A stretch of 64,000 nucleotides of DNA from Prauserella salsuginis (GTDB taxonomy: Bacteria > Actinomycetota > Actinomycetes > Mycobacteriales > Pseudonocardiaceae), in NCBI RefSeq assembly GCF_024648885.1, contig NZ_JANBBF010000008.1, forward strand, positions 682,001 through 746,000. The letters run 5' to 3'. The notes beneath the pieces were generated by a model. The model was not told where the DNA came from. It searched no databases and saw only the letters and a program-made list of their open reading frames with translations. Within the stretch, counting starts at the first letter, position 1; the number at the start of each line of letters is the position of its first letter. Shown in pieces: positions 1 to 64,000 of this stretch. A program made the position numbers and the translations under genes.

Positions 1-38
1 GAACCGGGAACATCGTCGCGCCGGGACTGTACCGCGCT

Positions 39-62
39 GGTCGGTCGCCCGACGGGCGGACC
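39..62 (-). terminator. Candidate hairpin downstream of the DUF2752 gene
   Basis: An inverted repeat with two stem blocks (GGTC/GACC and CGCCC/GGGCG, a 3-nt bulge on one side, GAC loop) lies just past the stop codon of the DUF2752 gene. There is no T-run, as is usual for high-GC terminators. Nothing else is seen in the first 71 bases. Confidence 0.35.
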
Positions 63-71
63 CGAGATCTG

Positions 72-521
72 CTACACCGCCAGCGCCGAGAACGGACTTA
101 CCGGAAGATTCCGAACAACGAGCCACCCGGCGATCACCGCGGCGGAGACGATGGGCGCGAAGCGCCAATGCTGCCAGCTCCGCGCCGGTCGGCCACGCCA
201 GCGCCCGACGGTCCACGCCACCAGACTCCACACCAGCAGTCCCACGGCCACCACGCCGACGGCGTTGTACAGCAACGCGGCCCCCAGGTCACCCTGTAAG
301 AGGCTGTAGATCATGCGCATCGCACCGCATCCCGGGCACACGACACCGAAAAGTGCCTTGGTCGGGCACGCGGGAATCGGCCCGCCCGGCGTGGTCGGCT
401 CGGCCCACACGACCAGCCATGATGCGCCGATCACCAAGACCGCAACGGCTGCGGGCGCACCCAGCCGTCGCAGCCGATCCGACCGCCCCCGCACCGGTAC
501 GTCCGGGTGGGGACGACTCAT
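72..521 (-). CDS. DUF2752 membrane protein
   Basis: A 149-residue membrane protein of the DUF2752 family; its function is unknown. Three hydrophobic segments are visible (about residues 22-41, 85-105 and 121-136). Between the first two lies the family signature: Cys52-Pro, then the block CPGCGAMR at 62-69, followed by a soluble stretch. The ATG at 521 is chosen because it overlaps the upstream gene's stop as ATGA, so the two are probably translationally coupled. The partner is a CD225 (dispanin) protein, and this pairing recurs in actinobacteria. The spaced cysteines might bind a metal or form a disulfide, but that is inference. Confidence 0.85.
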   Translation of the reverse strand: MSRPHPDVPVRGRSDRLRRLGAPAAVAVLVIGASWLVVWAEPTTPGGPIPACPTKALFGVVCPGCGAMRMIYSLLQGDLGAALLYNAVGVVAVGLLVWSLVAWTVGRWRGRPARSWQHWRFAPIVSAAVIAGWLVVRNLPVSPFSALAV

Positions 522-907
522 GTAGGCGTGATCTCCTCGAGAGACAAACCGACGATCAGCAGGGCCACGACGATGAACAGGATGTACAACGCGAAGAAGA
601 TGCCCACGGTGATCGCCGACCACATCGCCCATTTCTTGGCCTGGTCGGCGGATTCCTTCGCCTCGGCGTACAGGCCCTGAGCCCAGAGTGTCGAGACCTG
701 GTTGGCCTTGACGATCGACACGATGCCGAGCGGCATACAACACATGATGGTCGTGAGAATGCCCCACACCAGGTGGTTCTCCGGCGGGGGTGGCGGATAC
801 CCGTAGCCGTACCCGGGCGGTTGCCCGTATCCCGGCGGATAGCCCTGCTGCGGGTACTGCGGCTGCTGCGAATAGCCATCCGGATACGGCGGATGCTGCC
901 CGGTCAC
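518..907 (-). CDS. CD225/dispanin family membrane protein
   Basis: A 129-residue protein with a Pro/Gly/Tyr/Gln-rich cytoplasmic head (residues 1 to about 45, with several PPGYG- and PQQG-type repeats). A two-helix CD225 domain follows: a first intramembrane helix ending in MCCMPLGIVSIV, a basic/polar loop with the family-type segment around AKESADQAKKW, and a hydrophobic C-terminal helix. This is the domain of eukaryotic IFITM/dispanin proteins; bacterial members are uncharacterised. A GTG start at 907 is chosen because a GAGGAGGGG ribosome site lies just before it. The gene ends in an ATGA overlap with the DUF2752 gene. Confidence 0.85.
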   Translation of the reverse strand: MTGQHPPYPDGYSQQPQYPQQGYPPGYGQPPGYGYGYPPPPPENHLVWGILTTIMCCMPLGIVSIVKANQVSTLWAQGLYAEAKESADQAKKWAMWSAITVGIFFALYILFIVVALLIVGLSLEEITPT

Positions 908-1031
908 GGTCCCCTCCTCGGCACGAGCCGAACCCCGGCTCTCCCCGCCGGGGCGACGGCGGGGAGAGGCTACCCGATACCGCGGATCGGAGGTCACCGC
1001 GGATCGCCGGCCGGCCCAGCAGTAGCTGGCC

Positions 1032-2045
1032 CTAGAAGCCCAGGCGGCCCAACTGCTTCGGGTCCCGCTGCCACTCCTTGGCCACCTTGATGTGCAGGTC
1101 GAGGTAGACCTTCGACCCGAGCAGCGCCTCGATGTGCGTGCGGGCGTTGGCACCGACCTGCTTGAGCCTGCTCCCTTTGTGGCCCAGCACGATGGCCTTC
1201 TGACTCGGCCGTTCCACGAACAGGTGCGCGTAGATGTCGACCATGTCGTCGCGGCCCTCGCGCGGGATCATCTCCTCGACCGTGACGGCGATCGAATGCG
1301 GCAGTTCGTCGCGCACGTCCTCCAGCGCGGCCTCGCGGATGAGTTCGGCGACGAGCCGCTGTTCCGGTTCGTCGGTCAGGTCGCCGTCCGGATACAGCTG
1401 CGGGCCCTCGGGCAGCTGGCTCACCAGCACGTCGGCGACCGTGTCGACCTGGTAGCCGCCGGTGGCGGACACCGGAACGAGGTCGGCGAACTCCATCACG
1501 TGCTGCAGCTCGAGCAGCTGCTCGGCCACGACCTCCGGCTTGACGAGGTCGGTCTTCGTGACGATCCCGATGACGGGTGTGCGCCGCGCGATCTTGGCCA
1601 GTTCCGCCGCGATGTACTTGTCGCCCGGTCCGATCTTCTCGCCCGCGGGCACGCAGAACCCGACGACGTCCACTTCGGACCACGTGGCGCGCACGACGTC
1701 GTTGAGGCGTTCTCCCAGCAGCGTGCGCGGCCGGTGCAGCCCCGGAGTGTCCACAATGATCAGCTGCGCGTCGTCGCGGTGCACGATGCCGCGCACTGCG
1801 TGCCGCGTGGTCTGCGGCTTGTTGGACGTGATCGCGATCTTCGTGCCGACCAGCGCGTTGGTCAGCGTCGACTTGCCCGCGTTGGGGCGTCCGACGAAAC
1901 AGGCAAACCCCGACCGGTGTTCGGCCGGCGTCTCGCGCCATCCGGTGTCCTGGATGCCGGCCTCGCGCAGCTTCGCGGCGAGGTCGTCGCCCGGCTCGTC
2001 CGTGCCACCGGTGTCGTCCCGGCCGCGACCGCCGCCAGCGGTCAC
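1032..2045 (-). CDS. era: GTPase Era
   Basis: Era is a GTPase that binds 16S rRNA and assists small-subunit maturation. The 337-residue protein shows G1 (GRPNAGKS, about 52-59), G2 with the KPQTTRH stretch, G3 (DTPG), G4 (TKTD) and G5 (SAT), then a C-terminal KH RNA-binding domain containing the GxKG-type loop (GHKGSRLKQ). The N-terminus is about 45 residues longer than in E. coli Era and is Gly/Asp/Glu-rich, so the true start could be internal. The GTG at 2045 overlaps the upstream stop as GTGA. It is the last gene of the phoH-ybeY-corC-cdd-like-era chain. Confidence 0.95.
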   Translation of the reverse strand: MTAGGGRGRDDTGGTDEPGDDLAAKLREAGIQDTGWRETPAEHRSGFACFVGRPNAGKSTLTNALVGTKIAITSNKPQTTRHAVRGIVHRDDAQLIIVDTPGLHRPRTLLGERLNDVVRATWSEVDVVGFCVPAGEKIGPGDKYIAAELAKIARRTPVIGIVTKTDLVKPEVVAEQLLELQHVMEFADLVPVSATGGYQVDTVADVLVSQLPEGPQLYPDGDLTDEPEQRLVAELIREAALEDVRDELPHSIAVTVEEMIPREGRDDMVDIYAHLFVERPSQKAIVLGHKGSRLKQVGANARTHIEALLGSKVYLDLHIKVAKEWQRDPKQLGRLGF

Positions 2046-2377
2046 CGGACGGTCTCCTGCACGTCCCCGGCGGCGTCGGCGCGCAGCACCGGCGCGTCGG
2101 CCGCCAGGTCACGCACCGCGTGCACCGATGTCTCAGCCACGAGCGGTTCCGCCGTCACCACGGCCGCCGCCTCGAGTCCCTCGGCCCCGCTCGACACCGC
2201 GGCCGCGACGGCGGCCTGCAGCGCGGTGAGCTTCAGCGACGGCAGGTCGATCGTTGCCGCCGCGTAGGTCCGCCCGTCGGTGTCGCGCACCGCGGCGCCC
2301 TCGGCGGCCTGGATCCGCGCCCTCGTCGAGCGGGCCAGAATGACGAGCTTCTCGTCCTCCGGGTCGAGGTCAGGCAT
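2042..2377 (-). CDS. Cytidine deaminase-like protein lacking the catalytic residues
   Basis: A 111-residue protein in the position of the short cytidine-deaminase-like gene that sits before era in many actinobacteria. The fold pattern (RTYAAATIDLPSLKLTAL followed by an Ala-rich helix) aligns with the region that carries the zinc-binding CAE of real cytidine deaminases, but here that triplet reads TAL. The whole protein contains no cysteine, so the later PCxxC zinc ligands are absent too. It is therefore unlikely to deaminate anything and is better read as a non-catalytic relative. It starts at an ATG overlapping the corC end by 8 bases and ends in a GTGA overlap with era. Confidence 0.75.
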   Translation of the reverse strand: MPDLDPEDEKLVILARSTRARIQAAEGAAVRDTDGRTYAAATIDLPSLKLTALQAAVAAAVSSGAEGLEAAAVVTAEPLVAETSVHAVRDLAADAPVLRADAAGDVQETVR

Positions 2378-3704
2378 GTTCGACGCTCCTATCGCTGTCA
2401 CTCTCGTCGCTTCCGTTGGTGCGCTGCGGCCGGTCCGCGTTCTCGTCGGTGGAACGCACGACGACCGTCGTGATCCGCATCCGGCCGCGGCGATCCTTGC
2501 CGCCCTCGGCGCGCAGCCGCAACTCGCCGATCTCCGCCTCGGCACCGGGCAGCGGCACCCTTCCCAGCCGCTGCGCCATCAGTCCGCCGACCGTTTCGAC
2601 GTCGTGATCGGACAGATCGACGTCGAACAGTTCGCTCAGGTCGTCGACACCCAACCGCGCCGACACCCGCACGGCGCCGTCGTCCAGCTCTTCGACGTCG
2701 GGGCGTTCCTCGGTGTCGGACTCGTCGGTGATGTCACCGACGATCTCCTCGAGGACGTCCTCGATGGTCAGCAACCCTGCCGTGCCACCGTACTCGTCGA
2801 CCGCGATGACCAGGTGGTGCCGGGAGACCTGCATCTCTTTGAGCAGGCTGTCGAGGCGCTTCGAATCGGGCACGAACGCCGCCGGGCTCATCACCTCGGC
2901 CACCGAACGGGCGTTGCCGCCTGGGGACATCGAGGCGTGCACCAGATCCTTCAGGTTCACCACGCCGACGACGTCATCGGCCGTGTCACCGATCACCGGC
3001 AATCGTGTGAACCCGGTCCGCATCGACAGCGCCAGCGCCTGCCGCACGGTCTTGATCTGCTCGATCCACACGATCTCGGTGCGCGGCACCATCACCCCAC
3101 GGGCCACGGTGTCGCCGAGTTCGAACACCGAGTGGATCATCTCCCGCTCGTCGGTCCCGACGACGCCCCGCTCCCCCGCGAGGTCGACGAGCTCGCGGAG
3201 TTCGGCCTCCGTGGTGAACGGGCCCTCGCGGAAGCCCTTGCCCGGTGTGATCGCATTGCCGACCGCGATGAGCAGCCTGCTCAGCGGCCCCAGCACCTTC
3301 CCCAGCACGCGCACCGGACCGGCCACCACCAGTCCGACGGGATAGGGATGCTGCCTGCCGATCGTGCGCGGGCCGACGCCGACCAGCACGTAGCTGACCA
3401 CCACCATCACCACGCCCGCACCGGCGACGGCGAACCAGTCCTGCTGGAACCAGCGGATGCTGACGACCGTGACCAGGACCGTCGCCGTCAATTCGCACGC
3501 GAGCCGGAGCAGCATCAGCAGGTTGATGTGCCTGCTGCGTTCGCCGATGACGGCCACAAGCTGACGGGCACCGGTGCGGCCCGCGCGGACCATGCCCTCG
3601 GCACGGGCCTGCGACACAGCACTCACCGCGGAGTCCGCCGCGGCGAACACCCCGCCCAACAACACCAGCACGACGGCCAGCAGCAGGGCCGCGGTACTGC
3701 TCAC
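2370..3704 (-). CDS. CNNM/CorC (HlyC) family transporter-like protein
   Basis: A 444-residue membrane protein. The N-terminal DUF21/CNNM region has about three to four hydrophobic helices (residues 4-27, 60-80, 90-110, 125-145). Two CBS domains follow (around 195-315, including [11 protein letters not shown] and [23 protein letters not shown]), then a CorC/HlyC C-terminal domain and an acidic tail. Family members are linked to Mg2+/Co2+ homeostasis; 'hemolysin' labels are historical. The GTG start at 3704 overlaps the ybeY stop as GTGA. Placement between ybeY and era is the usual actinobacterial order. Confidence 0.9.
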
Positions 3705-4252
3705 GGCGTCTCCTGATCCGTCCCTCCGTCGAGCCCGGCCGCGCCGAGCAGACGGTCGTCGACGCTGCGCTGCGCCTCCCGGCGGGACGCCTCCAGCCGC
3801 GCCGCCTGGTAGTCGGCGAGGATGCGGTTCTGCAGGCCGAACATCTCGCGTTCCTCGGCGGGCTCGGCGTGGTCGTAGCCGAGCAGGTGCAGCGTGCCGT
3901 GGACGGTCAGCAGGTGCAGCTCGTCCATCAGCGAATGACCCGCCTTCTTGGCCTGGTCGCGCGCGAACGCCGGGCACAGCACGATGTCACCGAGCAGCGC
4001 CGAGGTGTCGTCCGGCGCGTCGGGCCTGCGCGTGCCCTCCATCTCGTCCATGGGGAACGCCATGACGTCGGTCGGGCCCGGCAGGTCCATCCACCGTTCG
4101 TGGAGGTCCTCCATCACGTCGAGGTTCACCAGCAGCACCGACAGCTCGGCGAGCGGGCTCACCTCCATCTGGTCCAGTGCGAACCGGGCGGCCGACACGA
4201 TCGACTCCTCGTCGACCCCGACCCCGGACTCGTTGGCGATCTCGATACTCAC
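3701..4252 (-). CDS. ybeY: Endoribonuclease YbeY (rRNA maturation factor)
   Basis: A 183-residue UPF0054 metalloprotein needed for 16S rRNA 3' maturation and ribosome quality control. The zinc motif H-x3-H-x5-H is intact (His118, His122, His128, in [11 protein letters not shown]). The typical upstream block [10 protein letters not shown] is present near residue 61. The C-terminus carries about 40 extra residues, mostly charged. The GTG start overlaps the phoH stop (GTGA) and the gene's stop overlaps the corC start, so coupled translation is likely. Confidence 0.95.
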
Positions 4253-5352
4253 GCGCGATCCTCGTTGTGCTTGCCGTTGCCCGCAGCCCCGTCACGGCCC
4301 CCGCCGGCACCGCGGCCGTCCGCAGCAGCGGCCCCGGACGCCTCGCCGGCCGCGGCGTCCTGCGTGGCCTGCCACTTCTCGTAGGCGTCCACGATGTCGC
4401 CGACGAGCTTGTGCCGCACGACGTCGGTGCTGGTCAGGGTGGAGAAGTGCAGGTCGTCGACCCCGTCGAGGATCTCGCGCACGATCCGCAGTCCGCTGCG
4501 CTGGCCTCCCGGCAGGTCGACCTGGGTGATGTCGCCGGTCACGACGACCTTCGAGCCGAACCCGAGCCGGGTCAGAAACATCTTCATCTGCTCGGGCGTG
4601 GTGTTCTGGGCCTCGTCGAGAATGACGAAGGCATCGTTGAGGGACCGGCCGCGCATGTAGGCGAGCGGGGCGATCTCTATGGTGCCCGCCTGCGTGAGAC
4701 GCGGGATCGACTCGGGATCGACCATGTCGTGCAGCGCGTCGTACAGCGGTCGCAGGTACGGATCGATCTTCTCGTTGAGCGTTCCCGGCAGATAGCCGAG
4801 CCGCTCCCCCGCCTCGACGGCCGGGCGCGTGAGAATGATGCGGTTGACCTGCTTCGCCTGCAGTGCCTGGACGGCCTTCGCCATGGCCAGATACGTCTTG
4901 CCGGTACCGGCAGGCCCGATGCCGAACACGATCGTGTGCTGGTCGATGGCCTCGACGTAACGCTTCTGGTTCAGCGTCTTCGGCCGGATGGTGCGCCCGC
5001 GCCGGGACACGATGTCCATGCTCAGGACCTCGGCAGGCGACTCCGCATTACCCGCCGACAGCATGCCGACGGTGCGGCGCACCGCGTCCGGGCCGAGCGG
5101 CTGTCCTTTGGAGGCCAGGGTGACGAGTTCACTCAGCGCCCGCTCGGCGAAGGCGATCTCGCCGGGCTCGCCGGTCAGCGTGACCTCGTTGCCCCGTACG
5201 TGCACATCGGCGTCGAGCAGCTCCTCGATGACGCGCAGGTTCTCATCGCTCGACCCGAGCAGCGCCAGCGTTGCCGCGTCGGGAATCGGGAACTTCGAGC
5301 GCGCCTGGGTGCCGCCGCTGTCGGGGGTCTGCTGCGGAACGGTTCCGGCCAC
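4249..5352 (-). CDS. PhoH-like ATPase
   Basis: A 367-residue cytoplasmic PhoH family P-loop protein. Walker A is GPAGTGKT (146-153) and Walker B is VILDEAQN (243-250). An N-terminal KH-like region precedes the ATPase core, as in PhoH proteins next to ybeY, which are thought to act in RNA metabolism. The Ala/Gly-rich tail from about 330 is low complexity. The GTG at 5352 is the best start in this frame. It is first in the five-gene chain down to era; the 140 bases before it separate it from the HIT gene. Confidence 0.93.
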
Positions 5353-5492
5353 GTGGCCTCTGGCCTGCCTTCTGCACTCATCGTGCCGATCGATAACGGA
5401 TGTCTGCCTGTCATGCTAACGGCCGCACCGGCACGTGGGCGCCCGGATTCTCGGCTCCCCCGCGCCCTGTGGCGCCCTCACCCACGTCGACG

Positions 5493-5876
5493 TCAGTCGT
5501 CGTCGGCCTCGTCCCGGTAACGCCCGAAGAAGCCGAGCTGTTCCCCGCCCAGCACGTGAGCGTGCACGTGGAAGACGGTCTGCCCTGCATCGGCACCGGT
5601 GTTGAACACGACGCGGTAGCCGCTGTCGACCAGACCGTCGAGTTCGGCGACACGGTGCGCGGTGGCGATCACGTCGGCGAGCAGCGCCGGATCGGCGGCC
5701 GCGAGCTCACCCACGTTGCGGTACCGCGTCTTCGGCACGACGAGCACGTGCGTGTCCGCCTGCGGGGAGATGTCGCGGAACGCCATTGTGGTGGCCGTTT
5801 CGTGGACGATGTCGGCCGGGATCTCGCGCGCGATGATCCGTTCGAACAGGGTTTCCGACGGGTCGGACTCAGTCAT
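5493..5876 (-). CDS. HIT family nucleotide-binding protein (HinT type)
   Basis: A 127-residue histidine-triad protein of the Hint branch, which hydrolyses purine nucleotide phosphoramidates. The triad H-x-H-x-H is present at residues 103, 105 and 107 (HVHAHVLGG), preceded by the usual substrate loop with FNTG and AGQTVFH. Full length for the family. ATG 5876 is chosen as the first Met of the conserved body; the ribosome site before it is weak. It lies between rsmE and phoH on the same strand but with gaps of 310 and 140 bases, so it may have its own promoter. Confidence 0.93.
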   Translation of the reverse strand: MTESDPSETLFERIIAREIPADIVHETATTMAFRDISPQADTHVLVVPKTRYRNVGELAAADPALLADVIATAHRVAELDGLVDSGYRVVFNTGADAGQTVFHVHAHVLGGEQLGFFGRYRDEADDD

Positions 5877-6150
5877 GGCGGGAACTGTAGCGGTCGGGAC
5901 ACAGCGGGTGGGGACCGGAGAGCGGGGAGGCCTGCGGCGCGCCGAAAAGCACCGCACCGTGGGGACCGGGATGATCCGGTGACCGAAACACCGCGGCGCA
6001 GGTGGAACGTGGGGGACGCGCGCCACCCGCGCCGCGGCTCCGCCGGGCCGAGGGGGAGGTGCCCGGCGTGGTCTCGACGAATCGGCCGCATGCAGGGGAT
6101 CCGGCCGATCGTTAACCAGCGTAACTGTTTCTCCGCGAACGAGCGACCAC
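5877..6150. other. Intergenic stretch between rsmE and the HIT gene
   Basis: About 270 bases hold no convincing gene on either strand. They should contain the HIT gene promoter, but I cannot point to a clear -35/-10 pair. Confidence 0.5.
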
Positions 6151-6191
6151 GGTGACCGCTCGTCGTCGCCGTGTCTCGGTGAGCGGTCACC
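6151..6191 (-). terminator. Hairpin at the rsmE 3' end
   Basis: An 11-bp perfect inverted repeat (GGTGACCGCTC / GAGCGGTCACC, 19-nt loop) overlaps the rsmE stop codon. It is a plausible terminator for the hrcA-dnaJ-rsmE transcript, though the long loop and lack of a T-run make this uncertain. Confidence 0.45.
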
Positions 6192-6990
6192 ACCGTGCGG
6201 TCAGCGCGCCGAGCGTGCCGAGCGCCACCGCGCCCGCGGTCGACGTCCGCAGCACGGTCGGACCGAGCCGCACCCCGATCGCGCCGGCGCGGGTGAGCGC
6301 CGTCAGCTCCTCGCCGGTGACTCCGCCTTCCGGACCGACGATCAGGTACAGCTCGCCGCGTTCCGGCAGCGACACGTCCTTCAACCCCGTCTCGGCCGTG
6401 GCCTCGAGCAGGTACCCGCCGTCGGCCTCGGCCACGAGTGCGGCCAGACCGGCCGTGTCGACCGGCTCGGGCACCTCGGGCACCCGGCCGCGCCGCGCCT
6501 GTTTCGCCGCCGAGCGGGCGGCCGTGCGCCAACGGGCGAGCGCCTTCGCGCCCCGCGGGCCGTCGTCCCAGCGCGCGACGCTGCGGGCGGCGCGCCACGG
6601 CAGCACCGCGTCCGCCCCGGCCTCGGTGGCCAGTTCGACGGCGAGCTCACCGCGATCGCCTTTCGCCAGCGCCTGCACGATGGTGACGCGCAGCTCCGGC
6701 GGCGGATCCGCACGCCTGCCGCGGACCGTGACCTCGAGCGACGGGTGCCTGCCCGGCGCGACCGCGTCGACGACGCAGTCGGCGAGCCCGCCGGCACCGT
6801 CCGAGAGCGTCAGCCGCTCGCCTGCGCGCGTGCGGCGCACGGTGACCGCGTGCCGCGCCTCCTCGCCGTCGAGCACGGCGTGCTCCCCCGGAGGGAGCGC
6901 GTCGACCAGGAACACCGGCGGTGTCGACTCCGGTTCCGGCGCGTGCCGGCCGGTGTCACCGCCGGCGTCGTCACCGCCGGTCACGGTCAC
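6187..6990 (-). CDS. rsmE: 16S rRNA (uracil1498-N3)-methyltransferase RsmE
   Basis: A 267-residue SPOUT-class methyltransferase that methylates U1498 of 16S rRNA using S-adenosylmethionine. The N-terminal PUA-like domain contains [12 protein letters not shown]. The C-terminal knot motifs are LIVGPEGG and [12 protein letters not shown]. The first 25 residues are Gly/Asp/Pro-rich, and a second GTG two codons in could serve as start. The chosen GTG overlaps the dnaJ stop (GTGA), the common dnaJ-rsmE arrangement in Gram-positives. Confidence 0.95.
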
Positions 6991-8147
6991 TTCTTGGCGC
7001 GCAGCTTGGAGAACAGCCCGCCGCGGTGGGCACTGCTGCCCGCGAGCTCGGGCGCCTCCTCGCCGCGCAGCTTCGCCAGCTGCCGCAGCAGCTCAGCCTG
7101 CTCGTCATCCACCTTCGACGGCACGACGACGTCGACGTGCACATGCAGGTCGCCACGGCCGTCGACACGGCCGGACGACCGGAGCCGCGGCATACCCTTG
7201 CCGGTGAACACCAGCTCGGTCTCCGGCTGCGTGCCCGGTTCGATCTCGACGTCCACCTCGCCGTCGATGAGCGTCTCGAGCGGCACGGACGCGCCGAGCG
7301 CAGCGCTGGTCATCGGAATCCGCAGCCGGCAGTGCAGGTCGTTGCCCTGGCGCTCGAAGACCTCGTTCGGCTCTTCGTCGACCTCGACGTAGAGATCACC
7401 CGCGGGGCCGCCGCCCGGGCCGACCTCACCCTGCCCGGACAGCCGGATGCGCATGCCGTCGCCGACACCGGCGGGGATCTTGGCGGTGACGTTGCGCCGG
7501 GCGCGCACCCGGCCGTCGCCGCTGCACTTGCGGCACGGATCGGTGATCGTCTCGCCGAGGCCCTGGCACGCGGGGCACGGCCGCGCCGTGACGACCTGAC
7601 CCAGGAACGAGCGCTGCACCGACTGCACCTCGCCCTGGCCACCGCAGGTGTCGCAGGTGGCCACCGAGCCGTTCTCGCCCATACCGGCACCGCGGCACTC
7701 GTCGCACAGCACGGCCGTGTCGACGGCGATCTCCTTGTCGATACCCGTCGCGCACTCTTCGAGCGTCAGCCGCAGCCGGATCAGCGCGTCCGAACCGGGC
7801 TGGACCCGGCTGCGCGGTCCCCGGCCCCGGCCGCCACCCGCAGCCGCGCCGAAGAAGGCGTCCATGATGTCGCCCAGTCCGCCGAAGCCGCCGAACGGAT
7901 CGCCGCCGCCACGGGCGCCGCCCGCGCCGCCGTCCATCGGGTCGCCGCCCAGGTCGACGACCTTGCGCTTCTGGGGGTCGGACAGCACCTCGTAGGCGGT
8001 CGTGACCTCGCCGAACTTCTGTTGCGCGTCCTCGGACGGGTTGACGTCGGGGTGCAACTCACGCGCGAGCTTGCGGTAGGCCCGCTTGATCTCCTGGTCG
8101 CTCGCGTCTTTCGACACGCCCAGAGTTCCGTAGTAGTCCCTCGCCAC
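6987..8147 (-). CDS. dnaJ: Chaperone DnaJ (DnaJ2, hrcA-linked)
   Basis: A 386-residue Hsp40 co-chaperone that stimulates DnaK. The J domain carries HPD at 32-34, followed by a Gly/Phe-rich region (about 72-105). Four CxxCxGxG zinc repeats follow ([32 protein letters not shown]), then the C-terminal substrate-binding domains. The GTG start has AGGAGG about ten bases upstream. It lies 39 bases after hrcA, the usual DnaJ2 location in actinobacteria, where a second DnaJ normally sits with dnaK. Confidence 0.96.
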
Positions 8148-8186
8148 CGTTTCGACGTCCTCCTAGTACCGCACCTGAAACCGGGG

Positions 8187-9212
8187 TCAGCCGCCGGCCA
8201 GGATCCGGCCCACGTAATTGGCCACCGCGCGTACCGCGGCGATCGTCCCGGGGTAGTCCATCCGTGTCGGACCGACCACGCCCATGCCACCCAGCAACAG
8301 ATCGTCGGACCCGTACCCGATCGACACGACCGAGGTGCTCCGCATCTGCGCGTCCTCATTCTCCTCACCGATGCGCACCGTCACCGAACCGGGGTTGCGG
8401 GCGGCCGCCAGCAGCTTCAGCACGACGACCTGTTCCTCGAGCGCTTCGAGGACCTCTCGCAGCGAATCGGGGAAGTCCGCGACGTTGTTGGTCAGGTTCG
8501 CCGTGCCGCCGAGCACGAGCCGGTCCTCGGGGTCCTCGACCAGCGACTCGACCAGCGTCGTCGCGACCCTGGTCATGACGTCGCGGAGCTCCGGCGGGCC
8601 CTGTTCGGGCAGGTCCGACACCTTCGCCGCCGCGTCCGCCAGTTTACGGCCGGCCAGCGCGTTGTTGAGCTGGTCGCGCAGCAGCGCCACGGAGTCCTCG
8701 GCGACGACATCGCCGAGGTCGACGTTGCGCTGGTCGACCCGGCCGGTGTCGGTGATCAGCACCAGCATCAGCCGCGCCGACGTGAGCGGCACCACCTCGA
8801 CGTGCCGCACGGTCGAGTTGGTCAGTGTCGGGTACTGCACGACGGCGACCTGGCGCGTCAGCTGGGCCAGCAGCCGCACCGACCGGCGCAGCACGTCGTC
8901 CAGGTCGCTCGCACCGTCGAGGAACCGGTGGATCGCCCTGCGCTCGGCTGTGGAGAGCGGCTTGATCTCCGAGAGCCGGTCGACGAACAGCCGGTACCCC
9001 TTGTCGGTGGGGATCCGGCCCGCGCTGGTGTGCGGCTGCGTGATGTAGCCGTCCTCCTCCAGCGTGGCCATGTCGTTGCGCACCGTGGCGCTGGACACGC
9101 CGAGGTTGTGCCGGTCGACCAGGGCCTTGGAACCGACCGGTTCCTGTTCGGACACGTAGTCGGCGACGATCGCGCGCAGCACCTCGAACCGTCGCTCGTC
9201 AGCGCTGGCCAC
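8187..9212 (-). CDS. hrcA: Heat-inducible transcriptional repressor HrcA
   Basis: A 341-residue repressor that binds CIRCE operators and is controlled by GroE. The N-terminal winged helix contains [18 protein letters not shown] and the block [12 protein letters not shown]; a GAF-like dimerisation domain and the C-terminal signature [12 protein letters not shown] follow. GTG 9212 is chosen because AGGAGG lies six bases upstream; an open extension upstream lacks conserved sequence. I find no CIRCE element (TTAGCACTC-N9-GAGTGCTAA type) before the gene, but a strong hairpin sits in its leader at 9244-9268. Confidence 0.95.
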
Positions 9213-9243
9213 CAAGCACCTCCTCACCCGTCGGGACCGGCCG

Positions 9244-9268
9244 CCCCGGCGGGCGCCGCCCGCCGGGG
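9244..9268 (-). terminator. 11-bp GC hairpin between mmsA and hrcA
   Basis: A perfect inverted repeat, CCCCGGCGGGC / GCCCGCCGGGG with a GCC loop, lies 53 bases after the mmsA stop and 32 bases before the hrcA start, both on the minus strand. It could end the aminotransferase-mmsA transcript, or act in the hrcA leader. No T-run follows. Confidence 0.6.
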
Positions 9269-9320
9269 TCACCGGAGCCTCTCACCCGACGAGTTTACGG
9301 GCCACGCGCCGGCGAGCGGG

Positions 9321-10820
<1,500 letters not shown>

Positions 10821-10884
10821 GACGTACTCCTCGGCGTTCGATGCGATCGGGTGGACGGTGCGAGCCGGTGGGCGGCCGGTGAGC

Positions 10885-12201
10885 TCAGACGGCGGCGATC
10901 GACTCGCCGAGGATGCCGAGCGCCTCGGTGGTCTCCTCGTCGGCGAGCGTCATCGGCGGGGCGAGGCGCAGCACGTTGCCGTGCAGTCCGCCCTTGCCGA
11001 TGAGCAGGCCGCGCGCCTTGGTCTCCTCCAGGACCCTGCCCGCAGCGGCCGGGTCCGGTTCGTCGCCGCCTGGCCGCACCAGTTCGATCCCGATCATCAG
11101 GCCCTTGCCCCGGACGTCGCCGACGAGGGCGTACCTGCCCTGGATGTCCCGCAGGCCGGCCATCAGCGCCGCGCCCTGTTTCGCGGCGTTGCCCTGCAGG
11201 TCGTGGTCGAGCACGTACTCGAGGGTCGCCTGCGCTCCCGCCGTGGCGATCGGGTTGCCGCCGAACGTGGAGATCGAGTTCGCCCCGAGGCAGTCCATGA
11301 CCTCGCCGCGGGCGACGACACCGCCGATGGCCAGGCCGTTGCCCAGCCCCTTGGCGAACGTCATGATGTCCGGCGTCACGCCGTGCGCGTCGATGCCCCA
11401 GAAGTGTTCGCCGGTGCGGCCCCAACCGGTCTGGACCTCGTCGGAGATCAGCAGGATGCCGTGCTCGTCGAGCACCTCCTTGAACGCGCCGAACAGGCCG
11501 TCGGGCGGCGTGGCGAAACCGCCGACGCCCTGGATCGGCTCGGCGATGAGCGCCGCCACGTCACCGGAGGTGGTCGTGCGCAGTACGTCGCGCAGATCCT
11601 CGGTGCAGGCCTCGATGTAGCCGGCGTCGTCGAATCCGGAGAACGGACCGCGGTAGCGGTAGCCACCGTGCACGTAGCTGACCTTCACCGGGGAGAGCGA
11701 ACTCGCCGACCACCCGCGGTTGCCGGTGATGCCGACCGTGCCGAACGCCCTGCCGTGGTACGAGTTGCGCAACGCCAGGATCTGGTTGCTGCGCCGGTAC
11801 TGCGTGGCCAGCATCAGCGCGGTCTCGTTCGCCTCCGTGCCGGAGTTGGTGAAGAACACCTTCGCGTCCGGGATGCCCGACAGCTCGGCGATGCGCTCGG
11901 CGAGTTCGACCTGCTTGCGGATCAGATACAGCGTCGAGGTGTGCAGCACGCCCGAGTCGAGCTGCCGGCGCACGGCGTCGGAGATCTCGGCCACGTCGTA
12001 GCCGATCGCGTTGGTGAGGATGCCGGCGAAGAAGTCGAGGTAGGTCCGGCCGTCGCCGTCGGTGACCCGCCTGCCGTCGGCGCTCACGATCTCGATCGGC
12101 TCGTCGTAGTAGAGGGACAGCCAGCTCGGCAGCACGGCACGGTGACGGTCGAGCAGGGGGCGGTCGGGCGGGTGGCTTCGCGACAGGTCCGGTTCCGTCA
12201 T
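10885..12201 (-). CDS. Class III omega-aminotransferase (beta-alanine or AGXT2-like)
   Basis: A 438-residue PLP enzyme of the class III aminotransferases. Visible marks are GTEAN (121-125, phosphate binding), Asp254 in SDEVQTG and the Schiff-base lysine Lys284 in TFAKGLGNG. The sequence resembles alanine-glyoxylate aminotransferase 2 and beta-alanine/beta-aminoisobutyrate transaminases. With mmsA downstream and a pyrimidine-degrading operon divergent, beta-alanine or 3-aminoisobutyrate is the likely amino donor (inference). The ATG at 12201 starts just inside the divergent promoter region shared with pucR, where a palindrome lies. Confidence 0.9.
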   Translation of the reverse strand: MTEPDLSRSHPPDRPLLDRHRAVLPSWLSLYYDEPIEIVSADGRRVTDGDGRTYLDFFAGILTNAIGYDVAEISDAVRRQLDSGVLHTSTLYLIRKQVELAERIAELSGIPDAKVFFTNSGTEANETALMLATQYRRSNQILALRNSYHGRAFGTVGITGNRGWSASSLSPVKVSYVHGGYRYRGPFSGFDDAGYIEACTEDLRDVLRTTTSGDVAALIAEPIQGVGGFATPPDGLFGAFKEVLDEHGILLISDEVQTGWGRTGEHFWGIDAHGVTPDIMTFAKGLGNGLAIGGVVARGEVMDCLGANSISTFGGNPIATAGAQATLEYVLDHDLQGNAAKQGAALMAGLRDIQGRYALVGDVRGKGLMIGIELVRPGGDEPDPAAAGRVLEETKARGLLIGKGGLHGNVLRLAPPMTLADEETTEALGILGESIAAV

Positions 12202-12246
12202 GCCTCCGAGTTTCGGCGCGCGCCGTGCACCGAGGCCACACACAAT

Positions 12247-12276
12247 CTGTACGGACTCCCCTCGGGGCCCGTACAG
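12247..12276. promoter_or_regulatory. Palindromic operator candidate, aminotransferase/pucR divergent promoter
   Basis: Perfect 8-bp arms CTGTACGG and CCGTACAG are separated by 14 bases that themselves contain CCCC-TC-GGGG. It lies in the 109-base space between two divergent genes, 34 bases before the pucR start. PucR-type autoregulation and control of the aminotransferase is the likely role (inference). Confidence 0.55.
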
Positions 12277-12310
12277 TCTGCCGTTCCGGCAGGTCCCTCG
12301 CGGAGGTGAC

Positions 12311-13966
12311 ATGTACCCGACGGTCGGCGACGTACTCGCACTGCCCGTGATGCGGCAGGGCGGGCCCCACGTCGTGGCGGGCGCCGACGGTCTCGACACC
12401 CCGGTGCGATGGGTCCACGTCGCCGAGATCGCCGAGATCGCCCCGCTGTTGAAAGGCGGCGAGCTGGTGCTCACCACCGGGGTCGCGCTGCCGGACGACG
12501 ACGCGACGCTGGCTCGGTACGTCGACGACCTGGCCGCCGTCGGCGTGGCGGGCGTGGTCGTGGAGCTCGTGCGGCACTGGCACCACCGGCTGCCGCAGGC
12601 GCTGGTCGTCGCGGCGGACAAGCACCGGCTGCCGCTGGTGACGTTGTCGCGGGAGACGCGGTACGTGACGGTGACCGAGACGGTGAACGGGCTCATCGTC
12701 GACGCCCAGGTCGACGAACTGCGGGCCGCGGCTCAGGTGCACGAGACGTTCACCGAGCTCACCGTCTCCGGCGCGGAACCGCAGGTGGTGCTGCGCGAGG
12801 TGGCGCGCCTGACCGGGCACGCCGTGGTGCTGGAAACGCTCAGCCACGAGGTGTTGGCCTACGACGCGGCGGGCGCGGACCCGGCCGAGCTGCTGGCCGA
12901 CTGGAAGCAGCGCTCACGCCGGGTGCGGACCGGCGAACGCACCGGATACGACCGCGCCTCGGGCAGGCTGGTGGCCATCGTGGGCGCCCGCGGGCGCGAC
13001 TGGGGACGGCTGGTGCTGCTGTGCGGGGAGCAGCCGCCGCACCGGCACGTCGTGGTGGCCGAACGTGCCGCGTCGGCACTCGCCGTGCACCACCTGCTGG
13101 CCGCCGGTGGCGACAGTCTGGAGCGGCAGGCCCACCGTGACGTGCTCCGGCAACTGCTCGCCACACCGTCGACGGTCACCCCGCTCGCCGAGCTGGTCGC
13201 GCGCGCCGAAGCGCTGCACGTGCCGCTGACCGGCCACCGCCTGATCGGCGCCGCGATCCGGCCGCGGCTGTCGGACCTGCCCGGCCCGCCTGCGGCGGCG
13301 TCGACCGGGCCACTGTTGCGCGACCTCGCGGAGGCGACGGCACTGGCGACCCGCCGGGCGCGCGCGGCCGCGCTGGTCGCCGACCTCGACGGCATCGGCG
13401 TCCATGTACTGCTGGCACTTTCGCCCCGGGCCGACACGGACGCGGTACTGCGCCGTCTTGCCGGCGAGGTGCGGCAGGCGAAGCAGGCGGTGCCGCTCGT
13501 GCTGGCCGTCGGCACCGCCGTGGACCGGCCCGCCGACGCCGGTCGCAGCCTCGCCGAGGCCGGGCACGTCGCCTCGGCGGCGCTGCACCGCGACGAGAAT
13601 CCGCCCGGCGGCTATCACCGGCTCGACGACGTGCGGCTGCACGGTCTGCTGCATCTGCTCTCGGACGACGACCGACTGGGCGCTTTCGCCCGGCGCGAGC
13701 TCGGCCCGTTGCTGGCGAAGGACGCGGCGACCGGCAGCCGCCTCGTCGAAGCGCTGCGCCGGTTCTGCGACCACGGCGGCAACAAGTCGGCGGCGGCCGC
13801 GGCGGCACACACCTCACGGACGGCGTACTACCAGCAATTGGCGCGCATCGAAGCGGCGCTGAACGTCTCGCTCGAGGACCCGGAGTCCCTCGTCTCACTG
13901 CATGTCGCCCTGCTGATCCACGACGTACTCACCCCATCGGGCGATAACAACCACTCGACGGAGTAG
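12311..13966 (+). CDS. PucR family transcriptional regulator
   Basis: A 551-residue regulator. The N-terminal PucR domain spans about residues 1-125 (MYPTVGDVLALP, then the VRWVHVAEIAEIAPLLKGGE block). A GGDEF-like/CdaR central region follows. A C-terminal HTH_30 domain contains the helix-turn-helix near SAAAAAAHTSRTAYYQQLARIE. PucR proteins usually activate nucleobase-catabolism genes. ATG 12311 is chosen for the GGAGGTGAC immediately before it. It is divergent from the aminotransferase-mmsA pair and upstream of the pyrimidine operon, so it is the likely regulator of both. Confidence 0.93.
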   Translation: MYPTVGDVLALPVMRQGGPHVVAGADGLDTPVRWVHVAEIAEIAPLLKGGELVLTTGVALPDDDATLARYVDDLAAVGVAGVVVELVRHWHHRLPQALVVAADKHRLPLVTLSRETRYVTVTETVNGLIVDAQVDELRAAAQVHETFTELTVSGAEPQVVLREVARLTGHAVVLETLSHEVLAYDAAGADPAELLADWKQRSRRVRTGERTGYDRASGRLVAIVGARGRDWGRLVLLCGEQPPHRHVVVAERAASALAVHHLLAAGGDSLERQAHRDVLRQLLATPSTVTPLAELVARAEALHVPLTGHRLIGAAIRPRLSDLPGPPAAASTGPLLRDLAEATALATRRARAAALVADLDGIGVHVLLALSPRADTDAVLRRLAGEVRQAKQAVPLVLAVGTAVDRPADAGRSLAEAGHVASAALHRDENPPGGYHRLDDVRLHGLLHLLSDDDRLGAFARRELGPLLAKDAATGSRLVEALRRFCDHGGNKSAAAAAAHTSRTAYYQQLARIEAALNVSLEDPESLVSLHVALLIHDVLTPSGDNNHSTE

Positions 13967-14002
13967 CACAGTCGACCCCGCGGGCCTGCCGATAGGGAGG
14001 GC

Positions 14003-14404
14003 ATGCGTACGTTCAGCGCCCGCCTGTCCCGGACCCTGACCACCGCCGCGTGCACGTTCGCCGTGCTCGGACTGGGCAGCCAGGCGACCGCCGCACCGCC
14101 GGAATCGTCCTTGACCCTGTCGTTGCATCACAACGATGGCGCGGTCGCCATCACGCAGCTGCTCTGCGACCCGGCGGGAGGGTCACACCCGGCCAGCGCC
14201 CAGGCCTGCGCGGCGCTCGACGACGCCGGTGGCGAGCCCGCGGCTCTCGAAGCCGTGCGACCCGGCACCGCATGCCCGATGATCCACGCGCCGGTGCGTG
14301 CCTCGGCCCACGGGCACTGGCGCGGCGAGCCGGTGCACTTCACCACGACCTACAACAACGCGTGTCTCGCCGACGTCGAGTCCGGCGGTGTGTTCGGGTT
14401 CTGA
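14003..14404 (+). CDS. Secreted subtilisin inhibitor (SSI family)
   Basis: A 133-residue precursor of a Streptomyces-subtilisin-inhibitor-like protein, which blocks serine proteases outside the cell. A Tat- or Sec-like signal peptide covers residues 1-31 (Arg-rich start, hydrophobic core, cleavage near ATA-AP). The mature part has four cysteines (55, 69, 91, 121) in SSI positions, the LLCDPAGGSHP block, and the C-terminal GGVFGF signature. The reactive site follows CPM, so P1 is predicted to be Met93, as in SSI itself. An AGGGAGGG site precedes the ATG. It sits between pucR and the permease with no obvious link to pyrimidines. A subtilase is encoded at 40.3 kb. Confidence 0.9.
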   Translation: MRTFSARLSRTLTTAACTFAVLGLGSQATAAPPESSLTLSLHHNDGAVAITQLLCDPAGGSHPASAQACAALDDAGGEPAALEAVRPGTACPMIHAPVRASAHGHWRGEPVHFTTTYNNACLADVESGGVFGF

Positions 14405-14424
14405 CTCCCTCCCGGAGGCCGCCG

Positions 14425-14449
14425 TCGCCACCGGCATCCGCGGTGGCGA
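14425..14449 (+). terminator. Terminator hairpin after the SSI-like gene
   Basis: A 9-bp perfect stem (TCGCCACCG / CGGTGGCGA, 7-nt loop) starts 21 bases after the stop codon. Confidence 0.6.
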
Positions 14450-14601
14450 TCGGACCCGGTATTCTCATTTCTCCACGGTTTCGTGCGTGATATCGGCCGG
14501 GTTTCCCCGAGCGGCGCAATCGACATTCTGTTGCCGCGGTCACACATCTTTGAACACTCTGCCAATCCCTGCCGTCACGCCACGGCGCGCACGATGCGCC
14601 A

Positions 14602-16218
14602 ATGGCGTCGACGACCGCACAACTCCGCCACCCGGACGGTCGGGTGGAACTACGCGATGCGTCGTCACTTCACGGAAGCCGGTTCTTCAACGACGAACTA
14701 GCCCCGGTACCCGTCGAGCGACGAACCTGGACCACCTACAACTACTTCGCGTTGTGGAACGGAATGGCCTTCAACCTTCCGTCCTATCTGCTCGCGTCCG
14801 GCCTGATCGCCATCGGCATGAACTGGGTGCAGGCCTTCATGACGATCGCGATCGGCAATGTGATCGTTCTCGTGCCGATGCTGCTCAACAGCCACGCGGG
14901 AACGAAATACGGTATTCCGTTCCCCGTCTTCGCCCGGGCGTTTTTCGGTGTTCGCGGCGCGAATCTGGCCGCGCTGCTGCGCGGGCTCGTGGCCTGTGGC
15001 TGGTTCGGCATCCAGACCTGGGTCGGCGGCCAGGCCGTCTTCGTCATCCTCGGCAAACTGTTCGGTGACGGCTGGACCGGCGCCGCGGAGTTCTACGACC
15101 AGCCGTGGACCCTGTGGCTGTGCTTCGCCGCGTTCTGGGCGCTGCAGATGGCGATCATCTGGCGCGGCATGGAGGCCATCAAACGGCTCGAGAGCTGGGC
15201 CGCACCGCTGGTCACCGTCGGTTTCGTGATCCTGCTGATCTGGATCCTCATCAAGGCCGGCGGTTTCGGCCCGATCTTCTCGCAGGAGTCGCAGCTGGGC
15301 TGGGGCGCGGAGTTCTGGGCGGTGTTCGCGCCGTCGCTGACCGGCATGATCGCCTTCTGGGCGACGCTGTCGTTGAACATGCCGGACTTCACGCGGTTCG
15401 GGCAGGGCCAGCGGAAACAGGCGTGGGGGCAGGTGCTCGGGCTGCCGACCACGATGTCGTTCATCGCGATCATGTCGATCATGATCACCTCGGGCGGCAT
15501 GGTGGTCTACGGCGAGGCCATCTGGGACCCCGTCGAACTGGCCAGCCGGTTCGACTCGCCGATCGTGGTGATCGCCGCACTCCTCGGCATCGTGCTCGCC
15601 ACGATCACCACCAACCTGGCGGCGAACACGGTCAGCCCCTCCTACGACTTCTCCAACGCGTTCCCGCGCAGGATCAGCTTCCGCATGGGCGGGCTGATCA
15701 CCGGCGTCATCGGCGTCGTGATCCAGCCGTGGCGGCTCATCTCCGATCCGAACATCTACATCTACGCCTGGCTGGGCTTCTACGGCGGCGTGCTCGCCAC
15801 GACCGCAGGAGTGCTCGCCGCGGGGTACTGGGTCCAGGCACGCCGAACGCTGTCGCTGACCGATCTGTTCGCCGACGGCGGCGGACGCTACTGGTTCACG
15901 GGCGGCTGGAACTGGCGCGCCCTCGCGGCGACTGTCATCGGTGCGGTCTTCGCCGTCGGCGGGGCGTACTCCGCGCCGGGCGAGGGGCCCTTCCCCGCCG
16001 ACGGGCTCATCCCGATTCTTCAGCCCCTCTACGACTACAGCTGGATCGTCGGCCTCGTGGTCGCGTTCCTGGCATTCCTCGCGCTCTCGCTGCCCGGTGG
16101 CGGCGGGTCGAACAACCCGACCTCGGACAACCCCAAGTCGCACAACCCGATTCCGGAGGAGGAAACAGGTGAACGAAGTGGTGAGGGCCGCCCTGGTCCA
16201 GCAGCGGTGGACCGGTGA
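14602..16218 (+). CDS. NCS1 family nucleobase/hydantoin permease
   Basis: A 538-residue membrane transporter of the nucleobase:cation symporter-1 family (the Mhp1/PydP/allantoin permease type). About twelve hydrophobic segments are visible between residues 50 and 500. Family landmarks include the N-terminal NYFALWNGMAFNLPSY stretch, GWFGIQTWVGG and LNMPDFTRFG. The genes that follow make uracil, dihydrouracil or hydantoin-like compounds the likely cargo (inference). The hydrophilic C-terminus (about 505-538) overlaps the next gene by 50 bases. The 197-base gap before it contains the SSI terminator and presumably its promoter. Confidence 0.93.
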   Translation: MASTTAQLRHPDGRVELRDASSLHGSRFFNDELAPVPVERRTWTTYNYFALWNGMAFNLPSYLLASGLIAIGMNWVQAFMTIAIGNVIVLVPMLLNSHAGTKYGIPFPVFARAFFGVRGANLAALLRGLVACGWFGIQTWVGGQAVFVILGKLFGDGWTGAAEFYDQPWTLWLCFAAFWALQMAIIWRGMEAIKRLESWAAPLVTVGFVILLIWILIKAGGFGPIFSQESQLGWGAEFWAVFAPSLTGMIAFWATLSLNMPDFTRFGQGQRKQAWGQVLGLPTTMSFIAIMSIMITSGGMVVYGEAIWDPVELASRFDSPIVVIAALLGIVLATITTNLAANTVSPSYDFSNAFPRRISFRMGGLITGVIGVVIQPWRLISDPNIYIYAWLGFYGGVLATTAGVLAAGYWVQARRTLSLTDLFADGGGRYWFTGGWNWRALAATVIGAVFAVGGAYSAPGEGPFPADGLIPILQPLYDYSWIVGLVVAFLAFLALSLPGGGGSNNPTSDNPKSHNPIPEEETGERSGEGRPGPAAVDR

Positions 16219-17011
16219 CAAGGATTCGATGATCCAGGCGTCCGTCGACGCCATCGCCTCGGCGGCCTCGCAGGGCGCGCAGGTGGTGTGCCTGCAGGAA
16301 CTGTTCTACGGACCCTACTTCTGCCAGGTACAGGACACCGAGTACTACTCCTACACCGAAGCGGTTCCCGACGGCCCGACGACCCGGCTCATGCAGGAGG
16401 TGGCCGAACGGCACGGCATCGTGGTCGTCGCCCCGATGTACGAGCAGGAGCAGCCAGGCTTGCTGTACAACACGGCAGCGGTGATCGACGCGGACGGCAC
16501 CTATCTCGGCAAGTACCGCAAGAACCACATTCCCCAGGTGAAGGGATTCTGGGAGAAGTTCTACTTCCGTCCCGGCAACACGGGCTATCCGGTGTTCGAC
16601 ACGGCCGTGGGGCGCATCGGGGTGTACATCTGTTACGACCGGCACTTCCCGGAGGGCTGGCGGGCGTTGGGCCTGGCGGGCGCGAAGATCGTGTTCAACC
16701 CGTCGGCGACGAGCCGCGGCCTGTCGCAGTACCTCTGGCGGCTCGAGCAGCCCGCCGCGGCGGTGGCCAACGAGTACTACGTCGGCGCGATCAACCGGGT
16801 CGGCGTGGAACCGTTGGGCGACAACGATTTCTACGGCCAGACCTATTTCGCCGACCCGCGGGGACAGCTGGTCGGTGACGCGGCCTCGGACACCGACGAC
16901 GAGGTCGTCGTGCGTGACCTGGACATGGGCAAGCTCGCCGAGGTGCGGAACCTGTGGGCGTTCTACCGCGACCGTAGGCCCGACTCGTACGACACGCTGG
17001 TGAAACCCTGA
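16169..17011 (+). CDS. Beta-ureidopropionase (N-carbamoyl-beta-alanine amidohydrolase)
   Basis: A 280-residue nitrilase-superfamily enzyme that hydrolyses N-carbamoyl-beta-alanine to beta-alanine, CO2 and ammonia. The catalytic triad is visible: Glu44 (LQELF), Lys118 (KYRKNHIP) and Cys155 (YICYDRHFPE). The GTG at 16169 lies inside the permease gene and has a strong GGAGGAGGAAACAG ribosome site, giving a 50-base overlap in another frame. Thirteen bases separate its stop from the dihydropyrimidinase start. Length and motifs match bacterial PydC/N-carbamoylputrescine-type amidases; the neighbours favour the pyrimidine substrate. Confidence 0.93.
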   Translation: MNEVVRAALVQQRWTGDKDSMIQASVDAIASAASQGAQVVCLQELFYGPYFCQVQDTEYYSYTEAVPDGPTTRLMQEVAERHGIVVVAPMYEQEQPGLLYNTAAVIDADGTYLGKYRKNHIPQVKGFWEKFYFRPGNTGYPVFDTAVGRIGVYICYDRHFPEGWRALGLAGAKIVFNPSATSRGLSQYLWRLEQPAAAVANEYYVGAINRVGVEPLGDNDFYGQTYFADPRGQLVGDAASDTDDEVVVRDLDMGKLAEVRNLWAFYRDRRPDSYDTLVKP

Positions 17012-17024
17012 GGAGGCCGATCCG

Positions 17025-18422
17025 ATGCGCACTCTGATCCGCGGCGGCACCGTGCTCAGCAGCACCGGTGCCGTGACCGCCGACGTCCTCGTCGACGGCG
17101 AGACGATCGCCGCCGTGACCGCCCCGGGCATGCTGGCCGGGCAGAACGTGGAGGTCGACACCGAGTTCGACGCCACGGGCAAGTACGTCATGCCGGGCGG
17201 GATCGACGCCCACACGCACATGGAGATGCCGTTCGGGGGCACGTTCTCGGCCGACACGTTCGAGACGGGAACCCGTGCCGCCGCGTGGGGCGGAACGACG
17301 ACGATCATCGACTTCGCCGTCCAGCCCAAGGGCAGTTCCCTGTTGTCCACACTGGACAACTGGCACGAGAAGGCCGACGGCGACTGTGCCGTCGACTACG
17401 GTTTCCACATGATCGTCTCCGACGTCAACGACGCGACGCTCAAGGAGATGGAGTCGTGCGTGGCCGCCGGGGTGAGCAGCTTCAAGATGTTCATGGCCTA
17501 TCCCGGGGTGTTCTACTCGACCGACGGCGAGATCCTGCGCGCGATGAACAAGGCGGCCGACATCGGCGGCACGATCGCGATGCACGCCGAGAACGGCATC
17601 GCGATCGACGAACTCGTCGCCCGCGCGCTCGCCGAGGGCAGGAGCGAGCCGTACCAACACGGTGTTACCCGTCCCCCGGAGCTGGAGGGCGAAGCGACGT
17701 CGCGTGCGATCACCCTCGCCAAGGTCACCGGGTCACCGCTGTACATCGTGCACCTGTCGGCCGCACAGGCACTCTCGGCCGTGGCCGAGGCGCGGGACGA
17801 GGGGCAGAACGTCTTCGCCGAGACGTGCCCGCAGTATCTGTACCTGTCCATCGAGGACCTCGGAAAGCCCGATTTCGGAGGAGCCAAGTACGTCGCCTCT
17901 CCCCCGCTGCGCGAGAAGCACCACCAGCCCGACCTGTGGCGGGGCCTGCGTACCAACGACCTGTCGGTGGTCTCCACCGACCACTGCCCGTTCTGCTTCA
18001 AGGACCAGAAGGAGCTCGGGCGCGGCGACTTCACCAAGATCCCGAACGGCATGCCCGGTGTCGAGCACCGCATCGACCTGCTGCACCAGGGTGTGGTGGC
18101 CGGCGAGATCTCCCTGGCCCGCTGGGTCGAAGCGTGTTCGACGACGCCGGCCCGCATGTTCGGGTTGTATCCCCGCAAGGGCGTGATCGCACCGGGCGCC
18201 GACGCCGACATCGTCGTCTACGACCCGGCGGCCGAGCAGACCATCTCGGCCGAGACGCATCACATGAACGTCGACTACTCCGCATACGAGGGCATGACGG
18301 TCACCGGCCGGTGCGAGACCGTGCTCTCCCGCGGCAGCGTCGTGGTCGACCGCGGCACCTACCACGGCCGAGCGGGACACGGCCGGTTCCTCGAACGCGA
18401 CCTGTGCCAGTACCTGAACTGA
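17025..18422 (+). CDS. hydA: Dihydropyrimidinase
   Basis: A 465-residue cyclic amidohydrolase that opens dihydrouracil/dihydrothymine (or hydantoins) to N-carbamoyl-beta-amino acids. Binuclear metal ligands are all present: His63 and His65 (DAHTH), carboxylated Lys154 (SSFKMFMAY), His187 (AMHAEN), His243 (IVHLS) and Asp319 (STDHCPF). An AGGAGG site precedes the ATG. It follows beta-ureidopropionase directly, which supports the pyrimidine rather than the allantoin reaction. Allantoinase is the main alternative and cannot be excluded from sequence alone. Confidence 0.94.
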   Translation: MRTLIRGGTVLSSTGAVTADVLVDGETIAAVTAPGMLAGQNVEVDTEFDATGKYVMPGGIDAHTHMEMPFGGTFSADTFETGTRAAAWGGTTTIIDFAVQPKGSSLLSTLDNWHEKADGDCAVDYGFHMIVSDVNDATLKEMESCVAAGVSSFKMFMAYPGVFYSTDGEILRAMNKAADIGGTIAMHAENGIAIDELVARALAEGRSEPYQHGVTRPPELEGEATSRAITLAKVTGSPLYIVHLSAAQALSAVAEARDEGQNVFAETCPQYLYLSIEDLGKPDFGGAKYVASPPLREKHHQPDLWRGLRTNDLSVVSTDHCPFCFKDQKELGRGDFTKIPNGMPGVEHRIDLLHQGVVAGEISLARWVEACSTTPARMFGLYPRKGVIAPGADADIVVYDPAAEQTISAETHHMNVDYSAYEGMTVTGRCETVLSRGSVVVDRGTYHGRAGHGRFLERDLCQYLN

Positions 18423-18434
18423 GAGGAGCCGGGT

Positions 18435-19433
18435 GTGGACTTCGGAGTGGTGCTGCAGACCGATCCGCCCGCGCGGGACGTCGTGCGGCTGGCTGGCCTG
18501 GCCGAGGACGAGGGTTTCCGCTACGGGTGGACGTTCGACTCGGTGGTGCTGTGGCAGGAACCGTTCGTCATCTATTCGCAGATCCTCGCCGCGACGTCGT
18601 CGATGACGGTCGGGCCGATGGTGACCAGCCCCGGTACGCGGGACTGGTCGGTGCTGGCCTCACTGTTCGCGACGCTCAACGAGATGTACGGCAACCGCAC
18701 GGTGTGCGGCATCGGCCGCGGCGATTCGGCGCACCGCGTCATCGGCAAACCTCCGTCCACATTGGCCACCCTCCGCGACTGTATGGCTACCGTGAAGGAT
18801 CTGGCCGAGGGCCGCGAGACGACCCTGCACGACACCGCGGTGCGCATACCGTGGGTGTCGGGCGGCAGGCTGGAGATGTGGATGGCCGGTTACGGGCCGA
18901 AGGCGCTGCAAACGGTCGGACAACACGCCGACGGTTTCATCCTGCAGTGCGCGGACCCGGCCATCGCACGGTGGACGATCGGTGCCGTGCGCGACGCGGC
19001 GAGCGCCGCGGGCCGTGATCCGGAGGGCATCACGATCTGTGTCGCTGCTCCAGCCTACGTCGGCGACAACGTGGCGCACCAACGGGAGCAGTTGCGCTGG
19101 TTCGGCGGCATGGTCGGCAACCATGTGGCCGACCTCGTCGCACGCTACGGCGACTCGGGGCCCGTGCCGAAGGAGCTGACCGACTACATCGCGGCGCGGG
19201 ACGGGTACGACTACGCCCATCACGGTCGCGCCGGCAACCCGTCGACGGATTTCGTACCGGACGAGATCGTCGAGCGATTCTGCCTGACCGGTCCCGCCGA
19301 GGCCCATGTCCGGCGACTGGAGGAACTCGCCGAGCTGGGTGTCGACCAGTTCGCCGTCTACCTCATGCACGACCGGCGCGAGGAGACACTGCGAGCCTAC
19401 GGCCGCGACGTCATCGGCAAGCTCGCCGCATGA
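18435..19433 (+). CDS. Luciferase-like (F420/FMN) oxidoreductase, TIGR03842-type
   Basis: A 332-residue TIM-barrel protein of the luciferase-like monooxygenase superfamily, resembling the TIGR03842 group of putative F420-dependent oxidoreductases. Marks are the N-terminal MDFGVVLQTDPP, the TSPGTRDWSVLAS and GRGDSAHRVIGK blocks and AGYGPKALQTVGQHADGFILQ. The true function and cofactor are unknown. It starts 12 bases after the dihydropyrimidinase gene and ends the operon. No dihydropyrimidine dehydrogenase is visible in the window, so it is a candidate for the missing uracil-to-dihydrouracil step or another pyrimidine redox step (inference). GTG start after GAGAGGAGCC. Confidence 0.88.
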   Translation: MDFGVVLQTDPPARDVVRLAGLAEDEGFRYGWTFDSVVLWQEPFVIYSQILAATSSMTVGPMVTSPGTRDWSVLASLFATLNEMYGNRTVCGIGRGDSAHRVIGKPPSTLATLRDCMATVKDLAEGRETTLHDTAVRIPWVSGGRLEMWMAGYGPKALQTVGQHADGFILQCADPAIARWTIGAVRDAASAAGRDPEGITICVAAPAYVGDNVAHQREQLRWFGGMVGNHVADLVARYGDSGPVPKELTDYIAARDGYDYAHHGRAGNPSTDFVPDEIVERFCLTGPAEAHVRRLEELAELGVDQFAVYLMHDRREETLRAYGRDVIGKLAA

Positions 19434-19442
19434 TCACAACGG

Positions 19443-19475
19443 CGGTGTTCCGGTGGTTCGGCCGCCGGAACACCG
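19443..19475 (+). terminator. Bidirectional-looking hairpin after the pyrimidine operon
   Basis: An 11-bp perfect stem (CGGTGTTCCGG / CCGGAACACCG, 11-nt loop) lies 9 bases past the oxidoreductase stop, in the 172-base convergent gap before the siderophore-interacting protein gene. Confidence 0.6.
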
Positions 19476-19605
19476 GCCGGCCACGTCTCGACCGGACGCG
19501 ACCGCTGCCGTCGGCATCGTGGCCGCCGTCCGGCCCACGATCCGGGCCCGCCGTCCACCTCTCGGACGACCTCCGGACGCGGCCACCGACAGTTCCGACG
19601 GTGTG

Positions 19606-20415
19606 TCAGCCGTTGGCGGCCTCCTCGGCCGCCCGCTCGGCGGCCTTCTCCTCGCGCCAGGTCTCGTCGTCGGCGCCGCGGCGCCAGTACCCGGAGATCG
19701 ACACCCGGTCGCGGGAGACATCGCACTCGTGCAGCAGGTACCGGCGCAGGTCGCGGACGAACCCCGCCTCGCCGTGGACGAACGCCTGCACCCCTGCCGC
19801 GGGGAAGTCGAGCTCGCGCACCGCGGCGACGAGGTCGTCGCCGCGGGACCGGTGCAACCAGTGCACCTGGGCGTCGGCCTTCGTCACGAGCGGCAGCTGT
19901 TCGTGCTCGTCCTCGACCAGTACGAAGACCCGGGCATCGGCACCGTCCGGCATCGCCTCGAGCGCGTTGGCGATGGCCGGCAGCGCACTCTCGTCGCCCA
20001 CGAGCAGGTGACAGTCGGCCTCGTCCGACGGCGCGTAGCCGCCGCCGGGACCGACCAGCAGCACCTCGTCGCCCTTGTCCAACCGGGCCGCCCACGGGCC
20101 CGCCAGCCCGCGATCGCCGTGATGGACGAAGTCGAGGACGAGTTCGCGGGCGTCCGGATCGAATCCGCGCACGGTGTAGGTCCGCATCCGGGGCCGCTGC
20201 TCGGCGGGCAGGTCGGCCAGGTCGAGCGGATCCGGATAGGTCACCCCGTCCGGCGCGAACAGCACCTTGACGTAGCTGTCGGTGCACGTGTTCGGCGTGA
20301 ACGCCGCGAGGCCGTCGCCGCCACAGACGACGCGGATCAGGTGCGGGGTGAGACGTTCGGTGCGCCGCACCTCGGCGCGCATCACCGGCCTACTGCGACC
20401 TCGCTTCTCGACCAT
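19606..20415 (-). CDS. Siderophore-interacting protein (flavin-dependent ferric-siderophore reductase)
   Basis: A 269-residue protein of the ViuB/SIP family, which releases iron from imported siderophores by reduction. The FAD-binding beta-barrel includes RMRTYTVRGF (FAD site, RxYTxR) and VLDFVHHGDRGLAGPWA. The C-terminal SIP/NAD-binding half contains LLVGDESALPAIANALE, HGEAGFVRDLRRYL and SGYWRRG. The ATG at 20415 is chosen because AGGAG lies eight bases upstream; a GTG five codons earlier is possible. An IdeR-like box lies just before the gene, consistent with iron repression. Confidence 0.93.
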   Translation of the reverse strand: MVEKRGRSRPVMRAEVRRTERLTPHLIRVVCGGDGLAAFTPNTCTDSYVKVLFAPDGVTYPDPLDLADLPAEQRPRMRTYTVRGFDPDARELVLDFVHHGDRGLAGPWAARLDKGDEVLLVGPGGGYAPSDEADCHLLVGDESALPAIANALEAMPDGADARVFVLVEDEHEQLPLVTKADAQVHWLHRSRGDDLVAAVRELDFPAAGVQAFVHGEAGFVRDLRRYLLHECDVSRDRVSISGYWRRGADDETWREEKAAERAAEEAANG

Positions 20416-20444
20416 CCGTGCACTCCTCACCTCACGTCGTTCCC

Positions 20445-20463
20445 AGAAGTAAGGCTACCCTTA
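20445..20463 (-). promoter_or_regulatory. IdeR/DtxR-like iron box
   Basis: On the minus strand the core reads AGGGTAGCCTTACTT, matching the DtxR/IdeR core AGGTTAGSCTAACCT at 12 of 15 positions. It lies 30-48 bases upstream of the siderophore-interacting protein start, the expected position for iron repression. Confidence 0.55.
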
Positions 20464-20605
20464 GGTAAACCCGGATGCACCCACCCGTACCACCGGTCGG
20501 GACGGGAGGGGCGCGGCACCTCCGCACTCCGCGCACACAACCGAAGACCCGACCGCGCGACCTCCTCCTCTTGACACTTCGCCAACAAGCGGCGAGCGTG
20601 TGCTC

Positions 20606-22288
20606 ATGACGCAGTTCGACTACGACGTCCTGGTCATCGGCTCCGGCTTCGGCGGCAGCGTGAGCGCACTCAGGCTGACGGAGAAGGGCTACTCGGTCGG
20701 TGTTCTCGAACAGGGCCGCCGGTTCGCCGACCACGAACTGCCCCGGACCTCGTGGCGGCTGCGCGACTACGTGTTCGCGCCCGCGCTGGGCTGCACGGGC
20801 ATTCTGCGCATCACCCCACTCACGGAGGCGATGATCCTCTCCGGGGCGGGCGTCGGCGGCGGGTCACTGGTCTACGCCAACACGCTCTACCAACCGCCCG
20901 ACGCGTTCTACGCCGACCCGCAGTGGGCTCACATCACCGATTGGAAGACCGAGCTCGAGCCGTACTACGACCAGGCGCGCCGCATGCTCGGAGTCACCAA
21001 CTATCCGTGCACGACGCCCGCCGACGAGGTCATGCGCTCGGTCGCCGACGACATGGGGATCGGCGACACCCACGGCCCCGCACCGGTCGGCGTGTTCTTC
21101 GGTGCGGAGGGCACGAAACGCGGCGTGACCGTGCCCGATCCCTACTTCGGCGGCGCCGGTCCGCACCGGCGCACCTGCACCCACTGCGGCGAGTGCATGA
21201 CGGGCTGCCGCCACAACGCCAAGAACACGACCGTCAAGAATTACCTGTATCTGGCCGAACGGGCTGGCGCACGGGTCCACCCGCTCACCACCGTGACCGC
21301 GGTGCGGCCCCGGCCCGGCGGTGGCTACGCCGTCGAGACCGCCGCCACCGGGAAACCATGGCGGAAGCGGACGCTGCACGCCGAACAGGTCGTCTTCTCG
21401 GCGGCCGCCCTCGGCACACAACGGCTGCTGCACCGCATGCGCGACCGCGGCGTTCTGCCGCGGCTCTCGGACCGGCTCGGGGTACTGGCACGCACCAACT
21501 CGGAGGCGATTCTCGCCGCCCGCTCCCTCCGGGAGGACACCGAGTACCACCGCGGCGTCGCCATCACCTCGTCGATCCACCCCGACGAGGTGACACACGT
21601 CGAACCCGTGCGCTACGGCAAGGGCAGCAACCTGCTCGCCCTGCTCGGTGCGGTGCTCGTCGACCCGAAGCCCGGCAGGCCGCGCTGGCCGCTCGGACTG
21701 CAGGAGATGTGGCGCCGGCGGCGGGACCTGCCGAAACTGCACAACCCGAGACGCTGGTCGGAGCAGACGATCGCACTCCTGGTGATGCAGACCCTCGACA
21801 ACTCGGTCACCACCTACACCAGGCGCGGCAGGCTCAGGACGAGACAGGGCGTCGGCGAACCCAACCCGACGTGGATCCCCGCGGGTCACGATGTCACCCG
21901 GCGAGTGGCCGACAAGATCGGCGGACTGCCCGGCGGCGGCTGGAACGACCTGGCCAACGTCCCACTGACCGGGCACTTCATCGGCGGCTGCACCATCGGC
22001 GACTCCGCGGAGACCGGTGTCGTCGATCCCTACCAGCGGCTCTACGGGTACGAGGGACTGCACGTCGTGGACGGTTCGACGATCTCGGCGAACCTCGGAG
22101 TGAACCCGTCGCTGACCATCACCGCGCAGGCCGAGCGAGCGATGGCGCTGTGGCCCAACAAGGGCGAGCCCGATCCGCGGCCCGCACTCGGCTCCGACTA
22201 CCGCCGCGTCCGGGCGGTGCCCCCGAAGAACCCGGTTGTCCCCGAGGCCGCGCCGGGTGCGCTGCGGCTCCCCCTGTCACCGGCGTGA
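20606..22288 (+). CDS. GMC oxidoreductase, ChoD (cholesterol oxidase)-like
   Basis: A 560-residue FAD oxidoreductase of the GMC family, close in layout to mycobacterial ChoD. The N-terminal dinucleotide fold carries VIGSGFGG (about 10-17). The second FAD region is GAGVGGGSLVYANTLYQP, and the C-terminal block is VDGSTISANLGVNPSLTITAQAE-like with conserved Asn. Residues 191-201 form a CxxCxxCxxxC cluster (CTHCGECMTGC), unusual for a flavin oxidase. The substrate is unknown; sterol oxidation is a family-based guess. No signal peptide is seen. ATG 20606 is preferred over a GTG two codons earlier. A TetR regulator follows 30 bases downstream. Confidence 0.88.
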   Translation: MTQFDYDVLVIGSGFGGSVSALRLTEKGYSVGVLEQGRRFADHELPRTSWRLRDYVFAPALGCTGILRITPLTEAMILSGAGVGGGSLVYANTLYQPPDAFYADPQWAHITDWKTELEPYYDQARRMLGVTNYPCTTPADEVMRSVADDMGIGDTHGPAPVGVFFGAEGTKRGVTVPDPYFGGAGPHRRTCTHCGECMTGCRHNAKNTTVKNYLYLAERAGARVHPLTTVTAVRPRPGGGYAVETAATGKPWRKRTLHAEQVVFSAAALGTQRLLHRMRDRGVLPRLSDRLGVLARTNSEAILAARSLREDTEYHRGVAITSSIHPDEVTHVEPVRYGKGSNLLALLGAVLVDPKPGRPRWPLGLQEMWRRRRDLPKLHNPRRWSEQTIALLVMQTLDNSVTTYTRRGRLRTRQGVGEPNPTWIPAGHDVTRRVADKIGGLPGGGWNDLANVPLTGHFIGGCTIGDSAETGVVDPYQRLYGYEGLHVVDGSTISANLGVNPSLTITAQAERAMALWPNKGEPDPRPALGSDYRRVRAVPPKNPVVPEAAPGALRLPLSPA

Positions 22289-22318
22289 ACCGGACGCGCA
22301 CATGCGAAACTGCACGGC

Positions 22319-22945
22319 ATGACCGCCGGATCCGCGCCGAAGTGGCGCAGGCTCGAGCCCGACGAACGCAGGGAGCAGATCTTCACCTGCGCCGCCGAGC
22401 TGTTCGGCGAGCGGCCGTACGCCGCCGTGTCCACCGGCGATATCGCGGCGCGTGCCGGTGTCGCCCGCGGGCTGATCAACCACTACTTCGGCACGAAGCG
22501 GGAGCTGTATCTCGCGGTCGTCCGGCGGGCGCTGACCCTGCCGCCGTCGGCCGTGGCCACCCTGCCGGACGGTTCCCTCACCGAACGCACCGACGCGGCC
22601 GTCGACTGGTTCCTCGACATGGTCAGCAAACAGCAGAAGACGTGGCTGGCCGCGATCACCCCGGAAGGCATCGGCCGCGACGAGGAGGTCGAGCGCATCC
22701 TCGACGAGGCCGACCGCGAGGCGGCGGGTCTGGTGCTGGAAGCGATGGGGTTCGACCGCGGGGACGAGCGCTGGGAGCAGCTGATCGCGATCGTGCGCAC
22801 CTACGCGGGCATGGTGAAGGCCGCCAGCCGCGAATGGCTCGACCGCGAGACGCTCAACCGCGGTCAGGTGCACACGGTGCTGTCCCACGTGCTCCGCACA
22901 CTCGTCGCGGACGTGATCCCGCGCGCCCGCAATCAGTCCGAGTAA
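22319..22945 (+). CDS. TetR/AcrR family regulator
   Basis: A 208-residue regulator. The N-terminal TetR helix-turn-helix runs from about residue 14 to 62 (RREQIFTCAAELF, then STGDIAARAGVARGLINHYFGTKRELYLAVV). The C-terminal ligand domain is not assignable. It lies 30 bases after the GMC oxidoreductase on the same strand and probably controls it (inference). The 153 bases after it hold no gene; they contain the promoter of the peroxiredoxin. Confidence 0.92.
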   Translation: MTAGSAPKWRRLEPDERREQIFTCAAELFGERPYAAVSTGDIAARAGVARGLINHYFGTKRELYLAVVRRALTLPPSAVATLPDGSLTERTDAAVDWFLDMVSKQQKTWLAAITPEGIGRDEEVERILDEADREAAGLVLEAMGFDRGDERWEQLIAIVRTYAGMVKAASREWLDRETLNRGQVHTVLSHVLRTLVADVIPRARNQSE

Positions 22946-23098
22946 CGCCAGGTCCGTACCCGTCCCCCGGTCCGACCCGGGGTGTGCCCTCATGCCCTGG
23001 AGCATCGACACCCCGACATCGAAACTTCGCATCGTGGATAACTTCTTCTGCATTTCGATAGGGTTGAGTGTCATCTTTCGTCGGACCAGGAGTGCCCC

Positions 23099-23563
23099 AT
23101 GACTCGACTGCAGGCCGGTCAGCCGGCCCCCGCCTTCACCCTGACCGATGCCCGTCAGCAGCAGGTCAGCTCGGCCGACTACGCCGGCCGGCACCTGATC
23201 GTCTACTTCTATCCCAAGGCCGCCACCCCGGGCTGCACCACCGAGGCCTGCGACTTCCGCGACAACCTGGCGTCCCTGGAGGCCGCCGGTTACGCCGTCG
23301 TCGGGATCTCGCCCGACGAGCCCGAGGCGCTGCGGACGTTCATCGACGATCAGGCACTCACGTTCCCGTTGCTCTCCGACACCGACCAGTCCGTGGCGCG
23401 CGCCTACGGCACGTACGGCACCAAGACGCTCGGCAACCGCACCGTGGAGGGCACGCTGCGGTCCACGTTCGTCATCGGTCCCGACGGCACCCTCGCGCAC
23501 GTCGCCTACGAGGTCGACGCACAGGGCCACGTCGCCGAGCTGCGGCGCACGCTCGGAGTCTGA
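23099..23563 (+). CDS. bcp: Thiol peroxidase, PrxQ/BCP type
   Basis: A 154-residue peroxiredoxin that reduces peroxides using thioredoxin. The peroxidatic cysteine is Cys46 in PGCTTEAC and the resolving cysteine Cys51 lies five residues on, the alpha2-type PrxQ arrangement. The YPKAATPGCT block and the C-terminal RSTFVIGPDG match the family. ATG with a CCAGGAGTGCCCC leader. It is monocistronic, followed at once by a strong hairpin. Confidence 0.95.
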   Translation: MTRLQAGQPAPAFTLTDARQQQVSSADYAGRHLIVYFYPKAATPGCTTEACDFRDNLASLEAAGYAVVGISPDEPEALRTFIDDQALTFPLLSDTDQSVARAYGTYGTKTLGNRTVEGTLRSTFVIGPDGTLAHVAYEVDAQGHVAELRRTLGV

Positions 23564-23575
23564 GCACGGTCACAC

Positions 23576-23621
23576 CGACGACGCGGGTCCCGGCCTGAAT
23601 CGGCCGGGACCCGCGTCGTCG
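23576..23621 (+). terminator. Strong 20-bp terminator hairpin after the peroxiredoxin gene
   Basis: A perfect 20-bp stem (arms 23576-23595 and 23602-23621, loop TGAATC) begins 12 bases after the stop. The remaining 160 bases up to the convergent glycerate kinase gene hold no recognisable gene. Confidence 0.85.
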
Positions 23622-23785
23622 AATGGTCGCCCGTGCAGTCCGGCTCTGGGGCGTGCACCGACCGGACACCGACCGGCGGCGCGGCAGAGCCGGAGCACCG
23701 GCCGCCGTGGCGATCACCGGCCGTCGCGGTGCTCTCTGCGGCCCGGCATCCGGCCGACAGCAGCGCCGAACCCGCGCAGCGCTCG

Positions 23786-25060
23786 TCACTCCTCCCGGGA
23801 GCCCCCGGAGCCGGCCTGCACCGGTACCCCCGCGGCGAGGCGGCTACGGTCGCTCGCGATCCGACTCCCCACGGTCTCCAGCAGCTCACGTGCCCGGGCC
23901 ATCGACTCCGTCTCGTCGGCGGCCAGGTCGCTCAGCGCCCAGACGCGGTCGATCCCCGCGGCCGCCGACTGTGCCGGGTCCAGGACGTTGCGCCCGCATA
24001 CCGCGACCACCGGGACGCCGCGGCGGGCGGCGCACCCTGCGACCCCGACCGGGACCTTGCCCGCCAGCGACTGCGTGTCCAAACTGCCCTCGCCCGTGAC
24101 CACCAGATCCGCGGTCGCGACCTTGTCCTCGAGCCCCACGAGCTCGGAGACGACCTCCACGCCCGGTCGGCGGACCGCCCCGAGCAGTCCCAGCGCGGCG
24201 AAGCCGACACCACCCGCCGCCCCCGCGCCGGGTTCGTCCGCGGCGCCGACGACCCGTTCGGACCAGGCCACTCCCCCGGACCGCCGCGCCGCCTCCGCCA
24301 GGATCGGCACGGCCCTGCGGAGGGCCTGCGCGGTGCGGCGCACCTGCTGCGCGTCGAGTCCCTTCTGCGGACCGAAGACCTCGGCCGCCCCACCCGGGCC
24401 GGCCAGCGGTGAATCCACGTCGGCGGCGATGACGATCCGGGTGTCCCGCAACCGGGGATCCAGCGTTCGCAGGTCCGCCGCGGCGAGGTCGGCCACCCCC
24501 GCCGCCCCCTCGGTGACGGGCCGTCCTGAGTGGTCCAGCAGCCGGGCTCCGAGCGCGGACAGCAACCCCGCTCCGCCGTCGCTGCAGGCGCTTCCGCCGA
24601 GCGCCAGCACGATGCTGCGCGCTCCACGGTCCAGCGCCGCCCGCACCAGTTCCCCGGTCCCGCGGCTGGTGGCACGCATGGGATCCGCGTCGGGGCCCAT
24701 GTCGCCCAGCCCGGATGCCTCGGCCAGCTCCACGACCGCGAGCGTGCCCCCGGTCCCGGCACGGGTACCCCACCGTGCCGGGACCGGTCGCCCGTCCGGG
24801 CCGGTGACCCGGTGGACCTCGATGTCCCAGTCCGCCTCCCCGTCCGCGGTCACGGCCGCGAGTGTGCCCTCGCCCCCGTCCGCCATCGGGACGGCCACCA
24901 CCCAGGCCGACGGTGCTGCCCGGCGGATCCCGGAGCTCAGCGCCGCCGCCACCTCCCGGGCGGGGACGGAGCCCTTGAACGTGTCCGGAGCGATCACCAC
25001 CGTGCCCGGTGATCGGCCCGCGCACCCGCCCGGTGACCCGCCGGCCGCCGCCCCCGCCAT
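23786..25060 (-). CDS. Glycerate kinase
   Basis: A 424-residue kinase of the GarK/GlxK family that phosphorylates D-glycerate, the last step from glyoxylate into glycolysis. Marks are APDTFKGS near the N-terminus, PMADGGEGT, LGGSACSDGGAG and VTGEGSLDTQSLAGK. ATG 25060 is preferred, with GGAG eight bases upstream; a GTG at 25069 that overlaps the gcl stop is the alternative. Last gene of the hyi-glxR-gcl-glycerate kinase series. Its C-terminal tail past residue 400 is Gly/Ser-rich. Confidence 0.94.
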   Translation of the reverse strand: MAGAAAGGSPGGCAGRSPGTVVIAPDTFKGSVPAREVAAALSSGIRRAAPSAWVVAVPMADGGEGTLAAVTADGEADWDIEVHRVTGPDGRPVPARWGTRAGTGGTLAVVELAEASGLGDMGPDADPMRATSRGTGELVRAALDRGARSIVLALGGSACSDGGAGLLSALGARLLDHSGRPVTEGAAGVADLAAADLRTLDPRLRDTRIVIAADVDSPLAGPGGAAEVFGPQKGLDAQQVRRTAQALRRAVPILAEAARRSGGVAWSERVVGAADEPGAGAAGGVGFAALGLLGAVRRPGVEVVSELVGLEDKVATADLVVTGEGSLDTQSLAGKVPVGVAGCAARRGVPVVAVCGRNVLDPAQSAAAGIDRVWALSDLAADETESMARARELLETVGSRIASDRSRLAAGVPVQAGSGGSREE

Positions 25061-25065
25061 CGGCG

Positions 25066-26853
25066 TCACTCCGAGACGGCGAGCGCCGTGAGCGCCGTGG
25101 GCGCGTCCTCCGGCCGCTCGGCCATCGGCTCGAACTCGTTGATGGCGCTCAACGAGGTGCCCATCGAGATGTTGGTGACACGCTCGAGGATCACCTCCAC
25201 GACCACCGGCACCCGGTACTCCTCGGCCTGGCTCACCGCCTTCTCGAGGGCCCCGCGGATCTTCTCCGGGTCCTCGACGCGGAGGGCCTTGCAGCCGAGC
25301 CCCTCGGCGACGGCGACGTGGTCCACGCCGTAACCGGCGTTGCGCCCCGTCGCGTTGATGTTGTCGAAGGCGAGGGAGACCTCGTAGTCCATCTCGAAGC
25401 CGCGCTGGGCCTGGCGGATCAGCCCCAGGTACGAATTGTTGACCACGACGTGGACGTACGGGATCCGGTGCTGGGCACCGACGGCGAGCTCCTCGACCAT
25501 GAACTGGAAGTCGTAGTCGCCCGAGAGCGCGACGACGGTCGTGTCCGGCAGGGCGCGGGCCACCCCGAGCGCCGCGGGCCCGGTCCATCCGAGCGGCCCT
25601 GCCTGGCCGGCGTTGATCCAGGACCGCGGCCGGTAGGCGTGCAGCATCTGCGCACCGGCGATCTGGCTGAGTCCGATGGTGGTCACGTAGGTGACCTCGC
25701 GCCCGAAGGCCGCGTTCATCTCCTGGTAGACCCGCTGCGGCTTGATCGGCACGTCCTCGAAGTGAGTCTTGCGCTGCAGCGTGCCCTTGCGTGCGGCGCA
25801 CCGGCGCGCCCAGTCGGCGAAGCCGAGCCCGCGGCCGCCCTCCGCTCGACGGCGCGCGGCCGTCAACAGGGCCTCCAGCGCGGCTCCCGCGTCCGAGACC
25901 ACCGAGTAGTCGGGCGCGAACACCCTTCCGATCTGGGTGGGCTCGATGTCGACGTGGATGAAACGCCGTCCCGACCGGTAGGTCTCCAGGTCGCCGGTGT
26001 GCCGGTTGGCCCAGCGGTTGCCCAGACCCAACACCACGTCGGATTCGAGGAACGTGGCGTTGCCGTAGCGGGTGTGGGTCTGGATGCCGACCATGCCCGC
26101 CATCAACGGGTGGTCGTCCGGGATGGCACCCCAGCCCATCAGCGTGGGCGAGACCGGGATGTCCAGCAGCTCGGCGAGTTCGACCAGCTCATCGGCCGCG
26201 TCGGCGTTCAGCACGCCCCCGCCGGCGACGATCAGCGGCCGCTCGGCCTCCGCGAGCATGTCCAGGATCTTCTCCGCCTGGGCCTCGGTGGCCCTCGGCG
26301 TGATCACCGGCAGCGGCTCGTAGGTGTCGATGTCGAACTCGATCTCGGTCTGCTGGACGTCCAGCGGCAGGTCGATGAGCACCGGCCCCGGCCGCGAGGA
26401 CCGCATCAGCTGGAAGGCCTTCTGGAACGTGCCGGGAACCTGGGCGGCTTCCAGCACCGTCTTGGCCATCTTGGTCAGCGGCGCCGCGATGGAGGCGATG
26501 TCCACCGCCTGGAAGTCCTCCTTGTCCAGCACGGCCACCGGCGCCTGTCCCGTGATGCACAGGATGGGCTGCGAGTCGGCCTGCGCGGCGTAGAGGCCGG
26601 TGATCATGTCGGTGCCCGCTGGGCCCGACGTCCCGATGCAGACCCCGATGTTGCCCGGGGCAGCGCGGGTGTAGCCGTCGGCCATGTGGGAGGCGCCCTC
26701 CACATGGCGCGCCAGCGTGTGGCGGATCCCTCCGCGGGCCTTCATCGCCGAGTACAGCGGGTTGATCGCCGCACCGGGCAGCCCGAAGGTCTCCACAGCG
26801 CCCTCCTTCTCGAGGATGAGCGCTATCGCATCAACTGCGCGCATGCGTGTCAT
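25066..26853 (-). CDS. gcl: Glyoxylate carboligase (tartronate-semialdehyde synthase)
   Basis: A 595-residue thiamine-diphosphate enzyme that joins two glyoxylates into tartronate semialdehyde and CO2. The decisive mark is [13 protein letters not shown], where Val51 replaces the catalytic glutamate of other ThDP enzymes, as in E. coli Gcl. The ThDP/Mg motif [13 protein letters not shown] with the following NN is present near residues 450-480. ATG 26853 has AAGGAGG upstream. It sits 84 bases after glxR on the same strand. Confidence 0.96.
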
Positions 26854-26937
26854 CGCGCGCCTCCTTCTCTGTGGGACGTCTGCTGGGATGTGGATCGTGG
26901 CTGGGTGGTTGGGACACGACCACGGATCCGCCGCCGG

Positions 26938-27849
26938 TCAGGCGACGTTCCGCGTGCTGCCGGAGTCCCCTGAACCGCTGGAGAGCTGCTCGACGAGGGT
27001 GAACAGCCCTGAGTGGTCGAGGTGGCCGTTGCCCTGCTGGACCGTCGCGGCGACCAGCTGGGCCACGGACGCGGCCAGCGGCGTCGCGACGCCGGCTTCG
27101 CGGGCGGCGGAGGTGACGATGCCCATGTCCTTGTGGTGCAGCTGGAGCCGGAAGCCCGGCTCGAAGGAACGGTCGAGCATCTTCTGGCCCTTCTGGTCGA
27201 GCACCTTGGAACCCGCCAGCCCACCGCCGAGGACCTGCAACGCCGCCGTGGTGTCCACGCCGTACGCCTCGAGGAAGGCCACGGCCTCGGCGAGCGCCTG
27301 GATGTTCACCGCGACAATGAGCTGGTTGGCGGCCTTGACGGTCTGCCCGGAGCCGGAGGGGCCGACGCGCACGATCGTCTTGCCGACGGCGTCGAAGACC
27401 TCGGCCATGGCGTCGAAGTCGGCCTGCTCGCCGCCGACCATGATGGACAGCACGCCGTCGATCGCGCCCTGTTCGCCGCCGGAAACCGGGGCGTCGATCG
27501 GCTTGAGACCGGCCTCGCGGGCCTGGCGGGCAAGCTCGATTGCCGTGTCCGGACGGATCGTGGAGGCGTCGATCCAGGTGGTCCCCGCCCTGGCGTTGGC
27601 GAGGATGCCGTCGTCACCGGTCAACACGGCCTCGACGTCCGGGGAGTCCGGGACCATGGTGATGATGACGTCGGCCTCGGCGACGGCCTCGGCGATCGAG
27701 CCGGCGGCGGTGCCGCCCGCGGCGGCGAGCGCCTTCGCCTTCTCCGGGGAGCGGTTGTAGCCGCTCACCGCGAAGCCGGCGCCGACAAGGTTCTTGGCCA
27801 TCGGCAGGCCCATGATGCCCAGTCCGATGACGGCGATGTTCTTGCTCAT
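26938..27849 (-). CDS. glxR: 2-hydroxy-3-oxopropionate (tartronate semialdehyde) reductase
   Basis: A 303-residue beta-hydroxyacid dehydrogenase that reduces tartronate semialdehyde to D-glycerate. The NAD(P) fold has GLGIMGLPMAKNL at about 9-21. The substrate motif DAPVSGGEQGA lies near 120, and the catalytic lysine in the KAANQLIV region near 172. Start at ATG 27849, preceded by AGAGGACACC. The product of Gcl is its substrate and the product feeds the glycerate kinase two genes on. Confidence 0.95.
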   Translation of the reverse strand: MSKNIAVIGLGIMGLPMAKNLVGAGFAVSGYNRSPEKAKALAAAGGTAAGSIAEAVAEADVIITMVPDSPDVEAVLTGDDGILANARAGTTWIDASTIRPDTAIELARQAREAGLKPIDAPVSGGEQGAIDGVLSIMVGGEQADFDAMAEVFDAVGKTIVRVGPSGSGQTVKAANQLIVAVNIQALAEAVAFLEAYGVDTTAALQVLGGGLAGSKVLDQKGQKMLDRSFEPGFRLQLHHKDMGIVTSAAREAGVATPLAASVAQLVAATVQQGNGHLDHSGLFTLVEQLSSGSGDSGSTRNVA

Positions 27850-27943
27850 GAGTTCGGTGTCCTCTCGACGTGTGTCCCCCACGCCGGCCTCCCCCGGCGC
27901 GGGGCGGGTGGTGCGATGTATGCGCGTCCGCGCGGGCCGGTGA

Positions 27944-28780
27944 TCAGCCCAGCGAGCTACCGGCGGGCTGCCGGAGCCAGTCGAACGCGGTGTCCTGCTC
28001 CTGCTTGTATTCCAACGCCACGGAGCCGGTGTAGCCGCGGGCGTAGGCGAGGTCGATCCACTCCTGCAGCGGCAGGTCACCGGTGCCCGGCGCGCCGCGG
28101 CCCGGGGAGTCGGCGATCTGCACGTGACCGAACTGCGGCGCGTGCTGCTCGATGACCGCGGCGACGTCGTCGCCGTTGACGGCCATGTGGAAGAAGTCCG
28201 CCAGCAGCGCGACGTTGGTCGCCCCCGCTCGGTGGACCTTCTCGACGACGGCGAGGGCGTCGGCGGCGGTCTTCAGCGGGTAGGCCTCCGCGCCGGACAC
28301 CGGCTCGACGAGGACGGTGCCGCCGATGGGCGCCACCGCCTGGGCGGCGGTGATCAGGTTCTCGACGGCGAGCTCGTCCTGGGCCTGCGGCTCCTGGTCG
28401 CCCTGACGCAGCCCGTACAGGGCGTTGAACGCCGTGCAGCCGGTGCGACGGCCGATCTCGGCGGCGAGGGCGGCGTTGTCGGCGAATTCGGCGCGGTGGC
28501 CCGCCACCGCGACCATGCCGCGGTCACCGCCCGCCATGTTGCCGGCCCAGAAGTTCAGGCCTGCCAAGGAAACCCCGGCGGCGGAGAGCGAATCGACGAA
28601 GGCGTCGACGTCGGCGTCGGAGGGGTGGGGCTCGCCGTCGAACGGCCACCAGAACTCGACGCGGGTGAAGCCGGCACGGGCAGCCGCCGCGGCGCGATCG
28701 ACGACCGCATGCTCGGTCAGCAGTGTCGAGCAGTTGACGATGTAGCTCTCGGGTGAGGTGACGTTCATGCGCGATGCCAT
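27944..28780 (-). CDS. hyi: Hydroxypyruvate isomerase
   Basis: A 278-residue TIM-barrel isomerase that interconverts hydroxypyruvate and tartronate semialdehyde. Family marks are the FTRVEFWWPFDG block, LNFWAGNMAGGDRG, TVLVEPVSG and ADFFHMA. It is the first gene of the glyoxylate operon. Start at ATG 28780, with AGGAGG five bases upstream; a second Met four codons in is less well placed. A palindromic operator candidate lies 61 bases before the start. Confidence 0.93.
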   Translation of the reverse strand: MASRMNVTSPESYIVNCSTLLTEHAVVDRAAAAARAGFTRVEFWWPFDGEPHPSDADVDAFVDSLSAAGVSLAGLNFWAGNMAGGDRGMVAVAGHRAEFADNAALAAEIGRRTGCTAFNALYGLRQGDQEPQAQDELAVENLITAAQAVAPIGGTVLVEPVSGAEAYPLKTAADALAVVEKVHRAGATNVALLADFFHMAVNGDDVAAVIEQHAPQFGHVQIADSPGRGAPGTGDLPLQEWIDLAYARGYTGSVALEYKQEQDTAFDWLRQPAGSSLG

Positions 28781-28840
28781 GAGGGCCTCCTGTGGGGATC
28801 TCGGTGGGACACCTGAGTCGGACATCCAAATGCGGAAAAC

Positions 28841-28854
28841 TCCACATTGTGGAA
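28841..28854 (-). promoter_or_regulatory. IclR-type operator candidate before hyi
   Basis: The minus strand reads TTCCACAATGTGGA, with a perfect TCCACA-T-TGTGGA palindrome at 28841-28853. It matches the motif seen at the malic enzyme/iclR, permease and uraD promoters. The 504-base space between hyi and the divergent permease (28781-29284) otherwise shows no convincing gene. Confidence 0.6.
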
Positions 28855-29146
28855 GTTTGACTCCGTAAGATGAAAAAAGCATAGGGCGGGGGCCGAAGCG
28901 CGGTCAACCACCCCACTCCGGTCGACCCCGGACGACGGACGGATGACCGACACCCCCTGAGACATTCCGGACCGGCGGCGCGGCCAGCCTGAAGTCGCCG
29001 TGGAACCCGCCGCGAACAGGGACGATCCGATTCACATCAGAAGCGCGGCCGCCGTCACGCCGGTCGCTCATCGCTGAGCTCGCAAGGCGTCGGCGCATCG
29101 CCTGTTGACCGCGAGCAGGTGACTGAATCACCATACGGAATGCCAA

Positions 29147-29161
29147 TATCGCATCGCGGAG
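29147..29161 (-). promoter_or_regulatory. IclR-type operator candidate before the NCS2 permease
   Basis: The minus strand reads CTCCGCGATGCGATA, which differs at only two of 15 positions from the second site before iclR (CTCCGCGATACGGTA). It lies 124 bases upstream of the permease start. Confidence 0.55.
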
Positions 29162-29284
29162 TTCAAGCTTCGACCGTGCAAGACCGCCGCCCCACGGCCT
29201 CCGGCGCCCGCGCCGCCGCGAGCCCCATCGATGCCGTACGACCCGGGCGGCGGTAGGCACGACACCTCAGAAAGGTGCTCAACG

Positions 29285-30991
29285 ATGAGCAAGAAGACCT
29301 CCCGAGACGCGCAGCCGCGGCAGGCGAACCCGCCCTCCCCGGAGCGCCCGGAGGATGAACGGCTGCCCCTCGGCAAGCTCGCCACGTTCGGGTTGCAGCA
29401 CGTGCTCACGATGTACGGCGGGCTGATCGCCGTCCCCCTGATCGTCGGCGGGGCCGCCGGGCTGAGTGCCGACCGCACGGCGGTGCTCGTCACCGCGAGC
29501 CTGTTCATCGGCGGCCTGGCCACGGTGCTGCAGAGCGTGGGACTACCGTTCCTCGGCTCCAAACTGCCCCTGGTGCAGGGCGTGTCCTTCGCGTCGGTCG
29601 CGACGATGGTGGCGATCCTCGCCGGACCCGGCAACGACCTGTCCACGGTGGCGGGCTCCATCGTCGCGGCCAGCATCCTGGGTTTCGTGGTGGCGCCGTT
29701 CTTCGCCCGTATCATCCGGTTCTTCCCACCGGTGGTCACCGGAGTGGTCATCACCGCCATCGGCCTGACGCTGGTACCGGTGGCCGCGGACTGGGCGATG
29801 GGCGGTGACTCCGAGTCCGACGACTACGGTTCGCTGGCCAACATCGGCCTGGCGTTCCTGACGCTCGTGATCATCCTGCTGCTGAGCAAGGTCGGCTCGG
29901 CGACGCTGTCGCGACTGTCCATTTTGCTGGGTCTCGTCGGCGGAACCCTCGTCGGCGCACTGCTCGGGCTGACCGATTTCAGCGAGGTGGGCTCCGGCTC
30001 GCCGGTCGCCGCACCGGAGTTCCTGGCCTTCGGCGTGCCGGAATTCGACATCGCCTCGATCATCTCGATGACCATCGTCATCCTGGTGATCAAGACCGAG
30101 ACCGCCGCCGACATCATCGCGGTCGGCGAGATCATCGGCACGTCGGTCGACCGCCGCCGGATCGCCAACGGTCTGCGCGCCGACATGCTCTCCTCGGCCG
30201 CGGCCCCGCTGTTCGGTTCCTTCACCCAGTCCGCCTTCGCCCAGAACGTCGGCCTCGTGGCCCTGACCGGGGTCAAGAGCCGCTTCGTGGTCGCCAGCAG
30301 TGGTGTCATCATGATCGTGCTGGGGCTGCTGCCGATCTTCGGCCAGGTCATCTCGGCGATCCCGATGCCGGTGCTCGGCGGGGCCGGCGTCGTCCTGTTC
30401 GGCACGGTGACCGGGTCCGGCATCCGGAACCTGCGCAGCGTGTCCTACGACGGCAACATGAACCTCATCATCGTGTCGACCTCGCTGGCGTTCGCGATGA
30501 TCCCGGTGGTGAAGGAGGACTTTTACCACCACTTCCCCGAGTGGTTCCAGACGATCTTCCACTCCGGCATCTCGTCGGCGGCCATCATGGCGGTGCTGCT
30601 GAACCTGTTGTTCAACGAGCTCACCGCCGGCAATTCCCGCAACCCGTCGGTGTTCGCCGCCAAACCGGTGCGGGTGCTCTCCCCGTCGGATCTGCGGGAC
30701 CTGCGCGAAGGCGACGTGTTCGTCGACGGGCGGTTCGTCGACTGCGACGGCGAGGAGGTCCCGCTGGTGCCCGACGACAAGCTCGAGGAGGTCCGCGCGA
30801 AGATCGAGTGCGGCGAGATCACCGACACCAGCCAGATTCCCGAGGTGGTCGCCCCCGACGGAGACGACCCGTCGGATGCGGGACCCGACGGCGGCGGCAC
30901 CGGACGCACCGACGAGACAGGCGCCGCGCAGGAGCCGCCCCGGCCCCGGCGCGAGCCCCAGGTCCACGGCACGGCCGAACGCCAGGACTGA
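29285..30991 (+). CDS. NCS2 family xanthine/urate permease
   Basis: A 568-residue transporter of the nucleobase-ascorbate (NCS2) family with about 12-14 hydrophobic segments between residues 30 and 450. The family signature QNVGLVALTG is intact near residue 321, and the conserved KTETAADIIAVGEI segment precedes it. These favour a purine (urate or xanthine) substrate. A charged cytoplasmic tail of about 110 residues follows the last helix and is Asp/Gly/Pro-rich. ATG 29285 follows AAAGGTG. It is divergent from the glyoxylate operon and shares its regulatory region. Confidence 0.93.
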   Translation: MSKKTSRDAQPRQANPPSPERPEDERLPLGKLATFGLQHVLTMYGGLIAVPLIVGGAAGLSADRTAVLVTASLFIGGLATVLQSVGLPFLGSKLPLVQGVSFASVATMVAILAGPGNDLSTVAGSIVAASILGFVVAPFFARIIRFFPPVVTGVVITAIGLTLVPVAADWAMGGDSESDDYGSLANIGLAFLTLVIILLLSKVGSATLSRLSILLGLVGGTLVGALLGLTDFSEVGSGSPVAAPEFLAFGVPEFDIASIISMTIVILVIKTETAADIIAVGEIIGTSVDRRRIANGLRADMLSSAAAPLFGSFTQSAFAQNVGLVALTGVKSRFVVASSGVIMIVLGLLPIFGQVISAIPMPVLGGAGVVLFGTVTGSGIRNLRSVSYDGNMNLIIVSTSLAFAMIPVVKEDFYHHFPEWFQTIFHSGISSAAIMAVLLNLLFNELTAGNSRNPSVFAAKPVRVLSPSDLRDLREGDVFVDGRFVDCDGEEVPLVPDDKLEEVRAKIECGEITDTSQIPEVVAPDGDDPSDAGPDGGGTGRTDETGAAQEPPRPRREPQVHGTAERQD

Positions 30992-31049
30992 ACCGGCCGC
31001 ACACCGGCCTGCCGGACGCGGGTACGGCACGGGGCGGCGACGAACATCC

Positions 31050-31080
31050 GGGGCCGAGGTGCAGCACGCACCTCGGCCCC
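31050..31080 (+). terminator. Terminator after the NCS2 permease
   Basis: A 13-bp perfect stem (GGGGCCGAGGTGC / GCACCTCGGCCCC, AGCAC loop) starts 58 bases after the permease stop. Confidence 0.75.
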
Positions 31081-31085
31081 GCCAT

Positions 31086-31169
31086 CGTGTTGCGCTTTCC
31101 GGCGGCCGTGTCGCGCTTTCCGGGGGCCGTGTTGCGGATGTCGGGGCTCGTGTTGCGGGTTCGGGGTGT
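31086..31169. repeat. Four 21-bp imperfect tandem repeats
   Basis: Four adjacent units begin at 31086, 31107, 31128 and 31149. Each starts with CGTGTTGCG or CGTGTCGCG and ends in a G-rich run. The stretch 30992-31472 between two convergent genes holds these repeats and two hairpins but no recognisable gene. Confidence 0.7.
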
Positions 31170-31356
31170 GCGCCTGTTGCGGGTTGCACGCCGCGGCTTC
31201 GAGACACGGCGGCAGCCGTCGTCCCCGCTGCCGTTACGCCGGCGCACGCGACACGGTCCGGGCAACCCACGGACCCCCGGAACCGTCGGCCCACCGGCCC
31301 TCCCCAAACCGGCTGCCCGGGGAGCGGCTGTCCACGAACGACGGTCCGGACACGAC

Positions 31357-31395
31357 GGCGCCCGGGCCGATGTGCGAAACCTCGGCCCGGGCGCC
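31357..31395 (-). terminator. Terminator downstream of the ureidoglycine aminohydrolase gene
   Basis: A 14-bp perfect stem (GGCGCCCGGGCCGA / TCGGCCCGGGCGCC, 11-nt loop) lies 77 bases beyond the stop of the minus-strand gene. Confidence 0.65.
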
Positions 31396-31472
31396 GCAGA
31401 CCGCCGCGACGAACCGGCGAAGAAACCGGCAGCTGCCGGCGGAACGACGCGGTGGTCAGCCTGCCGTCGCGC

Positions 31473-32321
31473 TCACAGCATCACTTGCCGGTTGACGTCC
31501 TTGTAGAGCAGGTAACGGAAGGGACCGGGGCCACCGGCGTAGCAGGCCTGCGGGCAGAAGGCGCGCAGCGAGAGGAAATCCCCCTCCTGGACCTCCACCC
31601 AGTCCTCGTTGAGCCGGTAGACGGCCTTGCCCTGCAACACGTACAGCCCGTGCTCCATCTCGTGCGTCTCGGAGAAGGGAATCACCGCGCCGGGCTCGAA
31701 GGTGACGATGTTGACGTGCATGTCGTAGGCGACGTCCTGCGGATCGAGCAGCCGCGTGGTGCGCCACCGCCCCTCCGTGCCCGGCATCGGGCTGGGCTCG
31801 ATGTCCTGTTCCCGCCCGACGACGGGGCCGGGCCGCCTGCCCGGCAGCGGCTGGTGCCGTTTGCGCAACCAGTGCAGCCGGGCCGGCTGCTCGCCGGCGG
31901 CGTGCAGCGTCCACGCCGCCGCAGGCGGCACGAAGGCGTATCCGCCGGGGCCGAGACGATGCGCGGCGCCGTCGAGGGTCAGGTCCAGCTCGCCCTCCAT
32001 GACGAAGAGCAGACCTTCGACCTCCGGCTGCGGCTCGGGATCGTCGGAACCGCCGCCCGGGGAGATCTCGAGGATGGTCTGCGAGAAGGTCACCGCTCCC
32101 CCGGCGACCGGCCGGTGGAGCACCCACGCCCGGGTGTCGCGCCATTCCGGCAGCACGGTGGTGACGATGTCGCGCAGCACCCCACGCGGGATCACCGTGT
32201 ATGCCTCGGTGACCCGCGCCCGGTCGGTGAGCAGGTCGGTCTGCGGCGGGTGGCCGCCGTGCGGGGCGTAGTAGCCGGTCGTGGCCGCGGGCCGCTCCGG
32301 TGCGTCTCGATGGTCTGCCAC
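31473..32321 (-). CDS. allE: (S)-ureidoglycine aminohydrolase (bicupin)
   Basis: A 282-residue two-cupin Mn enzyme that converts (S)-ureidoglycine to (S)-ureidoglycolate and ammonia in the allantoin pathway. The first cupin is around residues 80-145. The second, metal-binding cupin has MHVNIVTFEPG, ETHEMEHGLYVLQG and the C-terminal FCPQACYAGGPG and YLLYKDVNR blocks seen in YlbA/AllE. GTG 32321 has AAGGAG six bases upstream. It lies 46 bases after the DUF6986 gene and is probably in one transcript with it and the malic enzyme. Confidence 0.93.
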   Translation of the reverse strand: MADHRDAPERPAATTGYYAPHGGHPPQTDLLTDRARVTEAYTVIPRGVLRDIVTTVLPEWRDTRAWVLHRPVAGGAVTFSQTILEISPGGGSDDPEPQPEVEGLLFVMEGELDLTLDGAAHRLGPGGYAFVPPAAAWTLHAAGEQPARLHWLRKRHQPLPGRRPGPVVGREQDIEPSPMPGTEGRWRTTRLLDPQDVAYDMHVNIVTFEPGAVIPFSETHEMEHGLYVLQGKAVYRLNEDWVEVQEGDFLSLRAFCPQACYAGGPGPFRYLLYKDVNRQVML

Positions 32322-32367
32322 AGGGGCTCCTTCCTCGAAGGGACGACGGTCAGGGAACCGAATGTGC

Positions 32368-33716
32368 TCAGCCGGGCATCCTCGTCCGTCCGGTGCGCGT
32401 GAGGTGTTCCAGCTCCTCCCGGTCGATGCCGACCGAGCACTCCAGGTCGGCGACGGCGAGTGCGCCGCAGTCGAGTCCGCGGCGGATGTGGCCTGCGAGG
32501 GCCATCGCGGTCGCCGGTTCGTCGAGCACCGCGCCGTGCTCGCGGCGGACGTAGGCGCGGAGCCGGGCGGCGGCCGGGCCGAAACCGAGCCGGAAGAAGT
32601 GGAAGGTCGCCAGGTGCCGCGTGGGCAGGTGGTGCGGGTGCATGTCCCAACCCTGCCGGATGCCGTGCTGCAGTTGCCGCCGCACCAGCGCGGCGTGCAG
32701 GTCCCAGGCGGCCAGCACGGCGTCGTCGTCGCCGAGGGGCAGCACGTTGGTCGACCCGTCGGAGATCTCGACGCCGGTGCCTGCGACGGCCAACAGCATC
32801 TGGTGCTTGGCGACGTCGGCCACCGGGTGATCGGGCGCCTGCTGCGCCGCCGGCACTCCGACGGCGGCGCTGTAGTCGAACGTGCCGTAGTGCAGCCCGG
32901 TGACCCGGCCCTCGCCGGCCCGCACGGCCGCGGCCAGCGGCACCGTCCCGTCGGGCCCGAGGATCAACCGTGGCGTCTCGACCTGGATCTCGAACCCGAT
33001 GACGCCGTCGCCGAGGCCGTGGGCCCGCTCGAGCGTGCGGCAGACCTGCACCATGGCGCTGACCTGTTCTGGGGTGGAGACCTTCGGCAGTGTGATCACC
33101 AGGCCGCGCGGCCAGGTCCCTGCGGCCTCGAGCACGTGGGCCACGAACAGGTCGAGGGTGCGCAGTGCGCGGCGGCGTACCGGGGCCTCGAAGCATTTGA
33201 TCCGCAGTCCGATCCGGCGAGGAGCCGGCGCTCCCGATGTCCGGCCGACGCGGCGGCCCGCCTCGGCGGCCCAGTGGTCCTCCTCCTCGTCGCTCCGGTC
33301 GCCGAAACCGTCCTCGAAGTCCAGTCGCAGGTCTTCGATCGGCTCGCTGTGCAGCTTGGCGGTCACCGCCTCGGCGAGCCCGGCGGCCGCCTGCTCGCGG
33401 GCTGCCGCACCGGCCGGTGAGTCCGGCGCCGATCCGGTGGTGCGCACCGGGCCGGGCTCCCGTTCCGCGGCGCGCAGCACACGCTCGGCCAGCGCCTGCA
33501 TACCGCCGTGTCGCTCGACGGCCGTGAGGGCGCGCTCGCCCCATTCCCCGGGCAGGCCCGGGTGCCAGGAGTCGGCGGGGACGTAGACGGTGTGGACCGG
33601 CTGCGGTGCGGCGACCCCGTCGTGGCGGGCTGCCAGTTCGGCGTCGACACCGGCCAGACGCGTATCCAGGTCCGCGGCGAGCTCCTCGCCGAGCACGCCG
33701 TGGAAACTCGGCGCAC

Positions 33717-33720
<4 letters not shown>
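32368..33720 (-). CDS. DUF6986 CitE/HpcH aldolase-like protein
   Basis: A 450-residue protein of the HpcH/HpaI aldolase/citrate-lyase-like superfamily (DUF6986). Metal/substrate-type motifs are LRLDFEDGFGDR near residue 131 and GFEIQVETPRLI near 248, plus a GLHYGTFDYSA block. The exact reaction is not established from sequence. Related folds condense or cleave glyoxylate-containing acids (malate synthase, malyl-CoA lyase). It lies between the malic enzyme (ATGA overlap) and AllE, so turning glyoxylate into malate is an attractive guess (inference). It is longer than CitE (about 300 residues) and shorter than malate synthase G (about 720). Confidence 0.8.
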
Positions 33721-35174
<1,454 letters not shown>

Positions 35175-35237
35175 GGAGTGGGCCTTTCCGATCAACAGTG
35201 ATCATCGTTCCACAGGGAGGTTCAACACCGGAGGGTT

Positions 35238-35273
35238 TTCCGCAATGCGAACTATACTCTCCGCGATACGGTA
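35238..35273. promoter_or_regulatory. Tandem IclR-type operator candidates, malic enzyme/iclR
   Basis: Two related 14-15-base elements, TTCCGCAATGCGAA (35238-35251) and CTCCGCGATACGGTA (35259-35273), are spaced 21 bases apart, two helical turns. They lie between the divergent malic enzyme and iclR genes. Confidence 0.6.
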
Positions 35274-35442
35274 ACTTAGATGGCTCTCGCCGCCCACCCC
35301 ACAGCGCGAATCCGGCCGCACCGCAACGCCCCGTCGGGGCTCGGAGGCCGATACCGGATAGAGTCGGACACACCAGAGTCGATCTAGAGTGCCGGTGGAG
35401 CCCGCCGCGCCCACTCCCGACCTCGAGGAGGACGCCGACGCC

Positions 35443-36216
35443 ATGGTCAGCAGCACCCCTGCCGACCGGCCGACGCGCGGCGGAGTCCAATCCGTCGAGC
35501 GCGTCTTCGACCTGCTCTCGGTGATCGCCGCCTCCGGTGGCCGCACCACACTCAGCGAGCTGGCCGCGGCCGTCGACCTGCCGATTCCCACGATCCACCG
35601 CCTGCTGAAGACGCTACTCGGCATCGGTGTGGTGCGGCAGCTACCCGACCGGGGCTACGCCCTGGGCCCGGAGCTGGCACGCCTGGGCGAACTCGCCGGA
35701 CGTCAGCTGGGCGCGCTCATCCGGCCGCATCTGCGCACGCTGGTCGATCAGCTCGGCGAGAGCGCCAACGTCGCCACCCTCGACGGCGACATGGTCGTCT
35801 ACGTCGACCAGGTCCCGTCGCCGCACCAGATGCGCATGTTCACCGAGGTGGGCCGCCGCGCCCACACCCACGACACCGGCGCGGGCAAGGCGATCCTCGC
35901 GCAGCTGCCCATCGAGCAGGTCCGCCAGATCATCAACACCGCCGGCCTGCCGCCGCACACCGATCACAGCATCCGTTCGCTCGAAGAACTGGAGGAGGAG
36001 CTCGACCGCATCCGCGAGCGGGGCTACTCCGTCGACGAGCAGGAGCAGGAGCTCGGAGTGCGCTGCTACGCCACGGCGGTGCCGAACGCGCCGACGCCGC
36101 TGGCGATCTCCGTCTCGGGTCCCACCAGCCGTGTGGGCGAGGACTTCGCCGATCGCGCCGTCCCGCTACTGCAGCGCTGCGCCGAGCAGATCTCCGAGGC
36201 CCTCGCGCAGGCATGA
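35443..36216 (+). CDS. IclR family transcriptional regulator
   Basis: A 257-residue regulator. The N-terminal winged helix has GGVQSVERVFDLLSVIAA, then LSELAAAVDLPIPTIHRLLKTL. The C-terminal IclR effector domain includes VYVDQVPSPHQMRMFTEVGRR and HTHDTGAGKAILA. ATG 35443 is chosen with GAGGAGG ten bases upstream and gives the normal family length; upstream GTG codons are possible. The IclR class includes AllR, which senses glyoxylate/allantoin. Its position at the centre of the purine locus makes it the likely regulator of the shared operators. Confidence 0.93.
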   Translation: MVSSTPADRPTRGGVQSVERVFDLLSVIAASGGRTTLSELAAAVDLPIPTIHRLLKTLLGIGVVRQLPDRGYALGPELARLGELAGRQLGALIRPHLRTLVDQLGESANVATLDGDMVVYVDQVPSPHQMRMFTEVGRRAHTHDTGAGKAILAQLPIEQVRQIINTAGLPPHTDHSIRSLEELEEELDRIRERGYSVDEQEQELGVRCYATAVPNAPTPLAISVSGPTSRVGEDFADRAVPLLQRCAEQISEALAQA

Positions 36217-36238
36217 CCAGCCGGCTCCGCCGACACGC

Positions 36239-36332
36239 ACATCGCCCACCGGCCCATCACCCCGACAGTTCATCACCCCGGCGACGCATCGCCCCACCGG
36301 CCCGTCACCCGGCAGTGCATCGCCCCACCGGC
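36239..36332. repeat. Short direct repeats downstream of iclR
   Basis: GCATCGCCCCACCGGC occurs twice, at 36286-36301 and 36317-36332, 31 bases apart. A degenerate copy begins at 36239. They lie in the 180-base gap between convergent iclR and uricase genes, with no gene recognised there. Confidence 0.5.
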
Positions 36333-36396
36333 GGCCTGGCCGTCGCCCGGACGCGCGCCGAGGAGGCAACGCGGCCGGGCGACGAGTCGCGCCGGC

Positions 36397-37281
36397 TCAG
36401 CAGAAGCCGTTGACGACGGCCCAGACATCCGGCCGTTCGGTCGCCTCCTCGCGCGCGATGGTCGCCTCGATCAGGCCGTAGGGCCGGTCGGCGGCGTAGA
36501 ACACCTCGTTGGGGTTCTCCAGCCCGAACGGCGAGAGGTCCGAGACGAAGTGGTGCTTGTTCGGGCAGGAGAAACGGATCTCCTCGATCTCGTCGACGGC
36601 GTCGATCACGTTCTGACCCATCTGGTACAGCGTGTGCTGCAGCGCCTTGGAGTAGTGGTCGGTGAACGTCGACAGGATGATGCCGCGCACCTGCCGGTAG
36701 ACCGCGTCGAAGTCCACGTCAGTGGTGTTGTATCGCCAGCGGGTCGAGATGTCGGTGGCCAGGATCCGGTCCTCCGTCTCGCCCAGCGTCGTGTACTTGT
36801 CCTTCGGATAGCCCACGAATCCCGACTCCGTCGTCTTGAGCACCGTGAGCCCGTAGAAGCCGGCGACCAGCTGATCGTCGGCGCCGTCGCGCACCAGCAC
36901 GGCGGTGCGCACCTCCGGCTCGGAGCGGAAGAACGAGTGGTCGTGGCCGTCGATCCGCGACCAGCCGTACTCCTCGGCGGACCAGCGACCGCCGGTGACC
37001 CAGTCGAAGGAGGCGGTGAAGTGGCCCGCCAGGGTCAGCAGGAACCGCTCGGGCGAGTCGACACCCTCCTCCTTGGCCTTGGCGAAGACCGTGTTCTTCT
37101 GGGTGTCGGTGGCGACCACGTGCCCGTTGTCGCCTTCGGTGTGCGCCGCCTCGAAGTCGCCGTGCAGTTGCGAGGTGACGTTCAGATCCCGCAGTTCGTG
37201 GCGCGGGGTGTCCCGGTACACCCGGACCACGTGGTTCTCGGCCTTGCCGTACTGGTTGCTCGTGAGCTTCACAGCGCTCAT
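36397..37281 (-). CDS. Factor-independent urate hydroxylase (uricase)
   Basis: A 294-residue cofactor-free uricase that oxidises urate to 5-hydroxyisourate. Active-site marks are Lys13 (YGKAENHV), Thr58 (VATDTQKNT), the FxxxxxHFTASFDWVTGG region and a late His in CPNKHHF. The tail is short, without a peroxisomal signal, as expected in bacteria. ATG 37281 has AGGAG upstream. It follows the hydroxyisourate hydrolase gene by 105 bases on the same strand, so uraD-hydrolase-uricase probably form one operon. Confidence 0.95.
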   Translation of the reverse strand: MSAVKLTSNQYGKAENHVVRVYRDTPRHELRDLNVTSQLHGDFEAAHTEGDNGHVVATDTQKNTVFAKAKEEGVDSPERFLLTLAGHFTASFDWVTGGRWSAEEYGWSRIDGHDHSFFRSEPEVRTAVLVRDGADDQLVAGFYGLTVLKTTESGFVGYPKDKYTTLGETEDRILATDISTRWRYNTTDVDFDAVYRQVRGIILSTFTDHYSKALQHTLYQMGQNVIDAVDEIEEIRFSCPNKHHFVSDLSPFGLENPNEVFYAADRPYGLIEATIAREEATERPDVWAVVNGFC

Positions 37282-37386
37282 CGCGTGCTCCTGTTCTCGA
37301 AGGATGTCCCGCGCCAGCCGCCGGGGAACGCCGCGTGGCCGAGTGCTCCCTCGTGCCCGATCCGCACCGTCCCGCCGACTCCTGGG

Positions 37387-37713
37387 TCAGCTGCCGCGAT
37401 ACGTGGAATAGGCGAACGGACTCAGCAGCAGCGGGATGTGGTAGTGCTTCTCCCCCGGCTGCACCGTGAAGTCCACGGTCACCGACGGGTGGAAGTGCGC
37501 CTGCCCCCGTGCGGCGAAATAGGAACCCGTCCGGAAGGTGATCCGGTAGTCGCCGGACTCCAGGGTCTGTGGGCCGAGTTCGGAGACGCGACCGTCCTGG
37601 TCGGTCCGAGCTGCGGCGATACGCGCGCCGTCGGCGGCGTACAGCTCGACGTCGACGCCGGCGGCGGGTGTGCCGCTGGTGGAGTCGAGCACGTGGGCGG
37701 TGATGAAGCTCAT
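37387..37713 (-). CDS. 5-hydroxyisourate hydrolase (transthyretin-like)
   Basis: A 108-residue transthyretin-related enzyme that hydrolyses 5-hydroxyisourate to OHCU, the second step of urate breakdown. The N-terminal TAHVLD with its active-site His, the middle HFHPSVTVDF stretch and the C-terminal YRGS tetrapeptide are all intact. The ATG overlaps the uraD stop as ATGA. Full length for the family. Confidence 0.95.
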   Translation of the reverse strand: MSFITAHVLDSTSGTPAAGVDVELYAADGARIAAARTDQDGRVSELGPQTLESGDYRITFRTGSYFAARGQAHFHPSVTVDFTVQPGEKHYHIPLLLSPFAYSTYRGS

Positions 37714-38204
37714 CGGAGAAGTCCCTCCAGTCGCAGGGCGGCGATCTGCTCGAGCTGCTCACCGGTCTCGGCGAGCTCGTCGTCGGGATCCTGCTCCAGC
37801 CGGCGTTCGAGTTCGTCGAGGATCTCGCGGTGACTCCGGCCTGCGGCGCGGATGAGGAAGACCCGCCCGAAGCGCTCCTCGTAGGCGGCGTTACCCGCGG
37901 CCAGACGCTGTTCGACGTCGGCGTCGGCCTCCCCGAGTCCCGCCTGCTCCCGGCGGGAGTGGCGGGCCTCGGCCGAGCCGCCCTTCGACCGCTCCCCGAT
38001 CCTCGGATGATGGGCCAGAGCGGCCTCGATCTCCGCGGGCCGCAGCGGGTGCGCGACCTGCCGCGCCGCGGCCACGCAGGACTCGACGTCGGTGTAGGGA
38101 CGCCCGTCGGCCACCGCGTGGATCCAGCGGTCGACGTCGAGGCACGGCCGGAGCGCCTCCACCGCCTCAGCGACGGCGAGGCTGTTGAACTCCTCGAGCG
38201 TCAT
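37710..38204 (-). CDS. uraD: OHCU decarboxylase
   Basis: A 164-residue enzyme that decarboxylates 2-oxo-4-hydroxy-4-carboxy-5-ureidoimidazoline to (S)-allantoin. The catalytic-histidine motif HHPRIG and the EEFNSL N-terminal block are present, as is EERFGRVFLIRAAGRS. ATG 38204 is chosen, with AGAGGAG just before it; the upstream ATG at 38222 would fall in the operator palindrome. It is the first gene of the uraD-hydrolase-uricase operon. Confidence 0.93.
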   Translation of the reverse strand: MTLEEFNSLAVAEAVEALRPCLDVDRWIHAVADGRPYTDVESCVAAARQVAHPLRPAEIEAALAHHPRIGERSKGGSAEARHSRREQAGLGEADADVEQRLAAGNAAYEERFGRVFLIRAAGRSHREILDELERRLEQDPDDELAETGEQLEQIAALRLEGLLR

Positions 38205-38221
38205 CGACTCCTCTTCTCGCA

Positions 38222-38250
38222 TTACGGACTAAAACTTTCGCTATCCGTAA
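38222..38250. promoter_or_regulatory. Operator candidate before uraD
   Basis: A 7-bp inverted repeat TTACGGA / TCCGTAA (15-base spacer) includes TTTCGCTATCCGTA, a weaker match to the IclR-type motif of this locus. It starts 18 bases before the chosen uraD ATG. Confidence 0.5.
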
Positions 38251-38682
38251 CTTTGAGCCGCGGCTCTGGGAGATGTCAAGGCGCCGAGCCGACCGAGATC
38301 GCACGCGGCCCCGGGAATGAGCACCGGAAGGTTCGAGACCAGGAACGGGGCGCCCGATCACCCCGGGACACGGGCGGCGACGGCGGACATCGGCGGCGGG
38401 CCGCGCGTCATCGCGGTGGCCGTTACACCAGCCGGGACGGCCGGTCGAACCACCGATCACACCCGTGCGATACAGCTCCGGCGCCCGCCGGGACCCGGAC
38501 GGACCGCCCTCACCACGACCGCGTCCACGGGAACGGTGCCGTCACGGGAACCACACCACCCACGGGAACGCAGTCCTCCGGCGCCTGCGGGCACGAATCG
38601 CCCCGCCCTCCCCTGCGCAACCGTCCGAATCGGACAGGTGATCGCACCGAATCCGGCGCACTAACGGCATTTGTTCGTCCGA
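38251..38682. other. 432-base gap without a recognisable gene
   Basis: No convincing coding frame is seen on either strand. The 9-mer CACGGGAAC occurs three times at 38526, 38543 and 38561. The left edge holds the uraD regulatory region. Confidence 0.5.
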
Positions 38683-39345
38683 CTAGCGGTAGGTCACGTG
38701 GTCGGCGGTCGGGCCGTCGAAGTGGCCGTGTTCGTTGAACGACACGAGCGTCAGGCCCGAGCGGCCGGTGGCGAGCTTGCTGATCCCGGCGTTCACCGCG
38801 ACGCGGCTCAGCGGCACCAAGTGGGTCTCCGGAGTGCCGAGCAACAGCCCGCACAGCGTCGCGATCACACCGCCCGAGGTGAACACGACGGCCTGCTCAC
38901 CTTTGCCGAGCGCGCCGGCCACCTCGGTGACGGCTGCCTCGACGCGGTCGCGGAACGCGGTCCACGTCTCGGCCGCATCACTTTGCGTTCCCGCGGCCGC
39001 CCACGCCGCGAGCGCCGCCTCCAGCACGCGCTGGAAACTCCGCGGATCCTGCGCGTCCTGCGGCCTGCCGTCACCGTGCGCGCCGAGGACGTCGCCGTCG
39101 GCGTACTCGTTCCAGCGCGGGTCCTCGGTCACCGTGACGCCGGGCGCACACTCGGCCAGGGCCAGCTCCGCGGTGTCCCGCTGCCGGGACAGCGAACCGC
39201 ACCACGCGTGGTCGACCCGCACCTGCCTGCGCGCCAGCTCGACGCCCACCAACCCGGCCTGCTCGCGGCCCAGGTCGGACAGCTTGTCGTAATCGGCTGC
39301 CCCGAACGACGCCTGTCCGTGCCGCACCAGGTGGATCGCGCCCAT
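38683..39345 (-). CDS. Histidine phosphatase family protein
   Basis: A 220-residue member of the phosphoglycerate-mutase-like histidine phosphatases. The phosphorylated His9 lies in LVRHGQAS, with a second conserved basic site in CGSLSRQRDTAE and a late TSGGVIA block where family members keep a histidine or equivalent. The substrate is unknown. Its start overlaps the SDR stop as TGATG, so the two are co-translated. Confidence 0.88.
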   Translation of the reverse strand: MGAIHLVRHGQASFGAADYDKLSDLGREQAGLVGVELARRQVRVDHAWCGSLSRQRDTAELALAECAPGVTVTEDPRWNEYADGDVLGAHGDGRPQDAQDPRSFQRVLEAALAAWAAAGTQSDAAETWTAFRDRVEAAVTEVAGALGKGEQAVVFTSGGVIATLCGLLLGTPETHLVPLSRVAVNAGISKLATGRSGLTLVSFNEHGHFDGPTADHVTYR

Positions 39346-40100
39346 CAGACGAGCTTCCGGAACACACCGACCGGTAGCGCCTTGAGCAACACCGACAGCG
39401 GCGTCCAGGGCCACGACGGCACGTACGCGGTGGCGCGCTCGGATTCGACGGCCTTCACCATCGCGTCGGCACCGCGGTCCGCTCCGGCGACCAGCGGGGT
39501 GCGCCCACCGGAGCGCGAGGTCATCTCCGATTCGATGAAGCCCGGCAGCACGGTGCTGACCCGGATCGGGGATCCGTACACGTCGGCCCTGATGCCGTCG
39601 GCGAGCGCCGCCGCACCGGCCTTCGACGCGCCGTAGGCCGTCATGTTGCGCGGCATGCCGCGGATCGCACTGAACGACGACACCACGACGAGGTGGCCGG
39701 CGTTCTGCTCCCGGAACAGTTCCATCGCGGCCTCGCACTGCGCCAGGGCTGCCACCAGATTGGTCTCGATCGTCTGGCGGTTCGCGGCGAAGTACCCGGT
39801 GCCGATCGACTGTCCCTTGCCGAGACCGGCGTTGACGATGACCCGGTCCAGTCCGCCGAGCTCGTCGGCCATCGATCGGAACACGGTGAACACGTCGTCG
39901 TGGGCGTTCACGTCGAGACCGGCCACCGCCACGCGGATTCCGGGGTGCCGTTCGGTCAGTTCCGCTGCCAAACCGTCCAGCCGGTCGGTGCGGCGTGCGC
40001 ACAGCGCCAGGTCCCGGCCCGCGGCGGCGAACCGCCGGGCCATGCCCTCGCCGAGACCCGAGCTGGCGCCGGTGATCAGGATCCTCTTCCGGGTGGTCAT
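39345..40100 (-). CDS. SDR family oxidoreductase
   Basis: A 251-residue classical short-chain dehydrogenase. The NAD(P) motif TGASSGLG is near residue 10, the NAG motif follows (VNAGLG), and the catalytic Ser and YGASK lie near 145-160. Its basic residues after the glycine motif (ARRTDR) suggest NADP. The substrate is unknown. It is translationally coupled to the histidine phosphatase downstream; the 162 bases upstream carry the terminator of the subtilase gene. Confidence 0.88.
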   Translation of the reverse strand: MTTRKRILITGASSGLGEGMARRFAAAGRDLALCARRTDRLDGLAAELTERHPGIRVAVAGLDVNAHDDVFTVFRSMADELGGLDRVIVNAGLGKGQSIGTGYFAANRQTIETNLVAALAQCEAAMELFREQNAGHLVVVSSFSAIRGMPRNMTAYGASKAGAAALADGIRADVYGSPIRVSTVLPGFIESEMTSRSGGRTPLVAGADRGADAMVKAVESERATAYVPSWPWTPLSVLLKALPVGVFRKLV

Positions 40101-40185
40101 GCGCCGAACTCTGCCATGCCCGCCGCCGCGTGCGGAGTGTCGGTGACAACACACTCCCGCAGCGGACAAGGCCAGGTGCACGACG

Positions 40186-40223
40186 ACCGGTGGCCCGGCG
40201 CCGTCGGGCGCCGGGCCACCGGT
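40186..40223 (-). terminator. Very strong terminator after the subtilase gene
   Basis: A perfect 17-bp stem with a GTCG loop (arms 40186-40202 and 40207-40223) lies 40 bases past the stop codon of the minus-strand peptidase gene. Confidence 0.85.
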
Positions 40224-40262
40224 GCAGTCCGCCCGCTGCCGCGGGCTTCACTCAACAGCCGA

Positions 40263-41462
40263 TCACTGCTGCACTGTGTTGAGCAGGAGGTTCGGCGTGG
40301 CGCCGGTCGGGTTGGTGATGACGTCCGGCGTCGCCGACGTCGTCAGCGCCTCGGACACCTCGGCCGGGGTGGCCTCCGGGTTGTCGGCCAGGTACAGCGC
40401 CGCGGCACCGGCCACGTGCGGAGCGGCCATCGACGTGCCGGACAGGGCCGTCTCACCGCCGCCCATCTGGGCCGACACGATGTCCACGCCCGGGGCGTAG
40501 ATGTCGACGACCTCGCCGTAGTTGGAGAAGTCGGCCTGCTCGTCCTGCTCGCCCGAGGCCGCCACCGTGATGGCGTCCTCGACCCGCGCCGGCGAGCTGC
40601 CGCTCGCATCGGAGCTCTCGTTGCCCGCGGCGACGGCGAACGTCACGCCGGCGTCGATCGCACCCTGCACCGCGGTGTCGAGAGCCTCGTCAGGGGTGCC
40701 GCCGAGGCTCATGTTGGCCACGGCCGGACCCGAGGCGTTCTCGGCGACCCACTCGACGCCGGAGATCACGCCGTCGGTCGTGCCCGAGCCGTTCGCGTCC
40801 AGCACGCGCACCGGCACGATGTTCGCACCCTTGGCGACGCCGTACTCGGTGCCGGCGACCGTGCCGGCTACGTGCGTGCCGTGGCCCTGCTCGTCGTCGG
40901 CGTCATCGTCGTTGTCGATGAAGTCCTTGCCGGGCTGCACGCGGTCGCCGAAGTCCTCATGGCTGGCGTCCACACCGGTGTCGATGACGTACGTGGTGAC
41001 GTTGTCGGCCGGCGTGTTGTAGGTGTACGAGTCGTCCAGCGGCAGCTGCGCCTGGTCGATGCGGTCCAGACCCCACGACGGGGTCGGCGACTGCGTCTCG
41101 GTCGCGTGCACCCGCTGGTTCTGCACGACGTAGTCGACGGACGGGTCGGCCGCCAGCCGCTTCGCCTCCGCCTCGTCGGCCTTGACGGTGAAGCCGTTCA
41201 GCACGGTGTCGTAGGTCTTCGACACGTTCGTGCCGTACTCACCGGCCAGCTGCGTGGCCATCGTCGACACCGAAGCCGTCTTCGTCCCGTCCTCGAGGAC
41301 GACGATGTAGCTGCCGTCGACCGCGTTGGGCGTGTTCGCCGAGAGGATCTGCCCCTCCGGCGCCGCAGCGGCGGACCCCAGGCCGGCCGCGACCAGTCCG
41401 GTCACACCGGCCGCCACGACGCCCACGTTCAGGCTCCGCCTCAGCTTGCGAGAGTTACCCAT
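40263..41462 (-). CDS. Secreted S8 family serine peptidase (subtilase)
   Basis: A 399-residue pre-pro-protease. A twin-basic signal peptide covers residues 1-34. An inhibitor-I9 propeptide spans about 50-120. The catalytic domain has Asp161 (YVIDTGVD), His194 (GHGTHVAG), the oxyanion Asn281 (AAGNESS) and Ser344 (GTSMAAPHVAG), so the triad is complete. The acidic Asp run near 184-190 may bind Ca2+ (inference). GGAAGGA precedes ATG 41462. It is monocistronic with a strong terminator and divergent from an HTH gene across 223 bases. Confidence 0.95.
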   Translation of the reverse strand: MGNSRKLRRSLNVGVVAAGVTGLVAAGLGSAAAAPEGQILSANTPNAVDGSYIVVLEDGTKTASVSTMATQLAGEYGTNVSKTYDTVLNGFTVKADEAEAKRLAADPSVDYVVQNQRVHATETQSPTPSWGLDRIDQAQLPLDDSYTYNTPADNVTTYVIDTGVDASHEDFGDRVQPGKDFIDNDDDADDEQGHGTHVAGTVAGTEYGVAKGANIVPVRVLDANGSGTTDGVISGVEWVAENASGPAVANMSLGGTPDEALDTAVQGAIDAGVTFAVAAGNESSDASGSSPARVEDAITVAASGEQDEQADFSNYGEVVDIYAPGVDIVSAQMGGGETALSGTSMAAPHVAGAAALYLADNPEATPAEVSEALTTSATPDVITNPTGATPNLLLNTVQQ

Positions 41463-41685
41463 TCGGATTCCTTCCGTTATCCCGGCAGGTTCGCGACTCA
41501 TGCAAGCGGCGCGGTAAGCCCAGTGGCAATGATTCACAGTTACCAGTTGTGGACTGAACACCGTAATGAGCGATAGTCCGAATGGTCTAAATGTCACTAT
41601 GTGCAGTCAACCACTGACGCGTTACAGGATCCTGCTAGCGTTGTCCATATCGTTATCGGTGCGGCATCGGGAGGCGATCCGGCAC

Positions 41686-42552
41686 GTGAGTGGCACCGCG
41701 TTCTCGGCGGCCCTGCGCTCCGCCATCGCCACGAGCGGACTCGGTCTGGACCGCATTCAGGCACGACTTCAGGATCACGGCATCACGATCAGCGTCACCG
41801 CGCTGAGCTATTGGCAATCCGGAAAACGACAACCGGAACGCCAGAGTTCGATCTCCGCGGTGCGCACGCTCGAAGAGATTCTGGACGTACCGACCGGCAC
41901 CCTGCTCGGCCTGCTGCCCCCGCCCCGGCCGCGCGGCAGCACGTCCCGGCGCAGACTCGATGACCGCTCACGGCGCCTCAGCCTCGACGATGCACGCGAC
42001 GTGTCGCTCGTCGGACTGCACGACCACTGCGTGGTCACCGAGGGCGACCTGCCCGGGGAAGGTGCACACAGCACCGTGACGGCCAAGGCCGTCTTCCGCG
42101 CCCGCGCCGACGGCCAGGACCGCTGGTTGCTGGCCTACCGACAGGACGGCTCGGACGACGACGAAGCCCCGGAACTCACGGCGTTACGGAACTGCTCGGT
42201 GGGCCGCATCGAAGCCGACCCCACCACGAACCTCACCCTCGCGGAGCTGATCTTCAGCAACGCGATCGACACCGGCGAGACGCATCTCGTCGAATACTCG
42301 CTGTCCTATCGGCACGATCCGTGTCCCGACACCCGGAAGGCGCATTTCCGGGAATTCTGGGAACCCATCCCCGAATACCTGCTCGAAGTCGATTTCGAGC
42401 AGGCACATCCGCCCGAGCAGTGCTGGCGGTATTCCTACCGCAACCACGGCGGCACGGCCGAGTCCCAGGACGTCACACTCGACGACCTGGGGCGCGCACA
42501 CGCCGTCGCCGTGGATTTCGGCCCCGGAGTCTTCGGGATCGGCTGGCTGTAG
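41686..42552 (+). CDS. HTH domain regulator-like protein
   Basis: A 288-residue protein with an N-terminal XRE-like helix-turn-helix (about residues 1-60: ALRSAIATSGLGLDRIQARL, then ITISVTALSYWQSGKRQPE). A larger C-terminal region has no domain I can name; it contains repeated Asp/Glu-rich strands and two cysteines. GTG 41686 is chosen, with GGGAGG upstream; an in-frame extension exists. The gene is divergent from the subtilase gene and may regulate it (inference). Confidence 0.75.
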   Translation: MSGTAFSAALRSAIATSGLGLDRIQARLQDHGITISVTALSYWQSGKRQPERQSSISAVRTLEEILDVPTGTLLGLLPPPRPRGSTSRRRLDDRSRRLSLDDARDVSLVGLHDHCVVTEGDLPGEGAHSTVTAKAVFRARADGQDRWLLAYRQDGSDDDEAPELTALRNCSVGRIEADPTTNLTLAELIFSNAIDTGETHLVEYSLSYRHDPCPDTRKAHFREFWEPIPEYLLEVDFEQAHPPEQCWRYSYRNHGGTAESQDVTLDDLGRAHAVAVDFGPGVFGIGWL

Positions 42553-42762
42553 CGACTTTCGTCGGTCCGATCACCGAGCGTGGCCCGCCGAGTGTGATCG
42601 CCGCAGGCGACGTCGGTCGCACCAGATTGCCGGATACCGCACCACATATCCGATTTCGCCGCCGTCGTCCGATTTCGACGGGAACTTCCGTCGGTACCCG
42701 TACTCCTCGATTGCCCCGGAGCCGGAGAAATCCGAACCGGACCGTGGGCGGCCGAACGCGAA

Positions 42763-42795
42763 ACGGCGCCGGAATCCCGCGGATTCCGGCGCCGT
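42763..42795. terminator. Bidirectional 15-bp terminator
   Basis: A perfect stem (ACGGCGCCGGAATCC / GGATTCCGGCGCCGT, CGC loop) lies between the convergent HTH and acyl-CoA synthetase genes. On the minus strand it is followed by TTTCGCG. The 210 bases before it hold no recognised gene. Confidence 0.8.
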
Positions 42796-42810
42796 GACAG
42801 CGGTGGATGC

Positions 42811-44436
42811 TCAGCCGAGCTTGTCGCGCAACAGTTTCCCGGTCGCGTTCCGAGGCAGCGCCTCCACGAACTCCACATCCCGCGGCACCTTGTAGCGGGC
42901 GAGGTTGTCCTTGACGAACGAACGCACCGCGTCGGCATCCAGTGTGGACCCTTCGCCCCTCGCCACGACCGCCTTGAGTCGCTGGCCGAACTCCTCGTCG
43001 GGCACGCCCACGACCCCCGCCTCGAGAATCTCGGGATGCTCGACGAGCAGGTTCTCGACCTCGATGGGATACACGTTCTCCCCGCCGGAGACGATCATCT
43101 CGTCGTCCCGGCCGTCGATGAACAGCAGCCCGTCCTCATCGAAGTGGCCGACGTCGCCGCTGGCAAGCAGGCCGTCGATGATCTCCTTGTTGCGGCCGTC
43201 GGTGTAGCCCTCGAACGCCAGCCCGCTGCCGACGAAGACCCGGCCGGTGACGTGCGGGTCGGTGATCCGGGTGCCCCGCTCGTCGTAGAGCGCCACCCGG
43301 CAGCCGACCGGCGGCCTGCCGACCGTCCCCGGTGCCTTGGCCCAGTCCTCGGGCGTGGCCACTGCCGCGACCGCGACCTCGGTCGAGCCGTACAGGTTGT
43401 GGATCACGGGGCCGAAGACCTCCGTGGCACGGTTGCCGATGTCCGGAGGCAGCGCCGAGCCGGCCAGGAAGATGATCCGCAGGCTCGAGGTGTCGTACTT
43501 GCCGATGCTCTCGGGGCCCAGGTCGATGATCCGCTGCAGCATGGTCGGCACCAGTACGAGAGCCGTGCAGTCGTACCGCGAGACCCCGCGCAGCGCCTCC
43601 TCCGGATCGAACTTGCGCCGCACCACGACCGTGTTCCCCAACGCGAGCGACAGGATGAACTGGGAGATGCCCGTGCCGTGGAACAGCGGGGCGCCCATGT
43701 AGGTCGCCTCGCCGACCCGCAGTGGGATGCGGTCGAGGAACTGTGCCGAGTCGAGCCCGGAGATCTTCGGCCGCGGCGCCCCCTTCGGGGTTCCGGTGGT
43801 GCCGCTGGTGAGCAGCACGAGCCCACCCGGCTTCGGCGGCGCTTCGGGAGCCGTGTCGTCGGTGCCGTCGATCAGCTCGTCGACGGTGGTGACGCCGCCG
43901 GTCGCAGCCGGGTCGTCGACCCAGCCGAGGTAGCGGTCCACGTTCTCGATGCCGCCGAGCAGCTCGCCGAACTCCTCGTCGTAGACCAGCACCCGCACCT
44001 TCTCCCGGGCGGCGACGTCGGTCAGCTGGGGACGCGCGAAGCCGGTGTTCATCAGCAGCAGCGCCGCACCCAGCTTGTTGGCCGCGAGCATGGTCAGCAC
44101 CAGACCCCGGTGGTCCCGGCACAGCGCGGCGATGCTCGCGCCCGGACCCACGCCGCGGTCGGCCCACGCGCGGGCGAGCGCGTTCGACTTGCGCTCGAGT
44201 TCGTCGAAGGTCAGCGGGCCGCGTTCGTCGACGAGGCCGATGTCGGCCGGGTTCCGGCGCGCGGCGATACGGACCGCACCGGCGATCGGGCCGTACGTGC
44301 TCGTCAGGACGAGCGAACGCACACCCTCGTCCAGGCGGGGAAAGGGCAGCAGGCCGGCCCGCCACATGACTCCGACACTGCGCGCCTTCTCCGTCACACG
44401 CGTGACCAGCTCTGATACCGCCGGCGGCGTCTTCAT
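42811..44436 (-). CDS. Long-chain acyl-CoA synthetase (FadD2-like AMP-binding enzyme)
   Basis: A 541-residue adenylate-forming enzyme that activates a carboxylic acid, probably a fatty acid, to the acyl-CoA. The AMP P-loop LLTSGTTGTPKG lies near residue 205. The NLYGSTEVA and GDVGHFDEDGLLFIDGRDDEMI blocks follow, then the C-terminal catalytic lysine region ALPRNATGKLLR. It resembles mycobacterial FadD2/FadD12-type proteins. Start at ATG 44436. The promoter region carries a small palindrome at 44469. Confidence 0.92.
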   Translation of the reverse strand: MKTPPAVSELVTRVTEKARSVGVMWRAGLLPFPRLDEGVRSLVLTSTYGPIAGAVRIAARRNPADIGLVDERGPLTFDELERKSNALARAWADRGVGPGASIAALCRDHRGLVLTMLAANKLGAALLLMNTGFARPQLTDVAAREKVRVLVYDEEFGELLGGIENVDRYLGWVDDPAATGGVTTVDELIDGTDDTAPEAPPKPGGLVLLTSGTTGTPKGAPRPKISGLDSAQFLDRIPLRVGEATYMGAPLFHGTGISQFILSLALGNTVVVRRKFDPEEALRGVSRYDCTALVLVPTMLQRIIDLGPESIGKYDTSSLRIIFLAGSALPPDIGNRATEVFGPVIHNLYGSTEVAVAAVATPEDWAKAPGTVGRPPVGCRVALYDERGTRITDPHVTGRVFVGSGLAFEGYTDGRNKEIIDGLLASGDVGHFDEDGLLFIDGRDDEMIVSGGENVYPIEVENLLVEHPEILEAGVVGVPDEEFGQRLKAVVARGEGSTLDADAVRSFVKDNLARYKVPRDVEFVEALPRNATGKLLRDKLG

Positions 44437-44468
44437 CCGCGCACCTCCTCGGGCTCGTCCGGCATAAC

Positions 44469-44479
44469 CTACCGGGTAG
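44469..44479. promoter_or_regulatory. Small palindrome upstream of the acyl-CoA synthetase
   Basis: CTACC-G-GGTAG lies 33 bases before the start codon. A TetR-type fatty-acid repressor site is possible, but no regulator is adjacent. Confidence 0.35.
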
Positions 44480-44619
44480 TAGGGCAATCGGATCAACCCT
44501 CGCCACGGTGAACGTTCCCGTGGAGTAACGGACGTCTCACCCACATCACCTCTGCACCGGGATCGCCGACGCACGGGGAGGCACTCACGGTACGACGCCG
44601 GCCGCGGAGCGGACTGTCG

Positions 44620-46524
44620 GTGGCGGGGAGCAGAATCGGCGGCGTGCATGTGATCGTCGCCCGGGACTCCGCAGGCCGCTTCTCGCTGCGCATCCCGGAC
44701 GGCGAGTTGACCGCCGAGGACGGGCCCGTACTCGACGACGAGGTCCGCAGCGTCGGTGCAGTCTCTCGGGACTGCGCACTCGCCGGGGACGGTGCCCTCG
44801 CCGGGAACGCTGCCCTCGCCGGGGACGGTGCGGTCTCTGGGAGCGGTGCGGTCTCTGGGAGCGGTGCGGTCTCTGGGAGCGGTGTGCTCGTCGGGGGCGG
44901 TCTGCTCCGCAGGGACGGCACGGGTGCCGTGGTCGCCACCGCACTGTCGGCCGAAGCGGTGGCGGCAGTCGCCGCGCGGCTGGAACCACGCCGGCCCAGG
45001 TGGGTGCTGCCGTCGGTGGAGCGCGACTACCCCGCGCTGGTCGGCTGCGGGGTCCGGTTGCGGCGCTGTCACGATCTCGCGCTCGTCGAAGGACTGTTGC
45101 TGGCGTTCGCGGGCGCGCACGACCGGTCACGGTCCCTCGCGGCCGCGTACGCGCGGGTGCGAGGGCTCGCCCCGCCGGTGGAGACGGAGCACGTGGCCGC
45201 GCCCGATGAGCAGCCTGCGCTGTTCGACCCGCAGAGCTCGGGACTGCCGCCCGGCCTCGACCCGGCCGATGCCGCCGAGGTCGTGCTGGCCGACCAGCGG
45301 GTCCGGCTGGACCGGCTGGACCCGTCGGGCCGGCTCCGGCTGCTGGTGGCCGCCGAGTCGGCCAGCGCGCTCGCGGCCGTGGAGATGTCGGCCGACGGGC
45401 TGCCGTGGCGCAGCGATCGTCACGAGGCGTTGTTGACCGAGCTGCTCGGACCACGGGTCCCGGCCGGTTCGCGGCCACCTGCGCTCGCGGCGTTGGCGCA
45501 GCGCATCGACGAGGCGTTCGGCAGGCCGGTCAATCCCGATCATCCGGAGAGCATCGTGCGTGCGTTCGGCAGGGCGGGGCTCGCCGTGCCGTCGGCGCGG
45601 GCCCACGTGCTGCGGCGGATCGACCACCCCGCGGTGGCCCCGCTGCTCGAATACAAGGAGCTGGCGCGGCTTCACGCCGCGCACGGGTGGGCGTGGCTGG
45701 ACCAGTGGGTGCGGGGCGACCGGTTCCGCCCGGTCTACGTCGTCGGCGGCGTCGTGTCGGGCCGGTGGGCGAGCCGAGGCGGTGCGGCGTTGCAGATCCC
45801 CCGGGTGCTGCGCGGGTGTGTGACCGCCGACGAGGGATGGAAGCTCGTGGTGGCCGATGCCGCGCAGCTCGAACCACGGATTCTGGCGGCGTTGTCCGGC
45901 GACCGCCGACTGGCCGAGGTGTCCCGGTCGGAGGACCTGTACACGAGCCTGGCGGCCGAGCTGCATCCCGGTGCGGCGGCCGAACACCGGCCGAACGCCA
46001 AGATCGCGATGCTGTCGGCGATGTACGGCGGAACCGCGGGGGAGGCCGCGGCCACGCTCGCCCTGCTGCGGCGCCGTTTCCCGGCCGCAGTGTCCTATGT
46101 GGAAAACGCAGCGGCGGAGGGCGAACGCGGCGGGACCGTCCGCTCCCGGCTGGGCCGCACGTCGCCGCCGCCGTCGGAGGCATGGCGCGAGCTCACCGGA
46201 GGCGACGGCGCCGAGGACACCGCGCGGCGGGCCTCCCGGGACTGGGGCAGGTTCACCCGGAACTTCGCCGTCCAGGCCAGTGCGGCCGACTGGACGGCGG
46301 TACTGCTCGCCACGCTGCGCCGCCGCCTGCCCGAACCGGCTGGGCTGGTGTTCTTCGTGCACGACGAGGTGCTCGTGCACACCCCCGCCGAGCTCGCCGA
46401 CACCGTCGTCACCTGTCTCAGTGAGGCGGTCGACGAGACGACCCGCCTCGTGTTCGGCCCCGCCTGCCCGGTGCGGTTCCCGATGCCGGCCGCCGTCGTC
46501 GATTCCTACGCCGACGCCAAGTGA
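44620..46524 (+). CDS. PolA-like bifunctional 3'-5' exonuclease/DNA polymerase
   Basis: A 634-residue family A polymerase relative. Polymerase motif A is ADAAQLEPRILAAL, motif B has the RPNAKIAMLSAMYGG lysine-tyrosine helix, and motif C is VHDEVLVHT, so the catalytic aspartates and glutamate are present. The N-terminal third corresponds to a reduced exonuclease-like domain in which I cannot identify the DEDD residues. A seven-unit hexapeptide repeat interrupts it at about residues 53-94. There is no 5'-nuclease domain. A GTG at 44644, nine codons in, is an equally reasonable start. Its role is probably in repair or lesion bypass (inference). Confidence 0.87.
   Translation: MAGSRIGGVHVIVARDSAGRFSLRIPDGELTAEDGPVLDDEVRSVGAVSRDCALAGDGALAGNAALAGDGAVSGSGAVSGSGAVSGSGVLVGGGLLRRDGTGAVVATALSAEAVAAVAARLEPRRPRWVLPSVERDYPALVGCGVRLRRCHDLALVEGLLLAFAGAHDRSRSLAAAYARVRGLAPPVETEHVAAPDEQPALFDPQSSGLPPGLDPADAAEVVLADQRVRLDRLDPSGRLRLLVAAESASALAAVEMSADGLPWRSDRHEALLTELLGPRVPAGSRPPALAALAQRIDEAFGRPVNPDHPESIVRAFGRAGLAVPSARAHVLRRIDHPAVAPLLEYKELARLHAAHGWAWLDQWVRGDRFRPVYVVGGVVSGRWASRGGAALQIPRVLRGCVTADEGWKLVVADAAQLEPRILAALSGDRRLAEVSRSEDLYTSLAAELHPGAAAEHRPNAKIAMLSAMYGGTAGEAAATLALLRRRFPAAVSYVENAAAEGERGGTVRSRLGRTSPPPSEAWRELTGGDGAEDTARRASRDWGRFTRNFAVQASAADWTAVLLATLRRRLPEPAGLVFFVHDEVLVHTPAELADTVVTCLSEAVDETTRLVFGPACPVRFPMPAAVVDSYADAK
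44776..44901 (+). repeat. Seven in-frame 18-bp repeats within the polymerase gene
   Basis: Seven consecutive 18-base units encode hexapeptides ALAGDG, ALAGNA, ALAGDG, AVSGSG three times, and VLVGGG. The three central units (44830-44883) are identical at the DNA level, which points to recent expansion. Confidence 0.9.
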
Positions 46525-46546
46525 GCACCGGCCCCGCACCCACAGG

Positions 46547-46586
46547 CCGGCCACCGGCACCCGGAATGCAGGGCGCCGGTGGCCGG
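46547..46586 (+). terminator. Terminator after the polymerase gene
   Basis: A 12-bp perfect stem (CCGGCCACCGGC / GCCGGTGGCCGG, 16-nt loop) begins 23 bases after the stop. Confidence 0.55.
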
Positions 46587-46797
46587 TCGCCGACATCCGG
46601 TGCCGTCGTCATCCTCACCTGAGGCCTCCGTGCCCCGTAAATCCGTTGCCCCACCCGGCGCGGCGGTCTAGCGTCGTCGCCAGTTGCCGCCGCCGAACGG
46701 AGTGAGACGTTGGTCCGCTGAGGTTCTCCGAGATACCGCGAACTGCTCGCGTATCGCCACGTTGTCCGTCGTCCACGTACAGCGGGGAGCCTTCCTC

Positions 46798-48396
46798 ATG
46801 TCCACCTCCGTCATCTGCACCGACCTCTCGTTCGCCTGGCCCGACGGCGAGGTCGTCCTCGATCGGCTGACCGCCGTCTTCGGTCCGGGGCGCACCGGCC
46901 TCGTCGGGCTCAACGGCTCAGGCAAGTCCACGCTGCTCCGACTCATCACCGGCGACTTGACACCGACCTCGGGCTCGGTCACCGTGACCGGCCGCCTCGG
47001 CCATCTGTCGCAGAACCTGACGCTCGACACCGACAGCACCGTGGCCGACGTACTCGGCACCGCCGACATCACCTCCGCCATCGCCGCGATCGAACGCGGC
47101 GATACCGACGAGCACCATTTCGCGGTCGTCGGTGACCGGTGGGACATCGCGGAACGCACCCGGGCCACGCTCGACCGTCTCGGTCTCGCACACCTCGACA
47201 CCGGCCGGCACATCGGTGACCTGTCGGCAGGCGAGGCAGTGCTGCTCGGGCTCGGCGCCCAGTTCCTCCACCAGCCGGACGTACTACTGCTCGACGAACC
47301 GACCAACAACCTCGACGCACGCGCACGCACGCTCGTCACCGAATTCGTCCGCACCTGGAAAGGAGCGATCGTGGTCGTCTCGCACGACCGCGAGATCCTC
47401 GGCGAGGTCGATCGCATCGCGGAACTTCGCGACCGATCGCTGACCTTCTACGGCGGCGACCTCGACCATCACGAGGCAGTCGTCGCGGCGCATCAGCAGG
47501 CGGCCGAACGCATGGTCCGCGCCGCCGAATCCGATGTGGAACGGCAGCGCCGGGAACTCGTGACGGGGCAGGTCACCCTCGCCCGCAGAGTTCGCTACGG
47601 CAGGAAACAGTGGGACACGAAACGCGAACCGAAGGTGCGGATGCGTAAGCGCCAGGAGGATGCCGAGATCGCCGCAGGCAAGCACCGTGCGATGCGCTCC
47701 GACAAGCTGGCACAGGCCAGACAACGACTCGAGCAGGCCGAACACGCCGTGCGGTCCGACAAGGAGATCCGGGTCGATCTGCCCACTGCCGCGGTGCCGG
47801 CCGGACGCCACGTACTGCGACTGACCGATGTGGAACTCCGCAACGGCCCGATGGTGAACCTGAACGTCCACGGACCGGAACGGATCGCGCTCGTCGGGCC
47901 GAACGGGGCGGGCAAGAGCACCCTGCTGCACACCGTCGTCGGCGACCTGACTCCTCGGGCCGGCACCGTCACCGCACCGGTGCCGGCCCGGCTCCTGCCA
48001 CAGCGGCTCGACACCCTCGACGACACCGCATCGGCCGTACAGAACGTCGCCGCCGCGGCTCCCGGATTGACCGCGAACGCCATCCGCGCCCGACTAGCGC
48101 GCTTCCTGCTGCGCGGTGACCTCGCCGACCTGCCCGCAGGCGAGCTCTCCGGCGGCGAGCGTTTCCGCGCGAGCCTGGCGCAGCTCCTGCTCGCCGAACC
48201 GGCACCGCAGCTACTGCTGCTGGACGAACCCACCACCGATCTGGACGCGAGCAGTGTCCGCCACCTCACCCGGGAGCTCGCCTCCTACCCGGGCGCACTC
48301 ATCGTGACCAGCCACGACACGGAATTCCTGCGCGCCATCGGCGCAACGCGGTGGCTACGGTTGGACGGCACGCTGAACCGCACGGAAGCCCCGTAG
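46798..48396 (+). CDS. ABC-F family ATPase (ribosomal-protection-like)
   Basis: A 532-residue soluble protein with two ABC cassettes and no membrane domain. The first has Walker A GLNGSGKST, a weakened signature LSAGE and Walker B LLLDEPTNNLD. The second has GPNGAGKST, LSGGE and LLLDEPTTDLD. The basic, charged linker between them (about 225-330) is the P-site tRNA interaction motif of the family. ABC-F proteins act on ribosomes as translation factors or protect them from antibiotics; which applies here is not decided. ATG 46798 follows GGGGAG. The 273 bases upstream hold the polymerase terminator and no clear leader peptide. Confidence 0.93.
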   Translation: MSTSVICTDLSFAWPDGEVVLDRLTAVFGPGRTGLVGLNGSGKSTLLRLITGDLTPTSGSVTVTGRLGHLSQNLTLDTDSTVADVLGTADITSAIAAIERGDTDEHHFAVVGDRWDIAERTRATLDRLGLAHLDTGRHIGDLSAGEAVLLGLGAQFLHQPDVLLLDEPTNNLDARARTLVTEFVRTWKGAIVVVSHDREILGEVDRIAELRDRSLTFYGGDLDHHEAVVAAHQQAAERMVRAAESDVERQRRELVTGQVTLARRVRYGRKQWDTKREPKVRMRKRQEDAEIAAGKHRAMRSDKLAQARQRLEQAEHAVRSDKEIRVDLPTAAVPAGRHVLRLTDVELRNGPMVNLNVHGPERIALVGPNGAGKSTLLHTVVGDLTPRAGTVTAPVPARLLPQRLDTLDDTASAVQNVAAAAPGLTANAIRARLARFLLRGDLADLPAGELSGGERFRASLAQLLLAEPAPQLLLLDEPTTDLDASSVRHLTRELASYPGALIVTSHDTEFLRAIGATRWLRLDGTLNRTEAP

Positions 48397-48408
48397 TCGC
48401 GGCGCCGG

Positions 48409-48494
48409 TACAACGGGGGTCCTGTCTACAACGGGGCCTTGTCTACAACGGGGCCTTGTCTACAACGGGGTACTGTCTACAACGGTGCCTTGTC
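48409..48494. repeat. Five 17/18-bp tandem repeats covering the hrpA stop codon
   Basis: Units start at 48409 (18 bp), 48427, 48444, 48461 and 48478 (17 bp each), of the form TACAACGGGGCCTTGTC. Read on the minus strand each repeats the last codons and TAG of hrpA (GACAAGGC-CCGTTGTAG). Only the innermost copy is coding. Confidence 0.9.
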
Positions 48495-51400
48495 GAGGGC
48501 CTTGATGATGCGCTTCACCGACACCGGATACGCGGTCTTGAGCGTCTGGGCGAAGAAGCTGATCCGGAGCTCCTCGATCATCCAGCGGATCTCGGCGAGT
48601 TCCGGGCTCGGTTCCGCTCGCGGCGGCACCTCGTCGAGCACCCCGCGGTACTCGTCGGCCAGCCAGGTGATCTCCCGCAGCCGCTCGACGTCCCGCGCCG
48701 GATCGGTGGGCAGTTTCTCCAGCCTTCGAGCGACGCCCCGTACGTACCGCACCAGGTCGGGCAACCGGTCGTAGCCGGTCGCGGTGACGAAACCGTCGTA
48801 CACGAGCGAATCCAGATGCGCCCGGGCGTCGGCCAACGACTCCGCGATCGCTCGTCCGTCCATATCGGACAACGCAGCTTCGACCTCGTGGGCCGCGGTG
48901 AGGATCTGCTCCACCTCACCCAGCACGGTGAGGACGGTCGGGTTCAGCCGCTGCCCCACCGCCTTCACCAACGAGGGGAACGCGGCCTCGTCCCGCACCG
49001 GTCCACCGGCCTCGGCGATCAGCTTGTCCACCGCACAGTCGACGCAGTCCTCGAGCAGCCCCTGCACGCCGCCGTGCGGATTGCGCGACAGGACGAGCTT
49101 CGACCGGTTGCCGAGATTGCGGTTGATGTACTTCATCGGCGACGGCAGGGCGAGCCGGACGAGCTTGCGTGTGCCCGCACGCATCGCCGCGACCTGCTGG
49201 CCGGGTGTGTCGAACATCCGCACCGCAACGGAGTCGCCCTTGTCGACCAACGCGGGATACGCCTTGACCGCGTGGCCGCCGCGGTTCGCCTCGAACACCT
49301 CCGGCAGCGTTCCGAACGCCGCGGTGGTCAACCCGTCGCGTTCCACGTCGTCGGCCGCGGCGGAGATCGTCTCCCGCACCCGGTCGCCGAGCTTGTCGCG
49401 CAACGCCTCGAGCTCCTTGCCCTCGGCCACCGCGGCGCCGGTGTCGTCGACGATGCGGAACGTCATCCGCAGGTGGTCGGCCACGGCCTCCGGGTCCCAC
49501 TCACCGACCGGCACGGCGACCCCGCGCAGCCGCTCCAGCTGTGCACTCAGTTCGTCGAGCAGCGGCCCACGCGAGGGGTCCACGTGCGCGAGCACCTCAC
49601 GGGCGGTGTCCGGGGCGGGCACGAAATTGCGCCGGGTCGCCTTCGGCAGCGACTTGATCAGCGCGGTCACGAGCTCCTCGCGCAGTCCCGGGACCTGCCA
49701 GTCGAACCCGTCGGCCGCGACCTGGTTCAGGACGGGGAGTGGAATATGGACGGTGACGCCGTCGGCGTCCGCGCCCGGCTCGAACTGGTACGTCAGCGAC
49801 AGCCGCAACTCCCCCTGCTGCCACGTGTCGGGATAGTCGGCGGCGCGCACCTCGTCGGACGCGGCGTTGATGAGCATCGTCTTCTCGAAGCTCAGCAGGT
49901 CCGGTTCGCTGCGCGAGGCCTTCTTCCACCACGCGTCGAAGTGGCTTCCCGACACCACGTCGTCGGGGATCCGCTCGTCGTAGAAGACGAACAACGTTTC
50001 GTCGTCGACGAGGATGTCCCGTCTGCGGGCGCGGTTCTCCAGATCCTCGACCTCGTCGAGCAGTGCCCGGTTCTCGTGGAAGAACCGGTGCCGGGTGTCC
50101 CAGTCGCCGTCGACGAGCGCGCGGCGGATGAACAGTTCCCGCGAGGTCTCCGGATCGATCCGGCCGTAGTTCACCGTGCGGCCCGCGACCAGGGGCACGC
50201 CGTAGAGCGTCACGCGCTCCGACGCCATCACCGCCGCCTGCTTACGCTCCCAGTGCGGTTCCGAGTACGTGCGCTTGACCAGGTGCCCGGCGAGCGGCTC
50301 GATCCACTCGGGCTCCACCCGCGCGTTCACCCGCGCCCACAGCCTGGACGTCTCGACCAGTTCCGCGGAGGCGATCCAGCGCGGCTGCTTCTTGAACAGC
50401 GCCGAACCGGGGAAGACGGAGAACCGAGTGCCGCGCGCGCCGAGGTAGTCGCCCTTCTCGGGGTCCTTCAGACCGATGTGCGACAGCAGTCCCGCCAGCA
50501 GTGAGGTGTGGATACGCTGCGGATCGCCCGGCACACTGTTGAGCGTGATGTCGAGCGGTTTGAGCAGCTGCCGCAGCTGGCTGTAGACGTCCTGCCACTC
50601 CCGCACCCGCAGATGATTCAGGTACTCCGCGCGGCACATCTTGCGGAACTGGTTGCCCGACAGTTCCTTCTGCTTCTCGCGCAGATAGTTCCACAGGTTC
50701 AGATACGCCAGGAAGTCGGAATCCTTGTCGCGGAACCGCGCATGTTGCTGCGCGGCGGCCTCCTTGTGCTCGGCGGGCCGCTCCCGTGGATCCTGAATGG
50801 ACAGCCCGGCCGCGATGATCATCACTTCGCGGACGCAGCCGTTCTCGGCACCTTCGAGGATCATCCTGCCGAGCCGCGGATCGACCGGCAACTGTGCGAG
50901 CCGCTTGCCGACCGGCGTCAGCCTGCCCTTCTGCGCGTCGAGCGCACCCAGTTCCTGCAGCAGCTGCACCCCCGCGGTGACCTGCCTGCGGTCCGGCGGC
51001 TCGACGAACGGGAACGCGGCCACGTCGCCCAGGCCCAGCGAGGTCATCTGCAGGATGACCGAGGCCAGGTTGGTGCGCAGGATCTCCGGATCGGTGAACT
51101 CAGGACGGGCGTCGAAGTCGTCCTCGGAGTACAGCCTGATGCAGATACCGTCCGACGTCCGGCCGCAGCGGCCCTTGCGCTGGTTGGCCGAGGCCTGTGA
51201 CACCGGCTCGATCGGCAGCCGCTGCACCTTCGTGCGGTGGCTGTAACGCGAGATGCGTGCCGTTCCCGGATCGACGACGTACTTGATGCCGGGCACGGTC
51301 AGCGAGGTCTCCGCGACGTTGGTGGCGACGACGATGCGCCTGCCCGTGTGCCGCTGGAACACCCGGTGCTGATCGGCGGCCGACAGCCGCGCGTACAGCG

Positions 51401-52388
51401 GCACCACCTCGGTGTTCGGCAGCTCCATCGCGGCCAGTGCGTCCCCGGCGTCGCGGATCTCCCGCTCGCCCGACGCGAACACGAGGATGTCGCCCGGCCC
51501 CTCGGCGACCAGTTCCCGGACGGCGTCGGTGATCGCCTGCGTCTGGTCGCGGTCCGAATCGGCGTCGGGGTCGTCGGGATCGACGATCGGCCGGTAGCGC
51601 ACCTCGACCGGATACGTCCGTCCCGAGACCTCCAGCACCGGCGCAGGCTCCCCGTCAGCGCCGGCGAAGTGCCGCGCGAAGCGGTCGGGATCGATCGTGG
51701 CGGAGGTGATGATCACCTTCAGGTCGGGCCGCTTCGGCAGTAGCTGTTTCAGGTACCCGAGCAGGAAGTCGATGTTGAGGCTGCGCTCGTGTGCCTCGTC
51801 GATGATGAGGACCTCGTACTGGCGCAGCATCCGGTCGCGCGCGATCTCCGCGAGCAGGATGCCGTCGGTCATCACCTTCAGCAGCGTGTCGTCGCTCGAG
51901 GTGTCGGTGAACCGCACCTTGTAGCCGACGGCCGCGCCGAGCTCGGACTTCACCTCGCTCGCCACTCGCTCGGCGACGGTGCGGGCCGCGAGTCGCCGCG
52001 GCTGCGTGTGCCCGATCTGCCCGCGCACGCCGAGTCCCAGGTCGAGGCAGATCTTCGGCAGCTGGGTGGTCTTGCCCGACCCGGTCTCCCCCGCCACGAT
52101 CACGACCTGGTTGTCCCGGATCGCCTCGGCGAGGTCCTCGGCGCGGCCGCTCACCGGAAGCTGCTGCGGGTATGTGATGTGCGGCATCGCCTCGCGGCGC
52201 CTGCGCACCCGCTCCTCGGCCCGGTCGATGTCGGAGGAGATCTCCGCGGCGATCGCCGAGAGCTTGGCAGGCTTCGCGTTGCGGGACTTGCGGGCGCCGT
52301 CGATCCGGCGCCGCACCCGGTGGGCGTCGCCGATGGTCAGACCGGACAGCCGCGGACGCAGCTCATCGAGAGGGGAACGTGCAGACAT
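48477..52388 (-). CDS. hrpA: ATP-dependent RNA helicase HrpA
   Basis: A 1303-residue DEAH-box helicase of the HrpA type, an enzyme of mRNA/ribosome metabolism. Motif I is GETGSGKT (100-107), motif II DEAH (197-200), motif III SATIDPDRF, and motif VI is QRKGRCGRT. The HA2 and OB-fold regions and the long DUF3418 C-terminal domain follow. Length is normal for the family. ATG 52388 has only a weak ribosome site. The protein ends in DKAPL, encoded by the innermost copy of a tandem repeat that continues beyond the stop. Confidence 0.95.
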   Translation of the reverse strand: MSARSPLDELRPRLSGLTIGDAHRVRRRIDGARKSRNAKPAKLSAIAAEISSDIDRAEERVRRRREAMPHITYPQQLPVSGRAEDLAEAIRDNQVVIVAGETGSGKTTQLPKICLDLGLGVRGQIGHTQPRRLAARTVAERVASEVKSELGAAVGYKVRFTDTSSDDTLLKVMTDGILLAEIARDRMLRQYEVLIIDEAHERSLNIDFLLGYLKQLLPKRPDLKVIITSATIDPDRFARHFAGADGEPAPVLEVSGRTYPVEVRYRPIVDPDDPDADSDRDQTQAITDAVRELVAEGPGDILVFASGEREIRDAGDALAAMELPNTEVVPLYARLSAADQHRVFQRHTGRRIVVATNVAETSLTVPGIKYVVDPGTARISRYSHRTKVQRLPIEPVSQASANQRKGRCGRTSDGICIRLYSEDDFDARPEFTDPEILRTNLASVILQMTSLGLGDVAAFPFVEPPDRRQVTAGVQLLQELGALDAQKGRLTPVGKRLAQLPVDPRLGRMILEGAENGCVREVMIIAAGLSIQDPRERPAEHKEAAAQQHARFRDKDSDFLAYLNLWNYLREKQKELSGNQFRKMCRAEYLNHLRVREWQDVYSQLRQLLKPLDITLNSVPGDPQRIHTSLLAGLLSHIGLKDPEKGDYLGARGTRFSVFPGSALFKKQPRWIASAELVETSRLWARVNARVEPEWIEPLAGHLVKRTYSEPHWERKQAAVMASERVTLYGVPLVAGRTVNYGRIDPETSRELFIRRALVDGDWDTRHRFFHENRALLDEVEDLENRARRRDILVDDETLFVFYDERIPDDVVSGSHFDAWWKKASRSEPDLLSFEKTMLINAASDEVRAADYPDTWQQGELRLSLTYQFEPGADADGVTVHIPLPVLNQVAADGFDWQVPGLREELVTALIKSLPKATRRNFVPAPDTAREVLAHVDPSRGPLLDELSAQLERLRGVAVPVGEWDPEAVADHLRMTFRIVDDTGAAVAEGKELEALRDKLGDRVRETISAAADDVERDGLTTAAFGTLPEVFEANRGGHAVKAYPALVDKGDSVAVRMFDTPGQQVAAMRAGTRKLVRLALPSPMKYINRNLGNRSKLVLSRNPHGGVQGLLEDCVDCAVDKLIAEAGGPVRDEAAFPSLVKAVGQRLNPTVLTVLGEVEQILTAAHEVEAALSDMDGRAIAESLADARAHLDSLVYDGFVTATGYDRLPDLVRYVRGVARRLEKLPTDPARDVERLREITWLADEYRGVLDEVPPRAEPSPELAEIRWMIEELRISFFAQTLKTAYPVSVKRIIKALDKAPL

Positions 52389-52587
52389 ACCGCCCGACAG
52401 CCTACCGGGCGCGTCCGCTCCGCTCCTCCGATTATCGCCACTCGGCGGCGGGGCCCGCACCGGCGCTCACACGCGCCCTCTAGGCTGCGCGTGTCCCCAC
52501 ACACGCACCCCGGCGCGTGTCCCGGCCCAGGCGGTTCGCGGCCGGGACCGGCAGCACGGGTGAACGCGACACGGAAGGCAGCGGCAC

Positions 52588-53250
52588 GTGAGGAAGATCC
52601 TCCCGGGAGTCGTCGTGGCCATCGCGGCACTGACGGGACTCGGCGGATGCAGCGGCGCGCCCGACACCCGGCTCGCGGCGGACACCCGGCCCGTCACCGC
52701 GACCGAGCAGATCACCGTGGACCCCTTCACCGAGTCCGGCGAACCCGACCCCGGCCTCGACATCGTCGAGAAGGGCGAGGGCAACTGCTGGCAGTCGTGG
52801 GTCAGCATCGCGGGCTCGGATGCCCGCCGCTGCGCTCCCGTGCTGAAGGGCGACTCGCACACCTCGCAGGAAGTGCACGACCCGTGCTACCTGCACGTCC
52901 GGCCGGGGCCGGATCGGGCGATCTGCATCCAGAACCCGACGACCGGCGAGGCGACGGGTTTCGAGGTCGTGGAGGACACCGGGCCCGCACCGGAGGAAGC
53001 ACAGCGCCACCGGCCGTGGTTCATCGAGCTCGCCGACGGCCGCCGCTGCGTGCCGATGCCCGGCGCCGACGACCCCGAGTCCACCGAGGAGGACCCGACC
53101 TACGGGTGCGGCCGGAACGACTACCTCTACGGCCTGCCGGACATGACGAAACGCGTGTGGACGATCGCCAACCGGCACGGCGAGGCCGAGCGGCGCACCG
53201 AACCCGGCCCGGAGCTCGACAGGGCATCGATCCGCACGGTGTGGTTCTGA
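52588..53250 (+). CDS. Putative six-cysteine lipoprotein (first of a tandem pair)
   Basis: A 220-residue secreted lipoprotein of unknown function. The signal peptide ends in a lipobox with lipidated Cys21 (LGGC). The mature part has six cysteines in the order GNC, RRC, DPC, AIC, RRC, YGC, so three disulfides are likely. A Pro/Asp-rich linker precedes the C-terminal block YLYGLPDMTKRVWTI. The next gene is a clear paralogue with the same cysteines, and only two bases separate them. GTG start after GGAAGG. Confidence 0.85.
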   Translation: MRKILPGVVVAIAALTGLGGCSGAPDTRLAADTRPVTATEQITVDPFTESGEPDPGLDIVEKGEGNCWQSWVSIAGSDARRCAPVLKGDSHTSQEVHDPCYLHVRPGPDRAICIQNPTTGEATGFEVVEDTGPAPEEAQRHRPWFIELADGRRCVPMPGADDPESTEEDPTYGCGRNDYLYGLPDMTKRVWTIANRHGEAERRTEPGPELDRASIRTVWF

Positions 53251-53252
53251 CC

Positions 53253-53891
53253 GTGACGACCCGCCGCTCGCGCACCCGCCGCGCCGCCATCGGCCTGGGC
53301 GCCGCACTCGTCGCCCTCGCAGGCTGCACCGATGCGGACGCGGACGGATCCGCTCGCACCTCCCCGGTGACGGCGACCCGCGCGGTGCACCTCGACCCGT
53401 TCACCCCGTCCGGCCGGCCCGCACCGGAATTCACCGTCGTCGACCGCGCCGCGGCGAAATGCTCCGCGTCCGGGGTGAACCTGTCGGATCCCGATGCGCG
53501 CCGGTGCATGACCACGGACGGCTACTTCCTGTACGACCCGTGTTTCGTCCGGCACCGGCCGCGCCCCGACGTCGCGCTGTGCGTGCAGAACCCGACGACG
53601 TCCGAGGCCGTGCGCATCCGGATCGTCGAGGACACGCCGAGACCGCCCGGCGACGTGCGTCCCGACCGGCCGTGGTTCCTCGAACTCGCCGACGGTCGTC
53701 GCTGCGTCCCCGCGCCCAGCCCCACCGAGGACGACCCGCCCGGCAGGCCGACCTACACGTGCGGCAGCGACGACCACCTCTACGGCCTGCCGGACACCAC
53801 GAAACACGTGTGGACGATCACCAACCGGCACGGAGGCGCCGACGAGCCGGGCCCGCCGCGCCGGGTGAGCATCCGCACCGCCTGGCTCTGA
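53253..53891 (+). CDS. Putative six-cysteine lipoprotein (second of a tandem pair)
   Basis: A 212-residue paralogue of the preceding protein. An Arg-rich start and hydrophobic stretch end at a lipobox with Cys25 (LAGC). All six cysteines are kept (AKC, RRC, DPC, ALC, RRC, YTC), as are QNPTT, RPWFLELADGRRC and LYGLPDTTKHVWTI. Function unknown. The GTG start lies two bases past the upstream stop. No ribosome site is evident, so translation probably depends on the first gene. I see no enzymatic motif. Confidence 0.85.
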   Translation: MTTRRSRTRRAAIGLGAALVALAGCTDADADGSARTSPVTATRAVHLDPFTPSGRPAPEFTVVDRAAAKCSASGVNLSDPDARRCMTTDGYFLYDPCFVRHRPRPDVALCVQNPTTSEAVRIRIVEDTPRPPGDVRPDRPWFLELADGRRCVPAPSPTEDDPPGRPTYTCGSDDHLYGLPDTTKHVWTITNRHGGADEPGPPRRVSIRTAWL

Positions 53892-54076
53892 CCGGCGCGC
53901 CCCGCCTGCACCGGCGACGACACGGGCAACCCCCGGCCAACCCTGCCCGATTGGTCCCGTTTGCACCGTGAGCGGTACACCCGTCTCAGATCACTCCGCA
54001 TCCCGGGAATAGTTAGCCATGCTCGGTACTTGTTCGAGGAGGACGTGCGTCGTCACATCGATCACCGGGAGGAACC

Positions 54077-55318
54077 GTGACCGCAGCCACGACCGTGGCC
54101 CCCGTCGCCGATGCAGGAGCTCGGCTCAGCCGCACCGGCCGGTTGCGATTCGCGCTCATCCTCGGCGGGTTGACCGCGTTCGGCCCGCTGTCGATCGACA
54201 TGTACCTGCCGGCGCTGCCCGGCATGGCAGGCGACTTCTCCGCCGCCAATTCGCTGGTCCAGCTCACGCTCGCGGCGTTCGTCGTCGGGCTCGGAGCGGG
54301 CCAGCTCGTCGCAGGGCCACTGTCGGATGCCTTCGGCAGACGGGTACCGCTGCTGGCCGGCGTCGCGCTCTACATCGCCGCGAGTGTGCTGTGTGTGCTC
54401 AGCCCCTCGATCGAAGTGCTGATCGCGGCGCGAGCGCTGCAGGCCTTCGGCGCGGCCGCGGGCATCGTCATCGCCCGTGCGACCGTCCGCGACCTCTTCT
54501 CCGGCATCGCCATGTCCCGGTTCTTCTCCGCGCTGATGCTGGTCTCGGGCGTGGCGCCGATCCTCGCACCGATCATCGGCGGTCAGCTGCTCACCGTCAC
54601 CTCCTGGCGCGGAATCTTCGCCGTCCTCGCCGCGTTCGGCGGGCTGCTCCTGCTGGTCGCCGCGCTGGCTCTGCCGGAGACGCTGCCGGAGGCCTCGCGC
54701 AGGCCGGCACGGATCGGTGGCGTCCTGCGCACGTACCTCAGCCTGCTGCGGCACCGTGCATTCCTGGGCTGCGCCCTCACCATCGGCCTCGGGTTCGCCG
54801 GCATGTTCACCTACATCTCGGCGTCCAGCTTCGTACTCCAGGACATCTACGGCCTCGGCCCGCAGACCTACAGCTTCGTCTTCGGCGGCGGCGCGGTCGG
54901 CCTGGTCGCGATGACACAGGTCAACGCCCGCTTGGTCGGCCGATTCAGCCAACGGTCCCTGCTGCGCACCGGACTGTTGACCGGCACGACGGCGGCCGTC
55001 GCCGCCACGATCGCCGCGGCCGCCGGGCTCGGCCTGCCCGTGCTGCTGCCCGCGATCTACCTGGTCGTGTGCTCGAACGGCATGGTGATGCCCAACGCCA
55101 TGGCGCTGGCGATGGCGGACCACCCGGACAAAGCGGGATCGGCATCGGCACTGCTCGGCGTGCTGCAGTTCCTCGTCGCGGGTGCGGCCTCCCCGCTGAT
55201 CGGACTGTTCGGCGAAGGCTCGGCCGTCCCGATGGCCGCGCTCATGGCCGTGTTCTTCGGACTGGCCCTGACGAGCTTCCTGCTCATGGTCGGATCCCGC
55301 ACAGCGAACCGAGCCTGA
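54077..55318 (+). CDS. Bcr/CflA family multidrug efflux MFS transporter
   Basis: A 413-residue major facilitator with twelve predicted helices. Marks of the Bcr/CflA drug-resistance branch are DMYLPALPGM near residue 41, the loop 2-3 motif GPLSDAFGRR, and RALQAFGAAAGIVIARATVRD. These transporters export drugs such as bicyclomycin or sulfonamides and sometimes cysteine peptides; the substrate here is unknown. GTG 54077 has GGGAGG upstream. The 185 bases before it contain its promoter region and no gene. Confidence 0.93.
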   Translation: MTAATTVAPVADAGARLSRTGRLRFALILGGLTAFGPLSIDMYLPALPGMAGDFSAANSLVQLTLAAFVVGLGAGQLVAGPLSDAFGRRVPLLAGVALYIAASVLCVLSPSIEVLIAARALQAFGAAAGIVIARATVRDLFSGIAMSRFFSALMLVSGVAPILAPIIGGQLLTVTSWRGIFAVLAAFGGLLLLVAALALPETLPEASRRPARIGGVLRTYLSLLRHRAFLGCALTIGLGFAGMFTYISASSFVLQDIYGLGPQTYSFVFGGGAVGLVAMTQVNARLVGRFSQRSLLRTGLLTGTTAAVAATIAAAAGLGLPVLLPAIYLVVCSNGMVMPNAMALAMADHPDKAGSASALLGVLQFLVAGAASPLIGLFGEGSAVPMAALMAVFFGLALTSFLLMVGSRTANRA

Positions 55319-55354
55319 CCTGCGGTCCCGCGCCGGCAATGGCACCGTGATCAC

Positions 55355-55642
55355 ATGGCCGACGAGGACCCCGGACCGCTTCACATCCGGATCGGCGACG
55401 AAGAACTACTCATCCGCCGCCGCTACGAAGTGGCGAGCATCGTCAACGACCTGCTGATCGCGCTCTGGTTCGTCATCGGCAGCGTGCTGTTCTTCTCCGA
55501 CAGCACCGAGTACGCCGGGACGTGGCTGTTTCTCATCGGCAGCATCCAGCTGATGATCCGTCCCGCCATTCGGCTCCGGCGGCGCGTTCACCTGCGACGA
55601 TTCCGATCCGGCGAGCCCACCGAAGCCTCACACGACTTCTGA
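55355..55642 (+). CDS. YrhK-like small membrane protein
   Basis: A 95-residue protein with two hydrophobic helices (about 28-46 and 54-72) flanked by a charged N-terminus and a basic C-terminus (RLRRRVHLRRFR). The ASIVNDLLIALWFVIGS and TWLFLIGSIQLMIRP blocks fit the YrhK domain, whose function is unknown. It lies 36 bases after the efflux gene on the same strand and may be co-transcribed. Confidence 0.8.
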   Translation: MADEDPGPLHIRIGDEELLIRRRYEVASIVNDLLIALWFVIGSVLFFSDSTEYAGTWLFLIGSIQLMIRPAIRLRRRVHLRRFRSGEPTEASHDF

Positions 55643-55745
55643 GGCAGCGGGTTTGTGACATTCCGTGCGTCAGTCGCGTCATGGGGTAGCCGCGGCTGCG
55701 TCCCACCTGTGCTCAGCCCGATGAAGCAGGAGGAAGGCGGTCGGC

Positions 55746-55967
55746 ATGTCGGATCAGAACGAGTGGGTCGTTCCCTGCCGTGACCTGGCGGGACGCAAAC
55801 GCAAGCTCACCGTGTTCTCCAGCGAGCAGCAGGTGGTCGTCGTCGCTCCGCCCGGGGAGACGGCCGTGCTCGGCCCGCTCGAGGTCGGCCGGTTCCGCGC
55901 CGCGTTGCGCGACGCCGTCGTCCATCTCGCCCAGCACGACCAGGACGAAGCGGGCGACCTCGTGTGA
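55746..55967 (+). CDS. Small hypothetical protein (73 residues)
   Basis: A 73-residue soluble protein with no domain I recognise. It looks genuine: a strong AGGAGGA site lies 12 bases before the ATG, and codon use is typical of the region. It has one cysteine (PCRDL), a strand-rich middle (KLTVFSSEQQVVVVAPPGE) and an acidic C-terminal helix. Confidence 0.7.
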   Translation: MSDQNEWVVPCRDLAGRKRKLTVFSSEQQVVVVAPPGETAVLGPLEVGRFRAALRDAVVHLAQHDQDEAGDLV

Positions 55968-56025
55968 CGTGCCCGCCCCGCCCGGCGCGGGCACGACCGG
56001 CGGCCGGAACCGGCCCTGCCGGATG

Positions 56026-56253
56026 TCAGTTGTGGTCATCGCGGCGCAAGCCCGCCGTCGCGGTATGGCGTACCGCCTCGTCGTAGGAGTCCTCGATACG
56101 CACGGCGACGGCACCGGGCTCGACTTCCCTCCCCCACCACGGCGTGCCGGGCTGCACCCGCGCACCGCCGTGATCCTTGACCGTCGCGACCGAACCGTCC
56201 CCGTGGAATTGCTCCATGTTGTGCATGCGCAGGTCCGGTTCGGGTGAGCCCAT
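56026..56253 (-). CDS. Small hypothetical protein (75 residues)
   Basis: A 75-residue open frame of no recognised family, with balanced composition (GDGSVATVKDHGGARVQPG, then a VAVRIEDSYDEAV stretch) that does not look like an antisense shadow. It may start at the internal Met of MHNMEQF instead. The ribosome site is weak, so the call is tentative. Confidence 0.45.
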   Translation of the reverse strand: MGSPEPDLRMHNMEQFHGDGSVATVKDHGGARVQPGTPWWGREVEPGAVAVRIEDSYDEAVRHTATAGLRRDDHN

Positions 56254-56564
56254 GCTGTCGCCGATCGCGCTGATCAGTCACAGATCGCGCTGCGCCGACC
56301 GGGTCCCAGCACTTCGGCCATGGCCATACCGATTACGCCGCCGACCGGTTCGCCATGACGTAAGCGACCATGGTGTGCTCCCATCCCGACGCCGCAGCAC
56401 CCGACGGTGTCGGTGTTGTCGACGTTGGTCCTCGGCGGGCCGTCGACAGGTCCTCGGCACACGCCACACCTCGGGAGACGCGTGCGAACGCAATTTCTCC
56501 GAACCGAGGCAGATCACAACGATGCGACCGCCGGCGCGGGAGCCCGGGGCCCTGCGAACGCCGC
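56254..56564. other. Gap without a recognisable gene
   Basis: About 310 bases between a small minus-strand frame and the gntR promoter. Short frames exist on both strands, but none has a ribosome site or family features. Confidence 0.4.
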
Positions 56565-56593
56565 TTGTGCTCACCCACCTCGCCACCTAATGT
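56565..56593 (+). promoter_or_regulatory. Candidate promoter with leaderless gntR start
   Basis: TTGTGC (56565-56570) and TAATGT (56588-56593) are spaced 17 bases apart. The -10 lies seven bases before the gntR ATG, which fits a leaderless transcript. TGTACA (56591-56596) overlaps the -10 and could be a GntR contact. Confidence 0.5.
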
Positions 56594-56599
56594 ACAGGT

Positions 56600-57325
56600 A
56601 TGAACAGGACTGATCAGGATCGTCCGACGAGGTTCAGCAAGCGGGACCGGCTGGTGCACGAACTCTCCCGACAGATCCATACGGGCGTGCTGACCCGCGG
56701 CCAGCAGCTGCCCGCGGAACACGAACTCGCCGAACGGTTCGAAGTCAGCCGCGGCACCGTGCGCAGCGCGCTGTCCGAGCTGCAGCGCCGCGAGCTCATC
56801 GCCACCCAGACGGGCGTCGGATCCTTCGTGACGTTCGACGGTGTCGAACTGGACCAGACCATCGGCTGGGCGACCGCGCTCTCGCGATCGGGTTTCGACA
56901 TCCGGGCGGAACTGCTCGACATCGAGAAGGCGGCCGACCCCGAGCTGACCGCCCGCTTCGGGGTCGCGGAGTTCATCGCGGTCCGCCGACTTCGACGTGA
57001 CCGGGCCGCGGGGCCAGTGTCCTACGAGGTGGCATTGGTGCCCAAGACCGGCGAGCTCGCGAACCTGCCGCGACGCGGGCTGGTCGACGACTCCCTCACC
57101 GCGACCCTCGCCGCGGCGGGATTGCATCCGGCACGGGGAGAGCAGTGGATCGGCACCGAGTCGCTGACCGCGCACACGGCCGAACTACTCGAGCGGCGTG
57201 AGGGCGAGTTGTTCCTTCGGGCGACGAGGACCAGCACCGACTCCGCCGGCGGACTCGTCGAGCACGTCATCAGTCTGCTGGACCCGGCTCGTTTCCAGTT
57301 CCACCTGACGTTCGGTACCGCATGA
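56600..57325 (+). CDS. GntR/HutC family transcriptional regulator
   Basis: A 241-residue regulator. The N-terminal GntR winged helix has LPAEHELAERFEVSRGTVRSALSEL (split around residues 39-63). The C-terminal UTRA effector domain (about 95-235) marks the HutC subfamily, which senses small metabolites. It has no ribosome site but a well-placed promoter suggesting leaderless translation. Its stop overlaps the next start as ATGA, so it is the first gene of the ARH-permease-kinase operon and its likely repressor. E. coli YegW occupies the same position relative to yegU and yegV. Confidence 0.93.
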   Translation: MNRTDQDRPTRFSKRDRLVHELSRQIHTGVLTRGQQLPAEHELAERFEVSRGTVRSALSELQRRELIATQTGVGSFVTFDGVELDQTIGWATALSRSGFDIRAELLDIEKAADPELTARFGVAEFIAVRRLRRDRAAGPVSYEVALVPKTGELANLPRRGLVDDSLTATLAAAGLHPARGEQWIGTESLTAHTAELLERREGELFLRATRTSTDSAGGLVEHVISLLDPARFQFHLTFGTA

Positions 57326-58323
57326 GCGGCGCCGGTGTCCGTGACCGCGCGCTCGGTGCGTTCGAAGGTCTCGCGCTCGGTGATGCACTCGGCATGCCGA
57401 CCCAGTCGCTGTCGCGCGAGTCCATCGCCACCTACTACGGACGATTGGAAGGGCTGCGCGACGCCGTCGAGCACCAACCCATCTCCCCCGGCCTGCCCGC
57501 AGGCACGGTCACGGACGACACCGAGCAGGCGGTCCTGGTCGCACGACTGCTCATCGAGGGTCGTGGGCGGATCGAGCCGCACGCGTTCGCCCGTGCGTTG
57601 CTGGACTGGGAAGCGGACATGATCCGCCGGAACCTCGCCGACCTGCTCGGACCGTCGACGAAGCGGGCCCTCGAGCTGCTGGAGTCCGGGGCCGCACCCG
57701 ATGAGGCGGGACGCACGGGCACGACGAACGGTGCGGCGATGCGGATCACGCCGGTCGCCATCGCCACAAAACCCGACGTGGACCCGCTCCTGGACGCGGT
57801 CGTGAGCGCGAGCAGGCTGACCCACAACACGAGCCTCGGCATCTCGGCGGCCGCGGCCGTGGCGGCCGCGGTGTCGGCGGGGATCGACGGCGCGGACCTC
57901 GGCCCGGCGATGGACCACGCGGAACGCGTGGCCTCCGAAGGGGCTGCGCGGGCGCCGTGGGTCGCCGGCGGGGAGATCGCATCCCGGATCCGGTGGGCCC
58001 GCGGCTGGGTGCGGGAGTTGGACGCCGAGGCGCTGCCGGCGGCGATAGCCGAGGTGATCGGCACGTCGGTGGCCGCACAGGAGTCGGTCGTGGCCGCGTT
58101 CGCGCTCGCCGAGGCCCTGGGAGATCGACCGCTGGATGCGTTGACGCTGGCTGCCCGGCTCGGCGGGGACACCGACACGGTCGCCGCCATCTGCGGAGCG
58201 GTCCTCGGTTCCCGGCACGGAGCCTCGGGCCTGCCCGCCGACCTCACCGCCGTCGTGCGGAAGGTCAACGACCTCGACCTCGGCGATGTCACCGAGGGAC
58301 TTCTCGAACTGCGCAACAGCTGA
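57322..58323 (+). CDS. ADP-ribosylglycohydrolase family protein (YegU-like)
   Basis: A 333-residue all-helical ARH/DraG fold enzyme. Both metal-binding clusters are intact: TDDTEQ (64-69) and GGDTDTVA in the C-terminal half, plus GDALGMPTQ near the N-terminus and TNGAAMRI in the middle. Family members cleave N- or O-glycosidic bonds of ADP-ribose. In this operon the substrate may instead be a nucleoside or ADP-ribose-like compound brought in by the permease (inference). ATGA overlap with gntR; 23 bases before the permease. Confidence 0.92.
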   Translation: MSGAGVRDRALGAFEGLALGDALGMPTQSLSRESIATYYGRLEGLRDAVEHQPISPGLPAGTVTDDTEQAVLVARLLIEGRGRIEPHAFARALLDWEADMIRRNLADLLGPSTKRALELLESGAAPDEAGRTGTTNGAAMRITPVAIATKPDVDPLLDAVVSASRLTHNTSLGISAAAAVAAAVSAGIDGADLGPAMDHAERVASEGAARAPWVAGGEIASRIRWARGWVRELDAEALPAAIAEVIGTSVAAQESVVAAFALAEALGDRPLDALTLAARLGGDTDTVAAICGAVLGSRHGASGLPADLTAVVRKVNDLDLGDVTEGLLELRNS

Positions 58324-58346
58324 GCGCACACAGCAAGGAGGCTGCC

Positions 58347-59816
58347 GTGAGCACTGCGACCGACACCGGTGTCGACGAGCCCGCTGAGGGTGTCCTCGAG
58401 ACGCGGGGCATCGAGCCCGTTCCCGAGAACGAACGCACCGGTCATCCGATGCAGTTGTTCTGGGTCTGGTTCGCCGCGAACATCTCGATCCTGGGATTGC
58501 CGCTCGGCGCGACTCTCGTAGCGATCCAGCATCTCGCGTTCTGGCAGGCCGTTCTCGTGGCGATCCTCGGCGCCGTCGGTTCGTTCGCGATCGTCGGTGT
58601 CATCTCGATCGCGGGCCGAAGGGGCGGCGCTCCGGGATTGACGTTGTCGCGAGCGGTGTTCGGTGTCCGGGGCAACGCGGGACCGACGCTGGTGTCCCTG
58701 ATCTCGCGGCTCGGCTGGGAGACGGTGAACACGACGACGGCGGCGTTCGCGTTGCTGTCGTTGTGCGCCATCGTGTTCGGCACGGACGCGGGAGCGAAGA
58801 GCGCTCCGGCGTTGACGCTCGTGTGCATCGGTGTGTTCGTCCTGGCCACCGTGGTGGTTTCGGGCCTGGGCCACCAGGTGTTGGTCGCGGTGCAGCGGTG
58901 GTCGACGTGGATCTTCGGGGCGTTGAACATCGTCGTGGCCGTGAACCTCATCGCCACCGTGGACTGGGCCGCCGTCGGTGCGGCGCAGCCCGCGTCCGTC
59001 GGCGCGATGATCGCCGGTGTCGGAACCATCGCGGCGGGCACGGGTATCGGCTGGGCGAATGCGTCCGCGGACATGTCGCGTTATCAGCGGCCGTCCGTGC
59101 GGGCAGGGTCGCTCGTGGCGTCCGCGGCCGCAGGGGCGGGTATTCCGTTGGTGCTGCTGATCTCGTTGGGCAGCCTGCTGTCCGCGGGTGATCCCACGTT
59201 GGCCGAGGCCGGCGATCCGGTGGCCGCGATCCGCGACATGCTGCCGTCGTGGATGGCCGTTCCGTATCTGATCGCCGCGTTCGGCGGGTTGTTGTTGTCG
59301 AACCACCTGTCGGTGTACTCGGCGGGGTTGACGACGTTGACGTTGGGCATCCGCACGAAGCGGGTGTATGCGGTGATTCTCGACGTCGTCGTGACAACCC
59401 TCGGTGCGATCTACTTCATGTTGATCGCCGACAGCTTCTACACGCCGTTCATCGCGTTCATCAACCTGCTGGCCATTCCGACGACGGCGTGGGTCGGTGT
59501 GTTCCTGGTCGACATGCTGCGGCGCACCCGCTACGACGCGGCCGGGCTGATGGATCTGAGCCGGTCGAGTTCGTACTGGTACCGCGGTGGCATCGAGCCG
59601 CGTGCACTCGGGGCGTGGGCGGTGGCGATCGTGGTCGGGTACCAGTTCATCGTCGCGGGCCCGCAGGGCGATGTGTGGTTCAGCGGCGTGTGGGCCGACA
59701 GTTGGCTGGGACGCAACGGCTTGGGCTGGATCATCGCGTTCGTCGTGGCCGGTGGGTTGTACGCCGCCTTCGGCGGCGCACGCTTGCACGGCCGGAAGCA
59801 GGAGCGCGCGCAGTGA
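58347..59816 (+). CDS. NCS1 family purine-cytosine permease-like protein
   Basis: A 489-residue transporter of the CodB/cytosine-purine permease branch with about twelve hydrophobic helices. Marks are MQLFWVWFAANISILGLPLG, TLSRAVFGVRGN and the GIGWANASADMSRYQRP block. It differs from the NCS1 protein at 14.6 kb, which is of the hydantoin type. GTG 58347 has AAGGAGG. It sits between the ARH hydrolase and the kinase, with a GTGA overlap at its end, so it likely imports the substrate of both. Confidence 0.92.
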   Translation: MSTATDTGVDEPAEGVLETRGIEPVPENERTGHPMQLFWVWFAANISILGLPLGATLVAIQHLAFWQAVLVAILGAVGSFAIVGVISIAGRRGGAPGLTLSRAVFGVRGNAGPTLVSLISRLGWETVNTTTAAFALLSLCAIVFGTDAGAKSAPALTLVCIGVFVLATVVVSGLGHQVLVAVQRWSTWIFGALNIVVAVNLIATVDWAAVGAAQPASVGAMIAGVGTIAAGTGIGWANASADMSRYQRPSVRAGSLVASAAAGAGIPLVLLISLGSLLSAGDPTLAEAGDPVAAIRDMLPSWMAVPYLIAAFGGLLLSNHLSVYSAGLTTLTLGIRTKRVYAVILDVVVTTLGAIYFMLIADSFYTPFIAFINLLAIPTTAWVGVFLVDMLRRTRYDAAGLMDLSRSSSYWYRGGIEPRALGAWAVAIVVGYQFIVAGPQGDVWFSGVWADSWLGRNGLGWIIAFVVAGGLYAAFGGARLHGRKQERAQ

Positions 59817-60736
59817 CGGGCCGCTTGGTGCACACCGGCCAGGTCATTCTGGACCTGGTGATGCGAGTGGACTCGTTACCCGAGCCGGGTGGTGACGTGT
59901 TGGCGTCGGAGACGGCGTTGTTGCCGGGCGGTGGTTTCAATGTGATGGCCGCTGCGGCCAGGTCGGGTGCGCAGGTGGTGTACGCCGGCGCGCACGGCAC
60001 CGGCCAGTTCGGTGACCGCGTGCGGTCGGCGTTGCACGATGAGGGCGTCACCGCGGCGTGCCCGCCGAGCGAGGAGAGCGATACCGGTGTGTGTGTCGCT
60101 CTGGTGGACGATTCGGGTGAGCGCACCTTCGTGACCGGCAGCGGCGCCGAGGCCGGACTGACGGCCGAGCGGCTGGCCGATGTCAAGGCGGGCCCGGGTG
60201 ATGTGGTGTATGTGAGCGGGTACAGCCTGCTGCACGGAGCCAATAGGGCGGCGCTGGCTGCATGGTTGCCGTCCGTGGACGGTGCGGCGGTGCTGTTGGA
60301 TCCCGGTCCCCTGGCCTCCCAGATTCCGCAGGAGGTGCTGGATTCGACGCTATCGCAGGTGGACATTCTCAGCACGAACGCCCGCGAGGCGCGCGGCTTG
60401 ACCGGGTCCGAGGATCTGCACAAGGCAGCCGCCGAACTGGCCGACCGCCTGCGTCCGTCGTCGACAGTCGTGGTGCGCGACGGTGCGGCGGGGTGCCTCG
60501 TGGCGATGGACGGAACGGTCGAGCGGGTCGACGGTTTCCCGGTATCACCGGTCGATACGAACGGCGCGGGCGATGCCCATTGCGGCGTGCTGGCGGCGAT
60601 GTTGCTCGACGGCGCGACACTCCGTGCGGCTGCGCGACGGGCCAACGCGGCAGCCGCATTGTCGGTGCTGCGCCCCGGACCGGCGACGGCGCCGACCGCA
60701 GCCGAGCTCAACGAGTTCCTCCTCCCCGGCGGGTGA
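59813..60736 (+). CDS. PfkB family carbohydrate/nucleoside kinase (YegV-like)
   Basis: A 307-residue ribokinase-fold kinase. The N-terminal PfkB signature region is GGGFNVMAAAARSG (39-52). The C-terminal signature is DTNGAGDAHCG, with catalytic Asp254. An acceptor such as ribose, a nucleoside or another sugar is likely. The enzyme most resembles uncharacterised YegV-type kinases. GTG overlaps the permease stop (GTGA). With the hydrolase upstream, a salvage route of hydrolysis followed by sugar phosphorylation is plausible (inference). Confidence 0.9.
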   Translation: MTGRLVHTGQVILDLVMRVDSLPEPGGDVLASETALLPGGGFNVMAAAARSGAQVVYAGAHGTGQFGDRVRSALHDEGVTAACPPSEESDTGVCVALVDDSGERTFVTGSGAEAGLTAERLADVKAGPGDVVYVSGYSLLHGANRAALAAWLPSVDGAAVLLDPGPLASQIPQEVLDSTLSQVDILSTNAREARGLTGSEDLHKAAAELADRLRPSSTVVVRDGAAGCLVAMDGTVERVDGFPVSPVDTNGAGDAHCGVLAAMLLDGATLRAAARRANAAAALSVLRPGPATAPTAAELNEFLLPGG

Positions 60737-60789
60737 GATCTTCCCGTGAACCGCGTGTTCGGCACGGGGGTGGTGGTTCGTCGGGCCGA

Positions 60790-61036
60790 GGATCAGGCGG
60801 GCGCGACTTCGACCGCTGCTTGCACACCGTCACCCGCAGCCTCGTCAGGTGTTATCGACTTTCCCGCACACCACGTCGTCCGTGCCCTCGATCTTCTCGC
60901 CCAGATACGTCCGACGACCCATCACCGGATCCGTCCCGGCGAACACGACCACATGAAGACCGTCGCCGCGTTGCTCGATACGACCGCGCGGGCGACCTCC
61001 GGAACGTGGGCGAGCCACCCGGAGACCACTCGGCAC
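60790..61036 (-). pseudogene. Relic of a tyrosine integrase N-terminus
   Basis: On the minus strand the translation RGRIEQRGDGLHVVVFAGTD, then PVMGRRTYLGEKIEGTDD, matches the arm-type DNA-binding N-terminus of actinobacterial phage/ICE tyrosine integrases. It then hits TGA after VDNT at 60845. A frame change at about 60849 restores a family-like continuation, LTRLRVTVCKQRS, in another frame. No catalytic domain follows, so this is a frameshifted, truncated remnant. The limits are approximate. It lies in the 343-base space between the PfkB kinase and an SDR gene, with nothing else recognisable there. Confidence 0.65.
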
Positions 61037-61079
61037 GGGCGCACGGCGGTACGACCACTAGACAAAGCCACGCCCACCC

Positions 61080-61859
61080 TCACAGCGGTACCTCCCGAGG
61101 CGCCAGCTGAGCCGTGATCGCCGTGACGCCACCGTCGACGGGCAGGACCGCCCCGGTCACGAACGACGACGCCGGCAAGGCGAGGAACGCGATGGCCTCG
61201 GCGATCTCGTGTTGTTCTCCCCAACGCTGCAGCGGCAGACTCCGGCGGAGGGCGTCGTACTTGTCCGGCTGAGTTTCCTTGATCGGCCGGGTGAGCTCGG
61301 TATGGACCGGGCCCGGCGCGATCACGTTGACGCGGATGCCCGCGACTGCGAGGTCGACGGCCGCCGAACGGGCGAGGTTCGCGACGGCCGCCTTCGACGT
61401 GCAGTACGCCCAGTGTTCCGGCTCGCCCGCTGTCCCCGACGTAGACGACAGCAGGACGACCGAACCGCCATCCGACCGCCGGAGCGCCGGAGCTGCGGCC
61501 CGGATACCGAGCGCACCGGCTCTGACGTTCACGTCCATCACCCGGTCGTACACCGCCATGTCCAGCTGTTCGATGTCGCCCCACGCCGTGATGCCCGCGG
61601 ACAGAACGACCGCGTCGAGCCCGCCGAAGCGCTCCTCCGCCAGGCGGACGGCGGCCTCGTTGCCGGCAGCCTCGGTCACGTCGGCACACAACCCGGCAGA
61701 CGGATGCCCGCGGCCGAGGTCCCGGTTGAGCCACTCGATCCGCTCGGCGGCGACGTCCACACCGACGACCGGCCCGTGCCGGTCCAGCCACAGCTCCGCG
61801 AACGCCTTCCCCAGCCCGGAGCCGGCTCCCGTCACCAATGCCACACGCCCCTCGCGCAT
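61080..61859 (-). CDS. SDR family oxidoreductase
   Basis: A 259-residue classical short-chain dehydrogenase/reductase. TGAGSGLG is near residue 10, Asp in VGVDVAAER suggests NAD+, and the catalytic Ser and YCTSK lie near 141-160. The C-terminal SSFVTGAVLPVDGG block is typical. The substrate is unknown. ATG 61859 has GGAGGG upstream. It lies 21 bases after the EthD-like gene and is the last gene of a catabolic-looking series. Confidence 0.9.
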   Translation of the reverse strand: MREGRVALVTGAGSGLGKAFAELWLDRHGPVVGVDVAAERIEWLNRDLGRGHPSAGLCADVTEAAGNEAAVRLAEERFGGLDAVVLSAGITAWGDIEQLDMAVYDRVMDVNVRAGALGIRAAAPALRRSDGGSVVLLSSTSGTAGEPEHWAYCTSKAAVANLARSAAVDLAVAGIRVNVIAPGPVHTELTRPIKETQPDKYDALRRSLPLQRWGEQHEIAEAIAFLALPASSFVTGAVLPVDGGVTAITAQLAPREVPL

Positions 61860-61880
61860 TTTCCCTCCAATGTGGACGTT

Positions 61881-62423
61881 TCATCCGGTCGTCGGGTAGT
61901 CCCGCGGCCGGACCACCAACGCCACCGGTCCGGCATCGGCGCCCAGTGTGAGCGCCCGGCCCACGTCGGCGACGACCGTCGTGTACAGCCTCTTGCCCCG
62001 TCCCGGTGGCGGCACAGGTACGGCCAGCTCCCAGCGATCCCAGGACACGCCGCGAGGCGGTGATTCGTCGAACCACAGGACGGCGGCGCCGCCGTCGGGC
62101 GGCTGCAATGCGGACTCGGGGCCCTCGAGCACAGCCGCCGTCCACGCCTGGTCGCGGACGAGGAATACGGCCTCGTCGGGTGTCACTACGTCGCGGTAGT
62201 ACGCGGATGCGTAGGCTCGCCGTTCGGATTCGCGGTCGGCGAACCATGTCTCGGAGCAGAAGCGGGCCGTGCCACGGGCCCACTGCTCGGCCACCGGTCG
62301 GTTCTGCCGGTAGCCGAGCAGTCCGGGAGTCCGGACGAACAGGTCACCGTGGCGATGCTCCCAGTGCCGTCGCCCGCGGTCGGCGTCGCCACTCGGCGGC
62401 ACGAGGAAGATGCGATGCTGCAC
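61881..62423 (-). CDS. EthD-like dimeric alpha-beta barrel protein
   Basis: A 180-residue protein whose first half (HWEHRHGDLFVRTPGLLGYR, then AYYRDVVTPDEAVFLV) resembles the EthD ferredoxin-like fold found with catabolic oxidoreductases. The second half, with Trp-rich strands, is not assigned. EthD proteins are often helper proteins or small lyases of degradation pathways. GTG 62423 has GGGAG upstream. It lies 22 bases after the alcohol dehydrogenase gene. Confidence 0.65.
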   Translation of the reverse strand: MQHRIFLVPPSGDADRGRRHWEHRHGDLFVRTPGLLGYRQNRPVAEQWARGTARFCSETWFADRESERRAYASAYYRDVVTPDEAVFLVRDQAWTAAVLEGPESALQPPDGGAAVLWFDESPPRGVSWDRWELAVPVPPPGRGKRLYTTVVADVGRALTLGADAGPVALVVRPRDYPTTG

Positions 62424-62445
62424 CGGACGCTCCCGGTAAACCGGT

Positions 62446-63576
62446 TCAGTCGTCGTAGAGGATGACGCCCCGAATGTTGCGGGCGGCCTCCATATCCGCG
62501 TACGCCTCGTTGATCTGATCGAGCGAGTAGGTGCGCGTGATCATCTCGTCGATCATCAGCTGCCCGCGCCGGTAGCGGTCGAGAAGCCGCGGAATGTCGA
62601 CGTGCGGCTGGAGGCCACCGTACAGACCGCCCTTGATTGTCTGCTGCATCATCACGAAGCCGAAGACGTTGAAAGCGGCTTCGGTGTCCCACATGGACGA
62701 CACGCCGGCGATCGCCATCGTGCCGCCTTTCGCCAGCATTCCCAGCATCGGCTGGATCATCGTGCCTTCGACCACTCCGATGGTGACGATCACCTTGTCG
62801 GCCATCCGGCCATGGGTCAGGTCCGTCAGCAGCGGCATCGCCTCCTCGATCGAGCCCGCCACGTGCGTCGCTCCGAACCTCGGCGCCTCTTGCCGCTTGA
62901 ACTCCACCGGGTCGATGACGATGATCTCCCGGGCTCCGGCGTGTTTGGCGCCCTGCACCGCGCTCATGCCGACACCGCCGACGCCGAGGACCACGACGAC
63001 GTCGTCGATCTCGACGTCCGCGATCCGCACGGCCGTCCCCCAGCCGGTCGGTACGGCACACCCGGCCACGGCCGCAGCCGGGAACGGGATGTCGTCGTCG
63101 ATCTTGATGACCGAATCGACGGGGGTGACGATGCGCTCGCTGAACGTGCCGAGATAGGTCATCGGGCCGACGGGCTCGCCCGCCGCCGTGTGGATGCGGT
63201 TGGTGCCGTCGAGCATGACGCCCTGCAGCAGACCCGCTCCCCGGTCGCACAACTGTCCGACGCCGCGCACGCACGGCACGCACTTTCCGCAGGAGGGCAT
63301 GAAGGTGCACGTGACGTGGTCGCCGACGGACAGCTCCGTGACGTCCTCGCCGACCTGCTCGACGATGCCGGCTCCCTCGTGGCCGCCGAGGAACGGCGCG
63401 AAGTCCACCGCCTGGTCACCGGCCGCGGCGTGGTTGTCGGAGTGGCACAGGCCGGCCGCCTTGAGTTTCACCATGACCTCACCGCGTTTCGGCGGCGAGA
63501 CCTCCAGCTCCTCGACGTGCCAGTCGTTACGCACGTTCTGCTGGGTCTTCAGAAGGACCGCACCGTGAGACTTCAT
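62446..63576 (-). CDS. NDMA-type zinc alcohol dehydrogenase
   Basis: A 376-residue medium-chain zinc dehydrogenase of the actinobacterial NDMA-dependent type, which keeps a tightly bound nicotinamide. Catalytic zinc ligands are Cys44 and His66-Glu67; structural zinc ligands are Cys96, Cys99, Cys102 and Cys110. The cofactor loop is VLGVGGVGMSAVQGA. It oxidises an alcohol; the aldehyde would go to the adjacent aldehyde dehydrogenase. ATG 63576 with GGGAGAG is preferred; a GTG at 63594 that overlaps the upstream stop (GTGA) is the alternative. Confidence 0.92.
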   Translation of the reverse strand: MKSHGAVLLKTQQNVRNDWHVEELEVSPPKRGEVMVKLKAAGLCHSDNHAAAGDQAVDFAPFLGGHEGAGIVEQVGEDVTELSVGDHVTCTFMPSCGKCVPCVRGVGQLCDRGAGLLQGVMLDGTNRIHTAAGEPVGPMTYLGTFSERIVTPVDSVIKIDDDIPFPAAAVAGCAVPTGWGTAVRIADVEIDDVVVVLGVGGVGMSAVQGAKHAGAREIIVIDPVEFKRQEAPRFGATHVAGSIEEAMPLLTDLTHGRMADKVIVTIGVVEGTMIQPMLGMLAKGGTMAIAGVSSMWDTEAAFNVFGFVMMQQTIKGGLYGGLQPHVDIPRLLDRYRRGQLMIDEMITRTYSLDQINEAYADMEAARNIRGVILYDD

Positions 63577-63590
63577 CGGATCTCTCCCGC

Positions 63591-64000
63591 TCACTTCACC
63601 TTGACGGACTTGTACTGGAGGAACTCCCCGAGCCCTTCGAGACCGAACTCGCGGCCGAAACCGGACTGTTTGAATCCGCCGAACGGCGCGAACATCGACA
63701 CACCGGCCGTGTTGACCGCGACGGTGCCCGCCCTGATCCGGCCCGCGACCGTGCGGGCCAGTTCCTCGTCGGCCGCGTACACCGAGGCAGCCAGGCCGTA
63801 CGCCGTGCCGTTGGCAATAGCGACGGCTTCGTCGACGCTGTCGTAGGGAATGACACTGAGCACCGGCCCGAAGATCTCCTCCTGGGCGATGGTCGCGTCT
63901 GGTGCGACGTTCGCGAAGACCGTCGGCGCGACGTAGAAGCCCTGGTCGAGTCCGTCCGGCCGGCCGCCGCCGAGGACGAGATCGCCGCCCTCGGCCTTCC
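63591..64000 (-). CDS. Aldehyde dehydrogenase (partial, 3' end)
   Basis: The C-terminal 135 residues or so of an NAD(P)-dependent aldehyde dehydrogenase, cut by the window edge; the catalytic cysteine is outside. EEIFGPVLSVIPYD, the VAVNTAG strand and the PFGGFKQSGFGREFG signature are diagnostic. The reading frame stays open to base 64000. Adjacent to the alcohol dehydrogenase, it would oxidise that enzyme's aldehyde product to an acid. Confidence 0.93.
   Translation of the reverse strand, partial: KAEGGDLVLGGGRPDGLDQGFYVAPTVFANVAPDATIAQEEIFGPVLSVIPYDSVDEAVAIANGTAYGLAASVYAADEELARTVAGRIRAGTVAVNTAGVSMFAPFGGFKQSGFGREFGLEGLGEFLQYKSVKVK

Follow-up and report, generated by a model that had tools for sequence, protein, structure and literature searches.

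A luciferase-like TIGR03842 protein is a candidate F420H2-dependent uracil reductase in pyrimidine-degrading operons of Actinomycetota

The last gene of a pyrimidine-degrading operon in Prauserella salsuginis most likely encodes an F420H2-dependent uracil/thymine reductase of the luciferase-like (LLM) class. We assign this reading a probability of about 0.8, and infer the substrate, cofactor use, direction and chemistry. The reading is based on the lack of a PreA-type dihydropyrimidine dehydrogenase over cut-off in the genome, a conserved linkage of the gene family with dihydropyrimidinase, and the F420 cassette that accompanies the same family in Leisingera. A sequence-only reading of the window, the whole analysed stretch of 64,000 nucleotides, had suggested an alternative uracil reductase, which these three observations strongly support; the step on another heterocycle that it had also named is a minority possibility. 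The focal enzyme probably serves as a functional, non-homologous replacement of dihydropyrimidine dehydrogenase (PydA/PreTA).

Focal gene and surrounding operon

The focal gene starts with GTG, 6 bases after a Shine-Dalgarno-like GAGGAG, and encodes 332 residues (Table 1). As had been read from the letters, it begins 12 bases after hydA, whose stop codon occupies 18420-18422. The protein matches TIGR03842 (F420_CPS_4043) over the full length of the model (positions 1-328 of 329); in NCBIfam this family is a hypothetical equivalog whose model name states no substrate. PF00296 is the sole Pfam domain. Prauserella halophila, the nearest relative found, has an LLM protein with 94% identity.

Table 1. 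Features in and around the pyrimidine operon, in positions of the window
Feature	Position	Strand	Evidence
CoA-acylating (methyl)malonate-semialdehyde dehydrogenase (step 5)	9321..10820	-	TIGR01722 680 bits, cut-off 448
Class III aminotransferase, proposed beta-alanine/beta-aminoisobutyrate aminotransferase (step 4)	10885..12201	-	PF00202 304 bits; kept in clusters
PucR-family regulator, divergent from aminotransferase arm	12311..13966	+	PF07905 + PF13556
Small predicted secreted protein, 133 aa	14003..14404		Subtilisin-inhibitor-like by eye; no NCBIfam match
NCS1 nucleobase:cation symporter	14602..16218	+	TIGR00800 411 bits, cut-off 353; PF02133
Nitrilase-superfamily N-carbamoyl amide hydrolase, proposed beta-ureidopropionase (step 3)	16169..17011	+	PF00795
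hydA, dihydropyrimidinase (step 2)	17025..18422	+	TIGR02033 590.7 bits, cut-off 393; PDB D-hydantoinase/dihydropyrimidinase 540 bits
TIGR03842 LLM-class protein, proposed F420H2-dependent uracil/thymine reductase	18435..19433	+	TIGR03842 565.5 bits, cut-off 295.45; F420-Mer-like fold; linkage
Siderophore-interacting FAD protein	19606..20430	-	
Glyoxylate carboligase	25066..26853		1061 bits
Xanthine-type NCS2 permease	29231..30991		

All steps from dihydropyrimidine to acyl-CoA are encoded around the focal gene, the beta-ureidopropionase being assigned by context. From the gene set listed in the sequence-only reading, the permease, dihydropyrimidinase and semialdehyde dehydrogenase score over their cut-offs, whereas gene context is the basis for naming a beta-ureidopropionase and a beta-alanine aminotransferase. 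In the PDB, the nitrilase-type protein matches beta-ureidopropionase (193 bits) as well as it does carbamoylputrescine amidohydrolase (195 bits), and its top NCBIfam model is N-carbamoylputrescine amidase, under cut-off. The LLM protein had been described as the only redox enzyme of the operon; indeed, no other oxidoreductase is encoded in the co-directional operon, but the divergent arm adds the semialdehyde dehydrogenase.

The gene for the small predicted secreted protein separates that of the PucR regulator from the permease gene. The gene for the siderophore-interacting FAD protein, located 3' of the LLM gene, recurs in most Prauserella/Amycolatopsis loci and is absent from other actinobacterial loci. 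The segment 25066-30991, which besides glyoxylate carboligase and the NCS2 permease holds apparent 3-oxopropionate-reductase-like and hydroxypyruvate-isomerase-like genes, would appear to be a purine/allantoin-glyoxylate cluster, not far from the pyrimidine operon.

Sequence and fold comparison

The AlphaFold2 model of the focal protein (mean pLDDT 90) aligned best with the F420-dependent Mer (Z 36, rmsd 2.4, 312 residues, 23% identity), followed by other F420 enzymes at Z 28-31 (Adf 30.6, FGD 29.9), whereas FMN luciferases reached Z 26.4 at most and RutA 23.4. Profile comparison gave a like order, with Mer, FGD2, FGD and Adf ahead of the FMN luciferases. Judged from the profiles and the modelled fold, the focal protein is closest to F420-using LLM oxidoreductases.

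Mer, which catalyses an F420-dependent hydride transfer, is the closest solved relative, at about 25% sequence identity; the focal protein stays below the Mer cut-offs of TIGR03555/PRK02271 (97.7 versus 348.7 and 111.2 versus 276 bits). Mer has a Glu at position 6, the residue mutated in entry 8qq8, where V, I or C stands in the present family, and the motifs GRGDSAxRV, RWFxxMVGNHVAD and RxGYDYxxHG are specific to TIGR03842. Among others, W40, S98, R101, W222-F223, MVGNHVAD and RxGYDYxxHG are kept in both clades and not in Mer; these residues may take part in pyrimidine binding.

The same comparisons bear on the FMN enzyme RutA, to which an analogy had been drawn. A RutA-like, FMNH2/O2-dependent ring-opening monooxygenase would share the superfamily of the focal protein, and RutA structures do align with it, at the Z given above. 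Nevertheless, we regard such an activity as highly improbable, given that F420 enzymes are much nearer in sequence and fold, that in Leisingera and Paracoccus TIGR03842 is linked to npdG and the F420 biosynthesis genes, and that a RutA product would need no dihydropyrimidinase. RutA (TIGR03612) is missing among the NCBIfam matches of the protein at E<=0.001, and no protein of the genome exceeds the RutA cut-off. The analogy was rejected on both model and fold.

First step and F420 supply in the Prauserella genome

The PreA search that the sequence-only reading had called for found no protein over cut-off in the whole genome (5.64 Mb, 99.95% complete), the best score being 103 bits versus 335. 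The focal protein itself gave no PreA model match and holds no dihydroorotate-dehydrogenase-type FMN/Fe-S domains in NCBIfam or Pfam. A genome search for the dihydroorotate-dehydrogenase-type family gave three matches: class II PyrD, a class IB protein encoded at C5:263611, and a third, weak one. The class IB protein is the best PreA scorer, and scores 301 bits as dihydroorotate dehydrogenase type IB (cut-off 269). It lies in a second cyclic-amide cluster (L019:5671-13400; G000:C5, about 260.7-268.4 kb) together with dihydroorotase/allantoinase-like, MmgE/PrpD, MFS transporter, M20 carbamoylase and PyrK-like genes, and this cluster looks like an orotate-degrading route.

One might assign the LLM protein to another step, such as one on a semialdehyde, given that Adf and FGD are F420 LLM enzymes acting on aldehydes/alcohols, and leave the first reduction to an unrecognised enzyme. 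The C5:263611 protein, which belongs to the PreA superfamily and has a PyrK-like partner, would then be a candidate. We consider this scenario very unlikely. Clusters of Acidimicrobiia hold the semialdehyde dehydrogenase and the LLM gene together, and the C5 protein was rejected as a hidden uracil reductase on its dihydroorotate dehydrogenase score, its dihydroorotase/allantoinase-like and carbamoylase neighbours, and the absence of a comparable match in P. halophila, whose LLM protein is 94% identical to the focal one.

F420 can be made in this organism, as its genome encodes CofD (393 bits, cut-off 257), and can be reduced by F420-glucose-6-phosphate dehydrogenase (FGD; 583 bits, cut-off 420). 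NpdG was not found over cut-off in the genome; thus, FGD is the likely F420 reductase in Prauserella.

Linkage with dihydropyrimidinase across Actinomycetota

In an evenly drawn sample of 396 Actinomycetota genomes, TIGR03842 is present in 79 and HydA in 114, and 72 genomes hold both, against about 23 expected (Fisher odds ratio 67, p about 2e-40, with phylogeny ignored and the genomes not independent). The two genes share a contig in 63 genomes and lie within 15 kb of each other in 60 of these; 57 of the 60 close pairs are on the same strand, many of them 38-90 bases apart. By hand count the arrangement spans 17 family-level groups, and given this recurrence it is far past chance. Seven carriers have no HydA over cut-off, mostly short-contig assemblies and one with a partial HydA; in several of them other pathway genes adjoin the LLM gene.

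A survey of 80 TIGR03842 loci, with flanks of 10 kb where the contig allows, found HydA in 72, HydA plus amidase in 67, the aminotransferase in 47 and PreA/PreT in none. Two Streptomyces loci with full flanks lack HydA beside the TIGR03842 gene, yet have it elsewhere in the genome. The amidase slot varies between lineages, being filled by a nitrilase or an unrelated M20 enzyme, whereas the LLM protein is constant.

PreA exceeded its cut-off in 2 of the 396 genomes but in none of the 79 carriers; nor did it do so in 49 additional carrier genomes that were reached from other loci. One of the two PreA genomes (G257) encodes a PreT-PreA-Zn amidase-HydA cluster without TIGR03842, the only PreTA-HydA cluster seen; this single case shows the pattern expected if PreTA and TIGR03842 substitute for each other. 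CofD is found in 73 of the 79 carriers versus 140 of the 317 non-carriers, and the six carriers without it are fragmented assemblies.

As HydA-type enzymes open hydantoins too, gene context does not single out one ring. An F420H2 reductase in the same slot might instead act on orotate, a 5-substituted uracil, a 5-ylidene hydantoin or a purine-derived ring, and both substrate names are indeed listed among the PDB matches of HydA. Moreover, related Mer-like LLM proteins adjoin HydA in purine-type clusters, and an F420 'yanthine reductase' has been proposed in Chloroflexota (PMC12507026). Such a substrate is nonetheless unlikely in our view: the class III aminotransferase and the TIGR01722 dehydrogenase provide a beta-amino-acid end that fits uracil/thymine and not hydantoins, and the Prauserella genome holds a separate cluster, at C5, that is likely to serve orotate.

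The purine-type case is locus L143 (G384:C164:17000-36000), in which a Mer-like LLM gene outside TIGR03842 lies directly 5' of HydA, with PntAB downstream and, on the upstream side, genes for an 8-oxoguanine deaminase and a BMP/B6-type ABC transporter. The locus is possibly an actinobacterial parallel to the Chloroflexota proposal, with F420 used on a purine-derived ring.

Proteobacterial plasmid loci

Leisingera plasmids carry, within one locus, an NCS1-hydA-Zn hydrolase-aminotransferase-PntBA (NAD(P) transhydrogenase) arm and a divergent arm of cofG, cofH, cofD, cofC, cofE, npdG and TIGR03842. From its gene content, the latter arm would cover the synthesis of F420, its reduction with NADPH and its use, and the former would degrade dihydropyrimidines, so that the locus appears to be a self-contained F420 route without the dehydrogenase. 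In Paracoccus alcaliphilus, cofGHDCE-npdG-TIGR03842 adjoins an ABC transporter; no HydA was seen within the roughly 75 kb viewed, which counts against the proposed function. A search of 72,556 plasmid records at E 1e-50 found TIGR03842 only in Leisingera, Paracoccus and one Streptomyces; the proteobacterial evidence comes from plasmids of two genera.

The F420 cassettes of Variovorax, Paraburkholderia and Sinorhizobium carry LLM proteins other than TIGR03842, which indicates that the TIGR03842-HydA link is specific; the Sphingobium FO-synthase locus showed no LLM protein. On pSymA of S. meliloti (L151) the cassette is bundled with a different LLM protein, dihydroorotase-like and deacylase genes, a CoA-transferase, PntAB and a xanthine-dehydrogenase family gene, and on a Variovorax plasmid (L148) with a different LLM protein, an amidohydrolase, a nitrilase and RidA. 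These two bundles suggest that F420 cassettes travel with single catabolic tasks.

Proposed mechanism and implications

The gene content enables us to propose a putative pathway. Initially, uracil, and probably also thymine, would be imported via the NCS1 permease, while F420 would be reduced by FGD in Prauserella and by NpdG with NADPH in Leisingera. Next, on the TIGR03842 enzyme, F420H2 would donate a hydride from its C5 to the pyrimidine C6 and the pyrimidine C5 would be protonated, yielding dihydrouracil or dihydrothymine. The potential of F420 is lower than that of NADPH, which should favour uracil reduction. Afterwards, HydA would open the ring and the amidase would strip the carbamoyl group. 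Finally, the class III aminotransferase and the CoA-acylating semialdehyde dehydrogenase would convert beta-alanine or beta-aminoisobutyrate to acetyl-CoA or propionyl-CoA.

We consider it probable that TIGR03842 constitutes a new enzyme class, which adds a further electron-donor variant to the reductive pyrimidine pathway in about one fifth of the sampled Actinomycetota and is, in some alphaproteobacteria, the dedicated reason for a complete F420 cassette. If so, a curated family of 'unknown' function would gain one, and the missing first step of pyrimidine catabolism would be filled in many actinomycetes. The reason why Proteobacteria make F420, listed as unanswered in a 2021 review (PMC8498797), would be partly explained for some of them. 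Organisms that lack dihydropyrimidine dehydrogenase would also be predicted to reduce fluoropyrimidines, and biocatalysis would gain a small uracil reductase free of Fe-S.

Comparison with known systems

A literature search, with most subscription journals and all preprints outside its reach, found no F420-dependent uracil reductase described; the kasichelin paper discusses a thymine route and not the TIGR03842 family. In the reductive pathway, the known first enzymes are PydA/PreTA forms that depend on NADPH, NADH or ferredoxin (PMC7332683). The present operon has the dihydropyrimidinase, ureidopropionase, aminotransferase and semialdehyde dehydrogenase in common with the Pyd pathway (PMC7332683), and its proposed first step is likewise the reduction of uracil. 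However, PydA adopts an FMN/Fe-S dihydroorotate-dehydrogenase fold, whereas the focal protein is one small LLM-fold protein without Fe-S and a proposed user of F420H2. RutA resembles it in its luciferase-like superfamily and its place in pyrimidine catabolism, but opens the ring oxidatively with FMN and O2 and is much less similar in fold. The F420 luciferase-family reductase proposed in 2025 for purine-derived yanthine would act on a different ring in another phylum, Chloroflexota, and is reminiscent of the present proposal in that an F420 LLM protein would take the place of an Fe-S reductase ahead of a cyclic amidohydrolase (PMC12507026).
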